A stretch of 64,000 bases of DNA from Gracilibacillus orientalis (GTDB taxonomy: Bacteria > Bacillota > Bacilli > Bacillales > Amphibacillaceae): positions 372,001 to 436,000 of the forward strand of contig NZ_FOTR01000001.1 of assembly GCF_900114645.1 (NCBI RefSeq), read 5' to 3'. Positions 1 to 64,000 of this stretch are shown here, in pieces. Position 1 is the stretch's first letter. Every line of letters starts with the position of its first letter. A model generated the notes under the pieces. The model was not told where the DNA came from. It saw nothing but the letters and a program-made list of their open reading frames with translations, and did not search any database. Position numbers and translations under genes: made by a program.

Positions 1-263
1 ACAGGCATTTCCGGAATATAAGAAAAATGTTGCCTGTAACTTTCAGGTGCTTCCTGGAACGTCTTCCCTTTGATTGAGACAGTTCCTTTTTTGGCTTGCA
101 TTAATCCGATCACGTGTTTAATCGTCGTACTTTTTCCCGCACCGTTTAAACCGATTAATCCCACTATTTCATTCGGCTTCACATCAAATGAAATACCATG
201 CAGTACATTTTTATGTGTATAACCACCTTCGAGATCTTTAATATGTAATAAAGGTTCCATCAT
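1..263 (-). CDS. ecsA: EcsA-like ABC transporter ATP-binding protein (3' part outside window)
   Basis: Only the N-terminal 87 residues are in the window; the gene runs off the left edge. The start is one of two adjacent ATG codons (263 or 260), behind a GGGGTGG ribosome binding site. The reading gives an ABC ATPase start with Walker A GLNGAGKST near residues 40-48, followed by a KHVIGLM stretch typical of EcsA. EcsA is the ATPase of the EcsAB transporter, which in B. subtilis affects protein secretion, intramembrane proteolysis and competence. The divergent neighbours hit and yhaH keep the B. subtilis order, which supports the name. The C-terminal signature and Walker B motifs cannot be checked here. 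Confidence 0.88.
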   Translation of the reverse strand, partial: MMEPLLHIKDLEGGYTHKNVLHGISFDVKPNEIVGLIGLNGAGKSTTIKHVIGLMQAKKGTVSIKGKTFQEAPESYRQHFSYIPEMP

Positions 264-315
264 TTACCACCCCTTCTATTTATCATTTCATTATACGTAT
301 TACCATGTCCTATTC

Positions 316-324
316 ATTATACCA
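316..324 (-). promoter_or_regulatory. Extended -10 promoter for ecsA
   Basis: On the minus strand this reads TGGTATAAT, an extended -10 (TGnTATAAT) about 50 bases before the ecsA start. No good -35 hexamer is visible, as is usual for extended -10 promoters. Confidence 0.45.
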
Positions 325-417
325 AATTTTATTTGCATAAAGAAAAAATTATGGCGCAAACTATTTGATGAAGGGGTAAAGTAAAGTGTTATATCGATCC
401 TTTCATCTAGTGATAAA

Positions 418-438
418 GCAATGAGGCACCGTGATAAA
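418..438 (+). repeat. Possible minimal remnant of the GTGAGAC...GTGATAAA element
   Basis: GGCACCGTGATAAA matches the right end of the small element family seen at 5140, 5630, 6784 and 41314. The left end is not clearly preserved. It is flanked by an AAAGCAAT/ATTGCTTT inverted repeat. It is assigned only on the 14-base right-end match. Confidence 0.35.
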
Positions 439-524
439 TATTGCTTTCTAACTTGAAATCACTTTCTTTATCCAATATAATCTTCCCCGGTTTGAGGATA
501 AAGTAAAAATCTTCTCCCCTTCAT

Positions 525-580
525 GCAGGATGTGTTACGAAACGCGATATATCGTTTTGTAGCACTCCTGCTATTTTTTT
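525..580 (+). terminator. Long near-perfect hairpin with T-run between ecsA and hit
   Basis: GCAGGA (525-530) pairs with TCCTGC (566-571). The arms between are nearly self-complementary (GTG/CAC, TAC/GTA, AAACG/CGTTT, centre CGATATATCG), giving a hairpin of about 47 bases. Seven Ts follow at 574-580 on the plus strand, as in an intrinsic terminator. No plus-strand gene lies upstream in the 264-524 gap, so it may end an unannotated transcript. The rest of the 264-699 gap holds the two promoters and a small repeat remnant. Confidence 0.6.
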
Positions 581-592
581 ACCTCTTAGCGT

Positions 593-621
593 TTTAAAGA
601 AGAATAAAAATAATGTATAAT
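593..621 (+). promoter_or_regulatory. SigA-type promoter for hit
   Basis: TTTAAA (593-598), a 17-base spacer and TATAAT (616-621) lie about 80 bases before the hit start codon and just after the long hairpin. Confidence 0.5.
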
Positions 622-699
622 AGAAGAAATGGAAAATAGCATACCTCATGACCTGAAATTATTGCATAATAAGACTTTTAAATAGAAGGAGCGAACGAT

Positions 700-1119
700 A
701 TGGAAACACATGAAGATTGTATTTTTTGCAAAATTGTAGCAGGTGACATCCCGTCTGCAAAGGTTTATGAAGACGAAGATGTTTACGCATTTCTTGACAT
801 TAGTCAAGTGACAAAGGGTCATACCTTAGTCATACCTAAAAATCATACCAAAAACATATATGAAACTGATGATGCACTTGCTGCCAAACTGTTTGCACGT
901 GTACCGAAAATTGCAAATGCGCTAAAAGAATCATTTCAACCAACTGGAATCAATATACTTAATAATAACGAGGAAGCTGCCGGGCAATCTGTATTCCATT
1001 TACATATTCATCTAATCCCTCGTTATGATGAAACAGACGGTTTCAAGCCTAATTGGATCACACATGAAGATAAATATGATTTAGCTGATATGTCCTCTAC
1101 AATATCAACAAACCTTTAA
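700..1119 (+). CDS. hit: HIT family hydrolase
   Basis: This 139-residue protein is a typical histidine-triad nucleotide-binding protein. The N-terminus has the CIFCKI zinc-site pattern of bacterial HIT proteins. The active-site triad HLHIHLIPR sits near residues 99-107, preceded by QSVFH. HIT proteins hydrolyse adenosine nucleotide derivatives such as AMP-NH2; the in vivo substrate in Bacilli is not settled. A ribosome binding site (AAGGAG) precedes the ATG. It is divergent from ecsA and followed by yhaH, as in B. subtilis. Confidence 0.93.
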   Translation: METHEDCIFCKIVAGDIPSAKVYEDEDVYAFLDISQVTKGHTLVIPKNHTKNIYETDDALAAKLFARVPKIANALKESFQPTGINILNNNEEAAGQSVFHLHIHLIPRYDETDGFKPNWITHEDKYDLADMSSTISTNL

Positions 1120-1189
1120 CTTTTTTAAAAATTATGGTTTGATTATCATTGAAAAAGAGAATGTTATAAATATGAAAGGAGTGTTCGGA

Positions 1190-1558
1190 ATGATTAACAG
1201 CAAGTCATTATTAATCGGCTTTTTAGCTGGAGGATTAGTAAGTGCTGCTGCTACACTTTTAAGTACACCTAAAGCAGGAAAAGAATTACGAACTGATGTT
1301 AAAGGAAAGAGCGATGAAGCTATTCGCTATATTAACCATTTAAGAACTGAAGGTGTCGACCTAAAAGAACAAATTACGAAAACATCAAAAGAAGGTGCAG
1401 CTTTAGTTAAGGACCTTTCCGAAGATGTGAAAGAATCCATTGAATCTTGGAAGAAAACGGTCGAACCGCATCAAAAAAATATTCAAAAATATTTAACTCA
1501 AATTGAAGAAAGTTTAAAAGAACTGGAAGACAAAACAAACACCCAGTCAGGAAACTAA
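1190..1558 (+). CDS. yhaH: YtxH/YhaH family protein
   Basis: This 122-residue protein has an N-terminal hydrophobic segment (LLIGFLAGGLVSAAATLL) followed by TPKAGKELR, the hallmark of the YtxH/YhaH family. A charged, probably helical or coiled tail follows. The start at 1190 is chosen because AAAGGAGTG lies seven to ten bases upstream; an ATG further upstream has no such site. Members are small membrane-anchored proteins, often stress-induced, of unknown biochemistry. The gene lies about 70 bases after hit and ends just before a strong terminator. Confidence 0.85.
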   Translation: MINSKSLLIGFLAGGLVSAAATLLSTPKAGKELRTDVKGKSDEAIRYINHLRTEGVDLKEQITKTSKEGAALVKDLSEDVKESIESWKKTVEPHQKNIQKYLTQIEESLKELEDKTNTQSGN

Positions 1559-1563
1559 CAAGG

Positions 1564-1592
1564 AAGAGTTGGCTCAGTGCCAACTCTTTTTT
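1564..1592 (+). terminator. Terminator after yhaH
   Basis: AAGAGTTGGC and GCCAACTCTT form a perfect 10-bp stem with a 5-base loop, followed by a T-run. It closes hit-yhaH. Confidence 0.9.
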
Positions 1593-1722
1593 ACGTCCAT
1601 ACCATAATATATAAGCGGCCGTCAAAAAAATTACATAAAACCTATTGATTTTTCATACGAAACATACTATAGTCATGTAGTATTAATTAAACAAATCGAC
1701 TATAGAAAAAGAGGTGATCCTA

Positions 1723-2262
1723 GTGAATTGTTGGGATTCCATCAATGTAACAAAGCAACTCGGATTTTATCGAAGCCTGATTTTATCTTCATTATTTGGA
1801 CTATTATCATTTATCTTTTTGTATTTACCATTTACATTGATTCATAAAGATATCATAGTAAAGGACCATGGGCTAATCCCTGTGATACTAGGAGTAGCAA
1901 TATTACCATTGTTGCACAAGGCATTACGAATTTTGCCTTTAAAAGTCACCAATAAACACTTACGAATAAAATGGACTTTAGAGAAGAAATTCATCCCTAA
2001 TTTTCATGTAGGTAATCATTCAAAAACAAGTAAACCGACTTTATTTTTCGCTTTATTGACACCGACAATAGTTATAACCATACCTTGTATTGTTAGCAGT
2101 TATTTTGTTCCATCTTATTATCCATATTTCCTACTAGTTGGTGCTATTAATTTAAGTTTATCTTATATTGATTTTCTATATATTCGCCATCTATGGAAAG
2201 CACCGAAAAAATGCCTAATATCAAATGAAGAACAAGGATATGATATTTTAATTCCACGTTAA
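1723..2262 (+). CDS. DUF3267-like membrane protein
   Basis: This 179-residue integral membrane protein has about four hydrophobic segments (roughly residues 18-45, 55-70, 105-130 and 135-155). The GTG at 1723 is used because GAGGTG lies seven bases before it; the upstream GTG is part of that site. The overall pattern (LYLPF, LLHKALRI, then a C-terminal KAPKKC stretch) recalls DUF3267 proteins found beside prsA in Bacillaceae. Members are metalloprotease-like in fold, but no clear HExxH is present here. In B. subtilis this position holds hpr and yhaI, which are missing. Confidence 0.6.
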   Translation: MNCWDSINVTKQLGFYRSLILSSLFGLLSFIFLYLPFTLIHKDIIVKDHGLIPVILGVAILPLLHKALRILPLKVTNKHLRIKWTLEKKFIPNFHVGNHSKTSKPTLFFALLTPTIVITIPCIVSSYFVPSYYPYFLLVGAINLSLSYIDFLYIRHLWKAPKKCLISNEEQGYDILIPR

Positions 2263-2293
2263 ACCCGTTTCGATACTTTTGAAGCGGGTTTTT
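2262..2293 (+). terminator. Terminator after the DUF3267-like gene
   Basis: AACCCGTTTC pairs with GAAGCGGGTT (one G-U pair), followed by TTTTT. It begins at the stop codon. Confidence 0.85.
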
Positions 2294-2486
2294 GTATGTT
2301 TTCAGATGTAAACATACGCGCGTAGTATCAGAAAATTGAAGAAGTAATGTTTTTCTTCTTTTTTGATTACTTAACAAGCATGATATAATGATTACATACA
2401 TACTTTTCAATTAATAAATGAGACATACTGTTCAAATCTTTAATTTTTTGTTAAAGTAATGTCATGAGAATAAGGAGGTAAGCTTG

Positions 2487-2666
2487 ATGCTTTTTGTTTT
2501 TGTCACCTTTGCTTTATTTATATTATTTATATTCAATTCTCTAACCATGAGACTTTGTTTACAAACTGAAATGTCACAGGAAAAACAACCCAATGTTTTC
2601 CGAACTATTAATATTCTAATTACCATTTTACTTGTATCATCATATATCGAAGTGATATATACCTAA
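2487..2666 (+). CDS. Small membrane protein, 59 residues
   Basis: AAGGAGG lies eight bases before the ATG at 2487, a strong translation signal for a short ORF. The product has two hydrophobic segments (about residues 2-18 and 40-55) around a short polar loop. It has its own terminator and sits directly before prsA. I do not recognise the family. Its position in an export and folding neighbourhood says little about its role. Confidence 0.6.
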   Translation: MLFVFVTFALFILFIFNSLTMRLCLQTEMSQEKQPNVFRTINILITILLVSSYIEVIYT

Positions 2667-2667
2667 T

Positions 2668-2704
2668 AAAAAATGAGTAAAAATAATGTAATATCATTTT
2701 TTAT
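2668..2704 (+). terminator. Terminator before prsA
   Basis: AAAAAATGA and TCATTTTTT form a 9-bp stem ending in Ts, directly after the small membrane ORF. Confidence 0.65.
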
Positions 2705-2783
2705 TGTTTTTAAAAATAAAAAATGTGTTATATTATTGCAAGAGTAAAAAATAGCTCAAAAAAATAGTAGGAGTGTAGGTATA

Positions 2784-3752
2784 ATGAAAAAATTAGCAAT
2801 CACTGCAACAATCGCAGCAAGTGTTATCGGACTTTCCGCATGTTCTTCAGATGATTCTGAAACAGTTGTGGAAACAAGTTCAGGTGATGTTACAAAGGAT
2901 GCATTTTATGAAGAATTGAAAGCATCCGCTGGTGATCAAGTTCTTCAGCAGTTAGTGCTCGAGACAATTCTCAAAGATACATATGAGGTATCAGATGAAG
3001 AAGTAGATAAAGAAATTGAAACTCTTAAAAGCGAATATGGCGAGCAATGGGAAATGGTCTTAACTCAAAATGGTTATGAAGATGAAGATGCATTCCGCGA
3101 GGATTTACGTGTCAACTTGCTTCAAGAAAAAGCAGCAACAGAAGATATAGAAGTTACTGATGAAGAAATTCAAAATCGCTATGAAAGAATGCAAACAAAT
3201 CTAGTTGCCAGCCATATTCTTGTAGCTGATGAAGCAACCGCCAATGAGGTCATTGACAAGTTAAATGATGGTGAAGATTTTGCAGACTTAGCAGGAGAAT
3301 ATTCCACAGACCCTGGTAGTAAAGATAATGGTGGCGATTTAGGTGAGTTTGGAACAGGTCAAATGGTTCCTGAATTTGAAGATGCAGCATATAATCTTGA
3401 AATTGACGAAATCAGTGAGCCTGTCCAATCATCAAATGGCTTCCATGTCATTAAAGTTACAGATCGTGTGGAAGTAGAAGATGTAGAACCATTAGAAGAT
3501 GTAGAAGATCAATTAAGAAGAGAAATTGCATCCACTAAAGTTGACCAAGCAGCTATGCAAACAAAAATTCAAGGTCTAATGAAAGATGCTGATATCGATG
3601 TTCAAATCGAAGAATTCCAAGATTTATTCACATTTGAAGAGCCTGCTACTGAAGAGCCTGCTGGGGAGGAATCTACGGATAACCAAGAGTCGTCTGAAGG
3701 TGAATCTTCTGAAGAGGAATCTACAGATAGCGAAGAGTCTTCTGAAGAATAA
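2784..3752 (+). CDS. prsA: PrsA foldase, parvulin-type peptidyl-prolyl isomerase lipoprotein
   Basis: The 322-residue protein has a lipoprotein signal with lipobox LSAC (Cys about 20). An N-terminal chaperone region follows, then a parvulin domain around residues 135-230 (SHILVADE, YSTDPGSKDNGGDLG, FGTGQMVPEFEDAA, NGFHVIKV). PrsA acts outside the membrane, helping secreted proteins fold after Sec export, and is usually essential in Bacillus. The last 40 residues are a Glu/Ser-rich acidic tail (EESTD repeats), longer than in B. subtilis and in line with life in salt. AGTAGGAGTG precedes the ATG. A strong terminator follows. Confidence 0.95.
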   Translation: MKKLAITATIAASVIGLSACSSDDSETVVETSSGDVTKDAFYEELKASAGDQVLQQLVLETILKDTYEVSDEEVDKEIETLKSEYGEQWEMVLTQNGYEDEDAFREDLRVNLLQEKAATEDIEVTDEEIQNRYERMQTNLVASHILVADEATANEVIDKLNDGEDFADLAGEYSTDPGSKDNGGDLGEFGTGQMVPEFEDAAYNLEIDEISEPVQSSNGFHVIKVTDRVEVEDVEPLEDVEDQLRREIASTKVDQAAMQTKIQGLMKDADIDVQIEEFQDLFTFEEPATEEPAGEESTDNQESSEGESSEEESTDSEESSEE

Positions 3753-3772
3753 ACTAAATAATACAACACATG

Positions 3773-3809
3773 CCCCTATCTTCTATCATCTGAGAAGATA
3801 GGGGTTTTT
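3773..3809 (+). terminator. Terminator after prsA
   Basis: CCCCTATCTTC pairs perfectly with GAAGATAGGGG, followed by TTTTT. Confidence 0.92.
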
Positions 3810-3865
3810 ATGTTATTCTAATAATAAGCAAATGTTTGCATTTAAAACCAGATTAGGAAGTGATA

Positions 3866-5098
3866 ATGATGAATTCCGAGAACTATTTTTATGACATGAT
3901 TACAATTGATTATCAATTGACAGATCAACAAAAACAGTCTCTTTCAACTAATTTCCCCGTTCCTTCTTTACCAGAAGCCATAAAGGGACTTCATTTGAAT
4001 ACTTTAACAAAAGGTACACCAGTCACAGCTCGAGTTTTATTAAATGATTTCGAAGTTAAAAAAACAAAAACAAATAAATCCTTTTTGAAAATTATGCTAA
4101 GCGATCAATCAGGAAACATTTCCGCCAAAATGTGGGATAACAACGGTGAAGTGGATACCATGCTTCCTCTATTAGAACAGAAAGGTGTCTTTGATATCCG
4201 TGGTCAAGTTGATGAATTTAACGGATTTAAGAGTGTTACTGTATATGAAATGACACCATGCAAGGACGACATCAATCCTTTTACTTTATTGGCTTATACA
4301 CAACAAGATATAACAGCATTGCGAGATGAACTATTTGGCTACCTATATGAATTACAACAACCATATCAGGATATTGCTATCAAAGCGATGGAACAACTAT
4401 GGGAAGGATTTCGTATCAGTCCTGCCGCGAAGGGATTTCATCATAATTATTTAGGGGGATTACTCAAGCACACAGTTGGTCTGATGCGTTTTTGCAGATA
4501 CATAACCATTCAATCTGACAATCCCTTCCGTGCCGTGATGCAATTAATCAACAAAGTAGAAACGGAGTATAAACTGGAAATTTGGAACTCATTAAAAGAA
4601 GATGATGGCAGACCGACATACGTATGGAAAGACAGTATTGATCATCTCTATCATATGGTACATGGAATGACTGAGTTCAAATATGATAGCATTAACTATG
4701 ACGCACTGTTAACAAGTATTTTGTTCCATGATATCGGTAAACTGGCAGAGTATGATTATGCCGGTAGATCATTTGACATTTTCCACTTTCTCTTTCCTAC
4801 AGGGGAATTTAAGGATCCAAATCGCAAACAGGCTGGCATTGCGATGGATCCATTAGGTGTAAACATTGGTCATATTCCGTATGGTGTAATGTTATTATCT
4901 AAAGTAATGGAGCAACATAACATTTCTGTCACAATGGAGGATATTCACTTGATGTCTCACTGCATCCTTTGTCACCATGGACTACCTGAATGGGGCAGCG
5001 CTGTTCGTAAACCTAGTAATCTAGAAGGCTATATTATTCATATTGTCGATTACCTGGATAGTCGTTATGAGAATACAGAAGCAGATGAGGAGAAATAA
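3866..5098 (+). CDS. YhaM-like 3'-5' exoribonuclease (OB fold plus HD domain)
   Basis: The product is about 410 residues. An OB-fold nucleic-acid-binding domain (about residues 55-130, KSFLKIMLSDQSGNISAKMWD) is followed by an HD hydrolase domain. Metal-binding motifs are HHNYLGGLLKHTVG (about 192-205) and FHDIGKLAEYD (about 290). Between them lies an insertion of roughly 70 residues absent from the 314-residue B. subtilis YhaM, and the protein is about 100 residues longer overall. YhaM trims RNA and single-stranded DNA 3' ends in a manganese-dependent way. AGGAAG precedes tandem ATGs at 3866 and 3869, so the start could be either. A short repeat element lies between its stop and its terminator. 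Confidence 0.78.
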   Translation: MMNSENYFYDMITIDYQLTDQQKQSLSTNFPVPSLPEAIKGLHLNTLTKGTPVTARVLLNDFEVKKTKTNKSFLKIMLSDQSGNISAKMWDNNGEVDTMLPLLEQKGVFDIRGQVDEFNGFKSVTVYEMTPCKDDINPFTLLAYTQQDITALRDELFGYLYELQQPYQDIAIKAMEQLWEGFRISPAAKGFHHNYLGGLLKHTVGLMRFCRYITIQSDNPFRAVMQLINKVETEYKLEIWNSLKEDDGRPTYVWKDSIDHLYHMVHGMTEFKYDSINYDALLTSILFHDIGKLAEYDYAGRSFDIFHFLFPTGEFKDPNRKQAGIAMDPLGVNIGHIPYGVMLLSKVMEQHNISVTMEDIHLMSHCILCHHGLPEWGSAVRKPSNLEGYIIHIVDYLDSRYENTEADEEK

Positions 5099-5139
5099 GT
5101 GACACTTTCATTATATAAGACGATCGTTCAACATGAAAA

Positions 5140-5188
5140 GAGAGACTATGATCAGTGGGGTCTTACAGACGGTTAGCACCGTGATAAA
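5140..5188 (+). repeat. 49-bp deletion form of the GTGAGAC...GTGATAAA element
   Basis: Reads GAGAGACTATGATCAGTGGGG joined directly to TCTTACAGACGGTTAGCACC and GTGATAAA. The left part matches the left end and the right part the right end of the 147-bp copy at 41314, with the centre missing. It sits between the yhaM-like stop codon and its terminator. Confidence 0.75.
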
Positions 5189-5200
5189 TATCGCCGCAAA

Positions 5201-5231
5201 AATAACTTGATATAATTCAAGTTATTTTTTT
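5201..5231 (+). terminator. Terminator of the yhaM-like gene
   Basis: AATAACTTGA and TCAAGTTATT form a 10-bp perfect stem with a 6-base loop, then TTTTTT. It lies 100 bases past the stop because of the inserted element. Confidence 0.9.
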
Positions 5232-5232
5232 A

Positions 5233-5397
5233 TCAAACAAATTCACTGAAAATGATAAAAAGAATTAGAAATAACATGACCAATATGAACAATGAGAACG
5301 GATGCTTTTTCTTTAGAACAATATCAATAATAAACAGGATCGAGATAATACATATTAATAGCAGACCAATAATAGAAAAAATCATTAAATAGAGCAT
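5233..5397 (-). CDS. Small membrane protein, 54 residues
   Basis: A short ORF with a good AAAGGTGAAG site seven bases before the ATG at 5397. It encodes two strongly hydrophobic segments (about 3-27 and 35-52) around a KKKH loop. It faces the terminator of the yhaM-like gene. I do not recognise a family; the ribosome binding site and the two clean membrane segments are the only support. Confidence 0.5.
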   Translation of the reverse strand: MLYLMIFSIIGLLLICIISILFIIDIVLKKKHPFSLFILVMLFLILFIIFSEFV

Positions 5398-5497
5398 AAC
5401 TTCACCTTTTCATACATCATAACAATATCCATTTTATACATTTGTGAATAATAATATGATACTATAATAATATTGATGTATAAAGCGAGGTATTGAA

Positions 5498-5641
5498 ATG
5501 ATAATAATTATTGCCCTTCTCATACTTATTATTCTAGCATTTGACCTATCGAACATTCGAAAACAGCATGACCAAATCAAGGAACAGAATGAGGAAATCA
5601 TCGAGATCTTAAGAGAAATACGTGATAAAGTGAGACTATGA
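5498..5641 (+). CDS. Small membrane-anchored protein, 47 residues, C-terminus altered by an inserted element
   Basis: The ATG at 5498 opens a short protein with an N-terminal membrane helix (IIIIALLILIILAF) and a charged helical tail (QHDQIKEQNEEIIEILREI), a layout seen in many small bacterial membrane proteins. Its last codons, GTG AGA CTA TGA, are the first 12 bases of the 107-bp element at 5630. Removing that element would leave the reading ...RDK followed by TAG. The insertion therefore appears to have replaced the native stop with three extra residues. The Shine-Dalgarno (GCGAGG) is modest. Confidence 0.5.
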   Translation: MIIIIALLILIILAFDLSNIRKQHDQIKEQNEEIIEILREIRDKVRL

Positions 5642-5736
5642 TTAGGGTGTTAAGGTGGTAGCGTCTGTTATCCCCCACTTTGCTTCCTTGTGTTACTTGA
5701 AGTGGGGGTATTACAGACAGTTAGCACCGTGATAAA
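5630..5736 (+). repeat. 107-bp copy of the GTGAGAC...GTGATAAA element
   Basis: It starts GTGAGACTATGATTAG and ends TTAGCACCGTGATAAA. Inside, CCCCCACTT (about 5670) pairs with AAGTGGGGG, and an outer GTCTGT pairs with ACAGAC, giving a long stem-loop near the right end. It is flanked by ATAAA on the left, as in the 41314 copy. The left-end hairpin of the longer copy is missing. It lacks any coding capacity. Confidence 0.8.
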
Positions 5737-5760
5737 TAGAAGAAATGGGGAATTTTCATT

Positions 5761-6177
5761 ATGGAGTGGTATCACAACAACTTTGTGGTGAGTGATGATA
5801 AAGAATTACTCGATCTGGATATAATCTATAACCTTCTAAAGCCAACTTATTGGGCGAATGATCGCAGCAAAGAGACAATAAAGCAAAGTATAGAAAATTC
5901 ATTTTCATTTGGCGTTTATATTGATGATAAACAAATGGGATTTGCTCGAGTAGTCACCGATCAGGCAGTATTCTCCTGGATATTAGACGTAGTAATTGAT
6001 CCCGAATATCAGGGACGTGGAGTTGGTTCCTTTCTTATGCAATGCATTTTAGAACACCCTGCACTTAAAAATACAAAATTTGCTTTAGCCACTAAGGATG
6101 CTCAACCATTTTATGAGGCATTTAACTTTACAGAACGGCCGAGTATGGTACAAAAACTTGTAAAGGATGAATGGTGA
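5761..6177 (+). CDS. GNAT family N-acetyltransferase
   Basis: This 138-residue protein carries the GNAT acetyl-CoA loop (VVIDPEYQGRGVGSFLMQ, about residues 76-94) and a C-terminal AQPFYEAFNFTERPSMV stretch typical of YjaB/ArgA-like acetyltransferases. The acceptor cannot be read from sequence. It begins 24 bases after the 107-bp element, so its native upstream region has been displaced. Its end overlaps the start of the DedA gene by a few bases, suggesting translational coupling. Confidence 0.85.
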   Translation: MEWYHNNFVVSDDKELLDLDIIYNLLKPTYWANDRSKETIKQSIENSFSFGVYIDDKQMGFARVVTDQAVFSWILDVVIDPEYQGRGVGSFLMQCILEHPALKNTKFALATKDAQPFYEAFNFTERPSMVQKLVKDEW

Positions 6178-6782
6178 ACATGCAAGACTGGTTCTTCACG
6201 GTAATGAATGAATTTGGTTATCTTGGTATTATGTTTTTAATTGCATTGGAAAATATCTTTCCACCAATCCCATCTGAAGTAGTATTAACTTTTGGCGGAT
6301 TTTTCACTACCGTATCTTCATTACACATCGTTGGTGTGATTCTTTCGTCAACTGCCGGCTCTGTTCTAGGAGCGATAGTATTATATCTGATTGGCATGCT
6401 ACTTAACATTCAACGATTAGAAAAAATCGTTGAAAAATGGGGATACATTCTTCGCCTAAAAAAAGAGGACATCCATAAAGCAGATGAATGGTTTGATAAA
6501 TATGGCTATTGGACAATTTTCTTTTGTCGGTTTATTCCCATAGTTCGCAGTCTTATTTCGATACCAGCAGGGATGTCACAAATGAATGTTACCCTATTTT
6601 TATTATTTACAACCTTAGGAACATTAATTTGGAACACTGTCTTAGTTCTATTAGGAGCTTATGTAGGAGAATCATGGGAAGATATTGTCCGTTATTTAGA
6701 TATTTATTCTAACTTTTTCTATCTACTCATTTGCCTTGGTGCCTTATTCTTTCTTATTCGTGTATTACGAAGAAGAAAATAA
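6171..6782 (+). CDS. DedA family membrane protein
   Basis: This 203-residue protein has the DedA/SNARE-associated pattern: an N-terminal ENIFPPIPSEVVL motif, a central FCRFIPIVRSLISIPAG motif (about residues 118-134) and a C-terminal pair of membrane helices. DedA proteins act as lipid flippases (undecaprenyl phosphate or phosphatidylethanolamine types are known) and support membrane homeostasis. The start is uncertain: ATG 6171, GTG 6174 and ATG 6180 are in frame, and AAAGGATG lies before all three. The stop codon abuts a 39-bp element copy. Confidence 0.88.
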   Translation: MVNMQDWFFTVMNEFGYLGIMFLIALENIFPPIPSEVVLTFGGFFTTVSSLHIVGVILSSTAGSVLGAIVLYLIGMLLNIQRLEKIVEKWGYILRLKKEDIHKADEWFDKYGYWTIFFCRFIPIVRSLISIPAGMSQMNVTLFLLFTTLGTLIWNTVLVLLGAYVGESWEDIVRYLDIYSNFFYLLICLGALFFLIRVLRRRK

Positions 6783-6783
6783 A

Positions 6784-6822
6784 GTGAGACTATGATCAGT
6801 GGACGGTTAGCATCGTGATAAA
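6784..6822 (+). repeat. 39-bp deletion form of the GTGAGAC...GTGATAAA element
   Basis: GTGAGACTATGATCAGTGG is joined to ACGGTTAGCATCGTGATAAA, so only the outer ends of the element remain. It begins directly after the DedA stop codon, again following an ATAAA. A GCCATC...GATGGC inverted repeat follows at about 6827-6853. Confidence 0.72.
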
Positions 6823-6863
6823 TCAAAGCCATCCCCTTTTGATGGAAGATGGCTTGATAGATA

Positions 6864-7067
6864 TTACAGCTGTTTCTTCGCTAAACTCACTTCTTTAGTC
6901 TGCAGGCATAACCACTGTCCAATACAATAAGTACAGACTAACAGCCAAAAGAAACCTGCTTCATATATAGCAAGTACTTGAAAAGAATTCTCGTACAGCA
7001 TCCACTTATTAAAATTCTTTCTACGTTCACTTTTTCGCTTATTTTTCCCTTTTAATAATATAACCAT
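6864..7067 (-). CDS. Small single-pass membrane protein, 67 residues
   Basis: The ORF starts inside the 3' end of the upstream GNAT gene and has no clear Shine-Dalgarno, so it would depend on coupling. The first 22 residues are very basic (KGKNKRKSERRK), followed by one hydrophobic segment (about 32-52). A later ATG (about 7001) could be the true start. No family recognised; it may be a chance ORF. Confidence 0.35.
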   Translation of the reverse strand: MVILLKGKNKRKSERRKNFNKWMLYENSFQVLAIYEAGFFWLLVCTYCIGQWLCLQTKEVSLAKKQL

Positions 7068-7440
7068 TTTCTATTTTGTCAAAGCCCACTTTTGGGTAAT
7101 AATCCATGGCGTCTGGTGCTGACAGTAAAATCAGAGCAACATGTTCATTTAGCTCTTTCTTTACCTGTTCAATTAATTGTTTACCGATTCCCTGATGCTG
7201 ATACGCTTGATCAACAGCTAAATCGGACAAATAACAGCAGTAACTGAAATCGGTCAGTCCTCTTGCCACCCCAACTATCTTTTCCTGATCCCAAGCGGTT
7301 ACTAGTACATTGGCATGGTCTAACATTTGCTGTAGGCGACCTAAATTTTCGTAAGGTCGTTTAATACCAGAAACACGAAAAATTTCTGATAAATCCCTAG
7401 GTGTTATTGTGATATCACTTTTATACATAATATTATCCAT
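7039..7440 (-). CDS. GNAT family N-acetyltransferase
   Basis: This 133-residue acetyltransferase has the acetyl-CoA motif DLAVDQAYQHQGIGKQLIEQ (about residues 72-91) and a C-terminal LLSAPDAMDYYPKVGF strand-helix typical of the family. The ATG at 7440 is preferred because GGGGGA lies about nine bases upstream. The gene follows yhaN directly, so it is probably the last well-supported gene of a yhaO-yhaN-GNAT unit. Substrate unknown. Confidence 0.85.
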   Translation of the reverse strand: MDNIMYKSDITITPRDLSEIFRVSGIKRPYENLGRLQQMLDHANVLVTAWDQEKIVGVARGLTDFSYCCYLSDLAVDQAYQHQGIGKQLIEQVKKELNEHVALILLSAPDAMDYYPKVGFDKIENGYIIKREK

Positions 7441-7454
7441 CGTACATTCCCCCA

Positions 7455-10301
7455 TTATAATATAATACTTGCTTTTGCTGTTGGATTAGCAGTGAAATAG
7501 AGTACTTGATGATCTTTGCTTAATTCTTCGACAATCTCTAATATTTTTTCTTTCCGATTAGAATCAAAATGTACGAAACCATCATCAATCAAAAACGGTA
7601 GTGCTAACCGGTTGGCTATGACATGACTTAAAGCAAAACGAATAGCTATGTATAATTGATCCTTGGTTGCCTGTGATAATTCGATCACATGAAAAACAAA
7701 ACCATCCCTGTCTTCTACAATGATCTTTTCATTATCTTCTATATATATGTGCTGATATCTGCCTAATGTCAGCTTGTTAAAATAATGACTTGCCTGTCCA
7801 AACACTTGCGGCATATATTTATGTGAATACATTGATTTTGCTTCCATTAAGTTTGTTAATGCCACTTGATAAATGGACCATTGTTTAGCTACCTCTTGTA
7901 ATTCTTCTTGTTTTAAAGCTAATTGATGCTTAAGAATGGAAACATCTTCATTTGCCTCTAACATAGCCACACTTGCTTTTTGATCACTTAATAAAGATTG
8001 TTTTTCTTTTGTTTTTTCAGTAGTTTCATTGATTGCTTGTTTGCACTCATCAAGTATGATTTGTAATGTTTTTTCATCGTCAAAATCCCCATCTGCAATT
8101 TGCTTAATCTCTTCTTCTGAGAATATCACAGCTAAGCTATCATATAACTGATTGTGTTTCTGTTGTAATGCCTGCAGTTCTTCCTTTTGCTCACCCTTTT
8201 CGATAAACGCTTCCTCTGTCTCCACTTCTGCCTTTTGTAATAATTGATTGACTTCTTGTTGATACGGTTTTTGTTTCTCTACAATAGCAGCTAGTTGTGT
8301 CTGCACTTCTGTACTTCTCGCTTGTAGTTGCGTATGCTCATTTCTTTTTGCTTGTTCCTTTTGAATAGTTGATTCCAAATCATTCATAGCTAGTGCCAGT
8401 TCATCAAAGGTTTGTTGCTGTTCCCTTTTATCCTCTTCAAGGTTATTTACTTCCGTTTCTAATTGTTTAATCTCTAAGAGCTTCTCTATTTGTGTGATCA
8501 CTTGTTGATAAAGCCTTGGCCAATAAGTCAATTCAACATTGGCCAAAAAAGGATATTGCTTTTGCTGATCAGTAATTTTTTGTTCAATTTGGCTCATACG
8601 TTCCTTTAAAAAAGAGAGCCGCTCTTCTTGCTTTAAACGTTCGTTTTGATATTTCTGCATATCTTTTTCGATTTCCGCTAATGAATGCTGGAGCTCAGAT
8701 TGCTGCTGAATAATACGCTCTCGCTTCATAATTTCCGTTTGATTCATAGTTTTTAACTGTTTCTGATCTGGCTGTAACCATTGTTTGAATGCTTGTCCAT
8801 ATAATCTAATTGCGATGTTCTGACCAATGGCAAGAACAACTGTAACAATGGACCATACTAAATCTGTTACGAAGAAAAGTCCTGCTCCTATTAAAAAACC
8901 AATAAGCATAACGAAACTGGATATTTTCAATTGCTTCTGATACGTCTGTATCCATTTATGGAATTGCGCTTGTTGTTGTGTCTGTTGTTCTGCTTGATTC
9001 ACTTGTGCTAGCTCATCTTTATATTGCTTTACCTGTTCACGTTCTAACAGTGATTGTTGCAATTGTTCTTTTTCTTCCATCAATTCCTGTGTGATTTTGG
9101 TCGTTGATGACCTATCATTTTCGGCATACTGTTTTTCTAAGATTAATTTCTCACGTTGACTGGCTAAATCTGCCCATGCTTCCTCTAAATAAAAAGGAAG
9201 TTCTGCCTCACGTAATTGATCGATTGTCACATTAATCTGCATATTTTGTAGTTTCGTGATGATTTCTTCTTCAATTGCAGTAATGCGTTTTCTAATTTGT
9301 TGGCTATCTGTTTCGATTTGATCGATTTCCTTATGTAACTTTAAACCAAGCTCGATTGTCTCTAACTTTTCATCAGGCAATAGATCCAAGCTGGTTATTC
9401 GTTGCTCGATTTCCGCTAAATTATTGCGAAGCACTTGTTCTTCACTTTTCAAAGGTAGTATCGAATCCTTCCATTCGTTTAGCCGTTTTAAACCTTCTAC
9501 CGGGAACGGAATGTTTTGATTCTGTCTTTTCAATTGAGCAGTGGTGAAATAATACTCCTGTATTAAAGCATAGTGTGTTAACCGTTTTTCGACTTGCTCT
9601 TGTCGTTTCTGGGTACTGTTTTTTTCTTGCTCCCATTGGAATAAATGCTCTTCTACTTGTTCGATTTCCGCTAATCGTCGTTGATACTGGCTTTCCTTTT
9701 CCTTGGCCTCGGTTAACTGTTTTTTCAGGTCCGCTAACTCTTGAAAAAGTTGATTAATCTCAGGCTTTTTTCCATACGGTTTAAACAAATCCGCCAGCTT
9801 TTTCTCTACTGTTTTTTCTGTATGGTAGATCCGATCTGTTCCTGTCATACCAACCGCTAATAATACTTCATGCAAAGATTCATTATCGAGATCTTGAATT
9901 TGCTTTAAATCATGGGCATCAAATGAATAGATCGACTGAAATTCTTTACGATCAATCCCTTGTAAAGCAGTTTGTAACCATTCATCATCCATTTGTGCTC
10001 CAGTCTCACCATATATAATCGCCTGGTTTTTATGCTTGCCATGTACCCGTTCTATCGTAACGGTATGATCGGTAAGTCCGGAAATAGTTAACCTTCCGCC
10101 CACAGTCGAGCCCTGTTTCGGTGTGAACCGCTCTACCTGTTTCGATTTCAAGCCAAACAACATGAATAAAATAAATTGCTGTAATGTTGTTTTGCCAGAT
10201 TCATTATCTCCAGCAATTTCAATATGACCATCCTGCTGAAAAGAAAAATGCTGATCGATCCATTTTCCAAAACCATATATATGTATGCTTTCTAATCGCA
10301 A
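7455..10301 (-). CDS. yhaN: YhaN/SbcE, SbcC-like SMC-type ATPase
   Basis: This 948-residue protein has an N-terminal Walker A (GDNESGKTT, about residues 33-41), two long coiled-coil arms (about 160-440 and 510-790) and a C-terminal signature-like ATKDQLYIAIRFA plus Walker B LPFLIDDGFVHFD. A hydrophobic hairpin of two segments at about residues 465-505 breaks the arms, as in YhaN, and could contact the membrane. YhaN pairs with YhaO in a Mre11/Rad50-like complex involved in DNA end processing. It lies three bases after yhaO, so the two are co-translated. Confidence 0.9.
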   Translation of the reverse strand: MRLESIHIYGFGKWIDQHFSFQQDGHIEIAGDNESGKTTLQQFILFMLFGLKSKQVERFTPKQGSTVGGRLTISGLTDHTVTIERVHGKHKNQAIIYGETGAQMDDEWLQTALQGIDRKEFQSIYSFDAHDLKQIQDLDNESLHEVLLAVGMTGTDRIYHTEKTVEKKLADLFKPYGKKPEINQLFQELADLKKQLTEAKEKESQYQRRLAEIEQVEEHLFQWEQEKNSTQKRQEQVEKRLTHYALIQEYYFTTAQLKRQNQNIPFPVEGLKRLNEWKDSILPLKSEEQVLRNNLAEIEQRITSLDLLPDEKLETIELGLKLHKEIDQIETDSQQIRKRITAIEEEIITKLQNMQINVTIDQLREAELPFYLEEAWADLASQREKLILEKQYAENDRSSTTKITQELMEEKEQLQQSLLEREQVKQYKDELAQVNQAEQQTQQQAQFHKWIQTYQKQLKISSFVMLIGFLIGAGLFFVTDLVWSIVTVVLAIGQNIAIRLYGQAFKQWLQPDQKQLKTMNQTEIMKRERIIQQQSELQHSLAEIEKDMQKYQNERLKQEERLSFLKERMSQIEQKITDQQKQYPFLANVELTYWPRLYQQVITQIEKLLEIKQLETEVNNLEEDKREQQQTFDELALAMNDLESTIQKEQAKRNEHTQLQARSTEVQTQLAAIVEKQKPYQQEVNQLLQKAEVETEEAFIEKGEQKEELQALQQKHNQLYDSLAVIFSEEEIKQIADGDFDDEKTLQIILDECKQAINETTEKTKEKQSLLSDQKASVAMLEANEDVSILKHQLALKQEELQEVAKQWSIYQVALTNLMEAKSMYSHKYMPQVFGQASHYFNKLTLGRYQHIYIEDNEKIIVEDRDGFVFHVIELSQATKDQLYIAIRFALSHVIANRLALPFLIDDGFVHFDSNRKEKILEIVEELSKDHQVLYFTANPTAKASIIL

Positions 10302-10304
10302 CTC

Positions 10305-11519
10305 CTATCCCTCCTTTTCATGCAGTAGTTGATCTAATAGATATTCAGCTTCTTGTTGTATCTCGATTCGATCATCCTCATCCAATTTCGATAACCATTT
10401 TCTACCTCCCATATGCTGCCATAATGGCTTGAGCGACTTTTCCAGGTCCGTTTCTTGAAATGCTGTAGTCAGCTCTTCTAAAAAATGGCCGCCGTGTTGC
10501 CATTCAGATCGTTTGGCTGCTTTCGCCCATTTATAACCGATAACATAGCTATGCATTGATTCCTGATTCAAATAGTCAATTACTTCTTTTAACTGACCAT
10601 TTGTGAACCAGAATTCCTTTTCTTCTGCTACTTGATAAAATACAAGCTGGATTAACGTTTTTCCTGTTGTAATCCTGTTTGTAACTTCTGTCAGCTGCTC
10701 AGTTAGACTTATGATATCTGTCCATTCACTAGCGTCCACTTGTATTTTTTTAAATATAATGGATGATAAAGGCAGGAACTCTAATTCCGATTTATTCTCA
10801 GATAAGGTGACAAGATAACATCCCTTCTCCCCCGTTTCCTTCGTGGAGCGTCCTTGAATATTACCTGGATAAACTACGGGTGGATTTTCCGCTACTATTT
10901 CTCGTTTATGGATATGCCCTAATGCCCAATAATCAAATCCAGCTTGTTTTAATTCTGTTAATTGAAATGGAGCATAGGCTGCATGTTCTTGTATGTTTTC
11001 ATTCCCAATACTTCCATGTAAAGTCGCAATATGAAAGCAATGATCGTCTGTTTTATGATACTCTTTTGCTTTATTTTCAAATACCGCTCGATTTTCATAA
11101 CTGAATCCATAGATTCTCGCCTGGACTTGATCATTTTTAATAAACGGCAAGGAAGTGACTGCTTCTTTATCAAAGACAAACACATTGTCAGGATAGTTGC
11201 GCGGGAATAACTGGCTGTTCAAGTAATCATGATTACCAAAAGAGAGGTACACCTTAATCTGGTGTTCTTCTAATCTTTGAAAAGCTTTCCTCAATGCCAT
11301 ATGTGCTTGCATGCTTTGTTCTTCCTGATCAAAAATATCCCCAACCAATAAAACAAAATCTACTTGATGCTGTATTGCTTGTTCAGTGAGATTATCTAAA
11401 GCTAGAAACGTACTATTTCTAATGTCTGTTAATAGATCAGTCGGAATGTTTTTCAGGCCTTTAAAAGGACTGTCTAAATGTAAATCCGCACAATGAATAA
11501 AAGAAATATCCCTTGTCAT
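10305..11519 (-). CDS. yhaO: YhaO, SbcD/Mre11-like DNA exonuclease
   Basis: The 404-residue protein has calcineurin-like metallophosphoesterase motifs in order: FIHCADLHLDSPF (about residues 6-18), VGDIFDQ (about 52), SFGNHDYL (about 86), TLHGSIG (about 160) and GHIHKREI (about 195). These ligate the two metal ions used for DNA cleavage. A C-terminal capping region follows. The ATG at 11519 has GAAGGTGAAG upstream. It is the first gene of the yhaO-yhaN operon and supplies the nuclease of the complex. Confidence 0.92.
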   Translation of the reverse strand: MTRDISFIHCADLHLDSPFKGLKNIPTDLLTDIRNSTFLALDNLTEQAIQHQVDFVLLVGDIFDQEEQSMQAHMALRKAFQRLEEHQIKVYLSFGNHDYLNSQLFPRNYPDNVFVFDKEAVTSLPFIKNDQVQARIYGFSYENRAVFENKAKEYHKTDDHCFHIATLHGSIGNENIQEHAAYAPFQLTELKQAGFDYWALGHIHKREIVAENPPVVYPGNIQGRSTKETGEKGCYLVTLSENKSELEFLPLSSIIFKKIQVDASEWTDIISLTEQLTEVTNRITTGKTLIQLVFYQVAEEKEFWFTNGQLKEVIDYLNQESMHSYVIGYKWAKAAKRSEWQHGGHFLEELTTAFQETDLEKSLKPLWQHMGGRKWLSKLDEDDRIEIQQEAEYLLDQLLHEKEG

Positions 11520-11691
11520 TTTCTTCACCTTCTTTCTTTCTCTATTGTAGCAGAGCATAAATTAGAATGCACGTTCGATTATTCGTTTCGTTGGAATTTT
11601 ATGTTAAAATAGTGATGTGGAGGTAAGGGGTGAAGTGATCGAATTTTTTATTTATTATGACCTATAAAAAACGGTTAAAGGAGACGAAATC

Positions 11692-12351
11692 TTGATAAAT
11701 AGGTTAAAAATTTTAATATTTAATCAATTACACTTTTTAAAATCTAATGATACACCACTTTGTCAAGAGTTAATTAAACAGTTCGATACGATTCATAAGC
11801 AATATATTGCAGAAGGTGATGGTTCATTAATTGAATATGATGTGGATTTTCCAAAACACTTATTTTTACAGTATTTAATCAATCATAAAGAAGTATTAGT
11901 TCATGGGTCTAACAACCCTGATATTGAGATATTTGAACCTAGAAACCAGACATTAGCCAATAACAAACCAGTAAAAGCAGTTTTTGCAGCATCTGATACT
12001 ATTTGGTCTTTTTATTTTGCTATTATTAATAAATCAGGATATCAAGGGTCATTGAAAAATTTATGTTTTTCGATTCCGACTAAAAAGGAAGTGAAGCGAT
12101 TTTATTATTTTTCCGTAAATCAGGATTTCCAAGGTGAGTATTGGCGTAATGGTACGATGTATATCCTGCCAAAGGATTCTTTTATACAAGGCGGTTCAAA
12201 AGAAGAATGGATTTGCCCCGAAAAGGTGAAACCATTGGCGAAGATCAACGTAACACCTGAAGATTTTCCTTTTTTGAATCAGGTTCGAAAACATGATGAA
12301 AATACACCTCATAATAAAGTAGTTTTGACGGCGCTGTTATGGAATAAATAA
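11692..12351 (+). CDS. Conserved hypothetical, possible ADP-ribosyltransferase-like fold
   Basis: This 219-residue protein is read from a TTG at 11692 with AAAGGAGAC eight bases upstream. No signal peptide or membrane segment. The central part has VLVHGSNNPDIEIFEPR (about residues 66-82), then VKAVFAASDTIWSFYFAII (about 94-112). The HGS...VFAASD...FYFA arrangement resembles the first two conserved strands of ADP-ribosyltransferase-like proteins (H/Y-GS, then an A/S-rich strand), but a catalytic glutamate cannot be assigned. It is followed 15 bases later by a GNAT gene and may be co-transcribed with it. Confidence 0.65.
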   Translation: MINRLKILIFNQLHFLKSNDTPLCQELIKQFDTIHKQYIAEGDGSLIEYDVDFPKHLFLQYLINHKEVLVHGSNNPDIEIFEPRNQTLANNKPVKAVFAASDTIWSFYFAIINKSGYQGSLKNLCFSIPTKKEVKRFYYFSVNQDFQGEYWRNGTMYILPKDSFIQGGSKEEWICPEKVKPLAKINVTPEDFPFLNQVRKHDENTPHNKVVLTALLWNK

Positions 12352-12366
12352 TTGAAGGATGATAAG

Positions 12367-12882
12367 ATGACTATTCAACTAATCAAGCCTACAAAAGTGT
12401 TAGAAAAAGAATATCAGGCGTTCTATCTGGAATGGAAAAGAAGTGGAGAAAAACTAATGCCTTGGATAATCAAAAAGTTCCCTGATGATATCGACCGTTT
12501 TCTACAATTTATTGATGATAATGAAAAAGGAGTAAATCTCCCAGATGGATGGGTTCCTGATTCTACTTTTTGGTTGGTAAAGGACAGATTGATTATCGGT
12601 GTCGTAAATATTAGACATCAATTAACCGAAATGCTCCTTTCTATCGGTGGTCATATCGGTTATGGTATACGTCCAAGTGAGAGAAGAAAAGGTTACGGCA
12701 CCAAAATTCTTGAGCTGGCACTACTGGAAGCAAATAAATTGGATATTAATAAAGCGCTTGTTACTTGCGATTCTGACAATATTGGTTCGCAAAAAGCTAT
12801 TTTACACAATAAAGGAATAGAAGATCAGGAATTTGTAGAGGATGACGGTACTGTTGTGAAAAGATTTTGGATTGAATTATAG
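12367..12882 (+). CDS. GNAT family N-acetyltransferase
   Basis: This 171-residue protein matches the acetyltransferases that carry an N-terminal YQAFYLEWKRSGE region and an acetyl-CoA loop (IGYGIRPSERRKGYGTKIL, about residues 98-116). A CDSDNIGSQKAILHNKG stretch (about 138-154) is typical of RimJ/RimL-like members. The ATG at 12367 has AAGGATGA upstream. The substrate is not evident. It shares a likely transcript with the preceding hypothetical gene and faces the putP terminator. Confidence 0.85.
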   Translation: MTIQLIKPTKVLEKEYQAFYLEWKRSGEKLMPWIIKKFPDDIDRFLQFIDDNEKGVNLPDGWVPDSTFWLVKDRLIIGVVNIRHQLTEMLLSIGGHIGYGIRPSERRKGYGTKILELALLEANKLDINKALVTCDSDNIGSQKAILHNKGIEDQEFVEDDGTVVKRFWIEL

Positions 12883-12927
12883 TGGGAATATCTAATGAAC
12901 GTTACAACATAAAATTTGATGAATAAA

Positions 12928-12970
12928 GAAGCAAGGAACCCATCTTTTTTCAGATATGAGCCCTTGCTTC
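12928..12970. terminator. Bidirectional terminator between the GNAT gene and putP
   Basis: GAAGCAAGG (12928-12936) pairs with CCTTGCTTC (12962-12970) around an A/T-rich loop containing a T-run. It lies between two convergent genes. Confidence 0.6.
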
Positions 12971-12986
12971 TATTATCCGTTTACCC

Positions 12987-14471
12987 TCAAGGGTTTACTT
13001 CAGTATTTTCTTCAGTGGCTTCTTTAAATTCTGCTTTCACAACTTTTGATGGATTCGTTGGGGATCCAAAAATATAACTGACGATAATGATTGCAACTGC
13101 ACCGAAAATAAAGCCTGGTACAATTTCATATAATTCATATATTCCGCCTTCAAGCTGCGACCAAATGATTACCGTTAAAGCCCCTACCACAATTCCAGCA
13201 ATTGCTCCTTTTCTAGTTGTTCTCTTCCAAAACAAGCTCAAAATGATGACTGGACCAAATGCTGCTCCAAATCCTGCCCATGCATATCCGACTAAATCCA
13301 GCACTTTGCTTTCTGGGTTTTGAGCAATTAGAACCGCAATAATCGCGATGATAATCACTGCAATCCGTCCAACCCATACCAATTCTTTTTGACCTGCATT
13401 TTTTCGAAGAATTCCTTTGTAAAAATCCTCTGCAACTGCACTAGAGGATACAAGCAATTGAGAATCAATCGTACTCATAATAGCTGATAAAATCGCGGCT
13501 AATAAAATACCTGCAATCCACGGATTAAAAAGTTCTTGTGTAAAAGCTATAAATACTGTTTCCGGGTTGTCTAAAGGCGTACCTGCAAAATAGGCAATAC
13601 CTGCAAAACCTGTAAAAATAGAACCATATAAAGCGAATACCATCCAAGACATTCCCACAAACCTAGCCTTTGGAATTTCTTTTGTAGATTTGATAGCCAT
13701 AAATCGAGTAATAATATGGGGTTGTCCAAAGTAACCTAATCCCCATGCTAATAATGAAATAATACCTATGGCTGTTGTATCTGTAAACGCGTTTAGATAA
13801 GCTGGATCTATGTTTCCAACCTTAGTAACGGCTTCATTCCATCCACCCAAAGCATTGATGGCAACAATCGGTACAATAATTAACGCTAAGAACATTAAGA
13901 TTCCTTGGAAAAAATCCGTCCAACTTACTGCTAAAAATCCTCCTAAAAATGTATACGATATAATGACGATTGCACCAATCCATAACGCAGTTTGATAGTC
14001 TATACCAAAGGATTGTTCAAATAAAATCGCTCCTCCTACAAGACCTGCTGATGTATAAAATGTAAAGAAGATCAAAATAACAAAAGCAGATACAACGCGT
14101 AGAATCCGCGATGAGTCACGAAATCGATTTTCTAAGAAGTCTGGAATAGTAATCGAATCCTGAGCAACTTCTGTGTAGGTTCTTAACCGTTTAGCAACAA
14201 ATTGCCAATTTAAATATGCCCCTACTGCTAAACCGATAGCAATCCAAATTTGATTCATTCCTCCAGCATACATAGCACCTGGCAACCCAAGCAAAAGCCA
14301 GCTACTCATATCAGATGCTCCAGCACTTAAAGCTGCTACACTTCCACCTAAATTTCGGCCACCTAAAACATAATCAGAGAGGTTATTGGTTAATCGAAAA
14401 GCAATAATTCCGATAACTAACATCGCGACTAAGTAGATAATAAACGTAACTATAGTAACAAAATCCATCAT
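12987..14471 (-). CDS. putP: Sodium/proline symporter (SSS family)
   Basis: This 494-residue protein has about 13 membrane helices and the solute:sodium symporter pattern, including YVLGGRNLGGSVAALSAGASDMSSWLLLGLPG (about residues 34-65) and the GWNEA and GYFGQPHII segments of PutP. It imports proline with sodium, as nutrient or osmoprotectant. The ATG at 14471 overlaps the stop of the upstream 36-residue ORF as ATGA, so the two are translationally coupled. The C-terminus is short and acidic. A hairpin terminator lies downstream. Confidence 0.9.
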   Translation of the reverse strand: MMDFVTIVTFIIYLVAMLVIGIIAFRLTNNLSDYVLGGRNLGGSVAALSAGASDMSSWLLLGLPGAMYAGGMNQIWIAIGLAVGAYLNWQFVAKRLRTYTEVAQDSITIPDFLENRFRDSSRILRVVSAFVILIFFTFYTSAGLVGGAILFEQSFGIDYQTALWIGAIVIISYTFLGGFLAVSWTDFFQGILMFLALIIVPIVAINALGGWNEAVTKVGNIDPAYLNAFTDTTAIGIISLLAWGLGYFGQPHIITRFMAIKSTKEIPKARFVGMSWMVFALYGSIFTGFAGIAYFAGTPLDNPETVFIAFTQELFNPWIAGILLAAILSAIMSTIDSQLLVSSSAVAEDFYKGILRKNAGQKELVWVGRIAVIIIAIIAVLIAQNPESKVLDLVGYAWAGFGAAFGPVIILSLFWKRTTRKGAIAGIVVGALTVIIWSQLEGGIYELYEIVPGFIFGAVAIIIVSYIFGSPTNPSKVVKAEFKEATEENTEVNP

Positions 14472-14578
14472 TCACTCTCTCTTTCTGTAAATAAGGTGAT
14501 TAACGATAGGAGAACAACTGATAACATTGGAATTAATAACCACCCCCATGTTGCTGCATTAATAGTTTCCTGTTCCAT
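14468..14578 (-). CDS. 36-residue symporter-associated membrane peptide
   Basis: GGTGGTG precedes the ATG at 14578. The peptide has a polar start (MEQETINAATWGW), one membrane segment (LLIPMLSVVLLSLITLF) and a charged end (TERESE). Its TGA overlaps the putP ATG in an ATGA arrangement. Short ORFs of this type are found before SSS symporters in several lineages and are annotated as small accessory proteins; I infer the same here. It is too short for most gene finders. Confidence 0.65.
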   Translation of the reverse strand: MEQETINAATWGWLLIPMLSVVLLSLITLFTERESE

Positions 14579-14784
14579 CAAAATCACCACCTATTCTGTT
14601 ATGTACATATAGTGTTTGCATCAACTTGCTTTGTATTCTTAATATTGTATTTTTTGATAGCAAACCCTTAAGATTATAGAAGAAATATGATTTTTCGTCA
14701 ACCAACGGAGAAACTAGGTCGTGAATATTTTTATTCTTAGTCCGGTGTGCTATGATGGTAAAAATAGTAAAGGAGGTTTCGTGC

Positions 14785-15735
14785 TTGATTAACGATTTTG
14801 TAAGAAAATCTTTTTATTTGAGGCAGTTGGAAGCGCTATTCGATCACCTCTCACCTCGCGACATGACAGAAAATTTGGAAAAAGCTTATGGTCGAGAATT
14901 ATCAGGTTATACCGGTGAAAAGAAATTACCGTATTATTTACATATGGTACAAAAGGAAAAAATGCTGTTGTACGGCGTCCGATTACCTTGGCAAAAACAC
15001 TTTTTCCAAATAGACAATCTATCCATTTTTCAAAAAAAGATCGTCATTTGTGAAGTCAAAAACCTGAAGGGTAGATTATCCATTAATGAAGCTAACCAAT
15101 TAGTGCAGGAACATGATGATGGAAAAATCGAGATTTATGATAATCCACTTTTACAGGCTAAATTCCAACAAGAAAAACTGGAGGCACTACTTCATTTACA
15201 CGGCTTCTCCTTTCCCCCAATTCATCCGATTGTTGTATTTACTCACTCTAGTGCAAATCTTAACTTTCATCACCCTGATATGATACCCGTTCAGCAATTG
15301 CCTGTCAGAATTAAAATCCTCCTCCAAGAACAAACAATTAATCAAGATTTTAACTATACTGAGCGCAGACACCTCATTAATTTCATTTCATCCCATCACC
15401 AAGAACGAAAAGTAAATGTACTGGACCAATTTAAAATAGAGCTTCGAAAAACAATACGAGGTGTGTTTTGTCCATCATGTCAAAATGTTAAAGCACATAG
15501 AGTTTATGGAACATGGCAATGTCCTAAGTGTGGTCGTAAAGATAAAATGATGCATGTCCAAACGCTTAGAAATTGGGTATTAATCTTCGGTCCAGTTATA
15601 ACTAATAAACAGGCTCGATGGTTTTTAGATGGCATATCAATAGACCTGACGAAAAGATTATTAAAACAATTAAACTGTCCATCAGTCGGAAGCTATCGAG
15701 ATCGAAAATATGATCTATCTAAACTATTGGATTAA
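14785..15735 (+). CDS. NERD domain protein with C-terminal zinc ribbon
   Basis: The 316-residue protein is read from a TTG with AGGAGG eight bases upstream; an upstream ATG at 14752 lies before the ribosome binding site. Residues about 40-150 form a NERD (nuclease-related) domain, with LPWQKHFFQIDNLSIFQ and VICEVKNLKGRLSI, the latter resembling the E-x-K nuclease core. A four-cysteine zinc ribbon (CPSCQNVK...CPKCGRK, about 229-252) follows. NERD proteins are thought to act on nucleic acids, but their role in Bacilli is not known. A 21-bp tandem repeat begins 17 bases after the stop. Confidence 0.82.
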   Translation: MINDFVRKSFYLRQLEALFDHLSPRDMTENLEKAYGRELSGYTGEKKLPYYLHMVQKEKMLLYGVRLPWQKHFFQIDNLSIFQKKIVICEVKNLKGRLSINEANQLVQEHDDGKIEIYDNPLLQAKFQQEKLEALLHLHGFSFPPIHPIVVFTHSSANLNFHHPDMIPVQQLPVRIKILLQEQTINQDFNYTERRHLINFISSHHQERKVNVLDQFKIELRKTIRGVFCPSCQNVKAHRVYGTWQCPKCGRKDKMMHVQTLRNWVLIFGPVITNKQARWFLDGISIDLTKRLLKQLNCPSVGSYRDRKYDLSKLLD

Positions 15736-15751
15736 AGGCCCTTTGTATTTA

Positions 15752-15835
15752 CTGGCAACTTTGGTTAGTTTACTGGCAACTACCGAGACTTCTCTGGCAA
15801 CTTTGGTTGGTTTACTGGCAACTACCTTCTATCTA
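15752..15835 (+). repeat. Four tandem 21-bp repeats
   Basis: Four units start at 15752, 15773, 15794 and 15815, each beginning CTGGCAACT. Units 1 and 3 continue TTGGTTRGTTTA; units 2 and 4 begin their tails with ACC. The array is thus two 42-bp dimers. Read from 15752 in frame it stays open (LATLVSL repeats) until a TAG at about 15836, though no start codon or ribosome site is seen. Confidence 0.9.
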
Positions 15836-15870
15836 TAGAAAAAAAGCTATTTCGCTCCATGCGAAATAGC
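15836..15870 (-). terminator. Terminator of yhaP
   Basis: GCTATTTCG pairs with CGAAATAGC (9 bp). On the minus strand the hairpin is followed by a T-run (plus-strand As 15838-15845). Confidence 0.8.
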
Positions 15871-15881
15871 TTCCCCTTTGC

Positions 15882-17141
15882 TTATTCTTTTTTCGACAAT
15901 TGTAATGCTTTTTTGAAGTCTTTTAATGAGGTGGATGTACCGTACATGAGCACGCCGCCTCGATAAATCTTCGCTCCAATAATTGCAAATACAACAATCG
16001 TAGCGATTAGAAGCAGAATACTTAATCCCACTTCCCAGAATGGAATATCCAGTAATCCCACACGTAAGAACATTACCATTGGAGAGAAGAATGGAATGTA
16101 TGATGAAATTACGACAAAGGTTGACTCCGGCATACCTAAACCGACCATTGAGATCATAAATGCAGCAATAATTAAAAATGTGACAGGTGTCATCAACTGC
16201 TGTACATCTTCTGTTCTACTTACTAATGATCCCAACATGGCTGATAAGGTTGCATATAAGAAATACCCTAATAGGAAAAAGATGACCGCATATGCAAAGG
16301 TGGAAAAACTGATATCAGACAGTCCGAAGAAATCAAAGACCCCACCAACTAATTCATCTTGTTTCTGTGTAATAACGAAGTAACCTGTTCCTAACAGGAG
16401 AACCATTTGGGTTAATCCTACCAAACCTATTCCAAAGATCTTCGCAAACATTTGACTGACTGGCGAGGAACTTGAAATTAAAATTTCCATTACTCTAGAA
16501 GTTTTTTCATTGGCAATATCCATCGCAATCATGTTTCCATACATAATTACCGCCATATATAGTAGAAATAAAATCACATAAACGAGGCCACGTGCTCCAT
16601 TTAATTCTTCTTCTGTTTTTACCTCACTTACCTCTCGATCACCTGTTGCAATTAATTCATTTTCAAAAGAAACTGGTTCATAGATCGAGGCAATCACAGC
16701 AGGATCGATACCTGATTGATTAGTTGCAATCTCCACTTTTACTTGTTGTAGTTGGCTTTCCAATAAATTCTGTGCAGTTTCATTTGTATAATCTCTACTA
16801 TAATAAGTAGCTTCAGGTAATCCTTCTTCAGATTCCCTAATATCTAATACGGCAATATATTCTTCATTCCCAACTGCATCCTGTGCTTCCTCTAAGGTCC
16901 CATCAAAATGTTCCAATTCAAAATCTGCTTCCAGCCTTGATTCCAATTGTGAATAAATTTCTTCTTGTTCTGTTACAACCGCAAGCTGATCTGCTTCACC
17001 TGAGTCAAATATATCTATAATCGATTGAATATTAGACATTAAAACAATTAACGCTAGAATGATAGCAGTGGTGATTATAAACGATTTTGATTTTACTTTT
17101 GATAAATAGGTATGAGAGAATACGGTCCAAAATTTACTCAT
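15882..17141 (-). CDS. yhaP: ABC-2 type permease, YhaP/NatB-like
   Basis: This 419-residue protein has an N-terminal membrane helix (about residues 20-40), a large extracytoplasmic domain (about 45-190) rich in Glu, then six membrane helices (about 195-405). That is the ABC-2 (NatB/YhaP) layout. The ATG at 17141 overlaps the yhaQ stop by eight bases (ATGAGTAA), so the two are co-translated. It probably forms an exporter with YhaQ, related to the NatAB sodium efflux system; the substrate is not shown by sequence. Confidence 0.88.
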   Translation of the reverse strand: MSKFWTVFSHTYLSKVKSKSFIITTAIILALIVLMSNIQSIIDIFDSGEADQLAVVTEQEEIYSQLESRLEADFELEHFDGTLEEAQDAVGNEEYIAVLDIRESEEGLPEATYYSRDYTNETAQNLLESQLQQVKVEIATNQSGIDPAVIASIYEPVSFENELIATGDREVSEVKTEEELNGARGLVYVILFLLYMAVIMYGNMIAMDIANEKTSRVMEILISSSSPVSQMFAKIFGIGLVGLTQMVLLLGTGYFVITQKQDELVGGVFDFFGLSDISFSTFAYAVIFFLLGYFLYATLSAMLGSLVSRTEDVQQLMTPVTFLIIAAFMISMVGLGMPESTFVVISSYIPFFSPMVMFLRVGLLDIPFWEVGLSILLLIATIVVFAIIGAKIYRGGVLMYGTSTSLKDFKKALQLSKKE

Positions 17142-18042
17142 AAGATTCACCAGCTTTCTCAATAAAGATATCATTAAGGCTTGGTTCATCCAATTCAAAT
17201 CTCCGGATAAAGCCTTTTCCTGATATTTCTTCTAATACCCTTTGGGAGACATCTTCATTTTCGATTTGACAAAGGACACCATCACCAAAATATTTCACTT
17301 TAACAATCCCAGGAATGTTTTCTAAAAATGATAAATCGAAATCTGCTTGTATCGATAAATTCTTCTTACCGAATGAACGTTTAATTTCCCTAAGATCACC
17401 ATGTAAAATGGGTTTTCCATGCTGCATCATGCATAAATACTGACATAATTCTTCAACATGCTCCATACGGTGTGAGGAAAAAACAATCGATGTGCCTGAG
17501 TTTTTTAATTCGACTACTGATTTTTTTAACAATTCCACATTAACGGGATCCAATCCTGAAAAAGGTTCATCCAAAATTAACAGTTTTGGTTTATGTATGA
17601 CAGCAGAAATAAATTGGATTTTTTGCTGATTCCCTTTTGATAATTCTTCAATCTTTTTATCCATGTATTGAGGAACTTTTAAATAATCTAGCCAGTTTGA
17701 CAACTCATCCACTATTTCTTTCTTTTGCATCCCACGTAGCTTTCCTAAATAAATTAATTGGTCACGAACTTTTAATTTTGGATATAATCCTCTTTCTTCT
17801 GGTAAATAGCCAATTTCATCACTTTTACTGTAATCAATTTTTTCTCCATTCCAAGTAATAGATCCTGATGATTGATCTAATAAATTGAGGATCATCCGAA
17901 ATGTTGTTGTTTTACCTGCACCATTTGCACCTAGAAATCCAAATATATTCTTTTCGGGAATCTCTAACGATAAACCATCAACAGCTGTAAACGAGCCAAA
18001 TCTTTTCGTAACATTATCTAATTTTAACGTCACATTCTTCAC
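17134..18042 (-). CDS. yhaQ: ABC transporter ATP-binding protein YhaQ/NatA-like
   Basis: This 302-residue ATPase has Walker A GANGAGKTT (about residues 39-47), a signature at ELSKGNQQKIQF (about 138-149) and Walker B LLILDEPFSGLDP (about 158-170). The switch histidine is in FSSHRMEH. A C-terminal extension of about 80 residues (DUF4162-like) follows, as in NatA-type ATPases. It is the partner of the overlapping yhaP permease gene. It is the first gene of this two-gene unit. Confidence 0.92.
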   Translation of the reverse strand: MKNVTLKLDNVTKRFGSFTAVDGLSLEIPEKNIFGFLGANGAGKTTTFRMILNLLDQSSGSITWNGEKIDYSKSDEIGYLPEERGLYPKLKVRDQLIYLGKLRGMQKKEIVDELSNWLDYLKVPQYMDKKIEELSKGNQQKIQFISAVIHKPKLLILDEPFSGLDPVNVELLKKSVVELKNSGTSIVFSSHRMEHVEELCQYLCMMQHGKPILHGDLREIKRSFGKKNLSIQADFDLSFLENIPGIVKVKYFGDGVLCQIENEDVSQRVLEEISGKGFIRRFELDEPSLNDIFIEKAGESYE

Positions 18043-18087
18043 TCCTCTCCATTATAATTACGGTTCCTACACATAAAAAGTTTCATA

Positions 18088-18120
18088 TAAAAATGAGCTA
18101 CAGCAAAAAAACTGTAACTC
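18088..18120 (-). terminator. Terminator of yheA
   Basis: GAGCTACAG (18095-18103) pairs with CTGTAACTC (18112-18120) with one G-U pair; on the minus strand ATTTTTAT follows. Confidence 0.75.
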
Positions 18121-18136
18121 ATGATGTCTAAAATTA

Positions 18137-18487
18137 TTATTGTTGTTGTGCACCATATAATTCTTCTAATGGTTTTGTAATGATACGACTAATATCATTA
18201 ATCAAAACGTTAACACGTTGTTCTTGTTCCATTAATTTAGAAATTTCTTCATGTTGTTGTACAACCTCGACAACTTGTTTCGCTTTTTCTACTTCCTCTT
18301 CCGAAATTTCCTCACCTTGCATTTGTTTTTGTTGCAATTCTAACTGCGTGTTACGGAAATTATCGAACATTTCCTTAGAATTCGGATCAGCCATTACTTT
18401 ATCGTAAGCAGCTTTTAAATCCACAAATTCTTCGCTTTCCTGTATTGCTTTTTCAAGCTCATTTGCACTGTCATAAACCTTTGACAT
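18137..18487 (-). CDS. yheA: YlbF/YmcA-family protein YheA
   Basis: This 116-residue, all-helical protein belongs to the UPF0342/Com_YlbF group (SKVYDSANELEKAIQESEEF at the N-terminus, NFRNTQLELQQKQMQGEEI in the middle). The YlbF and YmcA relatives form a complex with YaaT that tunes RNase Y; YheA itself has no assigned function. AGGAGG precedes the ATG at 18487 by ten bases, and the upstream in-frame ATG lies before that site. The position matches B. subtilis. Confidence 0.9.
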   Translation of the reverse strand: MSKVYDSANELEKAIQESEEFVDLKAAYDKVMADPNSKEMFDNFRNTQLELQQKQMQGEEISEEEVEKAKQVVEVVQQHEEISKLMEQEQRVNVLINDISRIITKPLEELYGAQQQ

Positions 18488-18581
18488 AAAATTAAATCCT
18501 CCTAAATAGTTACGTTCATTCATAAGTTGCTAATATATCATGTATATGTTCTTACATGTACTTTACCACTATAACAAAGAT

Positions 18582-19706
18582 TCAAACGACGATAAAGAGA
18601 ATCGCCTGAATTAACCCAATAACTCCACCTAATAAAGCACCTAAATAGGTGATCAACTTAAATTCCTTTCGAGAAATGGATAAAATGATATCTTCTATCC
18701 GGGAGGTTGGGAATGATGCTACCTGTTTTTCCACCATTTTCTCCACCTCTAATTGCTGTAGCATATTTGGTACACTATCTAACAATTTAGCAAATAGCTG
18801 TTCCACTAAAAACGGAAGCACCTTTTCTTTGATTTGGTTGGTAAAAGGAGTAACCATCTCTTGAATCGGTTTGTTTAGCCATTCTTCCACTGGCATATTT
18901 TCTTCAATTAAATGAAGCAACAGCTGTTGTGTTTCTTTTTTTTCAAACAATGGTTCAATAAACTGTACTTCCTGTTGCAGAAGGTTTGTCCACTCTTTTT
19001 TGACAGCTTGATGAATCCAGCTATTACCGTCTTCTGAACGTAAATAATCAATGACTAATCGTTGGACTTTCAGTGCTAATTCATCGCTGCTGAACATCGA
19101 TAACACCATATTCCCCAAAAAGCCTTTAGACTCAGCATATTGTTTAATCACAACTTCTATCTTTTGACGAGTTTCTTCATTATTTACTAAATCGATCCCT
19201 TTGTTTTGTAAAAAGATGGACACTTTTTCTAACTCTGTCTCTGTTACCGTCTGACCGAGCCAATGATTGATCGGTTTTTGTTGATTCTTTTGCAGAAAGT
19301 TTCGAAGTTGTTCCATGATCTTATCTGCAATCATTCTTTTAAAATGATCCGGTTTAAGGTCCAATTGAAACGTTTTTGATAGTTGACTGATGGTGGTTGA
19401 TTGTGCCAAAAAAGTCTCCCACTCTTTATTAACCTTTTGTTGTACTTGTTGCTTTAACCCTTGATCTTGCAATTTTAATTGAATACTTTCTATCGTTAAT
19501 AAGTGATTGACAACCAACTGACCGAGTTGTATGGCTAATTGATCACGCCTTTTCGGAATAACTCCTGGCGTAAATGGGACTTTCCATTTGCCGATATATT
19601 TTGCCTCATAAGGTCGAAACAGCATCTTAATGGCTATCGAATTCGTTAATCCACCAATAAAACTGCCAAACACCACCAAGATCAGTATTTTAATAAAGAT
19701 TTCCAC
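18582..19706 (-). CDS. yheB: DUF445 family membrane protein YheB
   Basis: The product is about 374 residues. It begins with a membrane helix carrying GGLTNSIAIKMLFRPYEAKYIG (about residues 15-37), the hallmark of DUF445, and ends with a second hydrophobic segment (YLGALLGGVIGLIQAILFIV). The middle is a long amphipathic helical region. The function is unknown. I place the start at GTG 19706, nine bases after AAAGGTGG. It faces the divergent yheC/D gene, with a shared 90-base control region. Confidence 0.85.
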   Translation of the reverse strand: MEIFIKILILVVFGSFIGGLTNSIAIKMLFRPYEAKYIGKWKVPFTPGVIPKRRDQLAIQLGQLVVNHLLTIESIQLKLQDQGLKQQVQQKVNKEWETFLAQSTTISQLSKTFQLDLKPDHFKRMIADKIMEQLRNFLQKNQQKPINHWLGQTVTETELEKVSIFLQNKGIDLVNNEETRQKIEVVIKQYAESKGFLGNMVLSMFSSDELALKVQRLVIDYLRSEDGNSWIHQAVKKEWTNLLQQEVQFIEPLFEKKETQQLLLHLIEENMPVEEWLNKPIQEMVTPFTNQIKEKVLPFLVEQLFAKLLDSVPNMLQQLEVEKMVEKQVASFPTSRIEDIILSISRKEFKLITYLGALLGGVIGLIQAILFIVV

Positions 19707-19798
19707 CCTTTCTTTCCACCTTTCCGCTTTGCAAAAGTATAGTACACATTTTGGCTGCATATAATGAATTAGCCTAGACGAAGAAAGCAGGTGTCAAC

Positions 19799-21055
19799 AT
19801 GCGACAGACATTCAAAATAACAGCCTACCCTAATGGCAAAAACAGAATGATTATACCTATCAAGGCTTACTATCATTTACAACATATATCTGTTATTCAG
19901 CATGGCTTACAAAGCCTTTCCTGTGACATCTTAAGCCATCACAAAAATACTGACACTATTTATCTTTCTTCTTCGATTATGAATCAACTTCATTTAATAA
20001 ATCATGCACAAATTATTTTGGATACTGCAGCACACACTTGCCAGATTAGTTATCCCTTTGGTGTTTTTACCCATCGTTCACCACATCAAACATCCTATGA
20101 ACGACTATATCAAGAAATGGCTAACATCGGTCAACAAAGAGGATTTGAAACGATTTTTTTCTCCCATCGTCACGTCTATCCTCAAAGAAATAGTTTAACA
20201 GGAATTGTTTGGCAAGAACAACAATGGAAAACGATTGAAACAGATATACCTTTTATAATCTACAACCGAATACCTAATCGCAAAATCGAGTCACACAAAA
20301 GCATCCAAAAAACAAAACAATTTTTAACCACAAATTCTATTATATTTAATCCTGATTTTTTTAACAAATGGCAAGTATACGATGATTTAATGAATCATGA
20401 GAGAGTTAATTATCTTCTACCTGATACCACTTTTCACCCTTCCATACAAACAATTCAACATAAACTCTCTCAACACCCGATTAACCTTATATCACTAAAA
20501 GGTGATGACACGAATCATTTCTATTTAGAACAAGTGGATGACCTTATGTTTGTCACATACAATCATAAAAACCGGCAATATTATAAAAATCTCGAACAGT
20601 TTAAGCAGACTTACTTTCCTAATGGCTTCCGACAATATGTGTTGCAGGATGCGATAGATTTAATCCAGTACCAAGGAGAACCTTTTTATTTAAGAGTGCA
20701 TACGAACAAAACAAAGCGTTGGCATGTGTCCTTTTTGTACGGGAGAGAGTATACGGGAAATAAAATATTTGATACGGATGAAATTTTTGCACGAAATAAA
20801 CGAAGAAATATCATAAAAAAAGTACAGGAATTAGCTTTAGTATTAAGCAAGGAGATAGAAAATATGTCAACTGGCACCATTGGTGAGATAGGTTTTGATA
20901 TCGGTATTGATCGAGAGCAAAGACTCTGGTTATTAGAAGTCCATGCAAAGCCAAGTTGGCAAGTGTTTTATCATCCCTCTTATTCAGCTCAAACACAAGC
21001 ATATTTTACTTCTTTATTTGAATTCTCGTTAGCCTCGATTATCCATTCTGAATGA
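19799..21055 (+). CDS. YheC/YheD family ATP-grasp protein
   Basis: This 418-residue protein has an N-terminal YheC/D region with the SYPFGVFTHRS and FFSHRHVYPQ segments, followed by an ATP-grasp domain (about residues 190-415): LISLKGDDTNHFYLEQ, PFYLRVHTNKTKRWHVSFLYGRE and a metal-binding IGFDIGIDREQRLWLLEVHAKPSW. In B. subtilis, YheC and YheD associate with the spore coat or engulfing membrane. The substrate of the ligation is not known. AAGCAGGTG precedes the ATG. Only one copy is here, so I cannot say whether it is the YheC or the YheD ortholog. Confidence 0.85.
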   Translation: MRQTFKITAYPNGKNRMIIPIKAYYHLQHISVIQHGLQSLSCDILSHHKNTDTIYLSSSIMNQLHLINHAQIILDTAAHTCQISYPFGVFTHRSPHQTSYERLYQEMANIGQQRGFETIFFSHRHVYPQRNSLTGIVWQEQQWKTIETDIPFIIYNRIPNRKIESHKSIQKTKQFLTTNSIIFNPDFFNKWQVYDDLMNHERVNYLLPDTTFHPSIQTIQHKLSQHPINLISLKGDDTNHFYLEQVDDLMFVTYNHKNRQYYKNLEQFKQTYFPNGFRQYVLQDAIDLIQYQGEPFYLRVHTNKTKRWHVSFLYGREYTGNKIFDTDEIFARNKRRNIIKKVQELALVLSKEIENMSTGTIGEIGFDIGIDREQRLWLLEVHAKPSWQVFYHPSYSAQTQAYFTSLFEFSLASIIHSE

Positions 21056-21097
21056 TTTTCATCTTTTAGTTGAAGCTATGATTGAGGAGGGATAATC

Positions 21098-21286
21098 ATG
21101 GCGAAACCTTCGTCAAAAAAGGAGACAGACTCCCGCGAAAAATATGAAGTCGATGTTGATCGTATGATTAATGAAGGTATGGCTGGCGGTACGACTTATT
21201 CTATACATGGCCGGATGCAAATAGAACAAGTAAGAAAATTGCCAAAAGAAAAAGAACCTTTTCCTGCCGAAACTGATGATGACTAA
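21098..21286 (+). CDS. Small acidic hypothetical protein, 62 residues
   Basis: GGAGGG lies seven bases before the ATG. The protein is soluble, charged and ends in a run of acidic residues (ETDDD). It has a central DRMINEGMAGG motif and no membrane segment. It is followed by a strong terminator and probably shares the transcript of the YheC/D-like gene. The family is not recognised; the ribosome site and terminator argue that it is real. Confidence 0.7.
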   Translation: MAKPSSKKETDSREKYEVDVDRMINEGMAGGTTYSIHGRMQIEQVRKLPKEKEPFPAETDDD

Positions 21287-21292
21287 ATGATC

Positions 21293-21325
21293 ACACACAC
21301 TCTTTAAAAAGTGTGTGTATTTTTA
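21293..21325 (+). terminator. Terminator of the YheC/D transcript
   Basis: ACACACAC (21293-21300) pairs with GTGTGTGT (21311-21318) and is followed by ATTTTTAT. Confidence 0.85.
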
Positions 21326-21398
21326 TAGAGATAAAGTTCATAACACTCATTCTTTGTTATAATAGATGTAAATGATTTTCAATGAAAGAGGCTTAAAC

Positions 21399-22295
21399 AT
21401 GTTAGAACAACTTCGACAAATGTTTCCAAATTTAATTTCGAATAGCAACGAGACAAAAATGGACAAGATTACGTATAAATGGTACGTCACAAAAGAAAAT
21501 GACATTATCGGTGTACCAAAGGATGAATTAACGGAAAGAGAAACTAAAATTTTAGAAATATTACTTACGCCGTATAAAGCTAGCCAACCACCTACTACCG
21601 AACGCGAGAAATTATGGATGGATATTTTATTTCAACAGGAAATCCCTAAAAAAATGATAGAAGACAATTTGTCTGCTTTTCATTTTGTTTATTTTTCCTT
21701 GTCTGATGAGTCGATCGATCCTGAATCATTTCGGGAAGCGATTCATGGTTTGTTCCCGCAAAAAACATCGATCCTTTGGGAAAACAACCATGAGGGAGTG
21801 ATCATTCAAGAAGAAGCACAAACAATGGAGGACTTTGTATCCTACTCAGAAATCATCGAAGTACTGACAACTGATTTTTATATGAATATAAAGCTTTTTG
21901 TCGGACCAACATTACACCATATTCAACAAGCACCTGGTTTCTACAGATGGATCAAAAAATGTTATCACTTAACTAGACGGCAAAACTATGATGCTTTGCA
22001 TTATATTGAAGCGATTCCTTACCTATTTTTACATGACATCAGTGACAAAGAACAACAATTAATTACTAATTCAATCCTTAACGATGTAAAAAATGATGAA
22101 GAATTATTAAAAACGGTTCAGGTCTTTCTGGAATCAAATTCGAATACCACCTTAGCTGCCAAAAAAATGTACATGCACCGTAACAGTTTACAATATCGTG
22201 TGGACAAATTCATTGAAAAAACAGGCATTGATGTGAAACAATTTGATGGCGCTATCGCTGTTTATTTATGCCTTTTGATGCGTACAAAGTGGTGA
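21399..22295 (+). CDS. yxkF: PucR/CdaR-type transcriptional regulator, YxkF-like
   Basis: This 298-residue protein ends in the PucR-type helix-turn-helix: NTTLAAKKMYMHRNSLQYRVDKFIEKTGID (about residues 254-283). The N-terminal two thirds have no DNA-binding motif and probably sense a ligand. The ATG at 21399 follows GAAAGAGG. In B. subtilis yxkF lies directly upstream of msmX, and the same pair occurs here, so it may control msmX or sugar-uptake genes elsewhere. Confidence 0.78.
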   Translation: MLEQLRQMFPNLISNSNETKMDKITYKWYVTKENDIIGVPKDELTERETKILEILLTPYKASQPPTTEREKLWMDILFQQEIPKKMIEDNLSAFHFVYFSLSDESIDPESFREAIHGLFPQKTSILWENNHEGVIIQEEAQTMEDFVSYSEIIEVLTTDFYMNIKLFVGPTLHHIQQAPGFYRWIKKCYHLTRRQNYDALHYIEAIPYLFLHDISDKEQQLITNSILNDVKNDEELLKTVQVFLESNSNTTLAAKKMYMHRNSLQYRVDKFIEKTGIDVKQFDGAIAVYLCLLMRTKW

Positions 22296-22336
22296 AATAG
22301 GATGGTTGTTTCTTTTTATGGACTAGCTTTTGTAAC

Positions 22337-22380
22337 CGTGCACAAATGGGATGAGTTTTTTTGTGCACGCTTTCTATTTA
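22337..22380 (+). terminator. Hairpin after yxkF
   Basis: CGTGCACAAA (22337-22346) pairs with TTTGTGCACG (22360-22369), a perfect 10-bp stem followed by a weakly T-rich stretch. Confidence 0.7.
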
Positions 22381-22393
22381 CGTGTGAGCGTTT

Positions 22394-22430
22394 TATTAGT
22401 AAACTAATAGACATAGATGAAACGCTTTCA
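22394..22430 (+). promoter_or_regulatory. Two palindromes upstream of msmX (putative operators)
   Basis: TATTAGTAAACTAATA (22394-22409) is a perfect palindrome. TGAAACGCTTTCA (22418-22430) resembles a CcpA catabolite-responsive element but is one base short in the centre. Both lie within 60 bases of the msmX start. Confidence 0.4.
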
Positions 22431-22450
22431 ACATATTAGGAGGGAATACA

Positions 22451-23551
22451 ATGGCAGAATTAACATTAAGCAACATTGACAAAGTTTATACTAAAGGTGA
22501 TGAGAAAGCAGTTGACAACTTCAACCTTGAAATTAAAGACAAAGAATTTATCGTATTCGTAGGTCCATCCGGTTGTGGTAAATCAACGACACTTCGTATG
22601 ATTGCAGGTCTTGAAGAAATTTCTAGTGGAGAGTTCTACATCGATGACAAATTGATGAATGAAGTTGCTCCTAAAGACCGTGATATTGCGATGGTATTCC
22701 AAAACTATGCATTATATCCACACATGAATGTATATGACAATATGGCATTCGGTCTAAAACTTCGTAAATTCAAAAAAGACGAAATCCAGCGTCGTGTAAA
22801 CGAAGCAGCTCGTATTCTTGGACTGGAAGCTTACTTAGATCGTAAACCAAAAGCACTTTCCGGTGGTCAGCGTCAACGTGTTGCATTAGGTCGTGCAATC
22901 GTACGTGATGCTAAAGTGTTCTTGATGGATGAGCCTTTATCCAACTTGGATGCGAAACTTCGTGTGCAAATGCGTGCGGAAATCCAAAAACTACACCACC
23001 GTTTACAAACAACTACTATTTACGTTACACACGATCAAACAGAAGCGATGACAATGGCAACTCGTCTTGTTGTATTAAAAGATGGTCTTATCCAACAAGT
23101 TGGTGCTCCTAAAGAAGTGTATGACAGACCAAATAACATCTTCGTTGGTGGTTTTATCGGTTCACCAGCAATGAACTTCTTTAATGGTACATTAGAAGAA
23201 GGTACAATTACACTTGGTGATACAAAAGTTGAAGTACCAGAAGGAAAAATGAAAATTCTTCGTGAGCAAGGTTATATCGGTAAAGAAGTAGTACTGGGTG
23301 TACGTCCGGAAGATATCCATGATGAGCCTGTCTTCTTAGATGCCAACCCAGGCAAGAAAATTTTGGCGACAATCGAAGTATCTGAGCTAATGGGTTCTGA
23401 GTCTTACCTATACTCTGAACTTAATGGTCAAGAATTTGTTGCACGTGTTGATTCTCGTACAGACATCCACGGTGGCGAAAAAATCGACCTTGCATTTGAT
23501 ATGCACAAATGCCACTTCTTCGATACAGATAACGAAACACGCATTCAATAA
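22451..23551 (+). CDS. msmX: MsmX-type ATPase for carbohydrate ABC importers
   Basis: This 366-residue protein has Walker A GPSGCGKST (about residues 38-46), signature LSGGQRQRVALGRA (about 134-147), Walker B VFLMDEPLSNLD (about 155-166) and a C-terminal TOBE domain (about 230-365). MsmX is the shared ATPase that energises several oligosaccharide importers in B. subtilis (maltodextrin, arabinooligosaccharides, galactan). No permease genes lie nearby, fitting a stand-alone multitask ATPase. GGAGGG precedes the ATG. Codon use is notably biased, suggesting high expression. Confidence 0.93.
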   Translation: MAELTLSNIDKVYTKGDEKAVDNFNLEIKDKEFIVFVGPSGCGKSTTLRMIAGLEEISSGEFYIDDKLMNEVAPKDRDIAMVFQNYALYPHMNVYDNMAFGLKLRKFKKDEIQRRVNEAARILGLEAYLDRKPKALSGGQRQRVALGRAIVRDAKVFLMDEPLSNLDAKLRVQMRAEIQKLHHRLQTTTIYVTHDQTEAMTMATRLVVLKDGLIQQVGAPKEVYDRPNNIFVGGFIGSPAMNFFNGTLEEGTITLGDTKVEVPEGKMKILREQGYIGKEVVLGVRPEDIHDEPVFLDANPGKKILATIEVSELMGSESYLYSELNGQEFVARVDSRTDIHGGEKIDLAFDMHKCHFFDTDNETRIQ

Positions 23552-23562
23552 TATAGTTTGTA

Positions 23563-23600
23563 AAAACCCGTTTCGATAATCATTTCGAAACGGGTTTTTG
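23563..23600 (+). terminator. Terminator of msmX
   Basis: AAACCCGTTTCGA pairs with TCGAAACGGGTTT, followed by a T-run. Confidence 0.92.
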
Positions 23601-23646
23601 TTTATTCTTGAAGTAATTTTTTATTCATTCGACAATACGGACATTA

Positions 23647-23901
23647 TTAAGACAACTCTTGTTCTCTAATCATAAACTCTTTCGTATAATTACAAGCTGA
23701 ACAAACGCCAACATGTACACATTGATGTGAAGCACTGGAATTAGGTATACCATCAATCAGTTGCGCATCATTAATTTCAATATACGGCGCATAGTCATCA
23801 TAGTAATCAACAACCTTTCCTCCATCTAACATATGTGCATCACATTCAGGACATCTATGCTCCATTTTCTCTAAGCCATTACATAGATAACAAATATACA
23901 T
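23647..23901 (-). CDS. Small zinc-ribbon protein
   Basis: This 84-residue protein carries three CxxC pairs: CYLC near the N-terminus, CPEC about residues 18-21 and CSAC near residue 70, so it probably binds zinc. Between them is an acidic, tyrosine-rich stretch (DYYDDYAPY). GGAGG lies six bases before the ATG at 23901, so that start is preferred to the longer reading. No function assigned. Confidence 0.7.
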   Translation of the reverse strand: MYICYLCNGLEKMEHRCPECDAHMLDGGKVVDYYDDYAPYIEINDAQLIDGIPNSSASHQCVHVGVCSACNYTKEFMIREQELS

Positions 23902-24047
23902 CCATATCCTCCGCAATCGCATATCGCCCAAGTCTTTTTGGCGAAATCTTAGTTTTGCTTATATTTTACACTTACCAATTCGTTTATTCATTGTTTTATA
24001 ACGGAGCTAATCTGATGGAAGTCTCACTTTATATTTTCCTAATGTGT

Positions 24048-24081
24048 AAAAAGGAGACACTTAAAAAAGCGTCTCCTTTTT
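24048..24081 (-). terminator. Terminator of the SASP gene
   Basis: AAAAAGGAGAC pairs with GTCTCCTTTTT around a short loop; T-runs are present on either strand. Confidence 0.88.
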
Positions 24082-24094
24082 ATCATTTATTCAA

Positions 24095-24298
24095 TTATTG
24101 TTGTTGGTTTCCACCAAATTGTTGTTCAGCCATTGTTACTAAACGTTTTGTGATTTCTCCACCAACAGAACCGTTAGCACGAGAAGTAGAATCTGCACCT
24201 AAGTTTACACCAAATTCTTGTGCAATCTCATATTTCATTTGACCTAGTGCTTGATCTACTCCAGGAACAACTAATTGATTTGAATTGTTAGTCGCCAT
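24095..24298 (-). CDS. Alpha/beta-type small acid-soluble spore protein
   Basis: This 67-residue protein has both SASP motifs: [16 protein letters not shown] with the GPR protease site (E-F-G region), and [15 protein letters not shown] for DNA binding. These proteins coat spore DNA, hold it in an A-like form and protect it from UV and heat. During germination the GPR protease cleaves them. It ends in a Gln/Asn-rich tail. Its own terminator follows, as expected for a single forespore-expressed gene. Confidence 0.95.
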
Positions 24299-24391
24299 CT
24301 TTGATCACCTCCTGTACACCATATTGTGAACAAAACGGCGATCAATATGCTTTTATTTTATTAGCAATTTCTAACAACAATTCCAGTCAGA

Positions 24392-25777
24392 TTATTTTGG
24401 ATAGGTCATTTCTTCCGGTTTAATCCATTCATCAAATTGTTCTGCTGTTAATAATCCTGATTTGACTGCCGCTTCTTTTAATGTGGTATTATCAGCAAAG
24501 GCTTGCTTGGCAATTTTCGCTGCATTTTCATATCCGATATGCGGATTAAGTGCTGTAACTAACATGAGCGAATCGTTTAAGTTTTTCTCAATTTGTTCAT
24601 AATTTGGCTCTATGCCTACAGCACAACGATCATTAAACGTTAACATACTATCTGCTAAAATTTGTGCGGATTGTATGAAGTTATACGCAATAACTGGTTT
24701 AAAAACATTTAATTCAAAATTACCTTGACTTGCTGCGATACCAATCGTTGCATCATTCCCCATCACTTGTGTTGCAACCATCGTAATTGCTTCACTTTGC
24801 GTAGGATTGACTTTACCTGGCATAATAGAGCTTCCCGGTTCATTAGCTGGAATCGTAATCTCACCGATACCGCAACGAGGACCACTTGCTAACCAGCGTA
24901 CATCGTTACCGATTTTCATTAAATCTGCTGCTAATCCTTTTAATGCTCCATGTGCATATACTAATTCATCATGACTTGTAAGTGCATGGAACTTATTCGC
25001 TGCAGAAACAAAATTCTTTTCAGTATAATCACTGATTTTCGAAGTTACACGCTCTGAAAATTCCGGATGTGCATTCAATCCTGTACCAACAGCAGTACCA
25101 CCAATAGCCAATTCTTTCACATATGGAATACTGTCTTTAATCATGGATTCCGTTTTTTCTAGCATGCGGTGCCAACCACTAATTTCTTGTCCTAATGTTA
25201 ATGGCGTAGCGTCTTGCAAATGAGTACGGCCGATTTTTACCACATCGTCAAACGCTTCCATCTTTTCTTTTATGGTCGCTTTTAATGTTGCTAATGCCGG
25301 TAAAACAACATCCTCTAATTTACGGACTGCGGCAATATGTAAGGCAGTTGGATATGTGTCATTGGAACTTTGCGATTTATTAACATCATCATTGGGATGT
25401 AAGGTCACATCACTATTTTGATTCTTTAACCACTGATTTCCTACATAAGCAATCACTTCATTGACGTTCATATTAGATTGTGTGCCACTACCAGTTTGCC
25501 ATACTACTAACGGGAAGTGCTCATATAATTCCCCAGCTAAAATACGGTCTGCAGCATGCTTAATCGCATCCGCTTTCACTTGTTCCATTAAACCTAATTC
25601 ACTATTTACAATAGCAGCACTTCTTTTTAAAATAGCAAAACCTTCAATAATTTCTTTTGGCATGGTTTCAATACCGATTGGAAAGTTTTCTTTGCTTCGC
25701 TGTGTTTGTGCTCCCCAGTACTTATCACTTGCAACCTTGATTTCACCGATAGTATCACGTTCAATACGATAATCCAT
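24392..25777 (-). CDS. fumC: Class II fumarate hydratase
   Basis: This 461-residue protein has the fumarase/aspartase signature [13 protein letters not shown] (about residues 317-329), the catalytic [13 protein letters not shown] (about 96-108) and [14 protein letters not shown] (about 128-141). It interconverts fumarate and malate in the TCA cycle as a cytosolic homotetramer. The ATG at 25777 is used; the longer reading has no ribosome binding site and an odd hydrophobic start. In B. subtilis the homolog is citG (fumC). Confidence 0.95.
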
Positions 25778-25825
25778 TATACTATTTTCCCCCTTATGTA
25801 ATCTTCTTCTATATTGTATCAAAAA

Positions 25826-25862
25826 ACAAAAAAAAAATAGAGACAAAAGCTATTTTGTCTCT
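25826..25862 (-). terminator. Terminator overlapping the end of yabG
   Basis: AGAGACAAAA (25839-25848) pairs with TTTTGTCTCT (25853-25862); on the minus strand a long T-run follows. The 5' arm includes the last codons of yabG. Confidence 0.88.
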
Positions 25863-26713
25863 ACATATGGTATACCAGTACGGTAAAGCCCCCTTGTTTC
25901 CATTCCTCCTAGCCCTCTTTCACCAGTAAGTGTGTTTTTTAGCACATCATAAACATTCACTTTATCCATAAAAGGTGTGTAGGCTACTTTCGCTACAACA
26001 TAGACGGGATCTAACGCATGAATATTGACGCGATCTGGTGAGCTTGCAAAATTAGCCCCTGCGCGAATAAGTGATTCAAAGTGTGATTGACATGCACCTG
26101 CAAAAATAGTCAATTGATCCAGATTAGGAGACCATGCTCTAGCCTGACGTACAGCTTCCACAAAAAAACGTGTATTACGATAGGCAGACAAGTTTTTTTT
26201 ATCGCCCTTTGATTCTGAATAAGCATCGTGACCCGTAATAACAATAATCTCAGGCTGCACTTTTCTAACTAGTTCTTCCATTTCAAAAGGTAATTCTTTT
26301 TCTTGCACATACACACCATGAACTTGTAATCCTAGTCGCTGATATAATTCAATGCATTTTTTTAAATACAATCGATCACCATCAATGTGTAATACTTTTA
26401 CTGGTAATTGAAATCGTTGAATATTACGTGGTTCTATTTTTTTATGTTCATAATCTTTTTTTTCTTTCATTAATTGATAATCTTGACGAAAAAGACGATA
26501 TGAATATTCTTCTTTTTCTTGTATTTCATCTTGTCTTTTTCTGATATCATCCTCCGGTAAAATGCGAACATCATCGGTAGTAGCGTCTGCTTCAAGACGT
26601 AAATCTTCACCATGTAGTAATACTTTATCGCCATTTATATTTTTGATGCGAAAAACGATATCATGTTTGTAAGAATATCTTGTCACAAGCATTCCTGTCA
26701 TCAGCTTCACCAA
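25850..26713 (-). CDS. yabG: YabG sporulation-specific protease
   Basis: This 287-residue protein matches YabG across its length: VKVLHIDGDRLYLKKC (about residues 105-120), IIVITGHDAYS (about 155-165), IFAGACQSHFESLIRAGANFASSP (about 202-225) and a C-terminal RGLGGMETRGLYRTG. YabG is a cysteine peptidase (family U57/C115) that trims spore-coat proteins such as SpoIVA, SafA and YeeK during coat maturation. The start is GTG 26713 with GGGGTGATTTG upstream; ATG 26704 is possible. In B. subtilis yabG lies far away, near veg and sspF, so its place here is a rearrangement. Confidence 0.93.
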   Translation of the reverse strand: MVKLMTGMLVTRYSYKHDIVFRIKNINGDKVLLHGEDLRLEADATTDDVRILPEDDIRKRQDEIQEKEEYSYRLFRQDYQLMKEKKDYEHKKIEPRNIQRFQLPVKVLHIDGDRLYLKKCIELYQRLGLQVHGVYVQEKELPFEMEELVRKVQPEIIVITGHDAYSESKGDKKNLSAYRNTRFFVEAVRQARAWSPNLDQLTIFAGACQSHFESLIRAGANFASSPDRVNIHALDPVYVVAKVAYTPFMDKVNVYDVLKNTLTGERGLGGMETRGLYRTGIPYVETK

Positions 26714-26799
26714 ATCACCCCATAATGAGCTTGCTACTATAGGCTATGTAAAGCTAACGTTTTTAGTGAATAACTATAAATATGGATAACAACATCAAG

Positions 26800-26895
26800 G
26801 AAAGCCTCGTAAAATCCTCCCTTTCACCCAAAGCACAAGTGCAACATCACCTGCTTGCGTGAGTTCACCCTAGGAGTCTCGCATTTTTTTACAGC
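26800..26895. repeat. Degenerate copy of the long palindromic repeat
   Basis: CCTTTCACCCAAAGCACAAGTGCAACATC closely matches the copy at 28041-28150, and through it the better repeats at 28232, 39526 and 39742. It lies in the 276-base gap between yabG and the vanY-like gene, which holds nothing else I can support. Confidence 0.5.
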
Positions 26896-26960
26896 TTAGT
26901 ACAGTTGTCTGACCAATTGAGAAAGAACTCTCCAGATATTGTGCATAATTTGATTTACTA

Positions 26961-26991
26961 AAAAACCAAGAAGCTTAAAACTTCTTGGTTT
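26961..26991 (-). terminator. Terminator of the VanY-like gene
   Basis: AACCAAGAAG pairs with CTTCTTGGTT; on the minus strand a T-run follows (plus-strand As 26961-26965). Confidence 0.85.
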
Positions 26992-27811
26992 ATGGGTAAA
27001 GACCGAAATATTCTTCTAGTGTGATTTGCGCTTGATAAATTTCTGTTGCTATTTCTTTTCCAACATAACGTAAATGCCATGGTTCGTAACTGTATCCAGT
27101 AATTTCTTCTTTTCCTTCTGGATAACGAATAATAAATCCATGTTCATGTGCATGATCCTCTAGCCATTGCCCTTCATTTGTTTCAATGAAGCTTTGTTCC
27201 AAGACTGCCACTAATGCTGCTGAGGCAACATCCATTGCTAACCCTGTCTGGTGCTCACTTGTTCCAGGTTTTGCAGAAAATTTATCTGCATGCTGCTGAC
27301 CATTCGTAGCAACATTATTTTCATATATTTGTTTCTGGCGATCATAGGAGCGATAACCGGAAACAGCTACTAGTTCTAAACCATCTTCCTTAGCATCTGC
27401 AAAAAGTCCCTCCAATGCATCTGCTGCTACTTTTTGTAATAAACGCTTAGGGTCTCCTTCTGCTGCATGGTAAGGAACATTCGCCTCTTCTAAGTCATCA
27501 GGTTCAAAACCGTCTGGTAATTTCCGCTGTTTATTGACAACTAGTGAGACACTCTCCGAATCATCTATCACCGTCAGTGAATCATCTGTATTTTCATTAG
27601 TCTGTTCATTTTCTTGCTCTTTTTCTTGTTGCTTTTCTTCTTGCTCTTCTTCTTTTTCCTCTTCTTCTTCATTCTCTTGGACAAATGTTACTGGTTCTTC
27701 CTTATAATCTTGCTGAGCATTTCTTTTGTCTGATTGTTGTGCTAAATAATTCTCTTGCTGACATCCAATTAAGAAGACAGTCAACATGATAAAAATCGCT
27801 GCTTTTTTCAT
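26990..27811 (-). CDS. VanY-type D-alanyl-D-alanine carboxypeptidase lipoprotein (M15B)
   Basis: This 273-residue protein starts with a lipoprotein signal (lipobox LIGC, Cys 17). A low-complexity Glu/Gln/Lys linker follows (about residues 48-75). The peptidase domain has VSGYRSYDRQ (about 149-158), KPGTSEHQTGLAMDV (about 180-194, metal His and Asp) and YEPWHLRYV (about 241-249, metal His). It would remove the terminal D-Ala from peptidoglycan stems outside the membrane. It resembles DacB/YodJ-type housekeeping enzymes; no vancomycin-resistance genes are nearby. Confidence 0.9.
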   Translation of the reverse strand: MKKAAIFIMLTVFLIGCQQENYLAQQSDKRNAQQDYKEEPVTFVQENEEEEEKEEEQEEKQQEKEQENEQTNENTDDSLTVIDDSESVSLVVNKQRKLPDGFEPDDLEEANVPYHAAEGDPKRLLQKVAADALEGLFADAKEDGLELVAVSGYRSYDRQKQIYENNVATNGQQHADKFSAKPGTSEHQTGLAMDVASAALVAVLEQSFIETNEGQWLEDHAHEHGFIIRYPEGKEEITGYSYEPWHLRYVGKEIATEIYQAQITLEEYFGLYP

Positions 27812-28040
27812 TTAAAAAAACCTTCCTTCATTACATCTAAACATTCTACACCCTAATTACTATAACATATTCTCACCTTGATACATATAGATGAAGAGAA
27901 CTAAAAATAGGACTAAAGGGTAAGAAAAATAAGAAAAAAGCTCCAAACCCATTCTGATTCAAAATAGATACAAACGGCGTAACAGTGAAAATTAAGATTT
28001 GCTTTCTTCCGTTCTAATTATGGTTGAGTGCTAATTCGCC

Positions 28041-28150
28041 AGCTGCGGAAAAACACTCGCTTTCACCCAAGGGCACAAGCGCAACATCTACTCAAGCAAA
28101 GGTCGCTATCGCAGTGTTTTCTATGTCGGCGGGGAACACGCTTAGAGTAG
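28041..28150. repeat. Diverged copy of the long palindromic repeat
   Basis: AACACTCGCTTTC, then GGGCACAAGCGCAACATC, line up with AACACTGCGCTTTC and GGGCACGGCTTCAGC of the copy at 39526. A TAGATACAAACGGCGTAACAGTG arm at about 27970 matches the one before that copy (ACTGCGCAACAGTG). The unit lies in the 663-base gap before the IDEAL gene. Confidence 0.55.
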
Positions 28151-28231
28151 GTTTTCTAATAAAGTTAGAATAAATCCCAAAAATGTATATTCCATGGATT
28201 TGATCCTTTCAATCATCAGTGAATCCTTACT

Positions 28232-28357
28232 AGCGTAGGCAGAATACGGAGACTCCTGTGGGAACAGCACGGTCTGAAGATCCACTTGGTAAAGTGATTT
28301 TCTTTACCAAGTTAGCTGAAGCCGTGCCCACGGAAAGCGCAGTATTCTGCCGGAGCG
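28232..28357. repeat. Long palindromic intergenic repeat, copy 1
   Basis: The outer arms AGGCAGAATACGGAGACTCC and AGTATTCTGCCGGAGCG are near inverse; inner arms CTTGGTAAAG and CTTTACCAAG pair perfectly; GCACGG pairs with CCGTGC. A tail matching TTTATAGAGTTA and GCAGTTTATG at 28401-28430 recurs at about 39911 after copy 3. No coding capacity is likely. Confidence 0.85.
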
Positions 28358-28474
28358 GTGAAACAATCTCTACAAAAAAGAAGAGAAGGAAGCAAGTCCT
28401 TTATAGAGTTATTTCGCAGTTTATGTTTTTTGAGAAATAGAAAACCCCGTCACTATATTGGACGAGGTATAAGC

Positions 28475-28720
28475 TTATGACTCCCATATATAACTGTTAT
28501 ATGTTTTGCTCAATGCATTAAATGCCTCTTTATTGTTGTCATCTATAGATTGATTAATTTCCTCTTCCAAGCGTGCCTTATTCCAAGTAAAACAAAGATC
28601 GTCCAATACAAGTTGTGACGCTAATCGAATTTCATACGGAATTTCTCTTTTGGCCTTAAGTACCGATTTTTGATTCATATTGAACACTTTCAGTTTATAA
28701 CTCACCTTATGTTTTTTCAT
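28475..28720 (-). CDS. IDEAL domain protein
   Basis: This 81-residue protein carries an IDEAL domain (about residues 37-76): LVLDDLCFTWNKARLEEEINQSIDDNNKEAFNALSKTY. The domain is found in small Bacillales proteins and in ComK-related and YpiB-type adaptors, where it is thought to help protein interaction. The first 30 residues are basic. GGGAGGC precedes the ATG. Function unknown, but the domain match is clear. Confidence 0.82.
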   Translation of the reverse strand: MKKHKVSYKLKVFNMNQKSVLKAKREIPYEIRLASQLVLDDLCFTWNKARLEEEINQSIDDNNKEAFNALSKTYNSYIWES

Positions 28721-28751
28721 GAAGCACGCCTCCCTTTCTATACTCTATTTA

Positions 28752-28793
28752 AATACCATTTTATGTTGAAAAACATTTTTTGTTAATGGTATT
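28752..28793. promoter_or_regulatory. Inverted repeat before the CDF gene
   Basis: AATACCATT (28752-28760) and AATGGTATT (28785-28793) are perfect 9-bp inverted arms 24 bases apart, between the divergent IDEAL and CDF genes. It could be an operator; the regulator is unknown. Confidence 0.35.
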
Positions 28794-28938
28794 ATACATA
28801 TTCCTTTAAATTGGATATCTTAAACGTAATATGATGTGTTTAAACAATTTTTTTAGTTATAAGGAAACACTATAAGTAGACGTAAAACACTTTCATTTGA
28901 TAAGCTTATCTTACTACGAGAAACACCGGAGGACGCTT

Positions 28939-29814
28939 ATGGATCAATATCGCAAATATAAAGAAGGAGAAAAAGGTGCATGGCTAAGTATCTTTACATA
29001 TATTCTACTTGCTACTGTTAAATTAGCCATTGCAAGCATTGGTAATTCCTCCGCTTTACGAGCCGATGGTTTAAATAACGCCACTGATGTTGTTGCATCA
29101 ATCGCTATTTTAGTCGGTTTAAAGATATCTAGAAAACCACCAGATGAAGACCACCATTACGGTCACTTCCGTGCAGAAATGATAGCTTCACTAATAGCTG
29201 CCTTTATTATGATGACAGTTGGTATCCAAGTGCTATTTGATACAGGACAATCTATTATTAAAGGCGATTTTTCGCAACCAGATATGTTGACAGCTTGGAC
29301 AGCGTTAGGTGCTGCGATTATCATGTTTATCGTATATCTTTATAATTTACGTTTAGGGAAAAAAATCAATAGTACTGCACTACAAGCAGCCGCTCAAGAT
29401 AATAAATCAGATGCATTGGTTAGTATCGGAGCATTTGTCGGAATTACAGGAGCTCAATTTCAATTATATTGGTTAGACCCTTTAGCCGGAGCCATTGTAG
29501 GTTTGATTATTTGTAAGACTGCTTGGGATATATTTAGAGAAGCTACACATACACTAACAGATGGATTTCACCCAAAGGAACTGGATCTAATTAAAGAAAG
29601 TATTGATACTCATCCAGATGTATTATACATTAAAGATGTCAAAGGACGGTTGCATGGAAATCAATCCTTGATCGAAGCAACTATTTACGTAGATCCTTTA
29701 ATGACAGTGGAAGAAAGTCATGAAATTACTGATCGTATTGAAGAAAATTTAAAAGAAAAACACGACGTACCTCATGCCCATATCCATATTGAACCATTTG
29801 AAGGGGAACAATAA
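28939..29814 (+). CDS. Cation diffusion facilitator family transporter
   Basis: This 291-residue protein has six membrane helices (about residues 14-205) and a cytoplasmic C-terminal domain. Metal-site motifs are ALRADGLNNATDVV (about 38-51) in helix 2 and AAQDNKSDALVS (about 152-163) in helix 5, giving an N/D-D-D site that differs from the H/D-rich zinc site of CzcD. The C-terminus has HAHIHIEP. GGAGG lies four bases before the ATG at 28939. It probably exports manganese, iron or zinc; related YdfM/MneS-type proteins export manganese. Confidence 0.88.
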   Translation: MDQYRKYKEGEKGAWLSIFTYILLATVKLAIASIGNSSALRADGLNNATDVVASIAILVGLKISRKPPDEDHHYGHFRAEMIASLIAAFIMMTVGIQVLFDTGQSIIKGDFSQPDMLTAWTALGAAIIMFIVYLYNLRLGKKINSTALQAAAQDNKSDALVSIGAFVGITGAQFQLYWLDPLAGAIVGLIICKTAWDIFREATHTLTDGFHPKELDLIKESIDTHPDVLYIKDVKGRLHGNQSLIEATIYVDPLMTVEESHEITDRIEENLKEKHDVPHAHIHIEPFEGEQ

Positions 29815-29979
29815 TTTATATGGTTTTCTGAACAAATCATACCCTGCAGCGAAGAAATTTCCTCTTAAGTGAAGCTGCTTACCACAGTAGGTTGTCAGAA
29901 GGCACATTACAAAGAAGATGAAGAAAAATAACTCCTCGAGAAGTTTACATTGTCGTTTATGATTTTTCGAGTCTTGCAA

Positions 29980-30009
29980 AAAGGACTGTAGCCCAGGCTA
30001 CAGTCCTTT
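29980..30009. terminator. Bidirectional terminator between the CDF and GNAT genes
   Basis: AAAGGACTGTAGC (29980-29992) pairs perfectly with GCTACAGTCCTTT (29997-30009). The stop codon of the convergent GNAT gene lies in the second arm. Confidence 0.85.
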
Positions 30010-30540
30010 CGCGAGTAATTTATCTAACAGTAGGTCGATTGTTACAAAACCGTAAGCTGTCTCCTGATAAGTTCCGTGACCAATCGTTGTTTGCTCTTGC
30101 TCAATTTTCTCTGCTCCAAAATGCAGATAAAACTGATGAGTTGGATTGTTTGTTAACACCCAAATTAATAATGATCGGTAGCCTAGTTCTTTCATTTCTT
30201 CTGCGAACGCTTTTAGTAAGCGCTTACCTAAACCCTTGCTTTGATGGGTTGGTAATAAATAAATCGCAAAAATTTCCCCGTCGTAACCAAACCGATCGGT
30301 TCTTTCTTTACCACCAGAAATAAACCCGACAATTTCACCCGCTTCTTCAATCACTGTCACCGGCTGTTGCTGTCGTGGCAACTTAAGTATTGTTTCCCAA
30401 TATATTTGCCGATGTTCTACTGTTGTATTCGATAAATCGAGTTCGTTAATTAAATTCTGATAAGTTGCTTTCCAGCTATGTACATGAACTTCTGCAATAG
30501 CTTGTGCGTCTTCGATACGTGCTTTTCTAATATGATACAT
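29998..30540 (-). CDS. GNAT family N-acetyltransferase
   Basis: This 180-residue protein begins YHIRKARIEDAQAIAEVHVHSWKATYQ, the usual GNAT start, and has the acetyl-CoA loop IYLLPTHQSKGLGKRLLKAF (about residues 89-108) and NNPTHQFYLHFGAEK (about 129-143). The ATG at 30540 has TAGGGTG upstream; the longer open frame before it belongs to the overlapping azlCD region. It is the third gene of the azlC-azlD-GNAT unit. The acceptor molecule is unknown. Confidence 0.88.
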   Translation of the reverse strand: MYHIRKARIEDAQAIAEVHVHSWKATYQNLINELDLSNTTVEHRQIYWETILKLPRQQQPVTVIEEAGEIVGFISGGKERTDRFGYDGEIFAIYLLPTHQSKGLGKRLLKAFAEEMKELGYRSLLIWVLTNNPTHQFYLHFGAEKIEQEQTTIGHGTYQETAYGFVTIDLLLDKLLAKGL

Positions 30541-30557
30541 GGTTAACACCCTAACAT

Positions 30558-30851
30558 TTAGATAGTTAAAAGAAACACTGTTAAAATTGCACTTAATACA
30601 ACTAAAATAACATGGATTTGGAGCCAGGCCAGCAAAATTGCCACTACACCTGCTATCACCCCGATGTATGGTTTTTCTGGTACCACTGTCATAATTCCTG
30701 GAAAAACCAGCGCACCTAATGCTGCATACGGAATGGCTTGTAACCACTTATTCACCCAATCTGGAAATTGAATTAAATCAACGATAAAAGCGGGGATTAT
30801 TCGGGGAATTACAGTGACAAGCGCCATTCCAATAATAATGACCCAAATCAT
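30558..30851 (-). CDS. azlD: AzlD-type branched-chain amino acid transport subunit
   Basis: This 97-residue protein has about four hydrophobic segments and the AzlD pattern: VTVIPRIIPAFI, then WLQAIPYAALGALVFPGIM (about residues 36-54). It is the small partner of AzlC in exporting branched-chain amino acids. GAGGAGG precedes the ATG at 30851, which overlaps the azlC stop by four bases (ATGA). Confidence 0.9.
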   Translation of the reverse strand: MIWVIIIGMALVTVIPRIIPAFIVDLIQFPDWVNKWLQAIPYAALGALVFPGIMTVVPEKPYIGVIAGVVAILLAWLQIHVILVVLSAILTVFLLTI

Positions 30852-31561
30852 AATTTTTCCTCCTCTAATACGAAAATACCGATAAATGCTCCAAAGACGG
30901 TACCTACGACAATTCCCCAGCCTTCTCCTATCCATGGGCTAACTAAATAATTAATAAGCATTGCAGCAATACTGATAACAGCGATCCTTTTATATTTTCG
31001 TATGGATGGAATCAACAATCCAATAAACATAGCATATAACGCTACACCCATGCTCTGACTTAAGTTTTGAGGAATAATATCACCTAATACTCCGCCAAGG
31101 AACGAGCCAAATACCCATGAAATGTAGGAAGAAAGCATAATCGTTCCGTAGAAAAAGTACCCATACGTCTGATCACCCTGTTTTTTATAAATCGATGAAA
31201 CAGAAAAGGTTTCATCTGTTAAACCTAAGGATAAACCAAATTTCCATTTCATTGCATAATGCTTCACTTGATTAATAAAGGACAAGCTCATGACAAAATG
31301 ACGGAAATTTAACACGAAAGTAGCAATAATAATCTCCAAGGCGCTGACTCCAATTCCGATCATTCCTGCGCCCATAAATTGTGCTGCACCAGCATAGACA
31401 AGCAGACTCATGCCAGTAAGCTCCAGCAATGTCATGCCGGCCTGCTTTGCTAAAACACCATAAGCAATCGCTATTGGCAAATAGCCTACAAAAATTGGTG
31501 AACCAGCAATGAACCCATCTCTTATCTGCATTTTTATCCATTGTTTCTCCTCTAGGCCCAT
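30848..31561 (-). CDS. azlC: AzlC-type branched-chain amino acid permease
   Basis: This 237-residue membrane protein has the AzlC motif DGFIAGSPIFVGYLPIAIAYGVLAKQAG (about residues 15-42) and SLLVYAGAAQFMG (about 52-64). AzlC and AzlD together export leucine and other branched-chain amino acids or analogues; in B. subtilis azlC is controlled by AzlB. No azlB homolog is next to it here. Confidence 0.92.
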   Translation of the reverse strand: MGLEEKQWIKMQIRDGFIAGSPIFVGYLPIAIAYGVLAKQAGMTLLELTGMSLLVYAGAAQFMGAGMIGIGVSALEIIIATFVLNFRHFVMSLSFINQVKHYAMKWKFGLSLGLTDETFSVSSIYKKQGDQTYGYFFYGTIMLSSYISWVFGSFLGGVLGDIIPQNLSQSMGVALYAMFIGLLIPSIRKYKRIAVISIAAMLINYLVSPWIGEGWGIVVGTVFGAFIGIFVLEEEKL

Positions 31562-31582
31562 TGCAACTGTTTCTCCTTTATC

Positions 31583-32344
31583 TTAGTCTTCAATATTGTC
31601 TTGATCTGTTAAGATAATCGGTCCTTCTTTAGAAATCACTAATGTATGCTCAAATTGGGCAGATCGCTTTCCGTCGACTGTACGTGCAGTCCAATTGTTA
31701 TCATCCATTTTACTTTGCCACGCGCCTTCATTAATCATTGGCTCGATCGTTATGACCGTGCCTTCTTTAAGACGTGGACCTTTACCTGCTAAACCGAAAT
31801 GAGGAATTTTTGGATCTTCATGAATCGTTGGACCAATACCATGCCCTGTAAACTCACGAACAACGGAAAAGCCTTCTGCTTCTGCATATTGTTGAATAGC
31901 ATGACCAATGTCACCGATCCGATTTCCCGGCATTGCTTGTTCTATACCTTTATAAAGAGAAGTTTTTGTCACTTCTAATAATTTTTCAGTCTTTTCATCG
32001 GGTTGCCCGACAACATACGTCCATGCAGAATCTGCTAGTCCGCCATTAAGATTAACAACCATATCAACTGTGACGATATCACCATTCGTGAGCTTTTCAT
32101 CACGTGGAAAGCCGTGACAGATTTCATCGTTTACAGAAGCACAAGTAGCATATGGATAGTCATTGTAACCTTTTTGTTCTGGTGTTGCTCCATTTTCTGC
32201 CAAAAAGGATTCAACAAATGCATCAATTTCTTTGGTTGTCATCCCAGGTTTAATTCGTTTCGCAATTTCTGTATGACAACGTGCCAGTAATTCACCAGCT
32301 TCCTGCATCATTTCTATTTCACGTTTGCTTTTTCTCGTAATCAT
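31583..32344 (-). CDS. map: Methionine aminopeptidase, type I
   Basis: This 253-residue protein has the pita-bread metal ligands: Asp in NGDIVTVDMVVNLNG (about residue 98), Asp in GGLADSAWT (about 109), His in TGHGIG (about 172), Glu in ITIEPMI (about 204) and Glu in SAQFEHT (about 235). It removes the initiator methionine from new proteins in the cytosol. It is isolated from the ribosomal-protein operon, so it looks like the second, stand-alone copy (YflG-like in B. subtilis). Confidence 0.93.
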   Translation of the reverse strand: MITRKSKREIEMMQEAGELLARCHTEIAKRIKPGMTTKEIDAFVESFLAENGATPEQKGYNDYPYATCASVNDEICHGFPRDEKLTNGDIVTVDMVVNLNGGLADSAWTYVVGQPDEKTEKLLEVTKTSLYKGIEQAMPGNRIGDIGHAIQQYAEAEGFSVVREFTGHGIGPTIHEDPKIPHFGLAGKGPRLKEGTVITIEPMINEGAWQSKMDDNNWTARTVDGKRSAQFEHTLVISKEGPIILTDQDNIED

Positions 32345-32543
32345 CTAAATCTTCCTTTCTAAAGCCCTTACCTTTTTTCATCTCTATAAAGTTTATCATA
32401 TTTTGCTGAAAAGGTGTGTAAGAAAATACTCTCTGTACAAAGTGGTTATTCATGTAACAAAAGAGTAGTATTTTTATTTTGAATAGTTAACATTTTTCAA
32501 TCATGATATAGAAGAGTGATGGGATATATTAGCAGTATAAAGA

Positions 32544-32585
32544 ACTGCAGAAACCTCGCAAAAAACGAGATTCCTGCAGTATTTT
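32544..32585. terminator. Hairpin in the map-yjcZ gap
   Basis: ACTGCAG...CTCG pairs with CGAG...CTGCAGT, followed by ATTTT on the plus strand. No upstream plus-strand gene is visible. The 358-base gap 32345-32702 also holds the hairpin at 32629 and nothing else supported. Confidence 0.5.
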
Positions 32586-32628
32586 GTGAAGCACTTATTT
32601 AGAAAACATTTCAAAAATAATATGTAAT

Positions 32629-32654
32629 ACCCGTTTCATCAGTATGAAACGGGT
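32629..32654. terminator. Hairpin downstream of the YjcZ-like gene
   Basis: ACCCGTTTCAT pairs perfectly with ATGAAACGGGT around a 4-base loop. The arms resemble those of the msmX terminator. The T-run is poor on either strand. Confidence 0.55.
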
Positions 32655-32702
32655 TCATTTCTTGTCAAGCTATCTTTTGAGACAGCTTATATTCTTTTTT
32701 GA

Positions 32703-32807
32703 TTAATAGCCGCCGAATCCCCAAGAAGCACCAATGATGATTAAGAGAATAAACAACACGACGATTAGCGCAAAACCTGAACCCTGACCATATTGTTGTG
32801 CACCCAT
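32703..32807 (-). CDS. YjcZ/YrhK-type small sporulation membrane peptide
   Basis: This 34-residue peptide starts MGAQQYGQGSGFALIVVLFILLIIIGASW and ends GFGGY. Glycine-rich ends around one membrane helix are diagnostic of the YjcZ family (TIGR01732), which is linked with spores in Bacillus. GGAGGGATAT precedes the ATG. It is too short for most ORF lists. Confidence 0.82.
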   Translation of the reverse strand: MGAQQYGQGSGFALIVVLFILLIIIGASWGFGGY

Positions 32808-32990
32808 CTATATCCCTCCTTAAAATACTTACAGTTATAAAGTATGTAAAGGGAATGGAAATGGTCAGTGTTATTCACTAAAATGGGTGTTCACCTATTC
32901 AAAAAACACTTGCATAATCATGCATAGATGAAGAACATTAGTATTTCAAACAAATCGAAATAATTACTTTTGCAGCTGATTTAAAATCAG

Positions 32991-33025
32991 AAAAGCCAAC
33001 CTAGGTTAAACAAGGTTGGCTTTTT
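32991..33025 (-). terminator. Terminator of the ECF sigma/anti-sigma operon
   Basis: AAAAGCCAACCT pairs with AGGTTGGCTTTT, a 12-bp stem just after the anti-sigma stop. Confidence 0.88.
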
Positions 33026-33037
33026 AATGCATGTCAT

Positions 33038-34396
33038 TTAGTTTAAATCAACTTTAACTTTCGTTAACTCAACAGGAATATTGGAACTTAATGATCCCAT
33101 ATTAACTTTTATTACATAGTCTTTGAGGTTAAAATTACTAATTTCACTAATGTCAAACGTGCTTGTAAAAGTTAAGTTATCTTTGTTAATTACTTCAACT
33201 GAGTGTTTAATTGGCTTCTCATAAATATCCTTTTCTGATTCTTTAACCAAAGTGACATCATTGCGGGCAAAATCACTAAAAAACGAAAAGCGTCGATTCA
33301 TGTTATTACCATTTATTTGAAAATCAAAAGTAATGCTCTTATCCTTAACAGTAATATCATCTATTTCAACAGCTAAATCTTGCCTTTCAGCATTAATCTC
33401 GACAGGAGTCTCATCTAATTTAACAAATTGATCAGGTTCACTTAATGCCACTTTAGGAAGCACCTCTATGTAACTAGTCTCTCCCTTTATTGACTTTGAA
33501 ATAATACTTCTGCCTTTAACAATAATTCTATTGTTCTCTTTGGCAGTTTCTAGGTCGATGCCATCTGTGGAGATATTGATTTCTTTACCTTGATCATCAT
33601 AAACCTCTAGTTGTACTTGATCATGTTTTCCTTCAATTGGAAAAGCGGCTGTATAATTAATAGCAGTTGAAGCCTTTCCTTCAATAATTGAATTGAAATG
33701 AACATTTACCTCTGCATCTTTTTCGTTAGTTCCTTTGTCAACATTTACTGTTTCATATGGCAATTGGTTTATCGGAACGTCGAACTGCCAACTCCCTTCC
33801 TTTCCACCTATTCTCTTAAATTCAAGTGAGAAAGAAGTTTCTGAAGGTAATTCTGTTTTGGGATAGTTTAATTGTATATGGCCTATATAGCCATTCTCCG
33901 ATGGCTCCATATATACTAGTTCTTTACTATCTGCAATGCTACTCATACCACCAAATATTTCATAGAACCCTTGAACACTGCCATCTTCTTCTGTACTTAC
34001 TTTTCCTTCAACAAAAAATGTAACTCCTACGACAACTCCATCATAATAAGCATTTGTAATAGATACATCTACACCTTTATAATTAGAGGATTGATTCAAT
34101 TCTGTTATTAAATTTTGAGATTGTAAACTTCGACCCACAGCATCATTAAAAGCAGTATACACATTTCCAAGCAATGGTACTTCCGCCATTACGTGAGATA
34201 GAGAAGGAGAAATGAAACTGGAAGAAATAAATAAAGTTGCAGCCGCAACTGTAGACCATACAATTTTACTTGCAATTTTTTTATTTTTAGGTGCATTATG
34301 ACTAGCACGTTCCTTTCCAGACTTTATTGCATCTAAAACACCATCTTTAGGTACTTCAATCTTCTCATATAATTCTCGAAGTGATTTTTTCTCCAT
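33038..34396 (-). CDS. DUF4179 membrane-anchored anti-sigma factor
   Basis: This 452-residue protein has a short cytoplasmic N-terminus (about 45 residues) starting EKKSLRELYEKIEVPKDGVLDAI, the anti-sigma pattern. One membrane helix follows (about 46-66), then a large extracytoplasmic part with a DUF4179 domain (about 70-160, AEVPLLGNVYTAFND) and beta-rich repeats. It overlaps the sigma gene by 32 bases. It probably holds the sigma factor inactive at the membrane until an envelope signal releases it; the signal is unknown. Confidence 0.85.
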   Translation of the reverse strand: MEKKSLRELYEKIEVPKDGVLDAIKSGKERASHNAPKNKKIASKIVWSTVAAATLFISSSFISPSLSHVMAEVPLLGNVYTAFNDAVGRSLQSQNLITELNQSSNYKGVDVSITNAYYDGVVVGVTFFVEGKVSTEEDGSVQGFYEIFGGMSSIADSKELVYMEPSENGYIGHIQLNYPKTELPSETSFSLEFKRIGGKEGSWQFDVPINQLPYETVNVDKGTNEKDAEVNVHFNSIIEGKASTAINYTAAFPIEGKHDQVQLEVYDDQGKEINISTDGIDLETAKENNRIIVKGRSIISKSIKGETSYIEVLPKVALSEPDQFVKLDETPVEINAERQDLAVEIDDITVKDKSITFDFQINGNNMNRRFSFFSDFARNDVTLVKESEKDIYEKPIKHSVEVINKDNLTFTSTFDISEISNFNLKDYVIKVNMGSLSSNIPVELTKVKVDLN

Positions 34397-34910
34397 TATG
34401 GTTCACTCCTCCTAACATTTTTTTTAGTCGACGTTTCCCTCTACTTAAATAAGTTTTCACTGTATTTTCAGGTATGTTCAACACTTTAGCTATTTCACTT
34501 ATAGGGAGATCCTGAAAGTAAAAAAGAATAATGGCATTTTTGTGTTTTTCATCTAGCCTATTAATTGCTTCTAATAGGTCTAAGTACTCCTCTATGTTTT
34601 CCTTTTTATCCGCAGTAAGTTCAGTTATATTGTTCCAAGGTAATTCTTTCTTGCTCTTTTTTAATAAATCATACGAACAGTTTATAAGTATTTTTGTTAG
34701 CCAAGTTAAAAAGAATTTTTCATTTTTCAATTGACCTATTGATAAAAAAGCTTTAAAAGATGTTTCTTGAACAATATCCAAAGCATCTTCCCGATTCCGG
34801 ACATATATGTAAGCAGTACGGTATAATTGATCGCCATGTATAACAAGAAGTTCCTCCAGACACTCCTTATTTCCCTTAATCGCCTTTTTAATAAGTTTGA
34901 GTTCTTTCAT
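34365..34910 (-). CDS. ECF RNA polymerase sigma factor
   Basis: This 181-residue protein has sigma region 2 (LYRTAYIYVRNREDALDIVQETSFKAF, about residues 29-55) and region 4 (LPISEIAKVLNIPENTVKTYLSRGKRRLKKML, about 133-164). It resembles the SigV/SigM/YlaC group. AGAAAGGAGG lies before the ATG at 34910; the longer reading precedes that site. The pair probably autoregulates, but I did not find a confident ECF promoter (AAC...CGT) upstream. Confidence 0.9.
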   Translation of the reverse strand: MKELKLIKKAIKGNKECLEELLVIHGDQLYRTAYIYVRNREDALDIVQETSFKAFLSIGQLKNEKFFLTWLTKILINCSYDLLKKSKKELPWNNITELTADKKENIEEYLDLLEAINRLDEKHKNAIILFYFQDLPISEIAKVLNIPENTVKTYLSRGKRRLKKMLGGVNHNGEKITSRII

Positions 34911-34997
34911 CAATTTGACCTCCTTTCTGCTTATTAGAGCGATTTTATTATTAAAAAGTTTCAATTTTTTTATAATAAAACAAAGATGCTGTCAACA

Positions 34998-35026
34998 CAA
35001 AAAAGAGCGTCTCAAGACGGCTCTCT
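34998..35026 (-). terminator. Hairpin upstream of the ECF sigma gene
   Basis: AGAG-C-GTCT pairs with AGAC-GG-CTCT with small bulges; on the minus strand a run of Ts follows. It may stop leftward read-through into the sigma operon. Confidence 0.55.
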
Positions 35027-35130
35027 ACTATAGCATTTTATATCATAAACTTTTATAATATAAAAACTCTTCTTTTATTAAACATTCAGTTAGCACAATA
35101 TCTACTTGCATCATTTTAATTTTAGGACAT

Positions 35131-35157
35131 AAAAAAGACGATCATTTGAGAATCGTC
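35131..35157 (-). terminator. Terminator of the tubby-like pseudogene
   Basis: GACGAT (35137-35142) pairs with ATCGTC (35152-35157); on the minus strand six Ts follow. Confidence 0.75.
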
Positions 35158-35206
35158 ATGTTTAACTATTGCACCAGTTACTTTTAATGTAATAATATTA
35201 TCGTTG

Positions 35207-35721
35207 TTAGTAGAACCAAGTATGAAAAAGACCTATAACTAAATATTTATCTTCTATAAAGTCATCATCATATATTTTCACTTCAACTCGTCGTGCAGTA
35301 ATCTGTATTTTCCAAACAGCTATCAATGAGTCTTGCATATATAGTTTAGCCTGTTCAAAAAGGGGTTGCGATAGCAAAAAATCTTTTTCTTTATATTTAA
35401 AATGAATTCCTTTTTCACCAAAACCATCAAAATGCTTAATATCAACCATTGTTATTTCATGTCCTCTACCATTATTCTCAAAATAAGTAATATATACTTT
35501 TCTCTTCAATGTACCACCATTTTTTGAAAATAAGCGAATATGTTATCATTATCTTTAATTTGATATTTAAGAAAACCAGAGCTATTACCAATGTTATCTA
35601 TAATTCTTTTAAGAAGCTTATCATAATACCCTTTTATTTCACCAATTTTATTAGCACCTGCTTTAACCCCCAATATCTTAGTCTTTGTTCCAAATGATAT
35701 TGGATAATAATAGTGCATCAT
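35207..35721 (-). pseudogene. Frameshifted tubby C-terminal-domain-like protein
   Basis: Two overlapping frames read as one protein. The first (ATG 35721, with CAGGGGGG upstream) gives MMHYYYPISFGTKTKILGV to IKDNDNIF and then breaks into AYFQKMVVH and a stop at 35506. The other frame gives IRLFSKNGGTLKRKVYITYFENN and continues to HTWFY. Joining them near 35540 yields a protein of about 170 residues with the small tubby-like (LURP-one) layout seen in Bacillales: YYYPISF, KIGEIKGYY, LKYQIKD and a C-terminal VIGLFHTWFY. One indel would restore it. It may be a real pseudogene or a sequencing error. Confidence 0.6.
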
Positions 35722-35912
35722 TATAAAGCCCCCCTGAAGTATTGCTGTTCTTATTCCATACATCCTTAAGCTTTTATAGGTTTCCATAGCTTTTCAAACA
35801 TTCCTGGCTTATAGCACAATGTCTTCTTTTATCAATTCAACATAATATTCCAACACTTCATTTAAATTTTAAGTCATGAAAAAGGCGATCATTCGTTGAG
35901 ATCCATATTTAG

Positions 35913-36296
35913 TTATTCACCATAATTATCTGTTATATCAAAAACTTGCTTTGCTGAATCTTTTTCTAAAGTATAAATAGTATTTGTGTTGCTAGTTTTC
36001 ATTACGGAACCTGAACCAGCACTTATCCAAAGAAAATAGCTTTTTTTACCATATTCGAATTTGTAATCTGGGTCCGACACATCAACAACACCCGGCTCTC
36101 TATTCGCACTTTTAACTGCCTTGTCGAAAACTTTAATTTCTTCTTCATCAGTTATATCAAGCGCTGTATCTACTTTAATTTTTTCAAAACTTTCCATTTC
36201 GAATATTGTTACTTTATTCTGTAAAGAACAAGAAACTAGAAAAAAGGTAAAGATTACAAAAGTTGCACAACACCAAAATACTCGCAATAGGAACAC
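35913..36296 (-). CDS. Small lipoprotein with a YhfM-like domain
   Basis: This 127-residue protein has a lipoprotein signal peptide with lipobox LVSC (Cys about 23). The mature part reads IFEMESFEKIKVDTALDITDEEEIKVFDKAVKSANREPGVVDVSDPDYKFEYG, the pattern of YhfM-type small lipoproteins in Bacilli, ending with beta strands (YFLWISAGSGSVM). No function known. The acidic lysine-poor composition is like that of other exported proteins in this window. Confidence 0.72.
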   Translation of the reverse strand: MFLLRVFWCCATFVIFTFFLVSCSLQNKVTIFEMESFEKIKVDTALDITDEEEIKVFDKAVKSANREPGVVDVSDPDYKFEYGKKSYFLWISAGSGSVMKTSNTNTIYTLEKDSAKQVFDITDNYGE

Positions 36297-36539
36297 GCCC
36301 CTTTATAACTATTTAACTATCCTGCTTCGTTTTAATTTTAACATAATATTCCATCAATTCTTCCGCAAAAAGAAAAGACCACCAAATTAATGATAGTCTT
36401 GTTCTCCTATTACCTCTTCTTTTTCAAAATAAAGGGAATTCTGTTTCTGTTTACTATAAAACATTTGAGTTCTTTTCTTCCAAATATCAATCCTAGGATG
36501 AAATTAACTCCGTTTTTCTTTTTTTCTTAGAATGCGTTT

Positions 36540-36586
36540 CCCCAATAAGGAAGAAGCGCTTTTTTGAAGTACTTTCCCTTATTGGG
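36540..36586 (-). terminator. Hairpin downstream of the acidic lipoprotein
   Basis: CCCAATAAGG (36541-36550) pairs with CCTTATTGGG (36577-36586) around a 26-base loop. The 312-base gap 36297-36608 otherwise shows no supported feature. Confidence 0.5.
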
Positions 36587-36608
36587 CATTAAAGCATAAA
36601 TTGAATAC

Positions 36609-36887
36609 TTAGTGACCTCTTCTCTCTTCTGAAGGCTCCTCATCTGGATCTGGTTCTTCTTCATCCATGTTATTCGGGGTATCGGCCTCATTTGGTTGCT
36701 TTCTATCGCGTGGATCCGTATCAATATCTGGACCTCTGTTATTGTTATCCCCATCATTAAATTGAGTGGGCTCATAATTTACATCTTCTGGTTGCTCATT
36801 CATATTATTGTCGTCACCAGTAGCACATGCTGTTAGAGCACCAATTGATATAGCCACAGATATTATTAGAGTGATTATTCTTTTCAT
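36609..36887 (-). CDS. Small acidic lipoprotein, 92 residues
   Basis: The signal peptide ends in LTAC (Cys about 21). The rest is disordered and highly charged, rich in Asp, Glu and Asn (DDNNMNEQPEDVNYEP, MDEEEPDPDEEPSEE). AGGTTAAG precedes the ATG. Extremely acidic surface lipoproteins are common in halophilic Bacilli. No domain recognised. Confidence 0.65.
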   Translation of the reverse strand: MKRIITLIISVAISIGALTACATGDDNNMNEQPEDVNYEPTQFNDGDNNNRGPDIDTDPRDRKQPNEADTPNNMDEEEPDPDEEPSEERRGH

Positions 36888-37084
36888 AACTTAACCTCCA
36901 TATAGCTTTTTTAGATTGCCACATTTGTATCTTGTTCATTTTTTGATATTTTACTCATTTTTAAGTACGTACTTAAATCGATTTGTATTTCAAAATTGGA
37001 AAGAAAAGATTGCCACGCATGTTCTAATTCATTTTCCACAACATATTAAAGGCTGAAAAGCTAATTTTCTTGGGAGGTGTTTTT

Positions 37085-37228
37085 ATGAGAAATATTCAAT
37101 GGTTATCTCTACTAGGATCAGTAGGAGTAGGTATTGCCGCTTATAATATGATGAACAATCAAGGTCAAGGAAATCAGATGCAAGAATTACTTTCTAATGT
37201 AACGAATATTGGAAATCAAAATCAATAG
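37085..37228 (+). CDS. Small DUF3918/YrzQ-like protein, 47 residues
   Basis: GGGAGGTG lies before the ATG. The product begins with a short hydrophobic stretch (WLSLLGSVGVGIAAYNMM) and ends in a Gln/Asn-rich tail (NNQGQGNQ). This resembles YrzQ/DUF3918 peptides of Bacillus. It is followed 15 bases later by an inverted repeat. The family match is from memory of the pattern and is moderate. Confidence 0.6.
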   Translation: MRNIQWLSLLGSVGVGIAAYNMMNNQGQGNQMQELLSNVTNIGNQNQ

Positions 37229-37243
37229 TAATAACCCATATTT

Positions 37244-37274
37244 ATGGCGACCTACAAAATAGTTAGGTCGCCAT
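37244..37274 (+). terminator. Hairpin after the YrzQ-like gene
   Basis: ATGGCGACCTA pairs perfectly with TAGGTCGCCAT (11 bp). The T-run is weak. Confidence 0.6.
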
Positions 37275-37365
37275 GGAATAAGAAATTTAATGATAATTAA
37301 TTTGATATCATTAAGAAATCAAAAGATAAATTCATAACAGCAAATGATTTAAAAAAGCAAAAATA

Positions 37366-37396
37366 GTGGGTGGGGACAAAATAAAAGTCCCCCCAT
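37366..37396 (-). terminator. Terminator of the metI-yueD unit
   Basis: GGTGGGGAC pairs with GTCCCCCC around an A/T loop; on the minus strand ATTTTTGC follows. Confidence 0.75.
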
Positions 37397-37429
37397 TATA
37401 ATTACAAGGCTTTGAATGCCATTTAGTTA

Positions 37430-38182
37430 TTAAAATACATCTTTCACACTATAATATTCACCATTTTGAATGGATGATTCATCTAATAGACGCTCCACTA
37501 ATACTTTTGCGACTACATCTGTATCACGAAGTTTATCTTCCGTTTTATAATTTTTGAATTGATCGACATCTACAAATTGACTAGGATCTGCTGAGCGGAT
37601 TTCACCCTGCATATCGGTATCCATAATACTTGGATCAAATAAAATTATTTTATTACCAGTCTCAAGTTTTTCTTGTTCCACTGCTACTGTATCCGTATAT
37701 CGATCAAGACCAGCTTTTGTACTTCCATACGCATTCCAGCCATATACTGATCGATTGGCTGCACCAGATGTTATATTAGCGATCACTAGTGACAAATTTG
37801 AATCGCGCCAAGCATCTAACCATAAATTGCTCACCACCATTGGGGCTAATAAATTTACGTGGACATGAGCGGTTAACTTTGCTATGTCTTGTTTCCCTAC
37901 TTGTTCAATCGGGGTAACTAATGCTGCATTCTGAACTAATTGCAAAGATTCTAGTGGTTGCTCCTTCAAAAAAGAAATGATATTTTCAAATGTTTTTTCT
38001 GTTTGTTCCATATCGACTAAATCAACTTGGTAATGTTTGTAGCTACCTGGTAAATTAGCGTTTTCTAGTTCCTGATTTTTTCCTCTGGCAAGTCCGATCA
38101 CGTTAACAGATGCTTCCATTAACAGTTTTGCTATGGATGCACCTAGTCCTTTCGACGTTCCTGTAACAACTGCATATTTCAA
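37430..38182 (-). CDS. yueD: YueD-like short-chain dehydrogenase (benzil reductase type)
   Basis: This 250-residue SDR has the NADPH-binding TGTSKGLGASIA (about residues 8-19), LVQNAALV (about 84) and the catalytic YGSTKAGLD (Tyr about 153, Lys about 157). It resembles B. subtilis YueD and Bacillus (S)-benzoin-forming benzil reductases, which reduce diketones; the natural substrate is unclear. The C-terminus has the FDPSIMDTDMQ segment of the YueD group. It lies nine bases after a MetI-type gene, an odd partner. Confidence 0.82.
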   Translation of the reverse strand: MKYAVVTGTSKGLGASIAKLLMEASVNVIGLARGKNQELENANLPGSYKHYQVDLVDMEQTEKTFENIISFLKEQPLESLQLVQNAALVTPIEQVGKQDIAKLTAHVHVNLLAPMVVSNLWLDAWRDSNLSLVIANITSGAANRSVYGWNAYGSTKAGLDRYTDTVAVEQEKLETGNKIILFDPSIMDTDMQGEIRSADPSQFVDVDQFKNYKTEDKLRDTDVVAKVLVERLLDESSIQNGEYYSVKDVF

Positions 38183-38191
38183 ATGATCACC

Positions 38192-39328
38192 TCATTTTTT
38201 GGATTGATCTAATGCTTGTTTCATCGTAGAAATAATATCATCTGCATCTTCAATCCCAACAGAAATTCTTACTAAACCTTTTGTAATTCCTAATGCTTGT
38301 TGGGACGATTCTGGTAAGCTTCGATGAGAAGTAGCGATAGGATAAGATACTGTTGTTTCTACTCCTGCTAATGTCGCCACAATTTTGATCCAATCCAATG
38401 ATTCAAAAAAGGTGGCAATATCGCCTTTATTGGTAATATCAATCGTCACAATCGCTCCATTGCCTTTTTCCGATACATTTGTCGGATAATAGACTTTATC
38501 TACTGCTGGATGTTCTGCTAGTGCATCTGCCAATCTGGCTGCATTATTAACATGACGTTCCATGCGAACACTTAATGTTTTAATACCTCTTACCGTTAAC
38601 CATGCCTCAAACGGACTTAAATTAGAGCCTAAATTGACAGTTTTTGTTTTTGCTTTCGCAATCAATTCTTCCTCTCCTGCTAAAACACCCGCAGTAATGT
38701 CACTGTGACCACCTAAATATTTCGTTGCACTATGTACTACAAGGTTAACTCCTAAGCTATAAGGTTGTACCAAATAGGGAGTAGCAAATGTATTATCCAC
38801 CATTGTCCTGATGTTATGCTTGTTTGCAATTTCGACTATATTTTTTAGATTCTCTACTCGTAACAGAGGATTCGTAATTGATTCTGTATAAACTAATACT
38901 GTATTTTCTCGAATGGCCGTTTCCAGATCGTTCTCAAAGGAAACAAAACTTACTTCTATCCCAAATGCAGTTAGTTCGTTTGCTAACAATTCATAGGTTC
39001 CACCATATAAATCTTCTGAAGCTACGATATGGTCTCCCGCTTGTGCTACCGAAAGAATCCCAACCATGATAGCTGAAAGTCCCGAAGAAGTCGCAATTCC
39101 TACAGGTGCCGCTTCTAAATTTGCTACAGCTTGACCTAGTTCATCTGTATTAGGGTTCCCAACTCTTGAATATAGATATTCTCGCTCACCATTGAAGAAA
39201 TTCTCAATATCTTCTAAGTTGTCAAAGGTAAAAGCTGATGTTTGATGAATTGGTGTAACTTTTGTCGGTACACCTTCATTTCTTTTCATTGTTACGTGCA
39301 CAGATTTCGTGTCAAATCCTTGTCCCAT
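38192..39328 (-). CDS. Trans-sulfuration PLP enzyme, MetI/cystathionine gamma-synthase type
   Basis: This 378-residue enzyme has the Cys/Met metabolism fold: EREYLYSRVGNPNTDELG (about residues 49-66), EDLYGGTYEL (about 103-112), [10 protein letters not shown] (about 177-186) and the PLP lysine in HSATKYLGGHSD (about 199-210). It resembles MetI (O-succinyl/O-acetylhomoserine sulfhydrylase with gamma-synthase activity). A second homolog, mccB, is at 57347; the two share the fold but not the operon context. No S-box or T-box leader was found upstream. Confidence 0.85.
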   Translation of the reverse strand: MGQGFDTKSVHVTMKRNEGVPTKVTPIHQTSAFTFDNLEDIENFFNGEREYLYSRVGNPNTDELGQAVANLEAAPVGIATSSGLSAIMVGILSVAQAGDHIVASEDLYGGTYELLANELTAFGIEVSFVSFENDLETAIRENTVLVYTESITNPLLRVENLKNIVEIANKHNIRTMVDNTFATPYLVQPYSLGVNLVVHSATKYLGGHSDITAGVLAGEEELIAKAKTKTVNLGSNLSPFEAWLTVRGIKTLSVRMERHVNNAARLADALAEHPAVDKVYYPTNVSEKGNGAIVTIDITNKGDIATFFESLDWIKIVATLAGVETTVSYPIATSHRSLPESSQQALGITKGLVRISVGIEDADDIISTMKQALDQSKK

Positions 39329-39394
39329 TGTTGCTCGCCCTCTCTATCTAAACATTCTGACTTCTATTCTAATAATACTACTTTAACGTAAAAA

Positions 39395-39422
39395 TCAAGT
39401 TTTTCCAATAAGAAAAACTTGA
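39395..39422. terminator. Hairpin upstream of the metI-like gene
   Basis: TCAAGTTTTTC pairs perfectly with GAAAAACTTGA around a 6-base loop. On the minus strand it is followed by TTTTTAC, so it would stop read-through from the repeat region into the gene. Confidence 0.6.
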
Positions 39423-39525
39423 CCTATCTAATCTCACTTGATTCATAGTAGATACAAACTGCGCAACAGTGAAAATGTCTGTATTAAAGTTTCCATCCAT
39501 TCTGATTAAAGATATGTACATGGAT

Positions 39526-39652
39526 ACGCTACGGCAGAACACTGCGCTTTCCATGGGCACGGCTTCAGCTAACTTGGTAAAGAAAAGCACTTTACCAAGT
39601 GGATCTTCAGCCCGTGCTGTACCCACAGGAGTCTCCGTATTCTGCCTCCGCT
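39526..39652. repeat. Long palindromic intergenic repeat, copy 2
   Basis: Inverted relative to the copy at 28232: ACTGCGCTTTCCATGGGCACGGCTTC, then CTTGGTAAAG and CTTTACCAAG, then AGGAGTCTCCGTATTCTGCC. It matches that copy closely through the whole core. It lies head to head with copy 3 in the 658-base gap between metI and degV. Confidence 0.85.
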
Positions 39653-39741
39653 AATAACATGATTCTATCTTTTTAAAAGTGAAAATACTCGGAAGCTAAT
39701 TCCCATGTATTACTTCTTTTTAAAACCAGAACACTACGCAA

Positions 39742-39867
39742 AGCGGAGGCAAGATACGTAGACTCCTACGGGAACAGCGCGAGCCGAAGACCCCGCAAGA
39801 AAACGTTCTTTGTTTTCTGAGGAGGCTAAGGCCGTGCCCGTGGAAAGCGAAGTATCTTGCCGTAGCG
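39742..39867. repeat. Long palindromic intergenic repeat, copy 3
   Basis: GGAGGCAAGATACGTAGACTCC opens and AGTATCTTGCCGTAGCG closes the unit. Inner arms GAAAACGTTC and CTTTGTTTTC and the GCCGTGCCCGTGGAAAGCG segment align with copy 1. A tail with TTTATAGAGTTACTGCGCAGTTTATG follows at about 39911. Confidence 0.85.
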
Positions 39868-39986
39868 TATTGCAGCAATCATCAAAATGCAGAATGGAAG
39901 GAAGTAAGTTCTTTATAGAGTTACTGCGCAGTTTATGGTTTTTGTGTATCATTTTTTATATTTCTGAGAAAAAATTTAATTTCCGT

Positions 39987-40829
39987 TTAGTCTCTTAACC
40001 ACGCCAAACAAATTGTACCATGTCCAGTGTGCACACCAGCTACTGGTACGAGGGTTTGAATGTTAACTTTTAGCTCCGCATGTAGTTTTTCGATTTCATC
40101 TTTCCATTTATGAGCTTGATCTTTAACACCTGCGTGTAATATACAAATTTCCTTTAAATGATATATATCCATTGCATCATCTAATAATTGAAACATTTTT
40201 CGTTTTGCTCTCTTTTTAATGCGCACCTTATCTTTCACAACAACCTTTCCATCGTCAAAGCCAAGTATTAAATGAATATTTAATAATGATGCAAAAATAG
40301 ATTGTGCCGCACTTACTCTACCGCTTTTTCTTAGTTGTTCAAAACTTTGAGGCATTAAATACATCTGTGCAAGCTCCGGATAGGATCTTAGTTTTGCTAC
40401 AATATCAGTCATGCTATATTCTTCCTTAACCATCTGCACACCATTTTGAATCATTTTTCCTAAAGCAAAATCACCAATTTTTGAATCAATCACTTCCACA
40501 TCAAAATCGACCATTTCAGATGCGGAAATCGAACTTTGGTAAGTCCCTGTAAGCTGGCTTGAAGCGTGAATGGCAATGCCGCAATCGTACTCCTCTTTTA
40601 AACGCTCATATAACGTAATGAAGTCACCATAGGCAGGTTGACTCGTTTTCGCGCCATCACCGTGCTCTTTTAACATTTGATAAAACTCTTCTTTTGTTAA
40701 ATCCACTTCTTCTTTATATGTTTTCCCGTTAATGATGACACTTAAAGGAAGGATAAAAATATCATGTTGTTCCGCATATTCTTTATCTAAGCCACATGAG
40801 CTGTCGGTAATCCATGCTATTTTCTTCAA
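39987..40829 (-). CDS. DegV family fatty-acid-binding protein
   Basis: This 280-residue protein has the DegV pattern: AWITDSSCGLD (about residues 4-14), IAIHASSQLTGTYQS (about 80-94) and VIDSKIGDFALG (about 107-118). DegV/FakB proteins hold a fatty acid that FakA phosphorylates, feeding exogenous fatty acids into phospholipids. The TTG at 40829 has AAAGGGGCGAG upstream, so it is preferred over the longer ATG reading. Three palindromes lie just upstream. No fakA is nearby. Confidence 0.9.
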   Translation of the reverse strand: MKKIAWITDSSCGLDKEYAEQHDIFILPLSVIINGKTYKEEVDLTKEEFYQMLKEHGDGAKTSQPAYGDFITLYERLKEEYDCGIAIHASSQLTGTYQSSISASEMVDFDVEVIDSKIGDFALGKMIQNGVQMVKEEYSMTDIVAKLRSYPELAQMYLMPQSFEQLRKSGRVSAAQSIFASLLNIHLILGFDDGKVVVKDKVRIKKRAKRKMFQLLDDAMDIYHLKEICILHAGVKDQAHKWKDEIEKLHAELKVNIQTLVPVAGVHTGHGTICLAWLRD

Positions 40830-40849
40830 GATACTCGCCCCTTTTCTCA

Positions 40850-40906
40850 CACACCGTGTGCAATAGTTATAGCAACTATTTTACTTGATATAAGATGTCA
40901 AGTAAA
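40850..40906. promoter_or_regulatory. Cluster of three palindromes upstream of degV
   Basis: CACACCGTGTG (40850-40860), AATAGTT...AACTATT (40862-40880) and TTTACTTGA...TCAAGTAAA (40880-40906) lie side by side just upstream of the degV ribosome binding site. The last could be an operator overlapping the promoter. The regulator is unknown. Confidence 0.4.
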
Positions 40907-40987
40907 TCGACAAATTACGCAAAGCAGTAATAAATTATTATAAAGGTTAACAACTAATAGGTAACCAACGATAATAACCAGGTACAT

Positions 40988-41206
40988 TCAATGATTTAAT
41001 TCTCTACCAAAATATAAGAAAGGAAGTCCCCAGACCATTATTATTATTTGCCAAAAATCAGTTATTTCAAACTTTGGGGCAAACATAGCTCCTGATATCA
41101 GTTGAATAATGAAAGCAAGTGCTGTACCATATTTCAAGATATCACGAGAATATTTATGAATGCCCTTAAAGAAAGGAATAGATGTAATGATGGAAAAACC
41201 CCCAAC
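40988..41206 (-). pseudogene. Possible C-terminal remnant of a membrane protein
   Basis: A 72-codon open frame with no start codon reads like the end of a membrane protein: FSIITSIPFFKGIHKYSRDI, then GTALAFIIQLISGAMF, then IIIMVWGLPFLYFGRELNH and a stop. The hydrophobic segments are well formed. It overlaps the first codons of the opposite-strand HAD pseudogene. Alternatively it is a chance frame. Confidence 0.35.
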
Positions 41207-41919
41207 TCATTTTAGATGTAGGTGGAGTTCTGGCGACTGACTTAGATCTATTTTGGGATGAACTCGTCAATCAGGCAGGTCTTCCTTATGATAAAATCCG
41301 AGCCATTTATAAAGTGAGACTATGATCAATGGGGGTTTTGACCCCACTGATCATTAGCGAAACTTATCAGGGTGTTAACGTCTGTTATCCCCCACTTAGC
41401 TCCCTTGTGTTACTTGAAGCTTGAAGTGGGGAGCTTACAGACGGTTAGCACCGTGATAAAACAGAAATTCGCGAACAACTTTGGCAAGGCGATATTTCAG
41501 AGTGTGATTTTTGGCTATGGCTCGATGATACTTTTCCTGGAATCAAATTAGAATATTTACAAGCAGTTATCCAGAAAAGCTTAGTTGAATTGGAAGGCAT
41601 CCATCATGTAGAAAAATGGAGTACTATCAGTGACATACATATATTGAGTAACCATCGCTCAGAATGGCTCCAACCAGTTATGGATCGACTTCGACCTTTT
41701 TTAACTAGTATGACCATATCTGCCGAGGTTGGTGTAGCTAAGCCTGATCCGATTATCTATAAGATTTGCAATAAACAAACAGATCCCGATCGTCCCATTT
41801 TATTTGTTGATAATAAACTAGAAAACCTGATCCCTGCTATTGACCTGGGCTGGCAAACGATTCACGCTGATCCAGATCATGAATGGATTTCAAAAGTCGA
41901 CCAATTCGTCCGTGGGTAA
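41187..41919 (+). pseudogene. HAD hydrolase gene broken by a frameshift and a 147-bp insertion
   Basis: ATG 41187 (with GAAAGGA upstream) starts MMEKPP; one extra C in a C5 run at about 41199 breaks the frame. The next frame gives LILDVGGVLATDLDLFWDEL to IRAIYK at 41313. There the small element at 41314-41460 intervenes and puts in VRL and a stop. After it the frame resumes as TEIREQLWQGDI and runs to AKPDPIIYKICNK, LFVDNKLENLIPAI and FVRG. Motif I DVGG, motif III K-x-D and motif IV VDNK identify a HAD hydrolase (usual DxD replaced by DVG). Element removal leaves a seamless reading. Confidence 0.8.
41314..41460 (+). mobile_element. 147-bp element with terminal hairpins, inserted in the HAD gene
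   Basis: It begins GTGAGACTATGATCA and ends GGTTAGCACCGTGATAAA. Near the left end ATGATCA..TGGGG pairs with CCCCA.TGATCAT. Near the right end CCCCACTT pairs with AAGTGGGG, with an outer GGTGTTAACGTCTGT pairing to ACAGAC.GTTAGCACC. ATAAA stands both before the left end and at the right end. It has no ORF. The hairpin near each end, the fixed AT-rich target and the lack of a clear flanking duplication fit a non-autonomous IS200/IS605 element (PATE). Confidence 0.7.
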
Positions 41920-41956
41920 GGTCAACTCTATTGTTTTGGATCTTTCAATTTTTAAA

Positions 41957-42001
41957 CAAAAAGGGCTGCACGAAAACCGCAAAGGTTCCAGCAGCCCTTT
42001 A
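41957..42001 (-). terminator. Terminator of qoxABCD
   Basis: AAAGGGCTGC pairs with GCAGCCCTTT, followed on the minus strand by TTTTTG. Confidence 0.9.
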
Positions 42002-42007
42002 AATTGT

Positions 42008-42313
42008 TTAATGCATGGATGCGTGTCCTGATGTTAATACCCAAATCGAACCGAAGATAATGATTAATGCTAGGATAAGACTGTTGACCATGTTTATCAC
42101 ATTAATGATACCTTCTTTTCCTTCTGTCACGTGCATAAACATAAACAGTTGAATAATCGCTTGAAATAGCGCTAATATTCCGATAACCCATATAATAATG
42201 TTGTTGGAGAAATCAGTGTTGAATGCTATAAAAACAGCTAGTAATGTTAGTACAATCGACAGAATATATCCGACTAAAAGATTCCATGGAAAACCATGAG
42301 ACTTTGCACTCAT
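42008..42313 (-). CDS. qoxD: aa3-type quinol oxidase subunit IV
   Basis: This 101-residue protein has three membrane helices and the subunit IV motif AIIQLFMFMHVTEG (about residues 56-69). QoxD is a small, non-catalytic subunit needed for assembly of cytochrome aa3 quinol oxidase. It follows qoxC directly and ends the operon before a strong terminator. Confidence 0.9.
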   Translation of the reverse strand: MSAKSHGFPWNLLVGYILSIVLTLLAVFIAFNTDFSNNIIIWVIGILALFQAIIQLFMFMHVTEGKEGIINVINMVNSLILALIIIFGSIWVLTSGHASMH

Positions 42314-42913
42314 TTACATCACCATTCCTTTCAGGTAGACGAATGTAAAGATAAAAATCCATACTACATCTAAAAAGTGCCAATATAGACTTGATATAAA
42401 TAATTTACTGGATGTTTTTTCAGTAATTCCGCGACGATAAACCTGTACAAGTAATAAGCTAATCCAGATAATCCCGAAAGTTACGTGTGCACCGTGTGTT
42501 CCTAGCAATGTGAAAAAAGCAGCTGTAAAACCACTAGTTTGAATTGTTGCACCTTCATGAACATAATGGATAAACTCATTAATTTCCATGTACAAGAAGC
42601 CTGCTCCCAGTAACAAGGTCACGATCATCCAGATAAGTAATCCTTTTTTATCATGATTACGCATGGAATGAATTGCTAACCCACTCGTAAAACTACTTGT
42701 TAACAAAATAAAGGTCTCGATCAAGACATCTTTTAGAATAAAGATGTCTTGACCCGCTGGTCCATCAGCTGTGTTATGCTCTAATACAAAATAAGAAGCA
42801 AACAATGTGGAGAAAAGTACTATTTCCGCACCCAGAAAGACCCAAAAACCTAAAATATTCATCTGACTTTGCTCTGTATTATATTCTAACGGTGTAGTAG
42901 TATGGGATGTCAT
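42314..42913 (-). CDS. qoxC: aa3-type quinol oxidase subunit III
   Basis: This 199-residue protein has five membrane helices and the subunit III signature LGTHGAHVTFGIIWISLL (about residues 132-149), ending SLYWHFLDVVWIFIFTFVYL (about 174-193). It stabilises the catalytic subunit. The ATG overlaps the qoxB stop (ATGA). Confidence 0.94.
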   Translation of the reverse strand: MTSHTTTPLEYNTEQSQMNILGFWVFLGAEIVLFSTLFASYFVLEHNTADGPAGQDIFILKDVLIETFILLTSSFTSGLAIHSMRNHDKKGLLIWMIVTLLLGAGFLYMEINEFIHYVHEGATIQTSGFTAAFFTLLGTHGAHVTFGIIWISLLLVQVYRRGITEKTSSKLFISSLYWHFLDVVWIFIFTFVYLKGMVM

Positions 42914-44856
42914 TCTAAATCACCTCTCCACTCTCTTTCTTCCTCTTCTAATTCATCCACCGGAATGTGATAACCATCGTCATAATCAAATGTGTTGGCA
43001 ACTAAACCAATCACAATACCAACCGCTGCGATAATTGCTAGCGGAATCCATTCAAAGACTAGGAAAAATCCGACTAGACCAAATGCTCCTGCTAAAACGA
43101 TCGGTGTCCATGAATTACTTGGCATATGAACAGGTTTTAAATCTGCTTTCTTCAAACCTGTTTCACCTTTTTTCTTCTTATACCAGAAGTCGTCTAAGGT
43201 CTCCACTTCTGGAACTACCGCAAAATTATAATGTGGTGCTGGAGAAGCTGTGCTCCACTCTAGCGTACGGGCATTCCACGGATCATTCCCGACATCTCTA
43301 GATGCATAACGGAAGCTCCAGTAAATGTTATAGCATAATGCTGCAAATCCTGCTGCCATCACAAGTGATCCGATTGCTGAGAATCCTAGCCAAGCACCCC
43401 ATCCGGTACTTTCCGCATAAGTGTACATACGGCGTGACATGCCGTCCAGTCCAACAAAGAACATCGGCATAAATGTTAAATTGAAGCCAATCACAAATAA
43501 CCAGAAATGCCATTTACCGATTTTTTCGTTCAGTTTGAAACCAAACATTTTTGGCCACCAGTAATAAAGAGCAGCAAATACCGCAAATACCACACCAGGT
43601 ATTAATACATAGTGGAAGTGTGCCACTAAGAACATCGTATTATGGTATTGATAGTCCGCTGCTGCCATCGCAAGCATAACACCTGTTACTCCACCTATTG
43701 TAAAACATGGAATAAATGCTAATGACCATAACATGGACGTAGTAAATTGAATCCGACCCTTACGTAACGTAAATAACCAGTTAAAGATTTTTACGCCGGT
43801 CGGAATTGCAATCATCATCGTTGTTAGTGAGAAGATCGAGTTCACCGCTGCACTGTTTCCCATGGTATAGAAGTGGTGTACCCAAACTAACATACTTAAA
43901 AACGCAATACCGGCAATGGCATATACCATTGATTTATACCCGTATAAATTTTTGCGTGCGAAGGTTGCAATGACCTCTGAGAACATACCGAACGCTGGTA
44001 ATACAACAATATACACTTCCGGATGTCCCCATAACCAGAACAAATTCAGCCATAACATGGGGTCGCCGCCAGCTGCCACCGTGAAAAAGTGTGTGCCAAA
44101 TAAACGATCTAACGTCATGAAAAGCAATGCTACGGTTAGGATCGGGAATGCAGCAACGATAATGATGTTTGTGATAAATGCTGACCACGTGAAGATTGGC
44201 AACTTCATCCAAGACATACCTGGTGCACGCATTTTAATAATCGTTACGACAAAGTTAATTCCCGTCGCTAATGTACCGATACCAGCTATTTGTAAGGAAA
44301 GGGCGTAATAGTTATTCCCGACACCTGGTGTAAATTCTTTGCCTGCTAAAGGAAAGTAAGAGGTCCATCCTGCGTCAGGTGAACCGCCGATAACAAATGA
44401 AAGGTTAAATAACATGGCCCCAGCAAAGAATATCCAAAAGCTGAAAGCATTCAACTTCGGAAACGCCACATCCCGTGCTCCAATTTGTAACGGAATAACG
44501 ACGTTCATAATACCAATCAACAGGGGCATCGCCATAAACAAAATCATGATAACACCATGAGTTGTAAATATTTCATCATAATGCTGTGCATCTAATATAT
44601 CCAATTCTGGTCTAGATGTTTGTGCCTTCATTAAAAGGCCATCCACCCCACCTCTAAAGAACATGAGCACCCCAGCTAAAACATACATAATCCCTATTTT
44701 TTTATGATCAACCGTTGTGAACCATTCACTCCACAACCATTTCCATCTTTTTAAATACGTAATTAAAGCAATCAGACCAACCATTGTCAGACCAATTCCA
44801 ATTTGTGATGCCAAGATTAATGGATCACCTGTAACAAAAAATTCATCCCATGACAT
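42910..44856 (-). CDS. qoxB: aa3-type quinol oxidase subunit I
   Basis: The 648-residue protein has the heme-copper oxidase signature WLFWLWGHPEVYIVVLP-like region (about residues 277-295, copper B His and cross-linked Tyr), VWVHHFYTMG (about 330-339, two His) and HFHYVLIPG (about 417-425, heme ligands). It reduces oxygen to water and pumps protons using menaquinol. AGAGGTGG precedes ATG 44856; in-frame GTGs overlap that site, so the ATG is chosen. Confidence 0.95.
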   Translation of the reverse strand: MSWDEFFVTGDPLILASQIGIGLTMVGLIALITYLKRWKWLWSEWFTTVDHKKIGIMYVLAGVLMFFRGGVDGLLMKAQTSRPELDILDAQHYDEIFTTHGVIMILFMAMPLLIGIMNVVIPLQIGARDVAFPKLNAFSFWIFFAGAMLFNLSFVIGGSPDAGWTSYFPLAGKEFTPGVGNNYYALSLQIAGIGTLATGINFVVTIIKMRAPGMSWMKLPIFTWSAFITNIIIVAAFPILTVALLFMTLDRLFGTHFFTVAAGGDPMLWLNLFWLWGHPEVYIVVLPAFGMFSEVIATFARKNLYGYKSMVYAIAGIAFLSMLVWVHHFYTMGNSAAVNSIFSLTTMMIAIPTGVKIFNWLFTLRKGRIQFTTSMLWSLAFIPCFTIGGVTGVMLAMAAADYQYHNTMFLVAHFHYVLIPGVVFAVFAALYYWWPKMFGFKLNEKIGKWHFWLFVIGFNLTFMPMFFVGLDGMSRRMYTYAESTGWGAWLGFSAIGSLVMAAGFAALCYNIYWSFRYASRDVGNDPWNARTLEWSTASPAPHYNFAVVPEVETLDDFWYKKKKGETGLKKADLKPVHMPSNSWTPIVLAGAFGLVGFFLVFEWIPLAIIAAVGIVIGLVANTFDYDDGYHIPVDELEEEEREWRGDLE

Positions 44857-44873
44857 GTCGTTCACCACCTCTT

Positions 44874-45875
44874 TTAATGATGTGAGTGATCTGTCGTAGC
44901 AGAGTCACTTGTTTCTTCTGTATCTTGATTTTCGTTTTCTTCCTGGACATCTTCATGATCTTCTTCATGATCTTCTTCTTGATCTTCCTCGTCATCTCCG
45001 TGGTCAATTCGATATAGTTCTGAATCAATATATTTTTCTGAACCACCATGAGCATGATCAATCCACTCTAAATGTGTTCCGTTAAATGTCATACGTCCCA
45101 AAACACCTGGCTTGAGGATTTCACTGTATTTTTCTTCAGATAAATCTATCGCTGTGTTATGCACTTCATGTACCCATTTATTAAAATCTTCTTCTGTTTG
45201 TGCTTGCACTTCAAACTCCATGTGAGCATATCCTTGACCATTAAAGTTTGTGTTTCTACCATAAAATGAACCTGGTTTGTCTGCTACTAAGTATAGATTG
45301 GTTTGCATATTGGCCATTGTATATTTTTGCCCACCTAATTGAGGTACCCAAAATGATTGCATCGTTCCTGCAGATGTTAATTTGAATTGAACGGGATGAT
45401 CTGCCGGAATATTAATATAATTCACTGTTTCAATATCTTGTTCCGGATAACTGAAAATCCATTTCCAATCCGCTGATGTTACATTGATAACAAGCGGTTC
45501 TTCATCTTTATAACCTTTAGGAATATCCTCGACCTCATAAATGGTTTTCATCGTGGGAATCATCAAGGCAATAACGATAATAATCGGAATCGTAAACCAA
45601 GTTATTTCCAGAAGATGATTTCCTTTTTCCTCTTTTGGTTCGAAATCACCGTCATCTTTTCGCGCTCGATATTTCCAAACAATGTAGGTGAATAACACAA
45701 AAATAATGACTACGACGACTAACATTAAAATAATCGAATATACAATTAAATCTGTTAAACTTCTTGCGACAGGCCCTTTAGGATCAAATACGAGCAGTTT
45801 TGATTCACAGCCTGCAAGTAAAACAGGAATGAACAATAAAGTGAGAGCATATATGAGCTTCTTCATTGCTTTCAT
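44874..45875 (-). CDS. qoxA: aa3-type quinol oxidase subunit II
   Basis: This 333-residue protein has a lipoprotein signal (lipobox LAGC, Cys 23), two membrane helices (about 43-68 and 92-112) and a cupredoxin domain (about 125-235). The copper A cysteines of cytochrome c oxidases are missing (QSFWVPQLGGQKY), so it takes electrons from quinol. The last 50 residues are strikingly acidic (HGDDEEDQEEDHEEDHED) and end in HSHH; this tail is longer than in B. subtilis QoxA. AAAGGAG precedes the ATG. Confidence 0.93.
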   Translation of the reverse strand: MKAMKKLIYALTLLFIPVLLAGCESKLLVFDPKGPVARSLTDLIVYSIILMLVVVVIIFVLFTYIVWKYRARKDDGDFEPKEEKGNHLLEITWFTIPIIIVIALMIPTMKTIYEVEDIPKGYKDEEPLVINVTSADWKWIFSYPEQDIETVNYINIPADHPVQFKLTSAGTMQSFWVPQLGGQKYTMANMQTNLYLVADKPGSFYGRNTNFNGQGYAHMEFEVQAQTEEDFNKWVHEVHNTAIDLSEEKYSEILKPGVLGRMTFNGTHLEWIDHAHGGSEKYIDSELYRIDHGDDEEDQEEDHEEDHEDVQEENENQDTEETSDSATTDHSHH

Positions 45876-46097
45876 GGTGTTTCTCCTTTCGTTAAAAACA
45901 TTTCTATTACTTTACATACCCTTTTGTTTACTAAGTAAAATTACATCTGTGTTACATTGTGACAGGTAAATGTGATGAAAGTATGATGAAGTCATAAATG
46001 TCATAATTTGTTCAAAATAACGCCATCCATTTTACTAATAACGTATTTTTCTATACTATTTGAGTAGAGACAAAATTGAAGTTTGAGAGGGATAACA

Positions 46098-46793
46098 ATG
46101 AAGACGATATTAATTGTCGATGATGAACAACAAATGAGAACGATGTTAACCTTATATTTAAGAAATGATTTTAATTTAATAGAAGCTAAAAATGGCAACG
46201 AAGCAATCCATTTATTAAAACAAAACGAGATTGACCTTGTATTGTTAGATATAATGATGCCTGATTTAGACGGTATAGAAGCGTGTAAGCAAATGAAAAC
46301 GATCAAACCGGATGTTCCAATCATCTTACTTACCGCCTTAAACGAAACCTCTCAAAAAGTAGAAGGACTAACAATTGGAGCAGACGATTATGTAGTTAAA
46401 CCTTTTGAGCCGAAAGAATTATTAGCACGGATTCAAGTACAACTCAGGCATTTTCACAAGGAGAGAGAACAGACAAAAAACATACAGTTCAATGAATTAA
46501 AAATTGATCCTCTATCCCATACCGTTACGGTTCATGGAAAAGAAGTCAAATACAGTCCCAAAGAATTTGATTTACTCTATTTGATGGCATCCCATCCAAA
46601 CCGGGTATACACCAGAGAACAGCTATTAGATTTAATATGGGGATTGGATGATATTGTCGATATCAGAACAGTAGATTCACATGTTCGATACGTGCGTGAT
46701 AAATTGAAGAAAGCTAGCGTATCCCATCAGCCAATAGTAACCGTTTGGGGTGTTGGATACAAATTTGATTGGGAGGATAACCATGAAACTTAA
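46098..46793 (+). CDS. OmpR-family response regulator
   Basis: This 231-residue protein has a receiver domain with acidic residues IVDDEQQMR, phospho-acceptor Asp in LVLLDIMMPDLDG (about residue 52) and Lys in VVKPFEPKE (about 102). A winged-helix OmpR/PhoB domain follows (about 135-229: KYSPKEFDLLYLMASHPNRVYTREQLL). GAGAGGGATAAC precedes ATG 46098. It overlaps the histidine kinase by 11 bases. It is divergent from qoxABCD, so it may respond to respiration or envelope state, but this is only positional. Confidence 0.93.
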   Translation: MKTILIVDDEQQMRTMLTLYLRNDFNLIEAKNGNEAIHLLKQNEIDLVLLDIMMPDLDGIEACKQMKTIKPDVPIILLTALNETSQKVEGLTIGADDYVVKPFEPKELLARIQVQLRHFHKEREQTKNIQFNELKIDPLSHTVTVHGKEVKYSPKEFDLLYLMASHPNRVYTREQLLDLIWGLDDIVDIRTVDSHVRYVRDKLKKASVSHQPIVTVWGVGYKFDWEDNHET

Positions 46794-48198
46794 TAGTGTT
46801 GTTTTTAAGCTTGGAGCCACCATCTTATTTTTACAACTCATTATTTTAATTCCACTTGGGTATATTATTTTACAACTCATTTTAAACTACTCCATGAACC
46901 AGACGGAGCAGCAGCTTGTACAGCTGTCAGAAAAATATGCAACACAAGTAAACAATATAGATGATCCAGAAAATCTACAACTGTTGGAACACCTAGCAAA
47001 TATGACAGATACAAGTGCGGTCATTCTGGATCAAAATGGCGAAACCGTTTTACAATCAAATTGGCATGAAGATATCACCGATGAAGTGCTCGCTAATCCA
47101 CAAATCAGGCAATTAGAACACGGGGAAACGATTGTGGAAGAGTACACATTTAACAGTACAACTTATTTAAAAGTAGCACAGCCGATCACGAATCAGGATC
47201 GTATACAAGGTAGTGTTGTTTTATTCTCTTCATTCGGACTTATCAGCAATTCGATTCATAATATTATTTTTCTTGTGATTTTTGCAAGTTTAGGAGCAGT
47301 TGCATTAGCAATCGGATTCACCTTTTTCATTTCAAAAAAATTAGGTGCACCATTAATCGCTATGGAGAAAGTCGCTAAACAAATAGCGGAAAAAAAGAAC
47401 TTCTCTTTACGTGTTGATTATAAAGCGAATGACGAAATTGGTTCTCTGGCACATGCAATTAACCATCTATCCGAAACATTGGAGCGTTATCAGACAAACC
47501 GGAATGAATTTTTCTCGAATATCACACATGAACTAAAAACCCCGTTAACTTATGTAAAAGGGTATGCCAACGCCGTACGTCACGAGATGTATCAAAGTAA
47601 AGAAGAACGTGAGGAATTCCTCGAAATTATCGAGAATGAAGCGGATCATATCAGTAACTTAATGGATGATCTCACAGACATATCCAAAATTGAAGAAGGA
47701 AAGATCGATTTAAATAAAGAAGATATCAATATAAATAACTTAACGGAGGAAATGATAAGACGATCACAGTTCAGAGCTTCGGAAAAAGGACTAAAAATGA
47801 ATTTAGATGTACCGGACAATACCGTCTTTTTATTCGCAGACAAAAACAGACTTGATCAAGTATTAACAAATCTAGTCGAAAATGCCGTTCGATACACAGA
47901 AAAAGGCAGTATTACCTTGCAAGTAAAAGAAGAACGTAATCAAATAATCATTCGGGTAAAAGATACAGGTATTGGTATTAAAACAGAAGCTATACCATAC
48001 CTTTTCGAGCGTTTCTATCGAGTTGATAAATCTAGATCCCGCGCAAATGGAGGAACTGGATTAGGCTTAGCAATTGTAAAAAATTTAGTTGAAATGCATG
48101 AAGGAGACATCGATGTCGATAGTGAATTAAATAAAGGAACAACGATCACATTACGCTTTCCGAAAGAGGAGAATTCCCAGCATACGACATCAAAATAA
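46783..48198 (+). CDS. Sensor histidine kinase
   Basis: The 471-residue protein has two membrane helices (about 8-35 and 160-190) flanking an extracytoplasmic sensor domain of about 125 residues. A HAMP domain (about 192-245), the H-box FFSNITHELKTPLTYV (His about 254), N-box LVENAVRY (about 372), and G-boxes DTGIGI and GGTGLGLAI follow. GGGAGGA precedes ATG 46783. It phosphorylates the overlapping response regulator. The signal is not evident. Confidence 0.93.
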   Translation: MKLNSVVFKLGATILFLQLIILIPLGYIILQLILNYSMNQTEQQLVQLSEKYATQVNNIDDPENLQLLEHLANMTDTSAVILDQNGETVLQSNWHEDITDEVLANPQIRQLEHGETIVEEYTFNSTTYLKVAQPITNQDRIQGSVVLFSSFGLISNSIHNIIFLVIFASLGAVALAIGFTFFISKKLGAPLIAMEKVAKQIAEKKNFSLRVDYKANDEIGSLAHAINHLSETLERYQTNRNEFFSNITHELKTPLTYVKGYANAVRHEMYQSKEEREEFLEIIENEADHISNLMDDLTDISKIEEGKIDLNKEDININNLTEEMIRRSQFRASEKGLKMNLDVPDNTVFLFADKNRLDQVLTNLVENAVRYTEKGSITLQVKEERNQIIIRVKDTGIGIKTEAIPYLFERFYRVDKSRSRANGGTGLGLAIVKNLVEMHEGDIDVDSELNKGTTITLRFPKEENSQHTTSK

Positions 48199-48236
48199 AG
48201 TGATAAATACGAACATTAATGGAAAGGACGACCATC

Positions 48237-49244
48237 ATGGAACTGCAACTAATCGAAGTCTATATCCCTGTCCATCGATTTGAACGATTTCTAAGAGAAG
48301 TCGAAGAATACCATGTGATAGAAAAATGGTATACGCAAATATCGGAAGAAGAGCAATTAGTCAAAATATTAATCGAAAAAAAATATGCAGAAGAGATCTT
48401 AGATTTTCTCGAAGTAAATGACCGTGGCCAGGAAGATATACGAGCTCTACTCTATAATATTTCGACATATATACCAAGAATAGAAGTTGAAGAGGAAGAA
48501 GATCAAGAAGAAGAAGATCCTGAAGAAAAACAAAAAGAAATTACTCGTGCCAGCCGACATGAATTATATAATGTTGTACAATCATCCAGTACTTCAAATG
48601 TGAATTATATTTGGATGTTGCTATTATCTTCTGTAGTTGCAACAGCTGGCATTGTCAAAGATAGTGCTGCTATTGTTATTGGAGCCATGGTAATTGCACC
48701 CTTAATCGGTCCTTTTACTGCACTTGCTTTTGCTGCAACGCTAGGTGATTATAATTTGATGAAAAGGTCTGTTTTAACATGTTTATATGGTTTAGTGATA
48801 CCTATAGTAATAGCGATTATTTTTGGATTAATCTTTAATTTGCCGATTAATAGTGATGAATTTTTAGCAAGGACAAACATTGGATTGATGGATATTGTCG
48901 TAGCACTTGCGGCTGGTACAGCAGGTGCGATGTCATTTGCTAAACGGGTATCCGAAGCACTTGTTGGGGTGATGGTGTCAGTCGCATTATTACCACCTGC
49001 AGTCGTACTAGGAATGATGCTAGGAGCTTTTGAATTTCAGCAGGCACTAACTCCGTTGATTCTCTTAATGGTAAATATAAGCGCCATTCTTTTCTCAGCA
49101 ATACTTGTTTTTTGGACAAGTGGCATAGAACCGGTTAAATGGAGCGAAATTCAAGTTGCCCAAACGTCAAAAACCTATTCTCTCTTATTTGTCAGTAGCG
49201 TCATTATTATTTTAGCTGTGATGATTATTATTATTCAATTTTAA
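48237..49244 (+). CDS. DUF389 family membrane protein
   Basis: This 335-residue protein has a ferredoxin-like N-terminus (about residues 1-85), an acidic linker (EEEEDQEEEDPEEKQ) and a DUF389 membrane domain with six helices: KDSAAIVIGAMVIAPLIGPFTALAFA (about 141-166) and GTAGAMSFAKRVSEALVGVMVSVALLPPAVV (about 224-254). The family (TIGR00341) is of unknown function, perhaps a transporter. The ATG at 48237 has GGAAAGG upstream. It follows the two-component genes by 38 bases, so co-transcription is likely. Confidence 0.88.
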   Translation: MELQLIEVYIPVHRFERFLREVEEYHVIEKWYTQISEEEQLVKILIEKKYAEEILDFLEVNDRGQEDIRALLYNISTYIPRIEVEEEEDQEEEDPEEKQKEITRASRHELYNVVQSSSTSNVNYIWMLLLSSVVATAGIVKDSAAIVIGAMVIAPLIGPFTALAFAATLGDYNLMKRSVLTCLYGLVIPIVIAIIFGLIFNLPINSDEFLARTNIGLMDIVVALAAGTAGAMSFAKRVSEALVGVMVSVALLPPAVVLGMMLGAFEFQQALTPLILLMVNISAILFSAILVFWTSGIEPVKWSEIQVAQTSKTYSLLFVSSVIIILAVMIIIIQF

Positions 49245-49473
49245 AAAAAGTGGTCAAAACTCACTTCGTTTAACTTATCAGATACTAACTGGGACGCAAT
49301 GCAATTTAAATTCACCTCTTTCTCAGTTTGTTGAGTTCTGCCATATGCCCGGTATGTTCCGCCCCGGGGTAAAATAGAGATTTTAAACGTTTGCACTTTT
49401 AACAAAAACTTTACTTGTCGATGTGTGACGGGATTGCTATACTTACAAAGAAATTTTGAACAGGGAGGTTTTT

Positions 49474-50670
49474 ATGACTACAGAAAAAAACACTTTTCGT
49501 GATTTACTGGTCATTTTGTGGATTGCAACTCGATTAGGATTCACCTCATTCGGTGGCCCTGTCGCACACCTCGGCTATTTTCATGAGGAATACGTACGCC
49601 GAAAAAAATGGCTCGATGAAAAAGCTTATGCAGATTTAGTAGCATTGTGCCAATTCCTACCTGGCCCTGCGAGCAGTCAAGTCGGCATTGGTGTCGGAAT
49701 CATTCGTGGCGGTGTATTAGGTGGTATTCTAGCATTTCTTGGCTTCACCTTACCATCGGTTATCATCCTTATCTTATTTGCATTAGCGCTTCACCAGTTT
49801 TCCTTTTATGATGCAAGCTTTATCCATGGTTTAAAAATTGTTGCTGTGGCCGTTGTCGCCCATGCAATTATGGGAATGGGTGCTAAATTAACTCCTGATT
49901 TACCACGAAAAGCGATAGCTATAATCGCTTTAGCTGTCATGCTTGCATGGCAAACAACGATTACACAAGTGATAATCATCTTGGTCGCAGCGGCAATCGG
50001 TATTTTCTTTTTCCAGAAACAAGAAAGACAAGACCAACCTGCACGGCTACGTTTATCTTTATCCAAGAAAACAGCCATTATTAGTATTACTTTATTTTTT
50101 ATCTTATTAGGCGTGCTTCCAATTGCAAGTCAGATCACAAACTGGCAATGGCTTGCGATGTTTGACAGCTTTTACCGTTCTGGTGCTCTTGTATTTGGCG
50201 GTGGACATGTTGTTTTACCATTATTAGAGCAAGAATTTGTACCAACTGGTTGGGTAACGGAACAAGAATTTTTAGCTGGTTATGGGGCTGCACAAGCAGT
50301 ACCTGGTCCGCTCTTTACTTTTGCAGCATACCTTGGAACTGTAATCGGCGGTATTCCTGGTGGTTTACTCGCTACAGTTGCTATCTTTCTACCGGCCTTT
50401 TTACTTATTATTGGTAGTTTACCTTTTTGGCATGCGTTACGCCACATTTCCTCTGTACGTGGTGCCTTACTTAGTGTCAATGCAGCCGTTGTTGGTTTGT
50501 TAATCGCTGCTTTTTATCAACCAATTTGGACAAGTACGATTATAGAAACGAAGGATTTTATCTTAGCTGCAATTCTTTTTTGTTTATTAGCATTTTGGAA
50601 GTTGCCATCCTGGGTTGTTGTTATAATTGGATTGATTGGTGGCATCTTATTACCATACTTACCTTTTTAG
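49474..50670 (+). CDS. chrA: Chromate transporter family protein (ChrA, long form)
   Basis: This 398-residue protein has two ChrA half-domains in tandem. Half 1 has TRLGFTSFGGPVAHLGYFHEEYV (about residues 18-40) and CQFLPGPASSQVGIG (about 63-77). Half 2 has GALVFGGGHVVLPLLEQEFV (about 237-256) and GYGAAQAVPGPLFTFAAYLG (about 268-287). About ten membrane helices. The family exports chromate, perhaps by swapping for sulfate. GGGAGG precedes ATG 49474. A 21-bp minisatellite follows the stop. Confidence 0.9.
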   Translation: MTTEKNTFRDLLVILWIATRLGFTSFGGPVAHLGYFHEEYVRRKKWLDEKAYADLVALCQFLPGPASSQVGIGVGIIRGGVLGGILAFLGFTLPSVIILILFALALHQFSFYDASFIHGLKIVAVAVVAHAIMGMGAKLTPDLPRKAIAIIALAVMLAWQTTITQVIIILVAAAIGIFFFQKQERQDQPARLRLSLSKKTAIISITLFFILLGVLPIASQITNWQWLAMFDSFYRSGALVFGGGHVVLPLLEQEFVPTGWVTEQEFLAGYGAAQAVPGPLFTFAAYLGTVIGGIPGGLLATVAIFLPAFLLIIGSLPFWHALRHISSVRGALLSVNAAVVGLLIAAFYQPIWTSTIIETKDFILAAILFCLLAFWKLPSWVVVIIGLIGGILLPYLPF

Positions 50671-50697
50671 TGATCGGGAAATCCGGTCACTATTTTT

Positions 50698-50781
50698 CTG
50701 GACAGTTTTTCTCCATATCTGGACAGTATCGATTACTTTCTGGACAGTTTTGCCTTTTTTCTGGACACTTTCCATTTTACT
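50698..50781 (+). repeat. Four tandem 21-bp repeats
   Basis: Units start at 50698, 50719, 50740 and 50761, each with CTGGACA, giving an exact 21-bp period. The rest of each unit is T-rich and variable. Read from 50698 the frame stays open (LDSFSPY repeats) to a TAA at about 50806. The array lies 27 bases after the chrA stop. Confidence 0.9.
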
Positions 50782-50848
50782 TGCACATTTTTGATACTCA
50801 TTTTATAATATGAATATGTGTTCATGTATTGTATTGAGGAGGATATGT

Positions 50849-51766
50849 ATGGGACATCATCACGGACATGGTCATGGTCATAGTCATGATCATACTAGCA
50901 ATAAAAAAGCATTGCTGATCAGTTTTATATTTATTTCCACGTTTATGGTTATCGAAGTTATTGGTGGTATTCTAACAAATAGTCTAGCGTTATTATCTGA
51001 CGCTGGTCACATGCTAAGTGATGCGTTCGCTTTAGCACTAAGCTTGTTTGCATTTAAATTAAGCGAAAAAGCAGCCAACTCTCAGAATACTTATGGCTAC
51101 AAACGCTTTGAAATTTTAGCAGCATTTATCAATGGTGTCACACTTCTGGCCATTTCTATTTATATTTTTTATGAAGCCTTTCACCGTTTTTTAGACCCTC
51201 CTAATGTAAGTCCTATGATGATTTGGATTGCGATTACAGGACTTATCATTAACATTGTCGTCGCATTTATATTAATGTACGGTGGAGATACGAAAGATAA
51301 CCTAAATATGCGCAGTGCATTACTTCATGTATTCGGTGATTTACTTGGATCAATTGGCGCGATTATAGCTGGTCTACTCATTATGTTTTTTAATTGGAAT
51401 ATGGCAGATCCAATCGCAAGTATTATTGTCGCTGCTCTCATTTTGATTAGCGGCTACCGGGTCACTCGTGAGTCCTTTCATATATTAATGGAAGGTACTC
51501 CTAATTATTTATCATATGAGGACATTGAAAATAAGTTGGTCCAATTAGACGGTGTCATTAATATTCATGATTTACACGTCTGGACCATCACTTCAGATTT
51601 TCCAGCGTTAAGCTGTCATATGGTAGTAGAAGAAAATCTGGATCGGGATCTACTATTAAAAAAAGCAGTTAATGTTTTGCATGATGAATTTGCGATTCAT
51701 CATACAACCATTCAAATAGAAGGTCCACATGCAGATATGGAACATAATGAAAACAATTGTAATTGA
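50849..51766 (+). CDS. czcD: CzcD-type zinc/cobalt/cadmium efflux transporter (CDF)
   Basis: This 305-residue protein starts with a His-rich metal-binding tail (GHHHGHGHGHSHDH), then six helices with zinc-type sites LLSDAGHMLSDAFALA (about residues 44-59) and HVFGDLLGSIGAII (about 153-166), and a C-terminal domain (HDLHVWTITSDFPALSCHM). GAGGAGG precedes ATG 50849; upstream ATGs come before that site. It exports divalent metals in exchange for protons or potassium. It is followed 18 bases later by a czrA-like gene. Confidence 0.93.
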   Translation: MGHHHGHGHGHSHDHTSNKKALLISFIFISTFMVIEVIGGILTNSLALLSDAGHMLSDAFALALSLFAFKLSEKAANSQNTYGYKRFEILAAFINGVTLLAISIYIFYEAFHRFLDPPNVSPMMIWIAITGLIINIVVAFILMYGGDTKDNLNMRSALLHVFGDLLGSIGAIIAGLLIMFFNWNMADPIASIIVAALILISGYRVTRESFHILMEGTPNYLSYEDIENKLVQLDGVINIHDLHVWTITSDFPALSCHMVVEENLDRDLLLKKAVNVLHDEFAIHHTTIQIEGPHADMEHNENNCN

Positions 51767-51784
51767 TCACAGGAGGGATACATG

Positions 51785-52093
51785 ATGTCAGACGAAAACT
51801 ATCAGTCATTAGATGAAGAAACACTTTTTTTAATATCTCAAACTTTTAAAGCGTTAGCTGATCCGACAAGAATACGTATCTTGCATCTATTGTTTAATCG
51901 TGAGTTGTCTGTTTCCAACATTGCAGAACAACTTGATCTCAATCAATCAAATGTCTCCCATCAATTACGGTTTTTAAAAAATTTACGACTAGTGAAATAC
52001 AGGCGTGATGGTAAGACAATTTATTATTCCCAGGACGATGAGCATGTGATGAAAATATTGCAGCAATCGATTGACCATGCAACACATCATTAA
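51785..52093 (+). CDS. czrA: ArsR/SmtB metal-responsive repressor, CzrA-like
   Basis: This 102-residue winged-helix protein has [62 protein letters not shown] and C-terminal [17 protein letters not shown]. The alpha-5 ligands (D-x-H and H-xx-H) match the zinc/cobalt site of CzrA. CAGGAGGG precedes the ATG; an ATG three bases upstream is also possible. It probably represses czcD and itself until metal rises. Confidence 0.92.
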
Positions 52094-52115
52094 AAGTCGC
52101 TCAGACGTTATGTAA

Positions 52116-52170
52116 ATACAACAACACATGCATTTACCTTAGGGGAAAACGCATGTGTTGTTGTTGTTTT
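52116..52170. terminator. Strong bidirectional terminator after czrA
   Basis: ACAACAACACATGC (52118-52131) pairs perfectly with GCATGTGTTGTTGT (52151-52164), 14 bp. It lies between two convergent genes. Confidence 0.9.
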
Positions 52171-52621
52171 AGACACATGTAAAAGATTGAATTCTTTCGG
52201 TATCTATACCGAAATATACCCAGTTAAACCCTGTCCACCGGTAGCCAGCTACAGAGCGTCTGCCTATATAGGTTGGATAAAACCAGAATGAATTAAAGCG
52301 ACTGAGCCAGACATACGTAAAACGATATAAACAACCTCTCATCGAACCGGGATCAACTGCATATAATTGTGGTCCGTCTCCTAGCTGTTGGGAAGGCTGT
52401 GGTATTTGAGCAGGTGGTGGACCTGTTGGCGCCATACCTTGTGGCCCCTGTCCTGCACCTGGTGGCCCAAATGGTGGCGGAGTCGATGGGCCGCCTCCTT
52501 GCCCCGTACCTGGCGTACCTGGATAACCTCGTTGAGATAATGGCGAGAATTGACCATTGACTGGATACACATTTCCATATTGATCATACATATATTGATG
52601 TGATGGATAGTATTGTTCCAT
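52169..52621 (-). CDS. Proline/glycine-rich protein with conserved aromatic C-terminus
   Basis: This 150-residue protein begins with a Tyr/Gln-rich segment (EQYYPSHQYMYDQYG), continues with a Gly/Pro-rich disordered stretch (about residues 30-80) and ends in a compact, aromatic domain: GCLYRFTYVWLSRFNSFWFYPTYIGRRSVAGYRWTGFNWVYFGIDTERIQSFTC. The last part is shared by short Bacillaceae proteins, sometimes labelled transporter without support. There is no signal peptide. AGGAGG is upstream. It may belong to the spore surface, judging by composition only. Confidence 0.7.
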   Translation of the reverse strand: MEQYYPSHQYMYDQYGNVYPVNGQFSPLSQRGYPGTPGTGQGGGPSTPPPFGPPGAGQGPQGMAPTGPPPAQIPQPSQQLGDGPQLYAVDPGSMRGCLYRFTYVWLSRFNSFWFYPTYIGRRSVAGYRWTGFNWVYFGIDTERIQSFTCV

Positions 52622-52790
52622 GATGATTAACCTCCTGTCACTAACATTATATGTTAGGCATGAGGTTGGGTATTTTGTCCATATTAAAATTAGGCGTTTT
52701 TTGTGAACAAGTCTATTTTTTTAATCAACAAAAAAGAACCAGTATTATATACTGATTCTACATTCTACTTGATAGGTAACATTTTCTACT

Positions 52791-54206
52791 TTATGAGATA
52801 TATTTTTTCATCACTTTTGTACCATCACAAGAAAATAAGCATTCTTTACCTTCCATTAATGTTTCAATATGGACGTCTCTTCCCCATAATCGAAAAATGT
52901 ATGGCAATGTTTTCTCTAAATAACGTACATCAAGCTCTACACCCTCATAATGATGTCGGATATATAACTCACCATTGCGCATATAGTCACCATCAACAAC
53001 CGTCAAATAAGGAAATCCTCCATTTAATCTGCTCGAAATTAGCTGATCACGTACATCTTCCCATTTTTTATCGACAATTTTATATTCTGGTCCTTGTTTT
53101 TGAAAAAGGTATAAGTCTTCCTTTTCAACAAGATCTTTGGTTAGATAATTGCGCATAAAAGAGATATCTGATTCTATTTCACGAACCTCGAAAATCTTTT
53201 CTCTCCCTGTCCCGGATTCTGCACCAAATCGCTTCATTTCATCAGAAGGATTGTTGTATCGTTCCTCAATATCTTCAAACATTTTCACTCCAAGATAATA
53301 AGGATTAATCTGTGTTGTCGATGGTTGAACAACACTGGCATTCAGTGATGCAAATTCAACTGTTTCATCACTGGTTAAATCTAACGCTCTGACAATCCGT
53401 TGATGCCAGTACGTTGCCCAGCCTTCATTCATAATTTTAGTTTCCAATTGTGGCCAAAAATAAAGCATTTCTTCTCGCATCATCGTTAAGATGTCCCGCT
53501 GCCAATCCTCTAACTCTCTACTATGCTCTTCAATAAATAATAAAATATCTTTTTCCGGATGAGGTGGAAAGGATTTTTTACTTTTAGTTGATCGTTGTGT
53601 ACCTGCAGACGATGACTGGTCTAAGTCCCATAAATCATCGTATTCTGTTCTTGTACGTTGCAGTTCTTCTTCCTCATCATTTTTTTGCCAATCTAATTGT
53701 GCCTTTAATAAGGTGGGATCAATGTGCTCTTGAATAGAGAGTACCGCATCTAGGAATTCTTCTACTTCTTTAATTCCATGTTGTTTCTCATATTTCGCTA
53801 CACGCTCAGCTGTCGCTGCCATACTTTCTACCATATCACGCTTCGTATTTTGAAATCGTACATTATTTTTAAAAAAGTCACAATGTGCTAATACATGGGC
53901 AACAATTAATTTATTTTGAATCAAACTATTGGAATGTAATAAAAAAGCATAACAAGGGTTAGAATTGATCACCAATTCATATATTCTACTTAACCCGAGA
54001 TCATATTGCAGTTTCATTCGGTGAAATTGTTTACCAAAGCTCCAATGCGAGAACCTTGTCGGCATCCCATATGCACCAAATGTATATAATATTTCAGGCG
54101 GACAAATTTCATATCGCATCGGATAAGAATCTAAGCCAAATCCTTCTGCGATCTCAGTGATTTCGTGAATTGCCTTTTCTAAATTCTTTTTATCTTCTGC
54201 TTTCAA
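52791..54206 (-). CDS. spoVR: SpoVR family protein
   Basis: This 471-residue protein matches SpoVR over its length: [41 protein letters not shown] (about residues 24-64), [30 protein letters not shown] (about 84-113), [12 protein letters not shown] (about 268-279) and a C-terminal region with [13 protein letters not shown]. It is involved in spore cortex formation in B. subtilis; the molecular activity is unknown. The start is TTG 54206 with GGAGGTG six bases upstream; the longer reading goes through that site. Confidence 0.93.
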
Positions 54207-54248
54207 ACAAAACACCTCCACTATAATATATGAGAGGTGTTTGAAAAT

Positions 54249-54280
54249 AGGACACACTTTATAAGATTAATGGGTGTCCT
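54249..54280. promoter_or_regulatory. Inverted repeat between spoVR and the CHRD gene
   Basis: AGGACAC (54249-54255) and GTGTCCT (54274-54280) flank an A/T-rich centre in the divergent control region. It may be an operator or a hairpin. Confidence 0.35.
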
Positions 54281-54376
54281 AAACCACATTAAATAATGAT
54301 TCTTTAGTTACCTAACCTATACTAATAAAAATCACCTTCATAAACTGTACTGTTGAATGAAAGAGAGGTGATTAAC

Positions 54377-54805
54377 ATGCGGAAACTCTTTATCGCTCGA
54401 TTAAAAGGTAAAAATGAAGTCCCTCCTGTTAAAACTAATGCTTTTGGTTTGGCAAAATTTTTAGTTAATAAAAACAGAACTAAGATAAAGTTTAGACTAG
54501 AAGTTAACAACATTGAAAACTTGGTTCAAGCGCACATCCACTTTGGTAGACGAGGTGAAAATGGACCTGTAGTAGTGTTTCTTTTTGGTGCTGACTTAGA
54601 AACGCTTGAGGAACAAAATGGTATATCGACAGGTAGAGGCGTTGTTACTGGAACTATTACGGATGACGATATTATAGAAAATGACGTAGGTATAGAAACT
54701 GTAGAAGAATTATTACAATTCATGGAACAAAAATCAACTTATGTTAATGCTCATACTGAACAAAATCCATCCGGTGAAATTAGAGGCCAAATTATACCCA
54801 ATTAA
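54377..54805 (+). CDS. CHRD domain protein
   Basis: This 142-residue protein is almost all one CHRD (chordin) domain: LKGKNEVPPVKTNAFGLAKFLVN, VQAHIHFGRRGENGPVVVFLFG, GVVTGTITDDDI and STYVNAHTEQNPSGEIRGQI. GAGAGGTG precedes ATG 54377. There is no signal peptide, unusual because many CHRD proteins are exported. The bacterial role is unknown. Its position next to spoVR suggests a spore link but does not show one. Confidence 0.88.
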   Translation: MRKLFIARLKGKNEVPPVKTNAFGLAKFLVNKNRTKIKFRLEVNNIENLVQAHIHFGRRGENGPVVVFLFGADLETLEEQNGISTGRGVVTGTITDDDIIENDVGIETVEELLQFMEQKSTYVNAHTEQNPSGEIRGQIIPN

Positions 54806-54878
54806 GTTTCCACTTTGTTGGTTTTATTTTAATGCAAAAAATAAACCTTGCCTACTTAGACAAGGTTTATTTCCTGCA

Positions 54879-55250
54879 TTATGCTAGTTTTCCTATCTTT
54901 TTTTTACATTTACATTCCGTAAGGGTATAACCTGTTATTTCAAACCCTTTATTTTTCAAAAAGCGAATCGCTAAATTCTTTTCCACATGATTCGAAGCAA
55001 CAATGTGAACGAACCTGGAAGGAATTTCGTGATAATATCTTCGTAGATATGGAATGGGAATCACAAGCGCTTCTTCTACTTTATCATTATCTGCTTCTTG
55101 ATAATCACGAATATCCAGGGTTAATTTCTCCCGATTGCGATTTTTATCAAATTCCACACATGGTATCCCTTTAACAGGTACATAACGTGTATATAGTAAA
55201 TGGCTTAAAAATACGATGATCAACAATAAAACAATCCAAAAGATTGACAT
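54879..55250 (-). CDS. Membrane-anchored rhodanese-like protein lacking the catalytic Cys
   Basis: This 123-residue protein has an N-terminal membrane helix (about residues 2-20). A rhodanese-like fold follows: LTLDIRDYQEA (about 43-53), EEALVIPIPYLRRYYHEIP and RFVHIVASNHVEKNLAIRFLKNKGFEI. The usual CRSG active-site loop is replaced by VASNHVEKN, so sulfur transfer is unlikely. It ends in a TLTECKCKKK motif. Similar proteins occur in Bacilli without assigned function. Confidence 0.7.
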   Translation of the reverse strand: MSIFWIVLLLIIVFLSHLLYTRYVPVKGIPCVEFDKNRNREKLTLDIRDYQEADNDKVEEALVIPIPYLRRYYHEIPSRFVHIVASNHVEKNLAIRFLKNKGFEITGYTLTECKCKKKIGKLA

Positions 55251-55341
55251 ATTAAGTTATCCTCCATTACCTATGATAAATGGCTCACAAATATCTTTAC
55301 ACCGTTACAGTATATTGTCAACCTTTTGCTTTCATCACAGT

Positions 55342-56715
55342 TTATTGTTTAAGATTTTTAACTTTCTCCCAATAATGGACAATTGTCTTCATTCCTTTAT
55401 CAAAATGAGCAATCGGGAAGCTTTCATTAGGAGAATGCAATCGGTCATCTGGTGTTCCGAACCCAAGCAATACAACAGGTATTTGATAGATCGAGTCAAT
55501 CCATTCCACCACTGGTATAGAGCCACCCATTCGAACATATACTGCTTCTTTTTCAAAGGTATCTGTTAAACTCTCTGCTGCTTTGGTAATCAACGGGTGA
55601 TCTGGATCCACTTTATAAGCTTTTGCTGATAATGGTTCACGCTTTATAGTTAGTTCCACACCTTTTGGCACGTGTTGTTCTAAATGTTTTACTAATAAAT
55701 CCTGAATTTCTTGCGGATCCTGGCCTGGTACTAGACGACATGTTAGTTTCGCTGTTGCAGTAGACGGGATAATGGTTTTCGTTCCCTCTCCTTGATAACC
55801 GCTGAATAAACCATTGACTTCTAGAGTTGGTCTAGCCATAGTATGTTCTTTTGCAGTATAGCCTTTTTCAGAAACCGTTTCTTTTACTCCCGTAGTCTCT
55901 TGGTAATCTTCACTTGGTGCATCTTTAATTAAAGCGCGTTCTTCAGTGGATAAAGGTTCAACATTATCATAAAAATGAGCAACTTGAACAACTTCTTCTT
56001 CATTTTTCATTGTTGCTAAAAGCTGTGCCATAGCCATTGCGGGGTTTTTCACCGCACCACCGTACAGACCTGAATGCAAATCATTGTCAGGCCCTTTCAA
56101 AGTAAATTCCAATCCGGTAAATCCTTTTAAACCATAAAGAATGGTCGGCTGATCCTTGGCTACCATTCCCGAATCAGATATGACTGCAAAATCAGCTTGG
56201 AATTTTTCCTTTTGTTCATGAAGGATATCATAAAGATTGGCACTACCGATCTCTTCTTCCCCTTCGACACAGACTTTCACATTGATTGGTAATGAGCCTG
56301 TCGATTGCAGGAAAGCTTTTAATACAACGAGGTGCATAAAGACTTGCCCTTTGTCATCACTGGCACCACGGGCATAGATTCTTCCATCTCTAACTTCTGC
56401 TTGAAATGGGTCACTTTTCCACTGGTCGAGTGGGTCTGGTGGCTGTACATCATAATGGCCATAAAATAAAACAGTTGGTGCATCTTCACCAGCATTCATC
56501 CATTCAGCGTATACAAGTGGATGACCTTTTGTTTCTTGGACTTCCACGGTTTCAAATCCAGCGTTAGTTAAATAGTCGCCTACAAACTCGGCTGCTTTCT
56601 TTACATCTTCTTTATGGTTTGAATCTGTGCTGACACTTGGTATATGTAAAAAGCTTTTAAGGTCTTCCATGTGTTGATCTTTATATTTTTCAAGATATTC
56701 AATAACTTCTTTCAT
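55342..56715 (-). CDS. M20 family dipeptidase
   Basis: This 457-residue protein has the M20 metallopeptidase pattern: VLFYGHYDVQPPDPLDQW (about residues 83-100, His and catalytic Asp), GRIYARGASDDKGQVFM (about 109-125), VCVEGEEEIGSANL (about 148-161, catalytic Glu) and a dimerisation domain (about 195-355). It hydrolyses dipeptides or small peptides in the cytosol (carnosinase/PepV-like clade). ATG 56715 is the likely start. An array of 51-bp repeats lies upstream. Confidence 0.92.
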   Translation of the reverse strand: MKEVIEYLEKYKDQHMEDLKSFLHIPSVSTDSNHKEDVKKAAEFVGDYLTNAGFETVEVQETKGHPLVYAEWMNAGEDAPTVLFYGHYDVQPPDPLDQWKSDPFQAEVRDGRIYARGASDDKGQVFMHLVVLKAFLQSTGSLPINVKVCVEGEEEIGSANLYDILHEQKEKFQADFAVISDSGMVAKDQPTILYGLKGFTGLEFTLKGPDNDLHSGLYGGAVKNPAMAMAQLLATMKNEEEVVQVAHFYDNVEPLSTEERALIKDAPSEDYQETTGVKETVSEKGYTAKEHTMARPTLEVNGLFSGYQGEGTKTIIPSTATAKLTCRLVPGQDPQEIQDLLVKHLEQHVPKGVELTIKREPLSAKAYKVDPDHPLITKAAESLTDTFEKEAVYVRMGGSIPVVEWIDSIYQIPVVLLGFGTPDDRLHSPNESFPIAHFDKGMKTIVHYWEKVKNLKQ

Positions 56716-56840
56716 TGTGATCACGTTCCTTTCGCTTCATTCCTTCCATAGTTTAACATGGAATTGCTAAATCATTCACCCAAAAAGTTTTAGGAACTGC
56801 TTTTTCTTGAATGTTAAGATGGTGCTTTGAAATTTGGCTG

Positions 56841-56993
56841 ATGATGGACATTTTTTCTAGTCTTCTGCTTATTTTGTCCTTCATTGAGCTTATGATGGAC
56901 ACTTTTCTTATTTTTCTGCTTGTTTTGTCCTTCATCAAGCTTATGAAGGACATTTTACTTCGATTTCCTGATCTTTTGTCTTTCATTTTAGCG
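56841..56993 (+). repeat. Three tandem 51-bp repeats
   Basis: Units start at 56841, 56892 and 56943 with ATGATGGACA or ATGAAGGACA, giving an exact 51-bp period. Each contains TTCTGCTT or similar and a TTTTGTCCTTCAT block that is nearly the inverse of the unit start. The 631-base gap 56716-57346 holds this array, a repeat fragment at 57160 and a terminator. Confidence 0.9.
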
Positions 56994-57159
56994 TAAAAGA
57001 TAAAAATACATATCATCTCCACCAATTCAAATTAAAAATGCATAGAGCTAAGCCCCATACCAACACTTTAACATCCTTACTAGCAAAAATTACTCAGATA
57101 TTTTGGTAATTCAACAAACAAATCATTAGTTTTTCGAGCGGTTTTTGCTTTAGCTTCGG

Positions 57160-57203
57160 AGAAAACCCCGTGGAAAGGGAAGTGGGCAGCCGAAGCGATT
57201 TCC
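57160..57203. repeat. Fragment of the long palindromic repeat
   Basis: CCGTGGAAAGGGAAGTGGGCAGCCGAAGCG aligns with CCGTGCCCGTGGAAAGCGAAGTATCTTGCCGTAGCG of copy 3. Only this half is preserved. Confidence 0.5.
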
Positions 57204-57232
57204 TTGCACATGATTACATTCATAATAAACAA

Positions 57233-57276
57233 CAAAAACGCACATGAATTTCAGTGTGAAATCCAGTGCGTTTTCT
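57233..57276 (-). terminator. Terminator of yrrT-luxS-mccA-mccB
   Basis: AAAACGCAC (57235-57243) pairs with GTGCGTTTT (57266-57274); on the minus strand TTTTTG follows. Confidence 0.85.
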
Positions 57277-57346
57277 TTGAGATTCGATTGTTTGCACCTT
57301 TGAAGTAACCCGTTACTCCCAAATAGGCAAGTGTATTTTATTGCTC

Positions 57347-59418
<2,072 letters not shown>

Positions 59419-59432
59419 TCTAATCCCTCTTT

Positions 59433-59900
59433 TTATTCAGCAAACACAATGTGCCATTCGTCTTTACCAGCTAACATATTTCTTGCGATGTCTTTGGCAC
59501 CTTCCAAGCTATGGTTAGCTGCCCAACCGCATTGGACTTCATTACATGCTGGTACTTCTGTTGCTTCTAAAACATCTTGCAATGTCTTCTCCAACGCTTC
59601 TACCACATCATCATAATTGTCATTGTTTAGGATAGCAAAATAAAAACCTGTTTGGCATCCCATTGGACCAATATCCAAAACATTGTCAATGTGATTTCGA
59701 ATATTTTCTGCCATTAAGTGTTCAATCGAATGGAGTCCTGCCATATCCATATGGTCTTTATTCGGTTGACAAAAACGGATATCGTATTTATAAACTTTAT
59801 CACCATTTCCTCCTGTAGTAACTCCTACAAGTCGTACATATGGTGCTTTTACTTTAGTATGATCTAAATTAAAGCTCTCAACATTCATTTTTTTAGTCAT
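59433..59900 (-). CDS. luxS: S-ribosylhomocysteine lyase
   Basis: This 155-residue protein has the metal site HSIEH (His 57, His 61) and Cys 124 in [12 protein letters not shown], plus the catalytic Cys in GPMGCQTG (about 82). LuxS splits S-ribosylhomocysteine into homocysteine and DPD, the AI-2 precursor. It lies between yrrT and mccA, where B. subtilis has mtnN, so homocysteine would be handed directly to MccA. AGAGGAGTGAATGG precedes the ATG. Confidence 0.96.
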
Positions 59901-59907
59901 CTTCCAT

Positions 59908-60555
59908 TCACTCCTCTTCTTTTTTTTCCGCTACAAATAACCAAACAAATTTATTTCGCTGTTTAGCTTCAAAATGAAAACCATTTGCTTCAAAAAGTTG
60001 GCGTACGTCCTCTAATTGAGGATAGTATTCTCTGTTCAAATCTTCTAGTAAATCATAATAGCCCAACTCATGTGCTTCTTGTTTGATCTGCTGTTCATCC
60101 TGACTATTTTTATAAACCGTATCTGCAAATACCACACGACCGCCATCGGCTAACAAGAAATAAAACTCAGCAATCGCTTTGTTCTTTTCTTCTTTAGTTA
60201 AATGGTGAAAAGCATACGTACTAACAATTGTATCTACTGGTTTATCAGGTAATGGAAATGCAAGAAAATCCCCTTCATGCAGATCTAATTCAGGTAATTT
60301 CTTTTTAGCTACCTCTCTCATCGGCTCTGACGGTTCAACCCCAATAACTTTTAAATCTTTAGCTAGAACTTTTTCCGTTAAATTGCCGGTGCCTACGCCG
60401 AACTCCATCACTGTACCTTCAGTTAGCTGAGCAACTTCATCTAATATTGTATCATATCCTTCGAACACATCTCTATACTGAGGATCATGTCCGGTGACAG
60501 CCTCATCATAAGTGGAAGCCCACTCTTCAAACACTTCCAAAAACTCTCTGCCCAT
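59908..60555 (-). CDS. yrrT: Class I SAM-dependent methyltransferase YrrT
   Basis: This 215-residue protein has the SAM-binding [16 protein letters not shown] (about residues 44-59), [18 protein letters not shown] (about 66-83) and [12 protein letters not shown] (about 105-116). YrrT starts the operon for cysteine-methionine conversion in B. subtilis; its methyl acceptor is unknown. GGAGGAG precedes ATG 60555, downstream of the alternative ATG at 60570. Confidence 0.92.
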
Positions 60556-60596
60556 GGTAAACTCCTCCATCTATGTTAATCCATACTATTTTACTC

Positions 60597-60646
60597 TGTT
60601 TTATCGGAATTGACACTAATATAGCACAAAAATAGCCGATATGCAA
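60597..60646 (-). promoter_or_regulatory. Promoter and possible CymR site of the yrrT operon
   Basis: On the minus strand TTGCAT (60646-60641), a 17-base spacer and TATATT (60623-60618) form a SigA promoter. Just downstream, CAATTCCGATAAAAC (about 60612-60598) resembles the AATTCC-AT-AA core of reported CymR boxes. In B. subtilis CymR represses this operon when cysteine is plentiful. Confidence 0.5.
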
Positions 60647-60750
60647 AAATGGAACTTGGGCATAAAACCTTCTGTCTGGCACCTTTTATCTAATGAATGA
60701 AAAGAAAGACTGCGCAGTATGTACCAAAGCAAATTTACGCCCCATATTAA

Positions 60751-60782
60751 AATGAGCAAGTATCCGAAGATACTTGCTCATT
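60751..60782 (-). terminator. Terminator of the YhcN-like gene
   Basis: AATGAGCAAGTATC pairs perfectly with GATACTTGCTCATT, 14 bp, 4-base loop. The T-run is short. Confidence 0.88.
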
Positions 60783-60786
60783 CTAA

Positions 60787-61461
60787 TTATTCTTCATCAT
60801 TCGGGAAAACTCTTTCAATCATATTTCCCATACGTTTGAAAAAGCCTTCTACCGGTTCGCCACCTTCTACATCATTGGCATATTGACCTGCTAAATCAAA
60901 GAAATCCGGGTTTGTCGAAACATAAACATTATCGATATCATCATTCACAGATTTAACTGTTTTCGTAATTTTTTCTTTTGTTTCTTCACTTAATTCTTCA
61001 TTGTTTCGATTAGGACTTTCATTATCTGTTTCTTTATCCCATGATGCCGCTACATATGCATTATTGTCAGTTGTTACTACATATACACGGTCAATTTCCG
61101 GAACTTCAGACTGGATTTTTTCAGCCGCTTCTTCTCCAACATTATAGTTTGCACCATTACGTCTAGAGTTAGTCATATTATCGGCATCTCTGTTTGTGTT
61201 GCCATCAAACATAAATTGATTGTTGTCATTTCTACGAGTTTCACGGTTCATATTATCTTGTCCGCGGGATGGATCTGTAGTTTGATTTCTATTGTTAGCA
61301 CGATCATTGGCTGGATCGTTAGATGTCTGATTGTATCCTATCGGTTGTGCCGGATTACCATTATATTCTCCATTTTCTTGACCATATTCATTTCCGCCAC
61401 ATGCTGTCAGTGTTAATGTTGCAGCAAAAGTCATTGCTAAAGCCGGCTTTGATAATTTCAT
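60787..61461 (-). CDS. YhcN/YlaJ-family sporulation lipoprotein
   Basis: This 224-residue protein has a lipoprotein signal with lipobox LTAC (Cys about 21). A long Asn/Arg/Asp-rich disordered region follows (about 25-115). A YhcN/YlaJ-like domain (about 118-200) reads EEAAEKIQSEVPEIDRVYVVTTDNNAYVAASW and TVKSVNDDIDNVYVSTNPDFFDLA. The family acts in spore membranes and germination. GGAGGG lies before ATG 61461. Confidence 0.85.
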   Translation of the reverse strand: MKLSKPALAMTFAATLTLTACGGNEYGQENGEYNGNPAQPIGYNQTSNDPANDRANNRNQTTDPSRGQDNMNRETRRNDNNQFMFDGNTNRDADNMTNSRRNGANYNVGEEAAEKIQSEVPEIDRVYVVTTDNNAYVAASWDKETDNESPNRNNEELSEETKEKITKTVKSVNDDIDNVYVSTNPDFFDLAGQYANDVEGGEPVEGFFKRMGNMIERVFPNDEE

Positions 61462-61642
61462 CTGTTTCCCTCCTTTTTTTAATATCATCAATAGTATGGA
61501 TGGAAACAGAATGACTTATGTTGATTAATATTTGGTAACGAGACCAACAGTTCTTTCGACTTTTTCATTGTAAACCGCACACACTAATAAGGATTCCCCA
61601 ACTAAAATGTATACAACAATTTAAGAAAAGGGGGATTATTCG

Positions 61643-61873
61643 TTGAATATTGACTACGATAAAGCAATGTATTATACGTTATGGGGGCAATGGGATGACT
61701 TGCTAGTATTAATGGTCCGAACAAATGATGACTTACTGTCCAAAAAAATCGAACAATTTTTACATGCCTATCATTATCCAAGCTCACAGGATTATCTAAT
61801 GAGTTCGCATGAACAACTTATGCATTATATCGACCATGCTTTAGTCAATCAAATGAGCCTTACTTCACAATAA
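61643..61873 (+). CDS. yhdB: YhdB-like protein
   Basis: This 76-residue protein begins (TTG) NIDYDKAMYYTLWGQWDDLLVLMVRTNDDLLSKKIEQFLHAYHY, the pattern I recall for B. subtilis YhdB. There is no membrane segment. AAAAGGGGG precedes the TTG by eight bases. Function unknown; the gene is known mainly from spore-forming Bacilli. Confidence 0.72.
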   Translation: MNIDYDKAMYYTLWGQWDDLLVLMVRTNDDLLSKKIEQFLHAYHYPSSQDYLMSSHEQLMHYIDHALVNQMSLTSQ

Positions 61874-61879
61874 AAAGAT

Positions 61880-61990
61880 GCTGAGGAAAGATTATCATCA
61901 GTTCCTAGTTCGTCGGTTCTGTATTTGTCTCCTCAACTGCTTTAACTTTCCTCAGCTGATTTAAATAAGGGTTAGTTTAACACTAACCCT
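61880..61990 (+). terminator. Structured region after yhdB
   Basis: GCTGAGGAAAG (61880-61890) pairs perfectly with CTTTCCTCAGC (61946-61956) across a 55-base loop. A second hairpin follows: AAGGGTTAG with CTAACCCTT (about 61969-61990). Neither has a convincing T-run. It probably stops the yhdB transcript or stabilises its 3' end. Confidence 0.5.
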
Positions 61991-62067
61991 TCAACTTAAT
62001 GACATCGTCTAACACGCTATTGTCATTATTTACACAAAACTCGCTACAAAAAAACTCTAGTTATTAC

Positions 62068-62108
62068 CAAAAAAAAACTGGAATCTCTTCATACTGAGAT
62101 AACAGTTT
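62068..62108 (-). terminator. Terminator of sigI-rsgI
   Basis: AAACTG...ATCTC pairs with GAGAT...CAGTTT; on the minus strand a run of nine Ts follows. Confidence 0.82.
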
Positions 62109-62113
62109 AAACT

Positions 62114-63328
62114 TTATTTGTTATGTCCTTTACCTGGATGCTGTTTTTGCGGTTTATCTTTCTTTTTAGGTTTGTTATTCTGCTTAGATGTTGACTTTTT
62201 ATCATCCGATTTCTTGTTTTTGTTAGTTTTTGATTTTTTATTTTTATTATCCTGTTTTTTTTTCTTATTGTTTTTCTCTTTTGTTTTTTTCTGAGTCTGC
62301 TCTTTTGTCTTTTTGTTCGCTTTTTGATCTTGATTGTCGGTCTTTGTTTTTGCCTCATCGCCCACTTTTTGACCGTGATTATCTTGTTTCTTACCATTAT
62401 TTACTGATTTTTGTTCTTTGGCACGTTCACTTGCATTAGCAGGTAAAATAGCAGGATCATTTGTCTCTTTTTTCGATTCGCCTTGATTGTTTTCCTCGAT
62501 ATCTTCTAGATTCTCTTCCTGTTCTGTTTCATCGATTTCAATCTCTTCCTGATTGACCTCTTCCTCTTGTTCTTGCTCATTATGATTATAAAAATTTTCA
62601 ATTAGTTCTCTTTCTTCTGTATCTAAGGAAGTTTCAAGCGTATCATTTTCGGTTGATATTTGTTTTACTTCTGATCCAAGGCTTTCCTCTAACGACTGTG
62701 CTGTTAACTCATTCATCGAGACATGATCTGTTTCAGCCTGTGCTCTAAGTTCTTTCGACACTTCATAAATGGCCACTTGATATCCAAGTTGTTGATAATA
62801 ACTACCTAATTCATCTTCAAAATGATGATCCTGGTTGTTCTCATCGTAGTAGCTTACCGCCATTAAAACCGGACGATCTGCTTCAGCTTCTGTGTTAACT
62901 GTTACTTTGTCAATAATTTCATCTGTCAACGATGTTATGGTACGATTTTTAACCTCTAAATTATCCATCAACTGTTCAGCATCGTCATTCATCGGTTCAA
63001 CGTCAAGTACTTGATATTGTTCATCAATGGTAATATTTAAGCTTGGATTAATGTCAATACTAACTACTGCATAAGCTTTATTACCTGCTAACCATATGTA
63101 TAATGGACTTAATAGCAGTAAACATATTAAGACCATAGGAACTAGCTTCCACGTTATTGATCCTTTGAAAAAATTAAAAAACGATTGCAAGACGGATTTT
63201 TTTTGTTGATAAAAGGTTTCCGTACCAATTTCTTTTTCCTTCATTGGTACCGCTCTGTGGAACACACCATTCTTATCCATCACGATTGTGTATCGTGATG
63301 TATGTTCCACAATTATTCCTTTTTTCAC
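62114..63328 (-). CDS. rsgI: RsgI-type anti-sigma factor
   Basis: This 404-residue protein has an N-terminal RsgI domain (about residues 1-45, KKGIIVEHTSRYTIVMDKNGVFHRAVPMK), a membrane helix (about 63-85) and an extracytoplasmic segment with VSIDINPSLNITIDEQYQVLDVEPMNDDAE (about 93-122), where RsgI proteins are autocleaved. An acidic stretch (about 240-285) and a Lys/Asn/Gln-rich basic tail (about 310-404) follow. GTG 63328 overlaps the sigI stop (GTGA). It restrains SigI until heat or envelope stress. Confidence 0.92.
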   Translation of the reverse strand: MKKGIIVEHTSRYTIVMDKNGVFHRAVPMKEKEIGTETFYQQKKSVLQSFFNFFKGSITWKLVPMVLICLLLLSPLYIWLAGNKAYAVVSIDINPSLNITIDEQYQVLDVEPMNDDAEQLMDNLEVKNRTITSLTDEIIDKVTVNTEAEADRPVLMAVSYYDENNQDHHFEDELGSYYQQLGYQVAIYEVSKELRAQAETDHVSMNELTAQSLEESLGSEVKQISTENDTLETSLDTEERELIENFYNHNEQEQEEEVNQEEIEIDETEQEENLEDIEENNQGESKKETNDPAILPANASERAKEQKSVNNGKKQDNHGQKVGDEAKTKTDNQDQKANKKTKEQTQKKTKEKNNKKKKQDNKNKKSKTNKNKKSDDKKSTSKQNNKPKKKDKPQKQHPGKGHNK

Positions 63329-64000
63329 AGATCTACCCCCTCGAGGTATTCTTTTAAATATACATAATCACCTGTAAGGATAATAAATACCGTTAATATA
63401 TATTTTCGATTTCTCTCTAACGTTTTTTTACTAACAGGTACGACCTTCAATAATTTTTTAATAGGTACTCTTTTTTTAAGTAGTACATAATCTTTTAATT
63501 CTGAGTCATTTATTAACTGTTTCGCAGCATAAACTGCAGATTCACGCGCATCTTGGTGTTTTGGTGAAATTTCTGTAAGCTCTCTAAATGAAATTTTAAA
63601 CTGTTTCAATTGTTCAGATAACTCCAAAATTTCTTGTCTGCGATTCCATGATTCTTGTTCCAGTTGAAATATTTTTTTAGCTTGTGATATCTGTAACGGA
63701 CTTTCTTCTATTTCTTCCTCGTCATTCATATTCAGAGCTGGATACATATATTGTCTCTGTTCTTTCCGGATATAGTCAATTACTTTGCGTTTAATTATGA
63801 CTTGAGCAAAGGCAAGAAATGATGAGCCTTTCTCCCGTGAATACAACTCTATTGCCTCATTAAAAGCAATCATACCGACGCTAAATTCATCATGTTCATG
63901 TTTGATATATCTTTTACACACATCCGAAACACATTTTGCAATAAATGGTTGATATGCTTTAATTATATCATTACGTAAGTAGTCATCACCTCGCTGTATC
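63325..64000 (-). CDS. sigI: RNA polymerase sigma factor SigI (5' end outside window)
   Basis: The open frame continues to the right edge, giving 224 residues of C-terminal coding. The upstream part reads QRGDDYLRNDIIKAYQPFIAKCVSDVCKRYIKHEHDEFSVGMIAFNEAIELYSREKGSSFLAFAQVIIKRKVIDYIRKEQR, the SigI region 2. The C-terminal part has PIKKLLKVVPVSKKTLERNRKYILTVFIILTGDYVYLKEYL, the SigI DNA-binding end. SigI is a heat- and envelope-stress sigma paired with RsgI. The start codon lies beyond 64000. Confidence 0.94.
   Translation of the reverse strand, partial: IQRGDDYLRNDIIKAYQPFIAKCVSDVCKRYIKHEHDEFSVGMIAFNEAIELYSREKGSSFLAFAQVIIKRKVIDYIRKEQRQYMYPALNMNDEEEIEESPLQISQAKKIFQLEQESWNRRQEILELSEQLKQFKISFRELTEISPKHQDARESAVYAAKQLINDSELKDYVLLKKRVPIKKLLKVVPVSKKTLERNRKYILTVFIILTGDYVYLKEYLEGVDL

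Follow-up and report, generated by a model that had tools for sequence, protein, structure and literature searches.

A gene-less insert splits a HAD-like gene

The window analysed here, a stretch of 64,000 nucleotides from Gracilibacillus orientalis, contains a HAD-like gene that is split by a 147-bp insert at 41314-41460 (Table 1). The two pieces of the gene end and begin with ...IRAIYK and TEIREQ..., and a preliminary description of the locus, made from the letters alone, had stated that cutting out the insert rejoins the reading frame. Comparison with related genomes bears this out. An orthologue of 194 amino acids (L279) reads through the position without a break, IRAIYRTEIREQ, as does one of 209 amino acids (L280), IRAIYKTEIREQ. 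At the nucleotide level, the empty site in L280 and L281 consists of ATTTATAAA followed directly by ACAGAAATTCG, which is exactly the window minus the insert. In the genomes G007 and G014 this site is uninterrupted and holds a single ATAAA; in L279 and L282, the 5-mer at this site is not the same as the window's.

When compared with HAD-IA families, the L279 protein gave weak matches, one of five being barely above its cut-off (TIGR01549), and it had no Pfam match. The insert is not the sole lesion of the gene, as no in-frame start was found ahead of the left fragment and the window, near position 41170, lacks about 290 bp that precede the HAD gene in L279. The insert itself has no open reading frame of 60 or more amino acids and is too short for a transposase.

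Table 1. Coordinates of the element, its parts and related features in the window
Feature	Positions	Strand	Remarks
HAD-like gene, left fragment	41188..41313	+	No in-frame start found
ATAAA adjoining the element (TTTAT on -)	41309..41313		Target copy, or the last five bases of the element if read on -
147-bp element	41314..41460	+	Can equally be given as 41309-41455 on -, which we favour
Small hairpin (helix 1)	41323..41353		Would be the right-end (RE) hairpin on -; fold and covariation
CTAA (TTAG on +)	41354..41357	-	Near-invariant or invariant; 5' foot of the RE hairpin; columns T46 T47 A48 G49 of alignment A3
Outer stem, arm 1 (helix 2)	41364..41385		Fold and covariation
Inner hairpin (helix 3)	41389..41433		On -, similar to the hairpin at the left end of tnpB elements
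Outer stem, arm 2 (helix 2)	41437..41459		Fold and covariation
Terminal ATAAA of the element on +	41456..41460		On -, the target TTTAT before the left end
HAD-like gene, right fragment	41461..41919	+	From comparison with intact orthologues
Core-deleted 49-bp copy, both ends kept	5140..5188	+	Same as L028 541-589
107-bp copy without most of the small hairpin	5630..5736	+	BLAST match

Three helices are maintained by compensatory changes

Read on the + strand, the element has its right terminus at 41460, GTGATAAA, which is not an inverted copy of its left end, GTGAGACT; terminal inverted repeats are absent. Folding of the insert exceeds chance, both as RNA (z = -7.0) and, with 5-base flanks, as DNA (z = -6.9), with none of 200 shuffles folding as well in either case. 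We wrote a 49-pair structure by hand from the single-sequence fold and compared it with two alignments of copies; RNAalifold alone kept 12 pairs, and a model built with it (R1) was for that reason left unused. In alignment A3 (33 diverse copies), 90.5% of the cells are paired, compared with at most 44.1% when the structure is slid along the alignment, and double-sided changes fall in 153 cells, compared with a shuffled mean of 45.1. Changes on both sides affect 27 of the 49 pairs, and the small hairpin (8 of its 15 pairs), the long outer stem and the inner hairpin all contribute. Alignment A2 (50 copies) gave a similar picture, with 91.3% of cells pairing and at most 48.8% in slid versions. 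The three helices are maintained by compensatory changes, and the gene-less insert with a hairpin near each end that had been described is thereby confirmed.

Covarying helices would also suit a structured RNA kept by the host, such as a terminator, an mRNA stabiliser or a regulator, that is only incidentally repeated, and passages of PMC6542083 and PMC3446304 describe bcr copies, repeats of the B. cereus group, as often transcribed. However, no Rfam family matched at gathering score within the window, the element sits within the HAD gene, and its ends and target are fixed. GT/TG (86 cells) and AC/CA (92 cells) pairings are about equally frequent and reveal no strand preference, a test weakened by decay after insertion. 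We consider a host-kept RNA highly improbable.

The element has a fixed target and leaves clean empty sites

We counted the target in 60 distinct copies whose two ends both match a consensus. ATAAA stands immediately to the left of 52 copies and forms the last five bases of 47; the preliminary description had noted it in both places for the copy at 41314-41460. At least one side is variant in 18 of the 60, with the same variant on both sides in one (L012), and from position +1 onward, beyond the right end, the sequence is unconserved.

The flanks of 18 G. orientalis copies were then joined in pairs, and 13 of these and part of a 14th were searched in the genus. Eleven of the 14 searched sites were compared with uninterrupted relatives, the other three having no or marginal spanning matches among those listed. 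At 8 of the 11, the alignment to at least one relative is gap-free near the junction; the relative keeps ATAAA intact at 4 of these (L010, L018, L027 and L011) and differs in the 5-mer at the other 4 (L031, L034, L020 and L013), about the proportion expected from 15-20% divergence. The remaining three, L024, L016 and L019, align untidily on the right side or in the flank. We also considered whether ATGAA-type left variants are unusual targets and rejected this, as the L018 site is ATAAA in three relatives, indicating a later mutation. The empty-site comparison that the preliminary description had called for yielded uninterrupted relatives, with one ATAAA where the 5-mer is intact, and no variable target duplication.

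With one ATAAA in the empty site and one to either side of the insert, the insertion has two equivalent readings, one per strand. The doubled ATAAA could also be a fixed 5-bp duplication. If the element were a MITE derived from a DDE (cut-and-paste) transposon, such a duplication would account for ATAAA flanking the insert on both sides and standing single in those empty sites where it is intact. However, the doubled letters are almost invariably ATAAA, terminal inverted repeats are lacking and the subterminal hairpins are unequal in size; of all the explanations weighed here, we give this one the least credence. Read on the - strand, the element has a fixed short target (ATAAA/TTTAT), lies 3' of TTTAT and has no variable target duplication. 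In IS200/IS605 elements, according to passages of PMC7290912, the insertion site is chosen by guide bases that lie 5' of the hairpins, at their foot. The conservation of GTAA and CTAA on the - strand of the element is suggestive, CTAA at 41354..41357 being a candidate right guide. On the + strand the pairing TTAT.ATAA fails in 14-15 of the 33 broader copies.

The family spans part of the class Bacilli

The G. orientalis genome (G000) has at least 43 BLAST matches to the element, a lower bound obtained with 40 of 82 candidates scored, and 14 of the 17 genomes of the genus Gracilibacillus contain matches by BLAST. In the GTDB family, a covariance model built from 50 copies (R2) matched 86 of the 146 genomes sampled (32 of 46 genera); in the class Bacilli, a broader model built from 33 copies (R3) matched 40 of the 299 genomes sampled (24 of 119 genera). 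ATAAA precedes 16 and terminates 15 of the 18 copies fetched from the family (L182-L199, with L191 from the genus); of the 27 fetched from the class (L200-L226), it precedes 20 and terminates 16.

Copies on four named plasmids were confirmed with R3: those of Pseudalkalibacillus hwajinpoensis, Cytobacillus oceanisediminis, Peribacillus asahii, where the match covers mainly the small-hairpin half, and Klebsiella grimontii. The last is a shortened copy on pNY3A (CP079755.1, L255 3007-3111; E = 1.6e-9 with R3), and reflects either horizontal transfer or Bacilli-derived sequence in the record. A Niallia plasmid gave a weak BLAST match only, the 147-bp query itself had no match among the plasmids, and no element match was found in the phage records searched. 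A literature search with the hairpin letters of the element found nothing, and searches on Gracilibacillus repeats and on PATE and IS605 returned no paper on this family among the matches listed.

No tnpA or tnpB locus sampled has the ends of the element

Y1 (PF01797) matches are present in 12 of 17 genomes of the genus and 110 of 146 of the family, and the TnpB domain (PF07282) in 8 of 17 and 74 of 146, respectively. In G. orientalis, Y1 is represented by one broken remnant and PF07282 has no match at E ≤ 0.001; a TnpB-like open reading frame of 504 amino acids that scores below the curated cut-offs lies beside the tnpA remnant (L069 1482-2996, G000:C14). We fetched 54 tnpB loci (30 from the genus and 24 more from the family) and 56 Y1/tnpA-like loci (29 and 27, respectively), the best-scoring rather than all existing ones. 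Within this best-scoring sample, none of the 54 tnpB loci and none of the 56 Y1 loci has the two ends of the element as its own, and none has the terminus of the element as its own right end. The search for these ends beside tnpA or tnpB that the preliminary description had suggested gave one likeness, between part of the element, read on the - strand, and the left ends of some tnpB elements, as set out below.

Individual candidates for a parent were also set aside. The left end of the G. orientalis tnpA remnant reads as different, and a 172-aa IS200 present in G015 and other genomes is ruled out by its ends. Longer Y1 genes (L077, L078, L079 and L087; ORFs of 254-276 aa), which come from several Gracilibacillus genomes and are presumably RAYT-like judging by their size, have no element copies in the fetched loci. 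Element copies do occur near tnpB in L321, where the small hairpin is interrupted, in L299, where the copy runs off the contig end, and in L101, where the copy carries a deletion.

A Y1 match is found in 72 of 86 element-bearing genomes, compared with 38 of 60 element-free ones (p = 0.006, with kinship uncontrolled). Six of the 36 genomes with at least 15 scored matches have no Y1 match, including G002, G012 and G135, each of which is a single contig. In G002, which has neither a PF01797 nor a PF07282 match, no long element with both ends was seen among the 150 of 1,017 candidates scored; its Y1 enzyme may have been lost or may be of a type missed by PF01797.

High-copy genomes without a Y1 match are in keeping with a MITE of bcr1 type that moves without a Y1 enzyme, through some site-specific recombination acting at TTTAT, and passages of PMC6542083 and PMC3446304 describe bcr elements as MITE-like, with TTTAT motifs and a proposed mechanism akin to site-specific recombination. 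Against this stand the likeness to IS605-type left ends and the TTTAT target common to both. Moreover, when bcr1 was sought among the named plasmids, no B. cereus-group plasmid was among the matches, although the passages report bcr1 on plasmids. We regard movement by such a recombination as unlikely.

A probable likeness of the reversed element to the left ends of some tnpB elements

Five matches of the covariance models to the right half of the element are uncut by a locus edge: L103 (E = 0.98, R2), and L300 (0.00038), L312 (0.014), L321 (0.026) and L322 (1.1) with R3. All five lie just before tnpB, on the opposite strand, at a left end located by a separate motif search. The matches are individually weak and were made without a shuffled control, and the case for likeness is drawn from their common place and polarity. 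No such right-half match at E ≤ 1.1 was obtained with R3 in 27 Y1 loci, where the sole match is an 8-bit one to the small hairpin (L236, E = 4). Two further weak matches do not fit the pattern, one to the right half at another place, truncated by the locus edge (L109 1-54, E = 0.68), and one to the small hairpin (L082, E = 1.1).

This type of left end is found in 12 of the 54 tnpB loci, preceded by TTTAT in 10, TTGAT in 1 and TTAAT in 1 and beginning with C, the count of 10 of 12 being conditioned by the search for TT[TAG]ATC that set the position of the left end. These ends read TTTAT, C, 17-19 bases to the end of AGAAGA, the inner hairpin CTCCCACC...GGTGGGAG, ATGAA and the partner of the outer stem. 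The element, when reversed, reads TTTAT, C, outer stem, usually a sequence close to GTAAGA, inner hairpin, ATAA or similar, and outer stem again, and both fold as a two-storey stem. One locus, L232, holds a complete element behind TTTAT that encodes a TnpA of 132 aa and a TnpB of 380 aa; R3 did not match its left end at E ≤ 5. In L321, judging by its letters, a tnpB element lies directly behind the TTTAT that ends an element copy.

The right ends differ. L232 has GAAT, a hairpin and TAGTTCAA, with similar arrangements in others, whereas the element has CTAA, a hairpin, a tail and TTTAT; the TTCAA/TTCAC right ends of the tnpB elements were found by a motif search for those letters. Compared with full IS605-type elements, the element thus appears alike at the left and not at the right. 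The likeness of the left ends supports, although it does not prove, the - strand orientation, and what the preliminary description took for a right end is probably the left end of the transposon.

The preliminary description had gone further, reading the element on the + strand as a PATE whose right-end stem is an omega-RNA-like scaffold for a TnpB elsewhere, with the guide after GATAAA. In tnpB elements the omega-RNA is located at the right end, and several features are compatible with that reading: the right half forms a strongly covarying structure that runs precisely up to the terminus of the element, the + orientation fits the ATAAA target equally well, and TTATC and GATAA pair across the foot of the stem in Gracilibacillus copies. 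Yet the right end is common to none of the best-scoring tnpB or Y1 loci fetched (0 of 54 and 0 of 56), and the likeness found is to tnpB left ends, in the opposite polarity. The foot pairing is often absent, with columns 59 and 60 of A3 unpaired in 14 and 15 of the 33 copies. Besides G. orientalis, the genomes G002, G011, G013 and G014, with 21-41 BLAST matches each, have no PF07282 match. A guide scaffold is, in our judgement, very unlikely. The case carries a caution, as a structured transposon end may pass for the guide RNA of a TnpB if doubling of the target masks the orientation.

A probable PATE, proposed to be mobilized in trans

The family, target, ends, empty sites and covarying helices observed directly are probably explained by a PATE (a single-strand, non-autonomous transposon of IS200/IS605 type) that belongs to a structurally conserved family and would lie on the - strand, with peel-and-paste by a Y1 enzyme acting in trans as the likeliest mechanism. 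The broader claim of the preliminary description has support: its hairpins, its lack of genes, its short, fixed AT-rich target and the absence of a variable duplication make the element PATE-like. We infer the Y1 enzyme, the strand and the single-stranded circle from these features.

On the - strand, the target TTTAT would be followed by C, the outer stem, the inner hairpin, the outer stem again, CTAA, the small hairpin, a tail and the TTTAT at which the element would end. The stem read earlier as a guide scaffold would be the left end of the transposon. A TTTAT-specific Y1 TnpA, supplied in trans by a tnpB-bearing element of IS605/IS1341 type that is also found behind TTTAT, would bind the hairpins of one strand and cut at both TTTAT sites. 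The cut ends would be joined into a single-stranded circle, which would enter 3' of another TTTAT.

The best anatomical fit is provided by the PATEs of Haloquadratum walsbyi. As described in passages of PMC3119063, they have no open reading frame, near-terminal palindromes, no terminal inverted repeats and a short fixed target; they form both homogeneous and heterogeneous families, include core-deleted forms of about 50 bp, and have moved where intact tnpA is scarce. They differ from the present element in their archaeal host and in having ends similar to those of full IS605-type transposons, which here applies to the left end only. The IS605/IS1341-type tnpB elements of L232, L312 and L321, which come from bacteria of the same GTDB family, share with the element TTTAT in front, C as the first base, an outer stem with an inner CCCAC-type left-end hairpin, and a hairpin near the right end. 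Unlike the element, they encode TnpB (and TnpA), end in TTCAA or TTCAC rather than TTTAT and, for L312 and L232, measure about 1.5-1.9 kb as opposed to 147 bp. REP/REPIN repeats with TnpA-REP are likewise short, palindromic, non-autonomous and tied to Y1 enzymes, but are smaller and have other tags. The element is probably of the PATE kind, with a family that spans part of the class Bacilli.

The bcr1 repeat has TTTAT at both ends. By description, bcr1-bcr3 of the B. cereus group are the closest Bacilli repeats: passages of PMC6542083, PMC3446304 and PMC2267715 give them as 147 to 167 bp long, MITE-like, present in many copies and with a TTTAT motif. The element agrees with the descriptions of bcr1 (about 150 bp, TTTAT motif, MITE-like), and kinship is possible; in contrast to it, bcr1-bcr3 are described in the same passages as restricted to the B. 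cereus group. More tentatively, and on balance we doubt it, the element might belong to an old, class-wide, gene-less lineage of Bacilli that outlived its parent, maintains a two-storey fold of 150 bases through compensatory changes and uses the TnpA of TTTAT-specific IS605 elements similar to it at the left end alone, its right cleavage site now being a copy of the target, with bcr1 as one branch. If bcr1 is such a branch, the question of what moves it would be answered, and the alignments and models made here could be applied to it. An anonymous repeat of many Bacilli is here linked, with probability, to single-strand transposition, and its target, ends and probable orientation are given.

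Deletion derivatives, tandem arrays and neighbouring repeats

Seven copies of 49-50 bp in the G. orientalis genome have both ends, with the last bases altered in two. These ends-only forms can be attributed to deletions running from the AGTGGGGG repeat in one hairpin to that in the other, and a comparable deletion origin is described for the 52-bp PATE HqIRS46 in passages of PMC3119063. In G002, a subfamily of eight copies with 92.1-98.7% identity indicates recent movement. The same genome holds a tandem array of seven near-identical 117-bp element copies (L323, G002:C1:2623000-2624800). We set aside serial insertion as its origin, as tandem duplication is simpler for units so nearly identical. 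Smaller tandem sets of the element were seen in G411, G429, G231 and at G000:C6:209506-209788.

Other repeats lie next to or around some copies. A repeat of about 0.5-0.9 kb (L014 565-1414, G000:C19) seemingly contains two opposed element copies with their ATAAA ends outward, and L017, L021, L025, L029 and L038 comprise parts of the core and flanks of this larger type. The right flank of L020 (G000:C20, about 55270-55340) belongs to a different repeat of about 70 bp, which has matches in G007, G012, G013 and G014 and elsewhere in G000.
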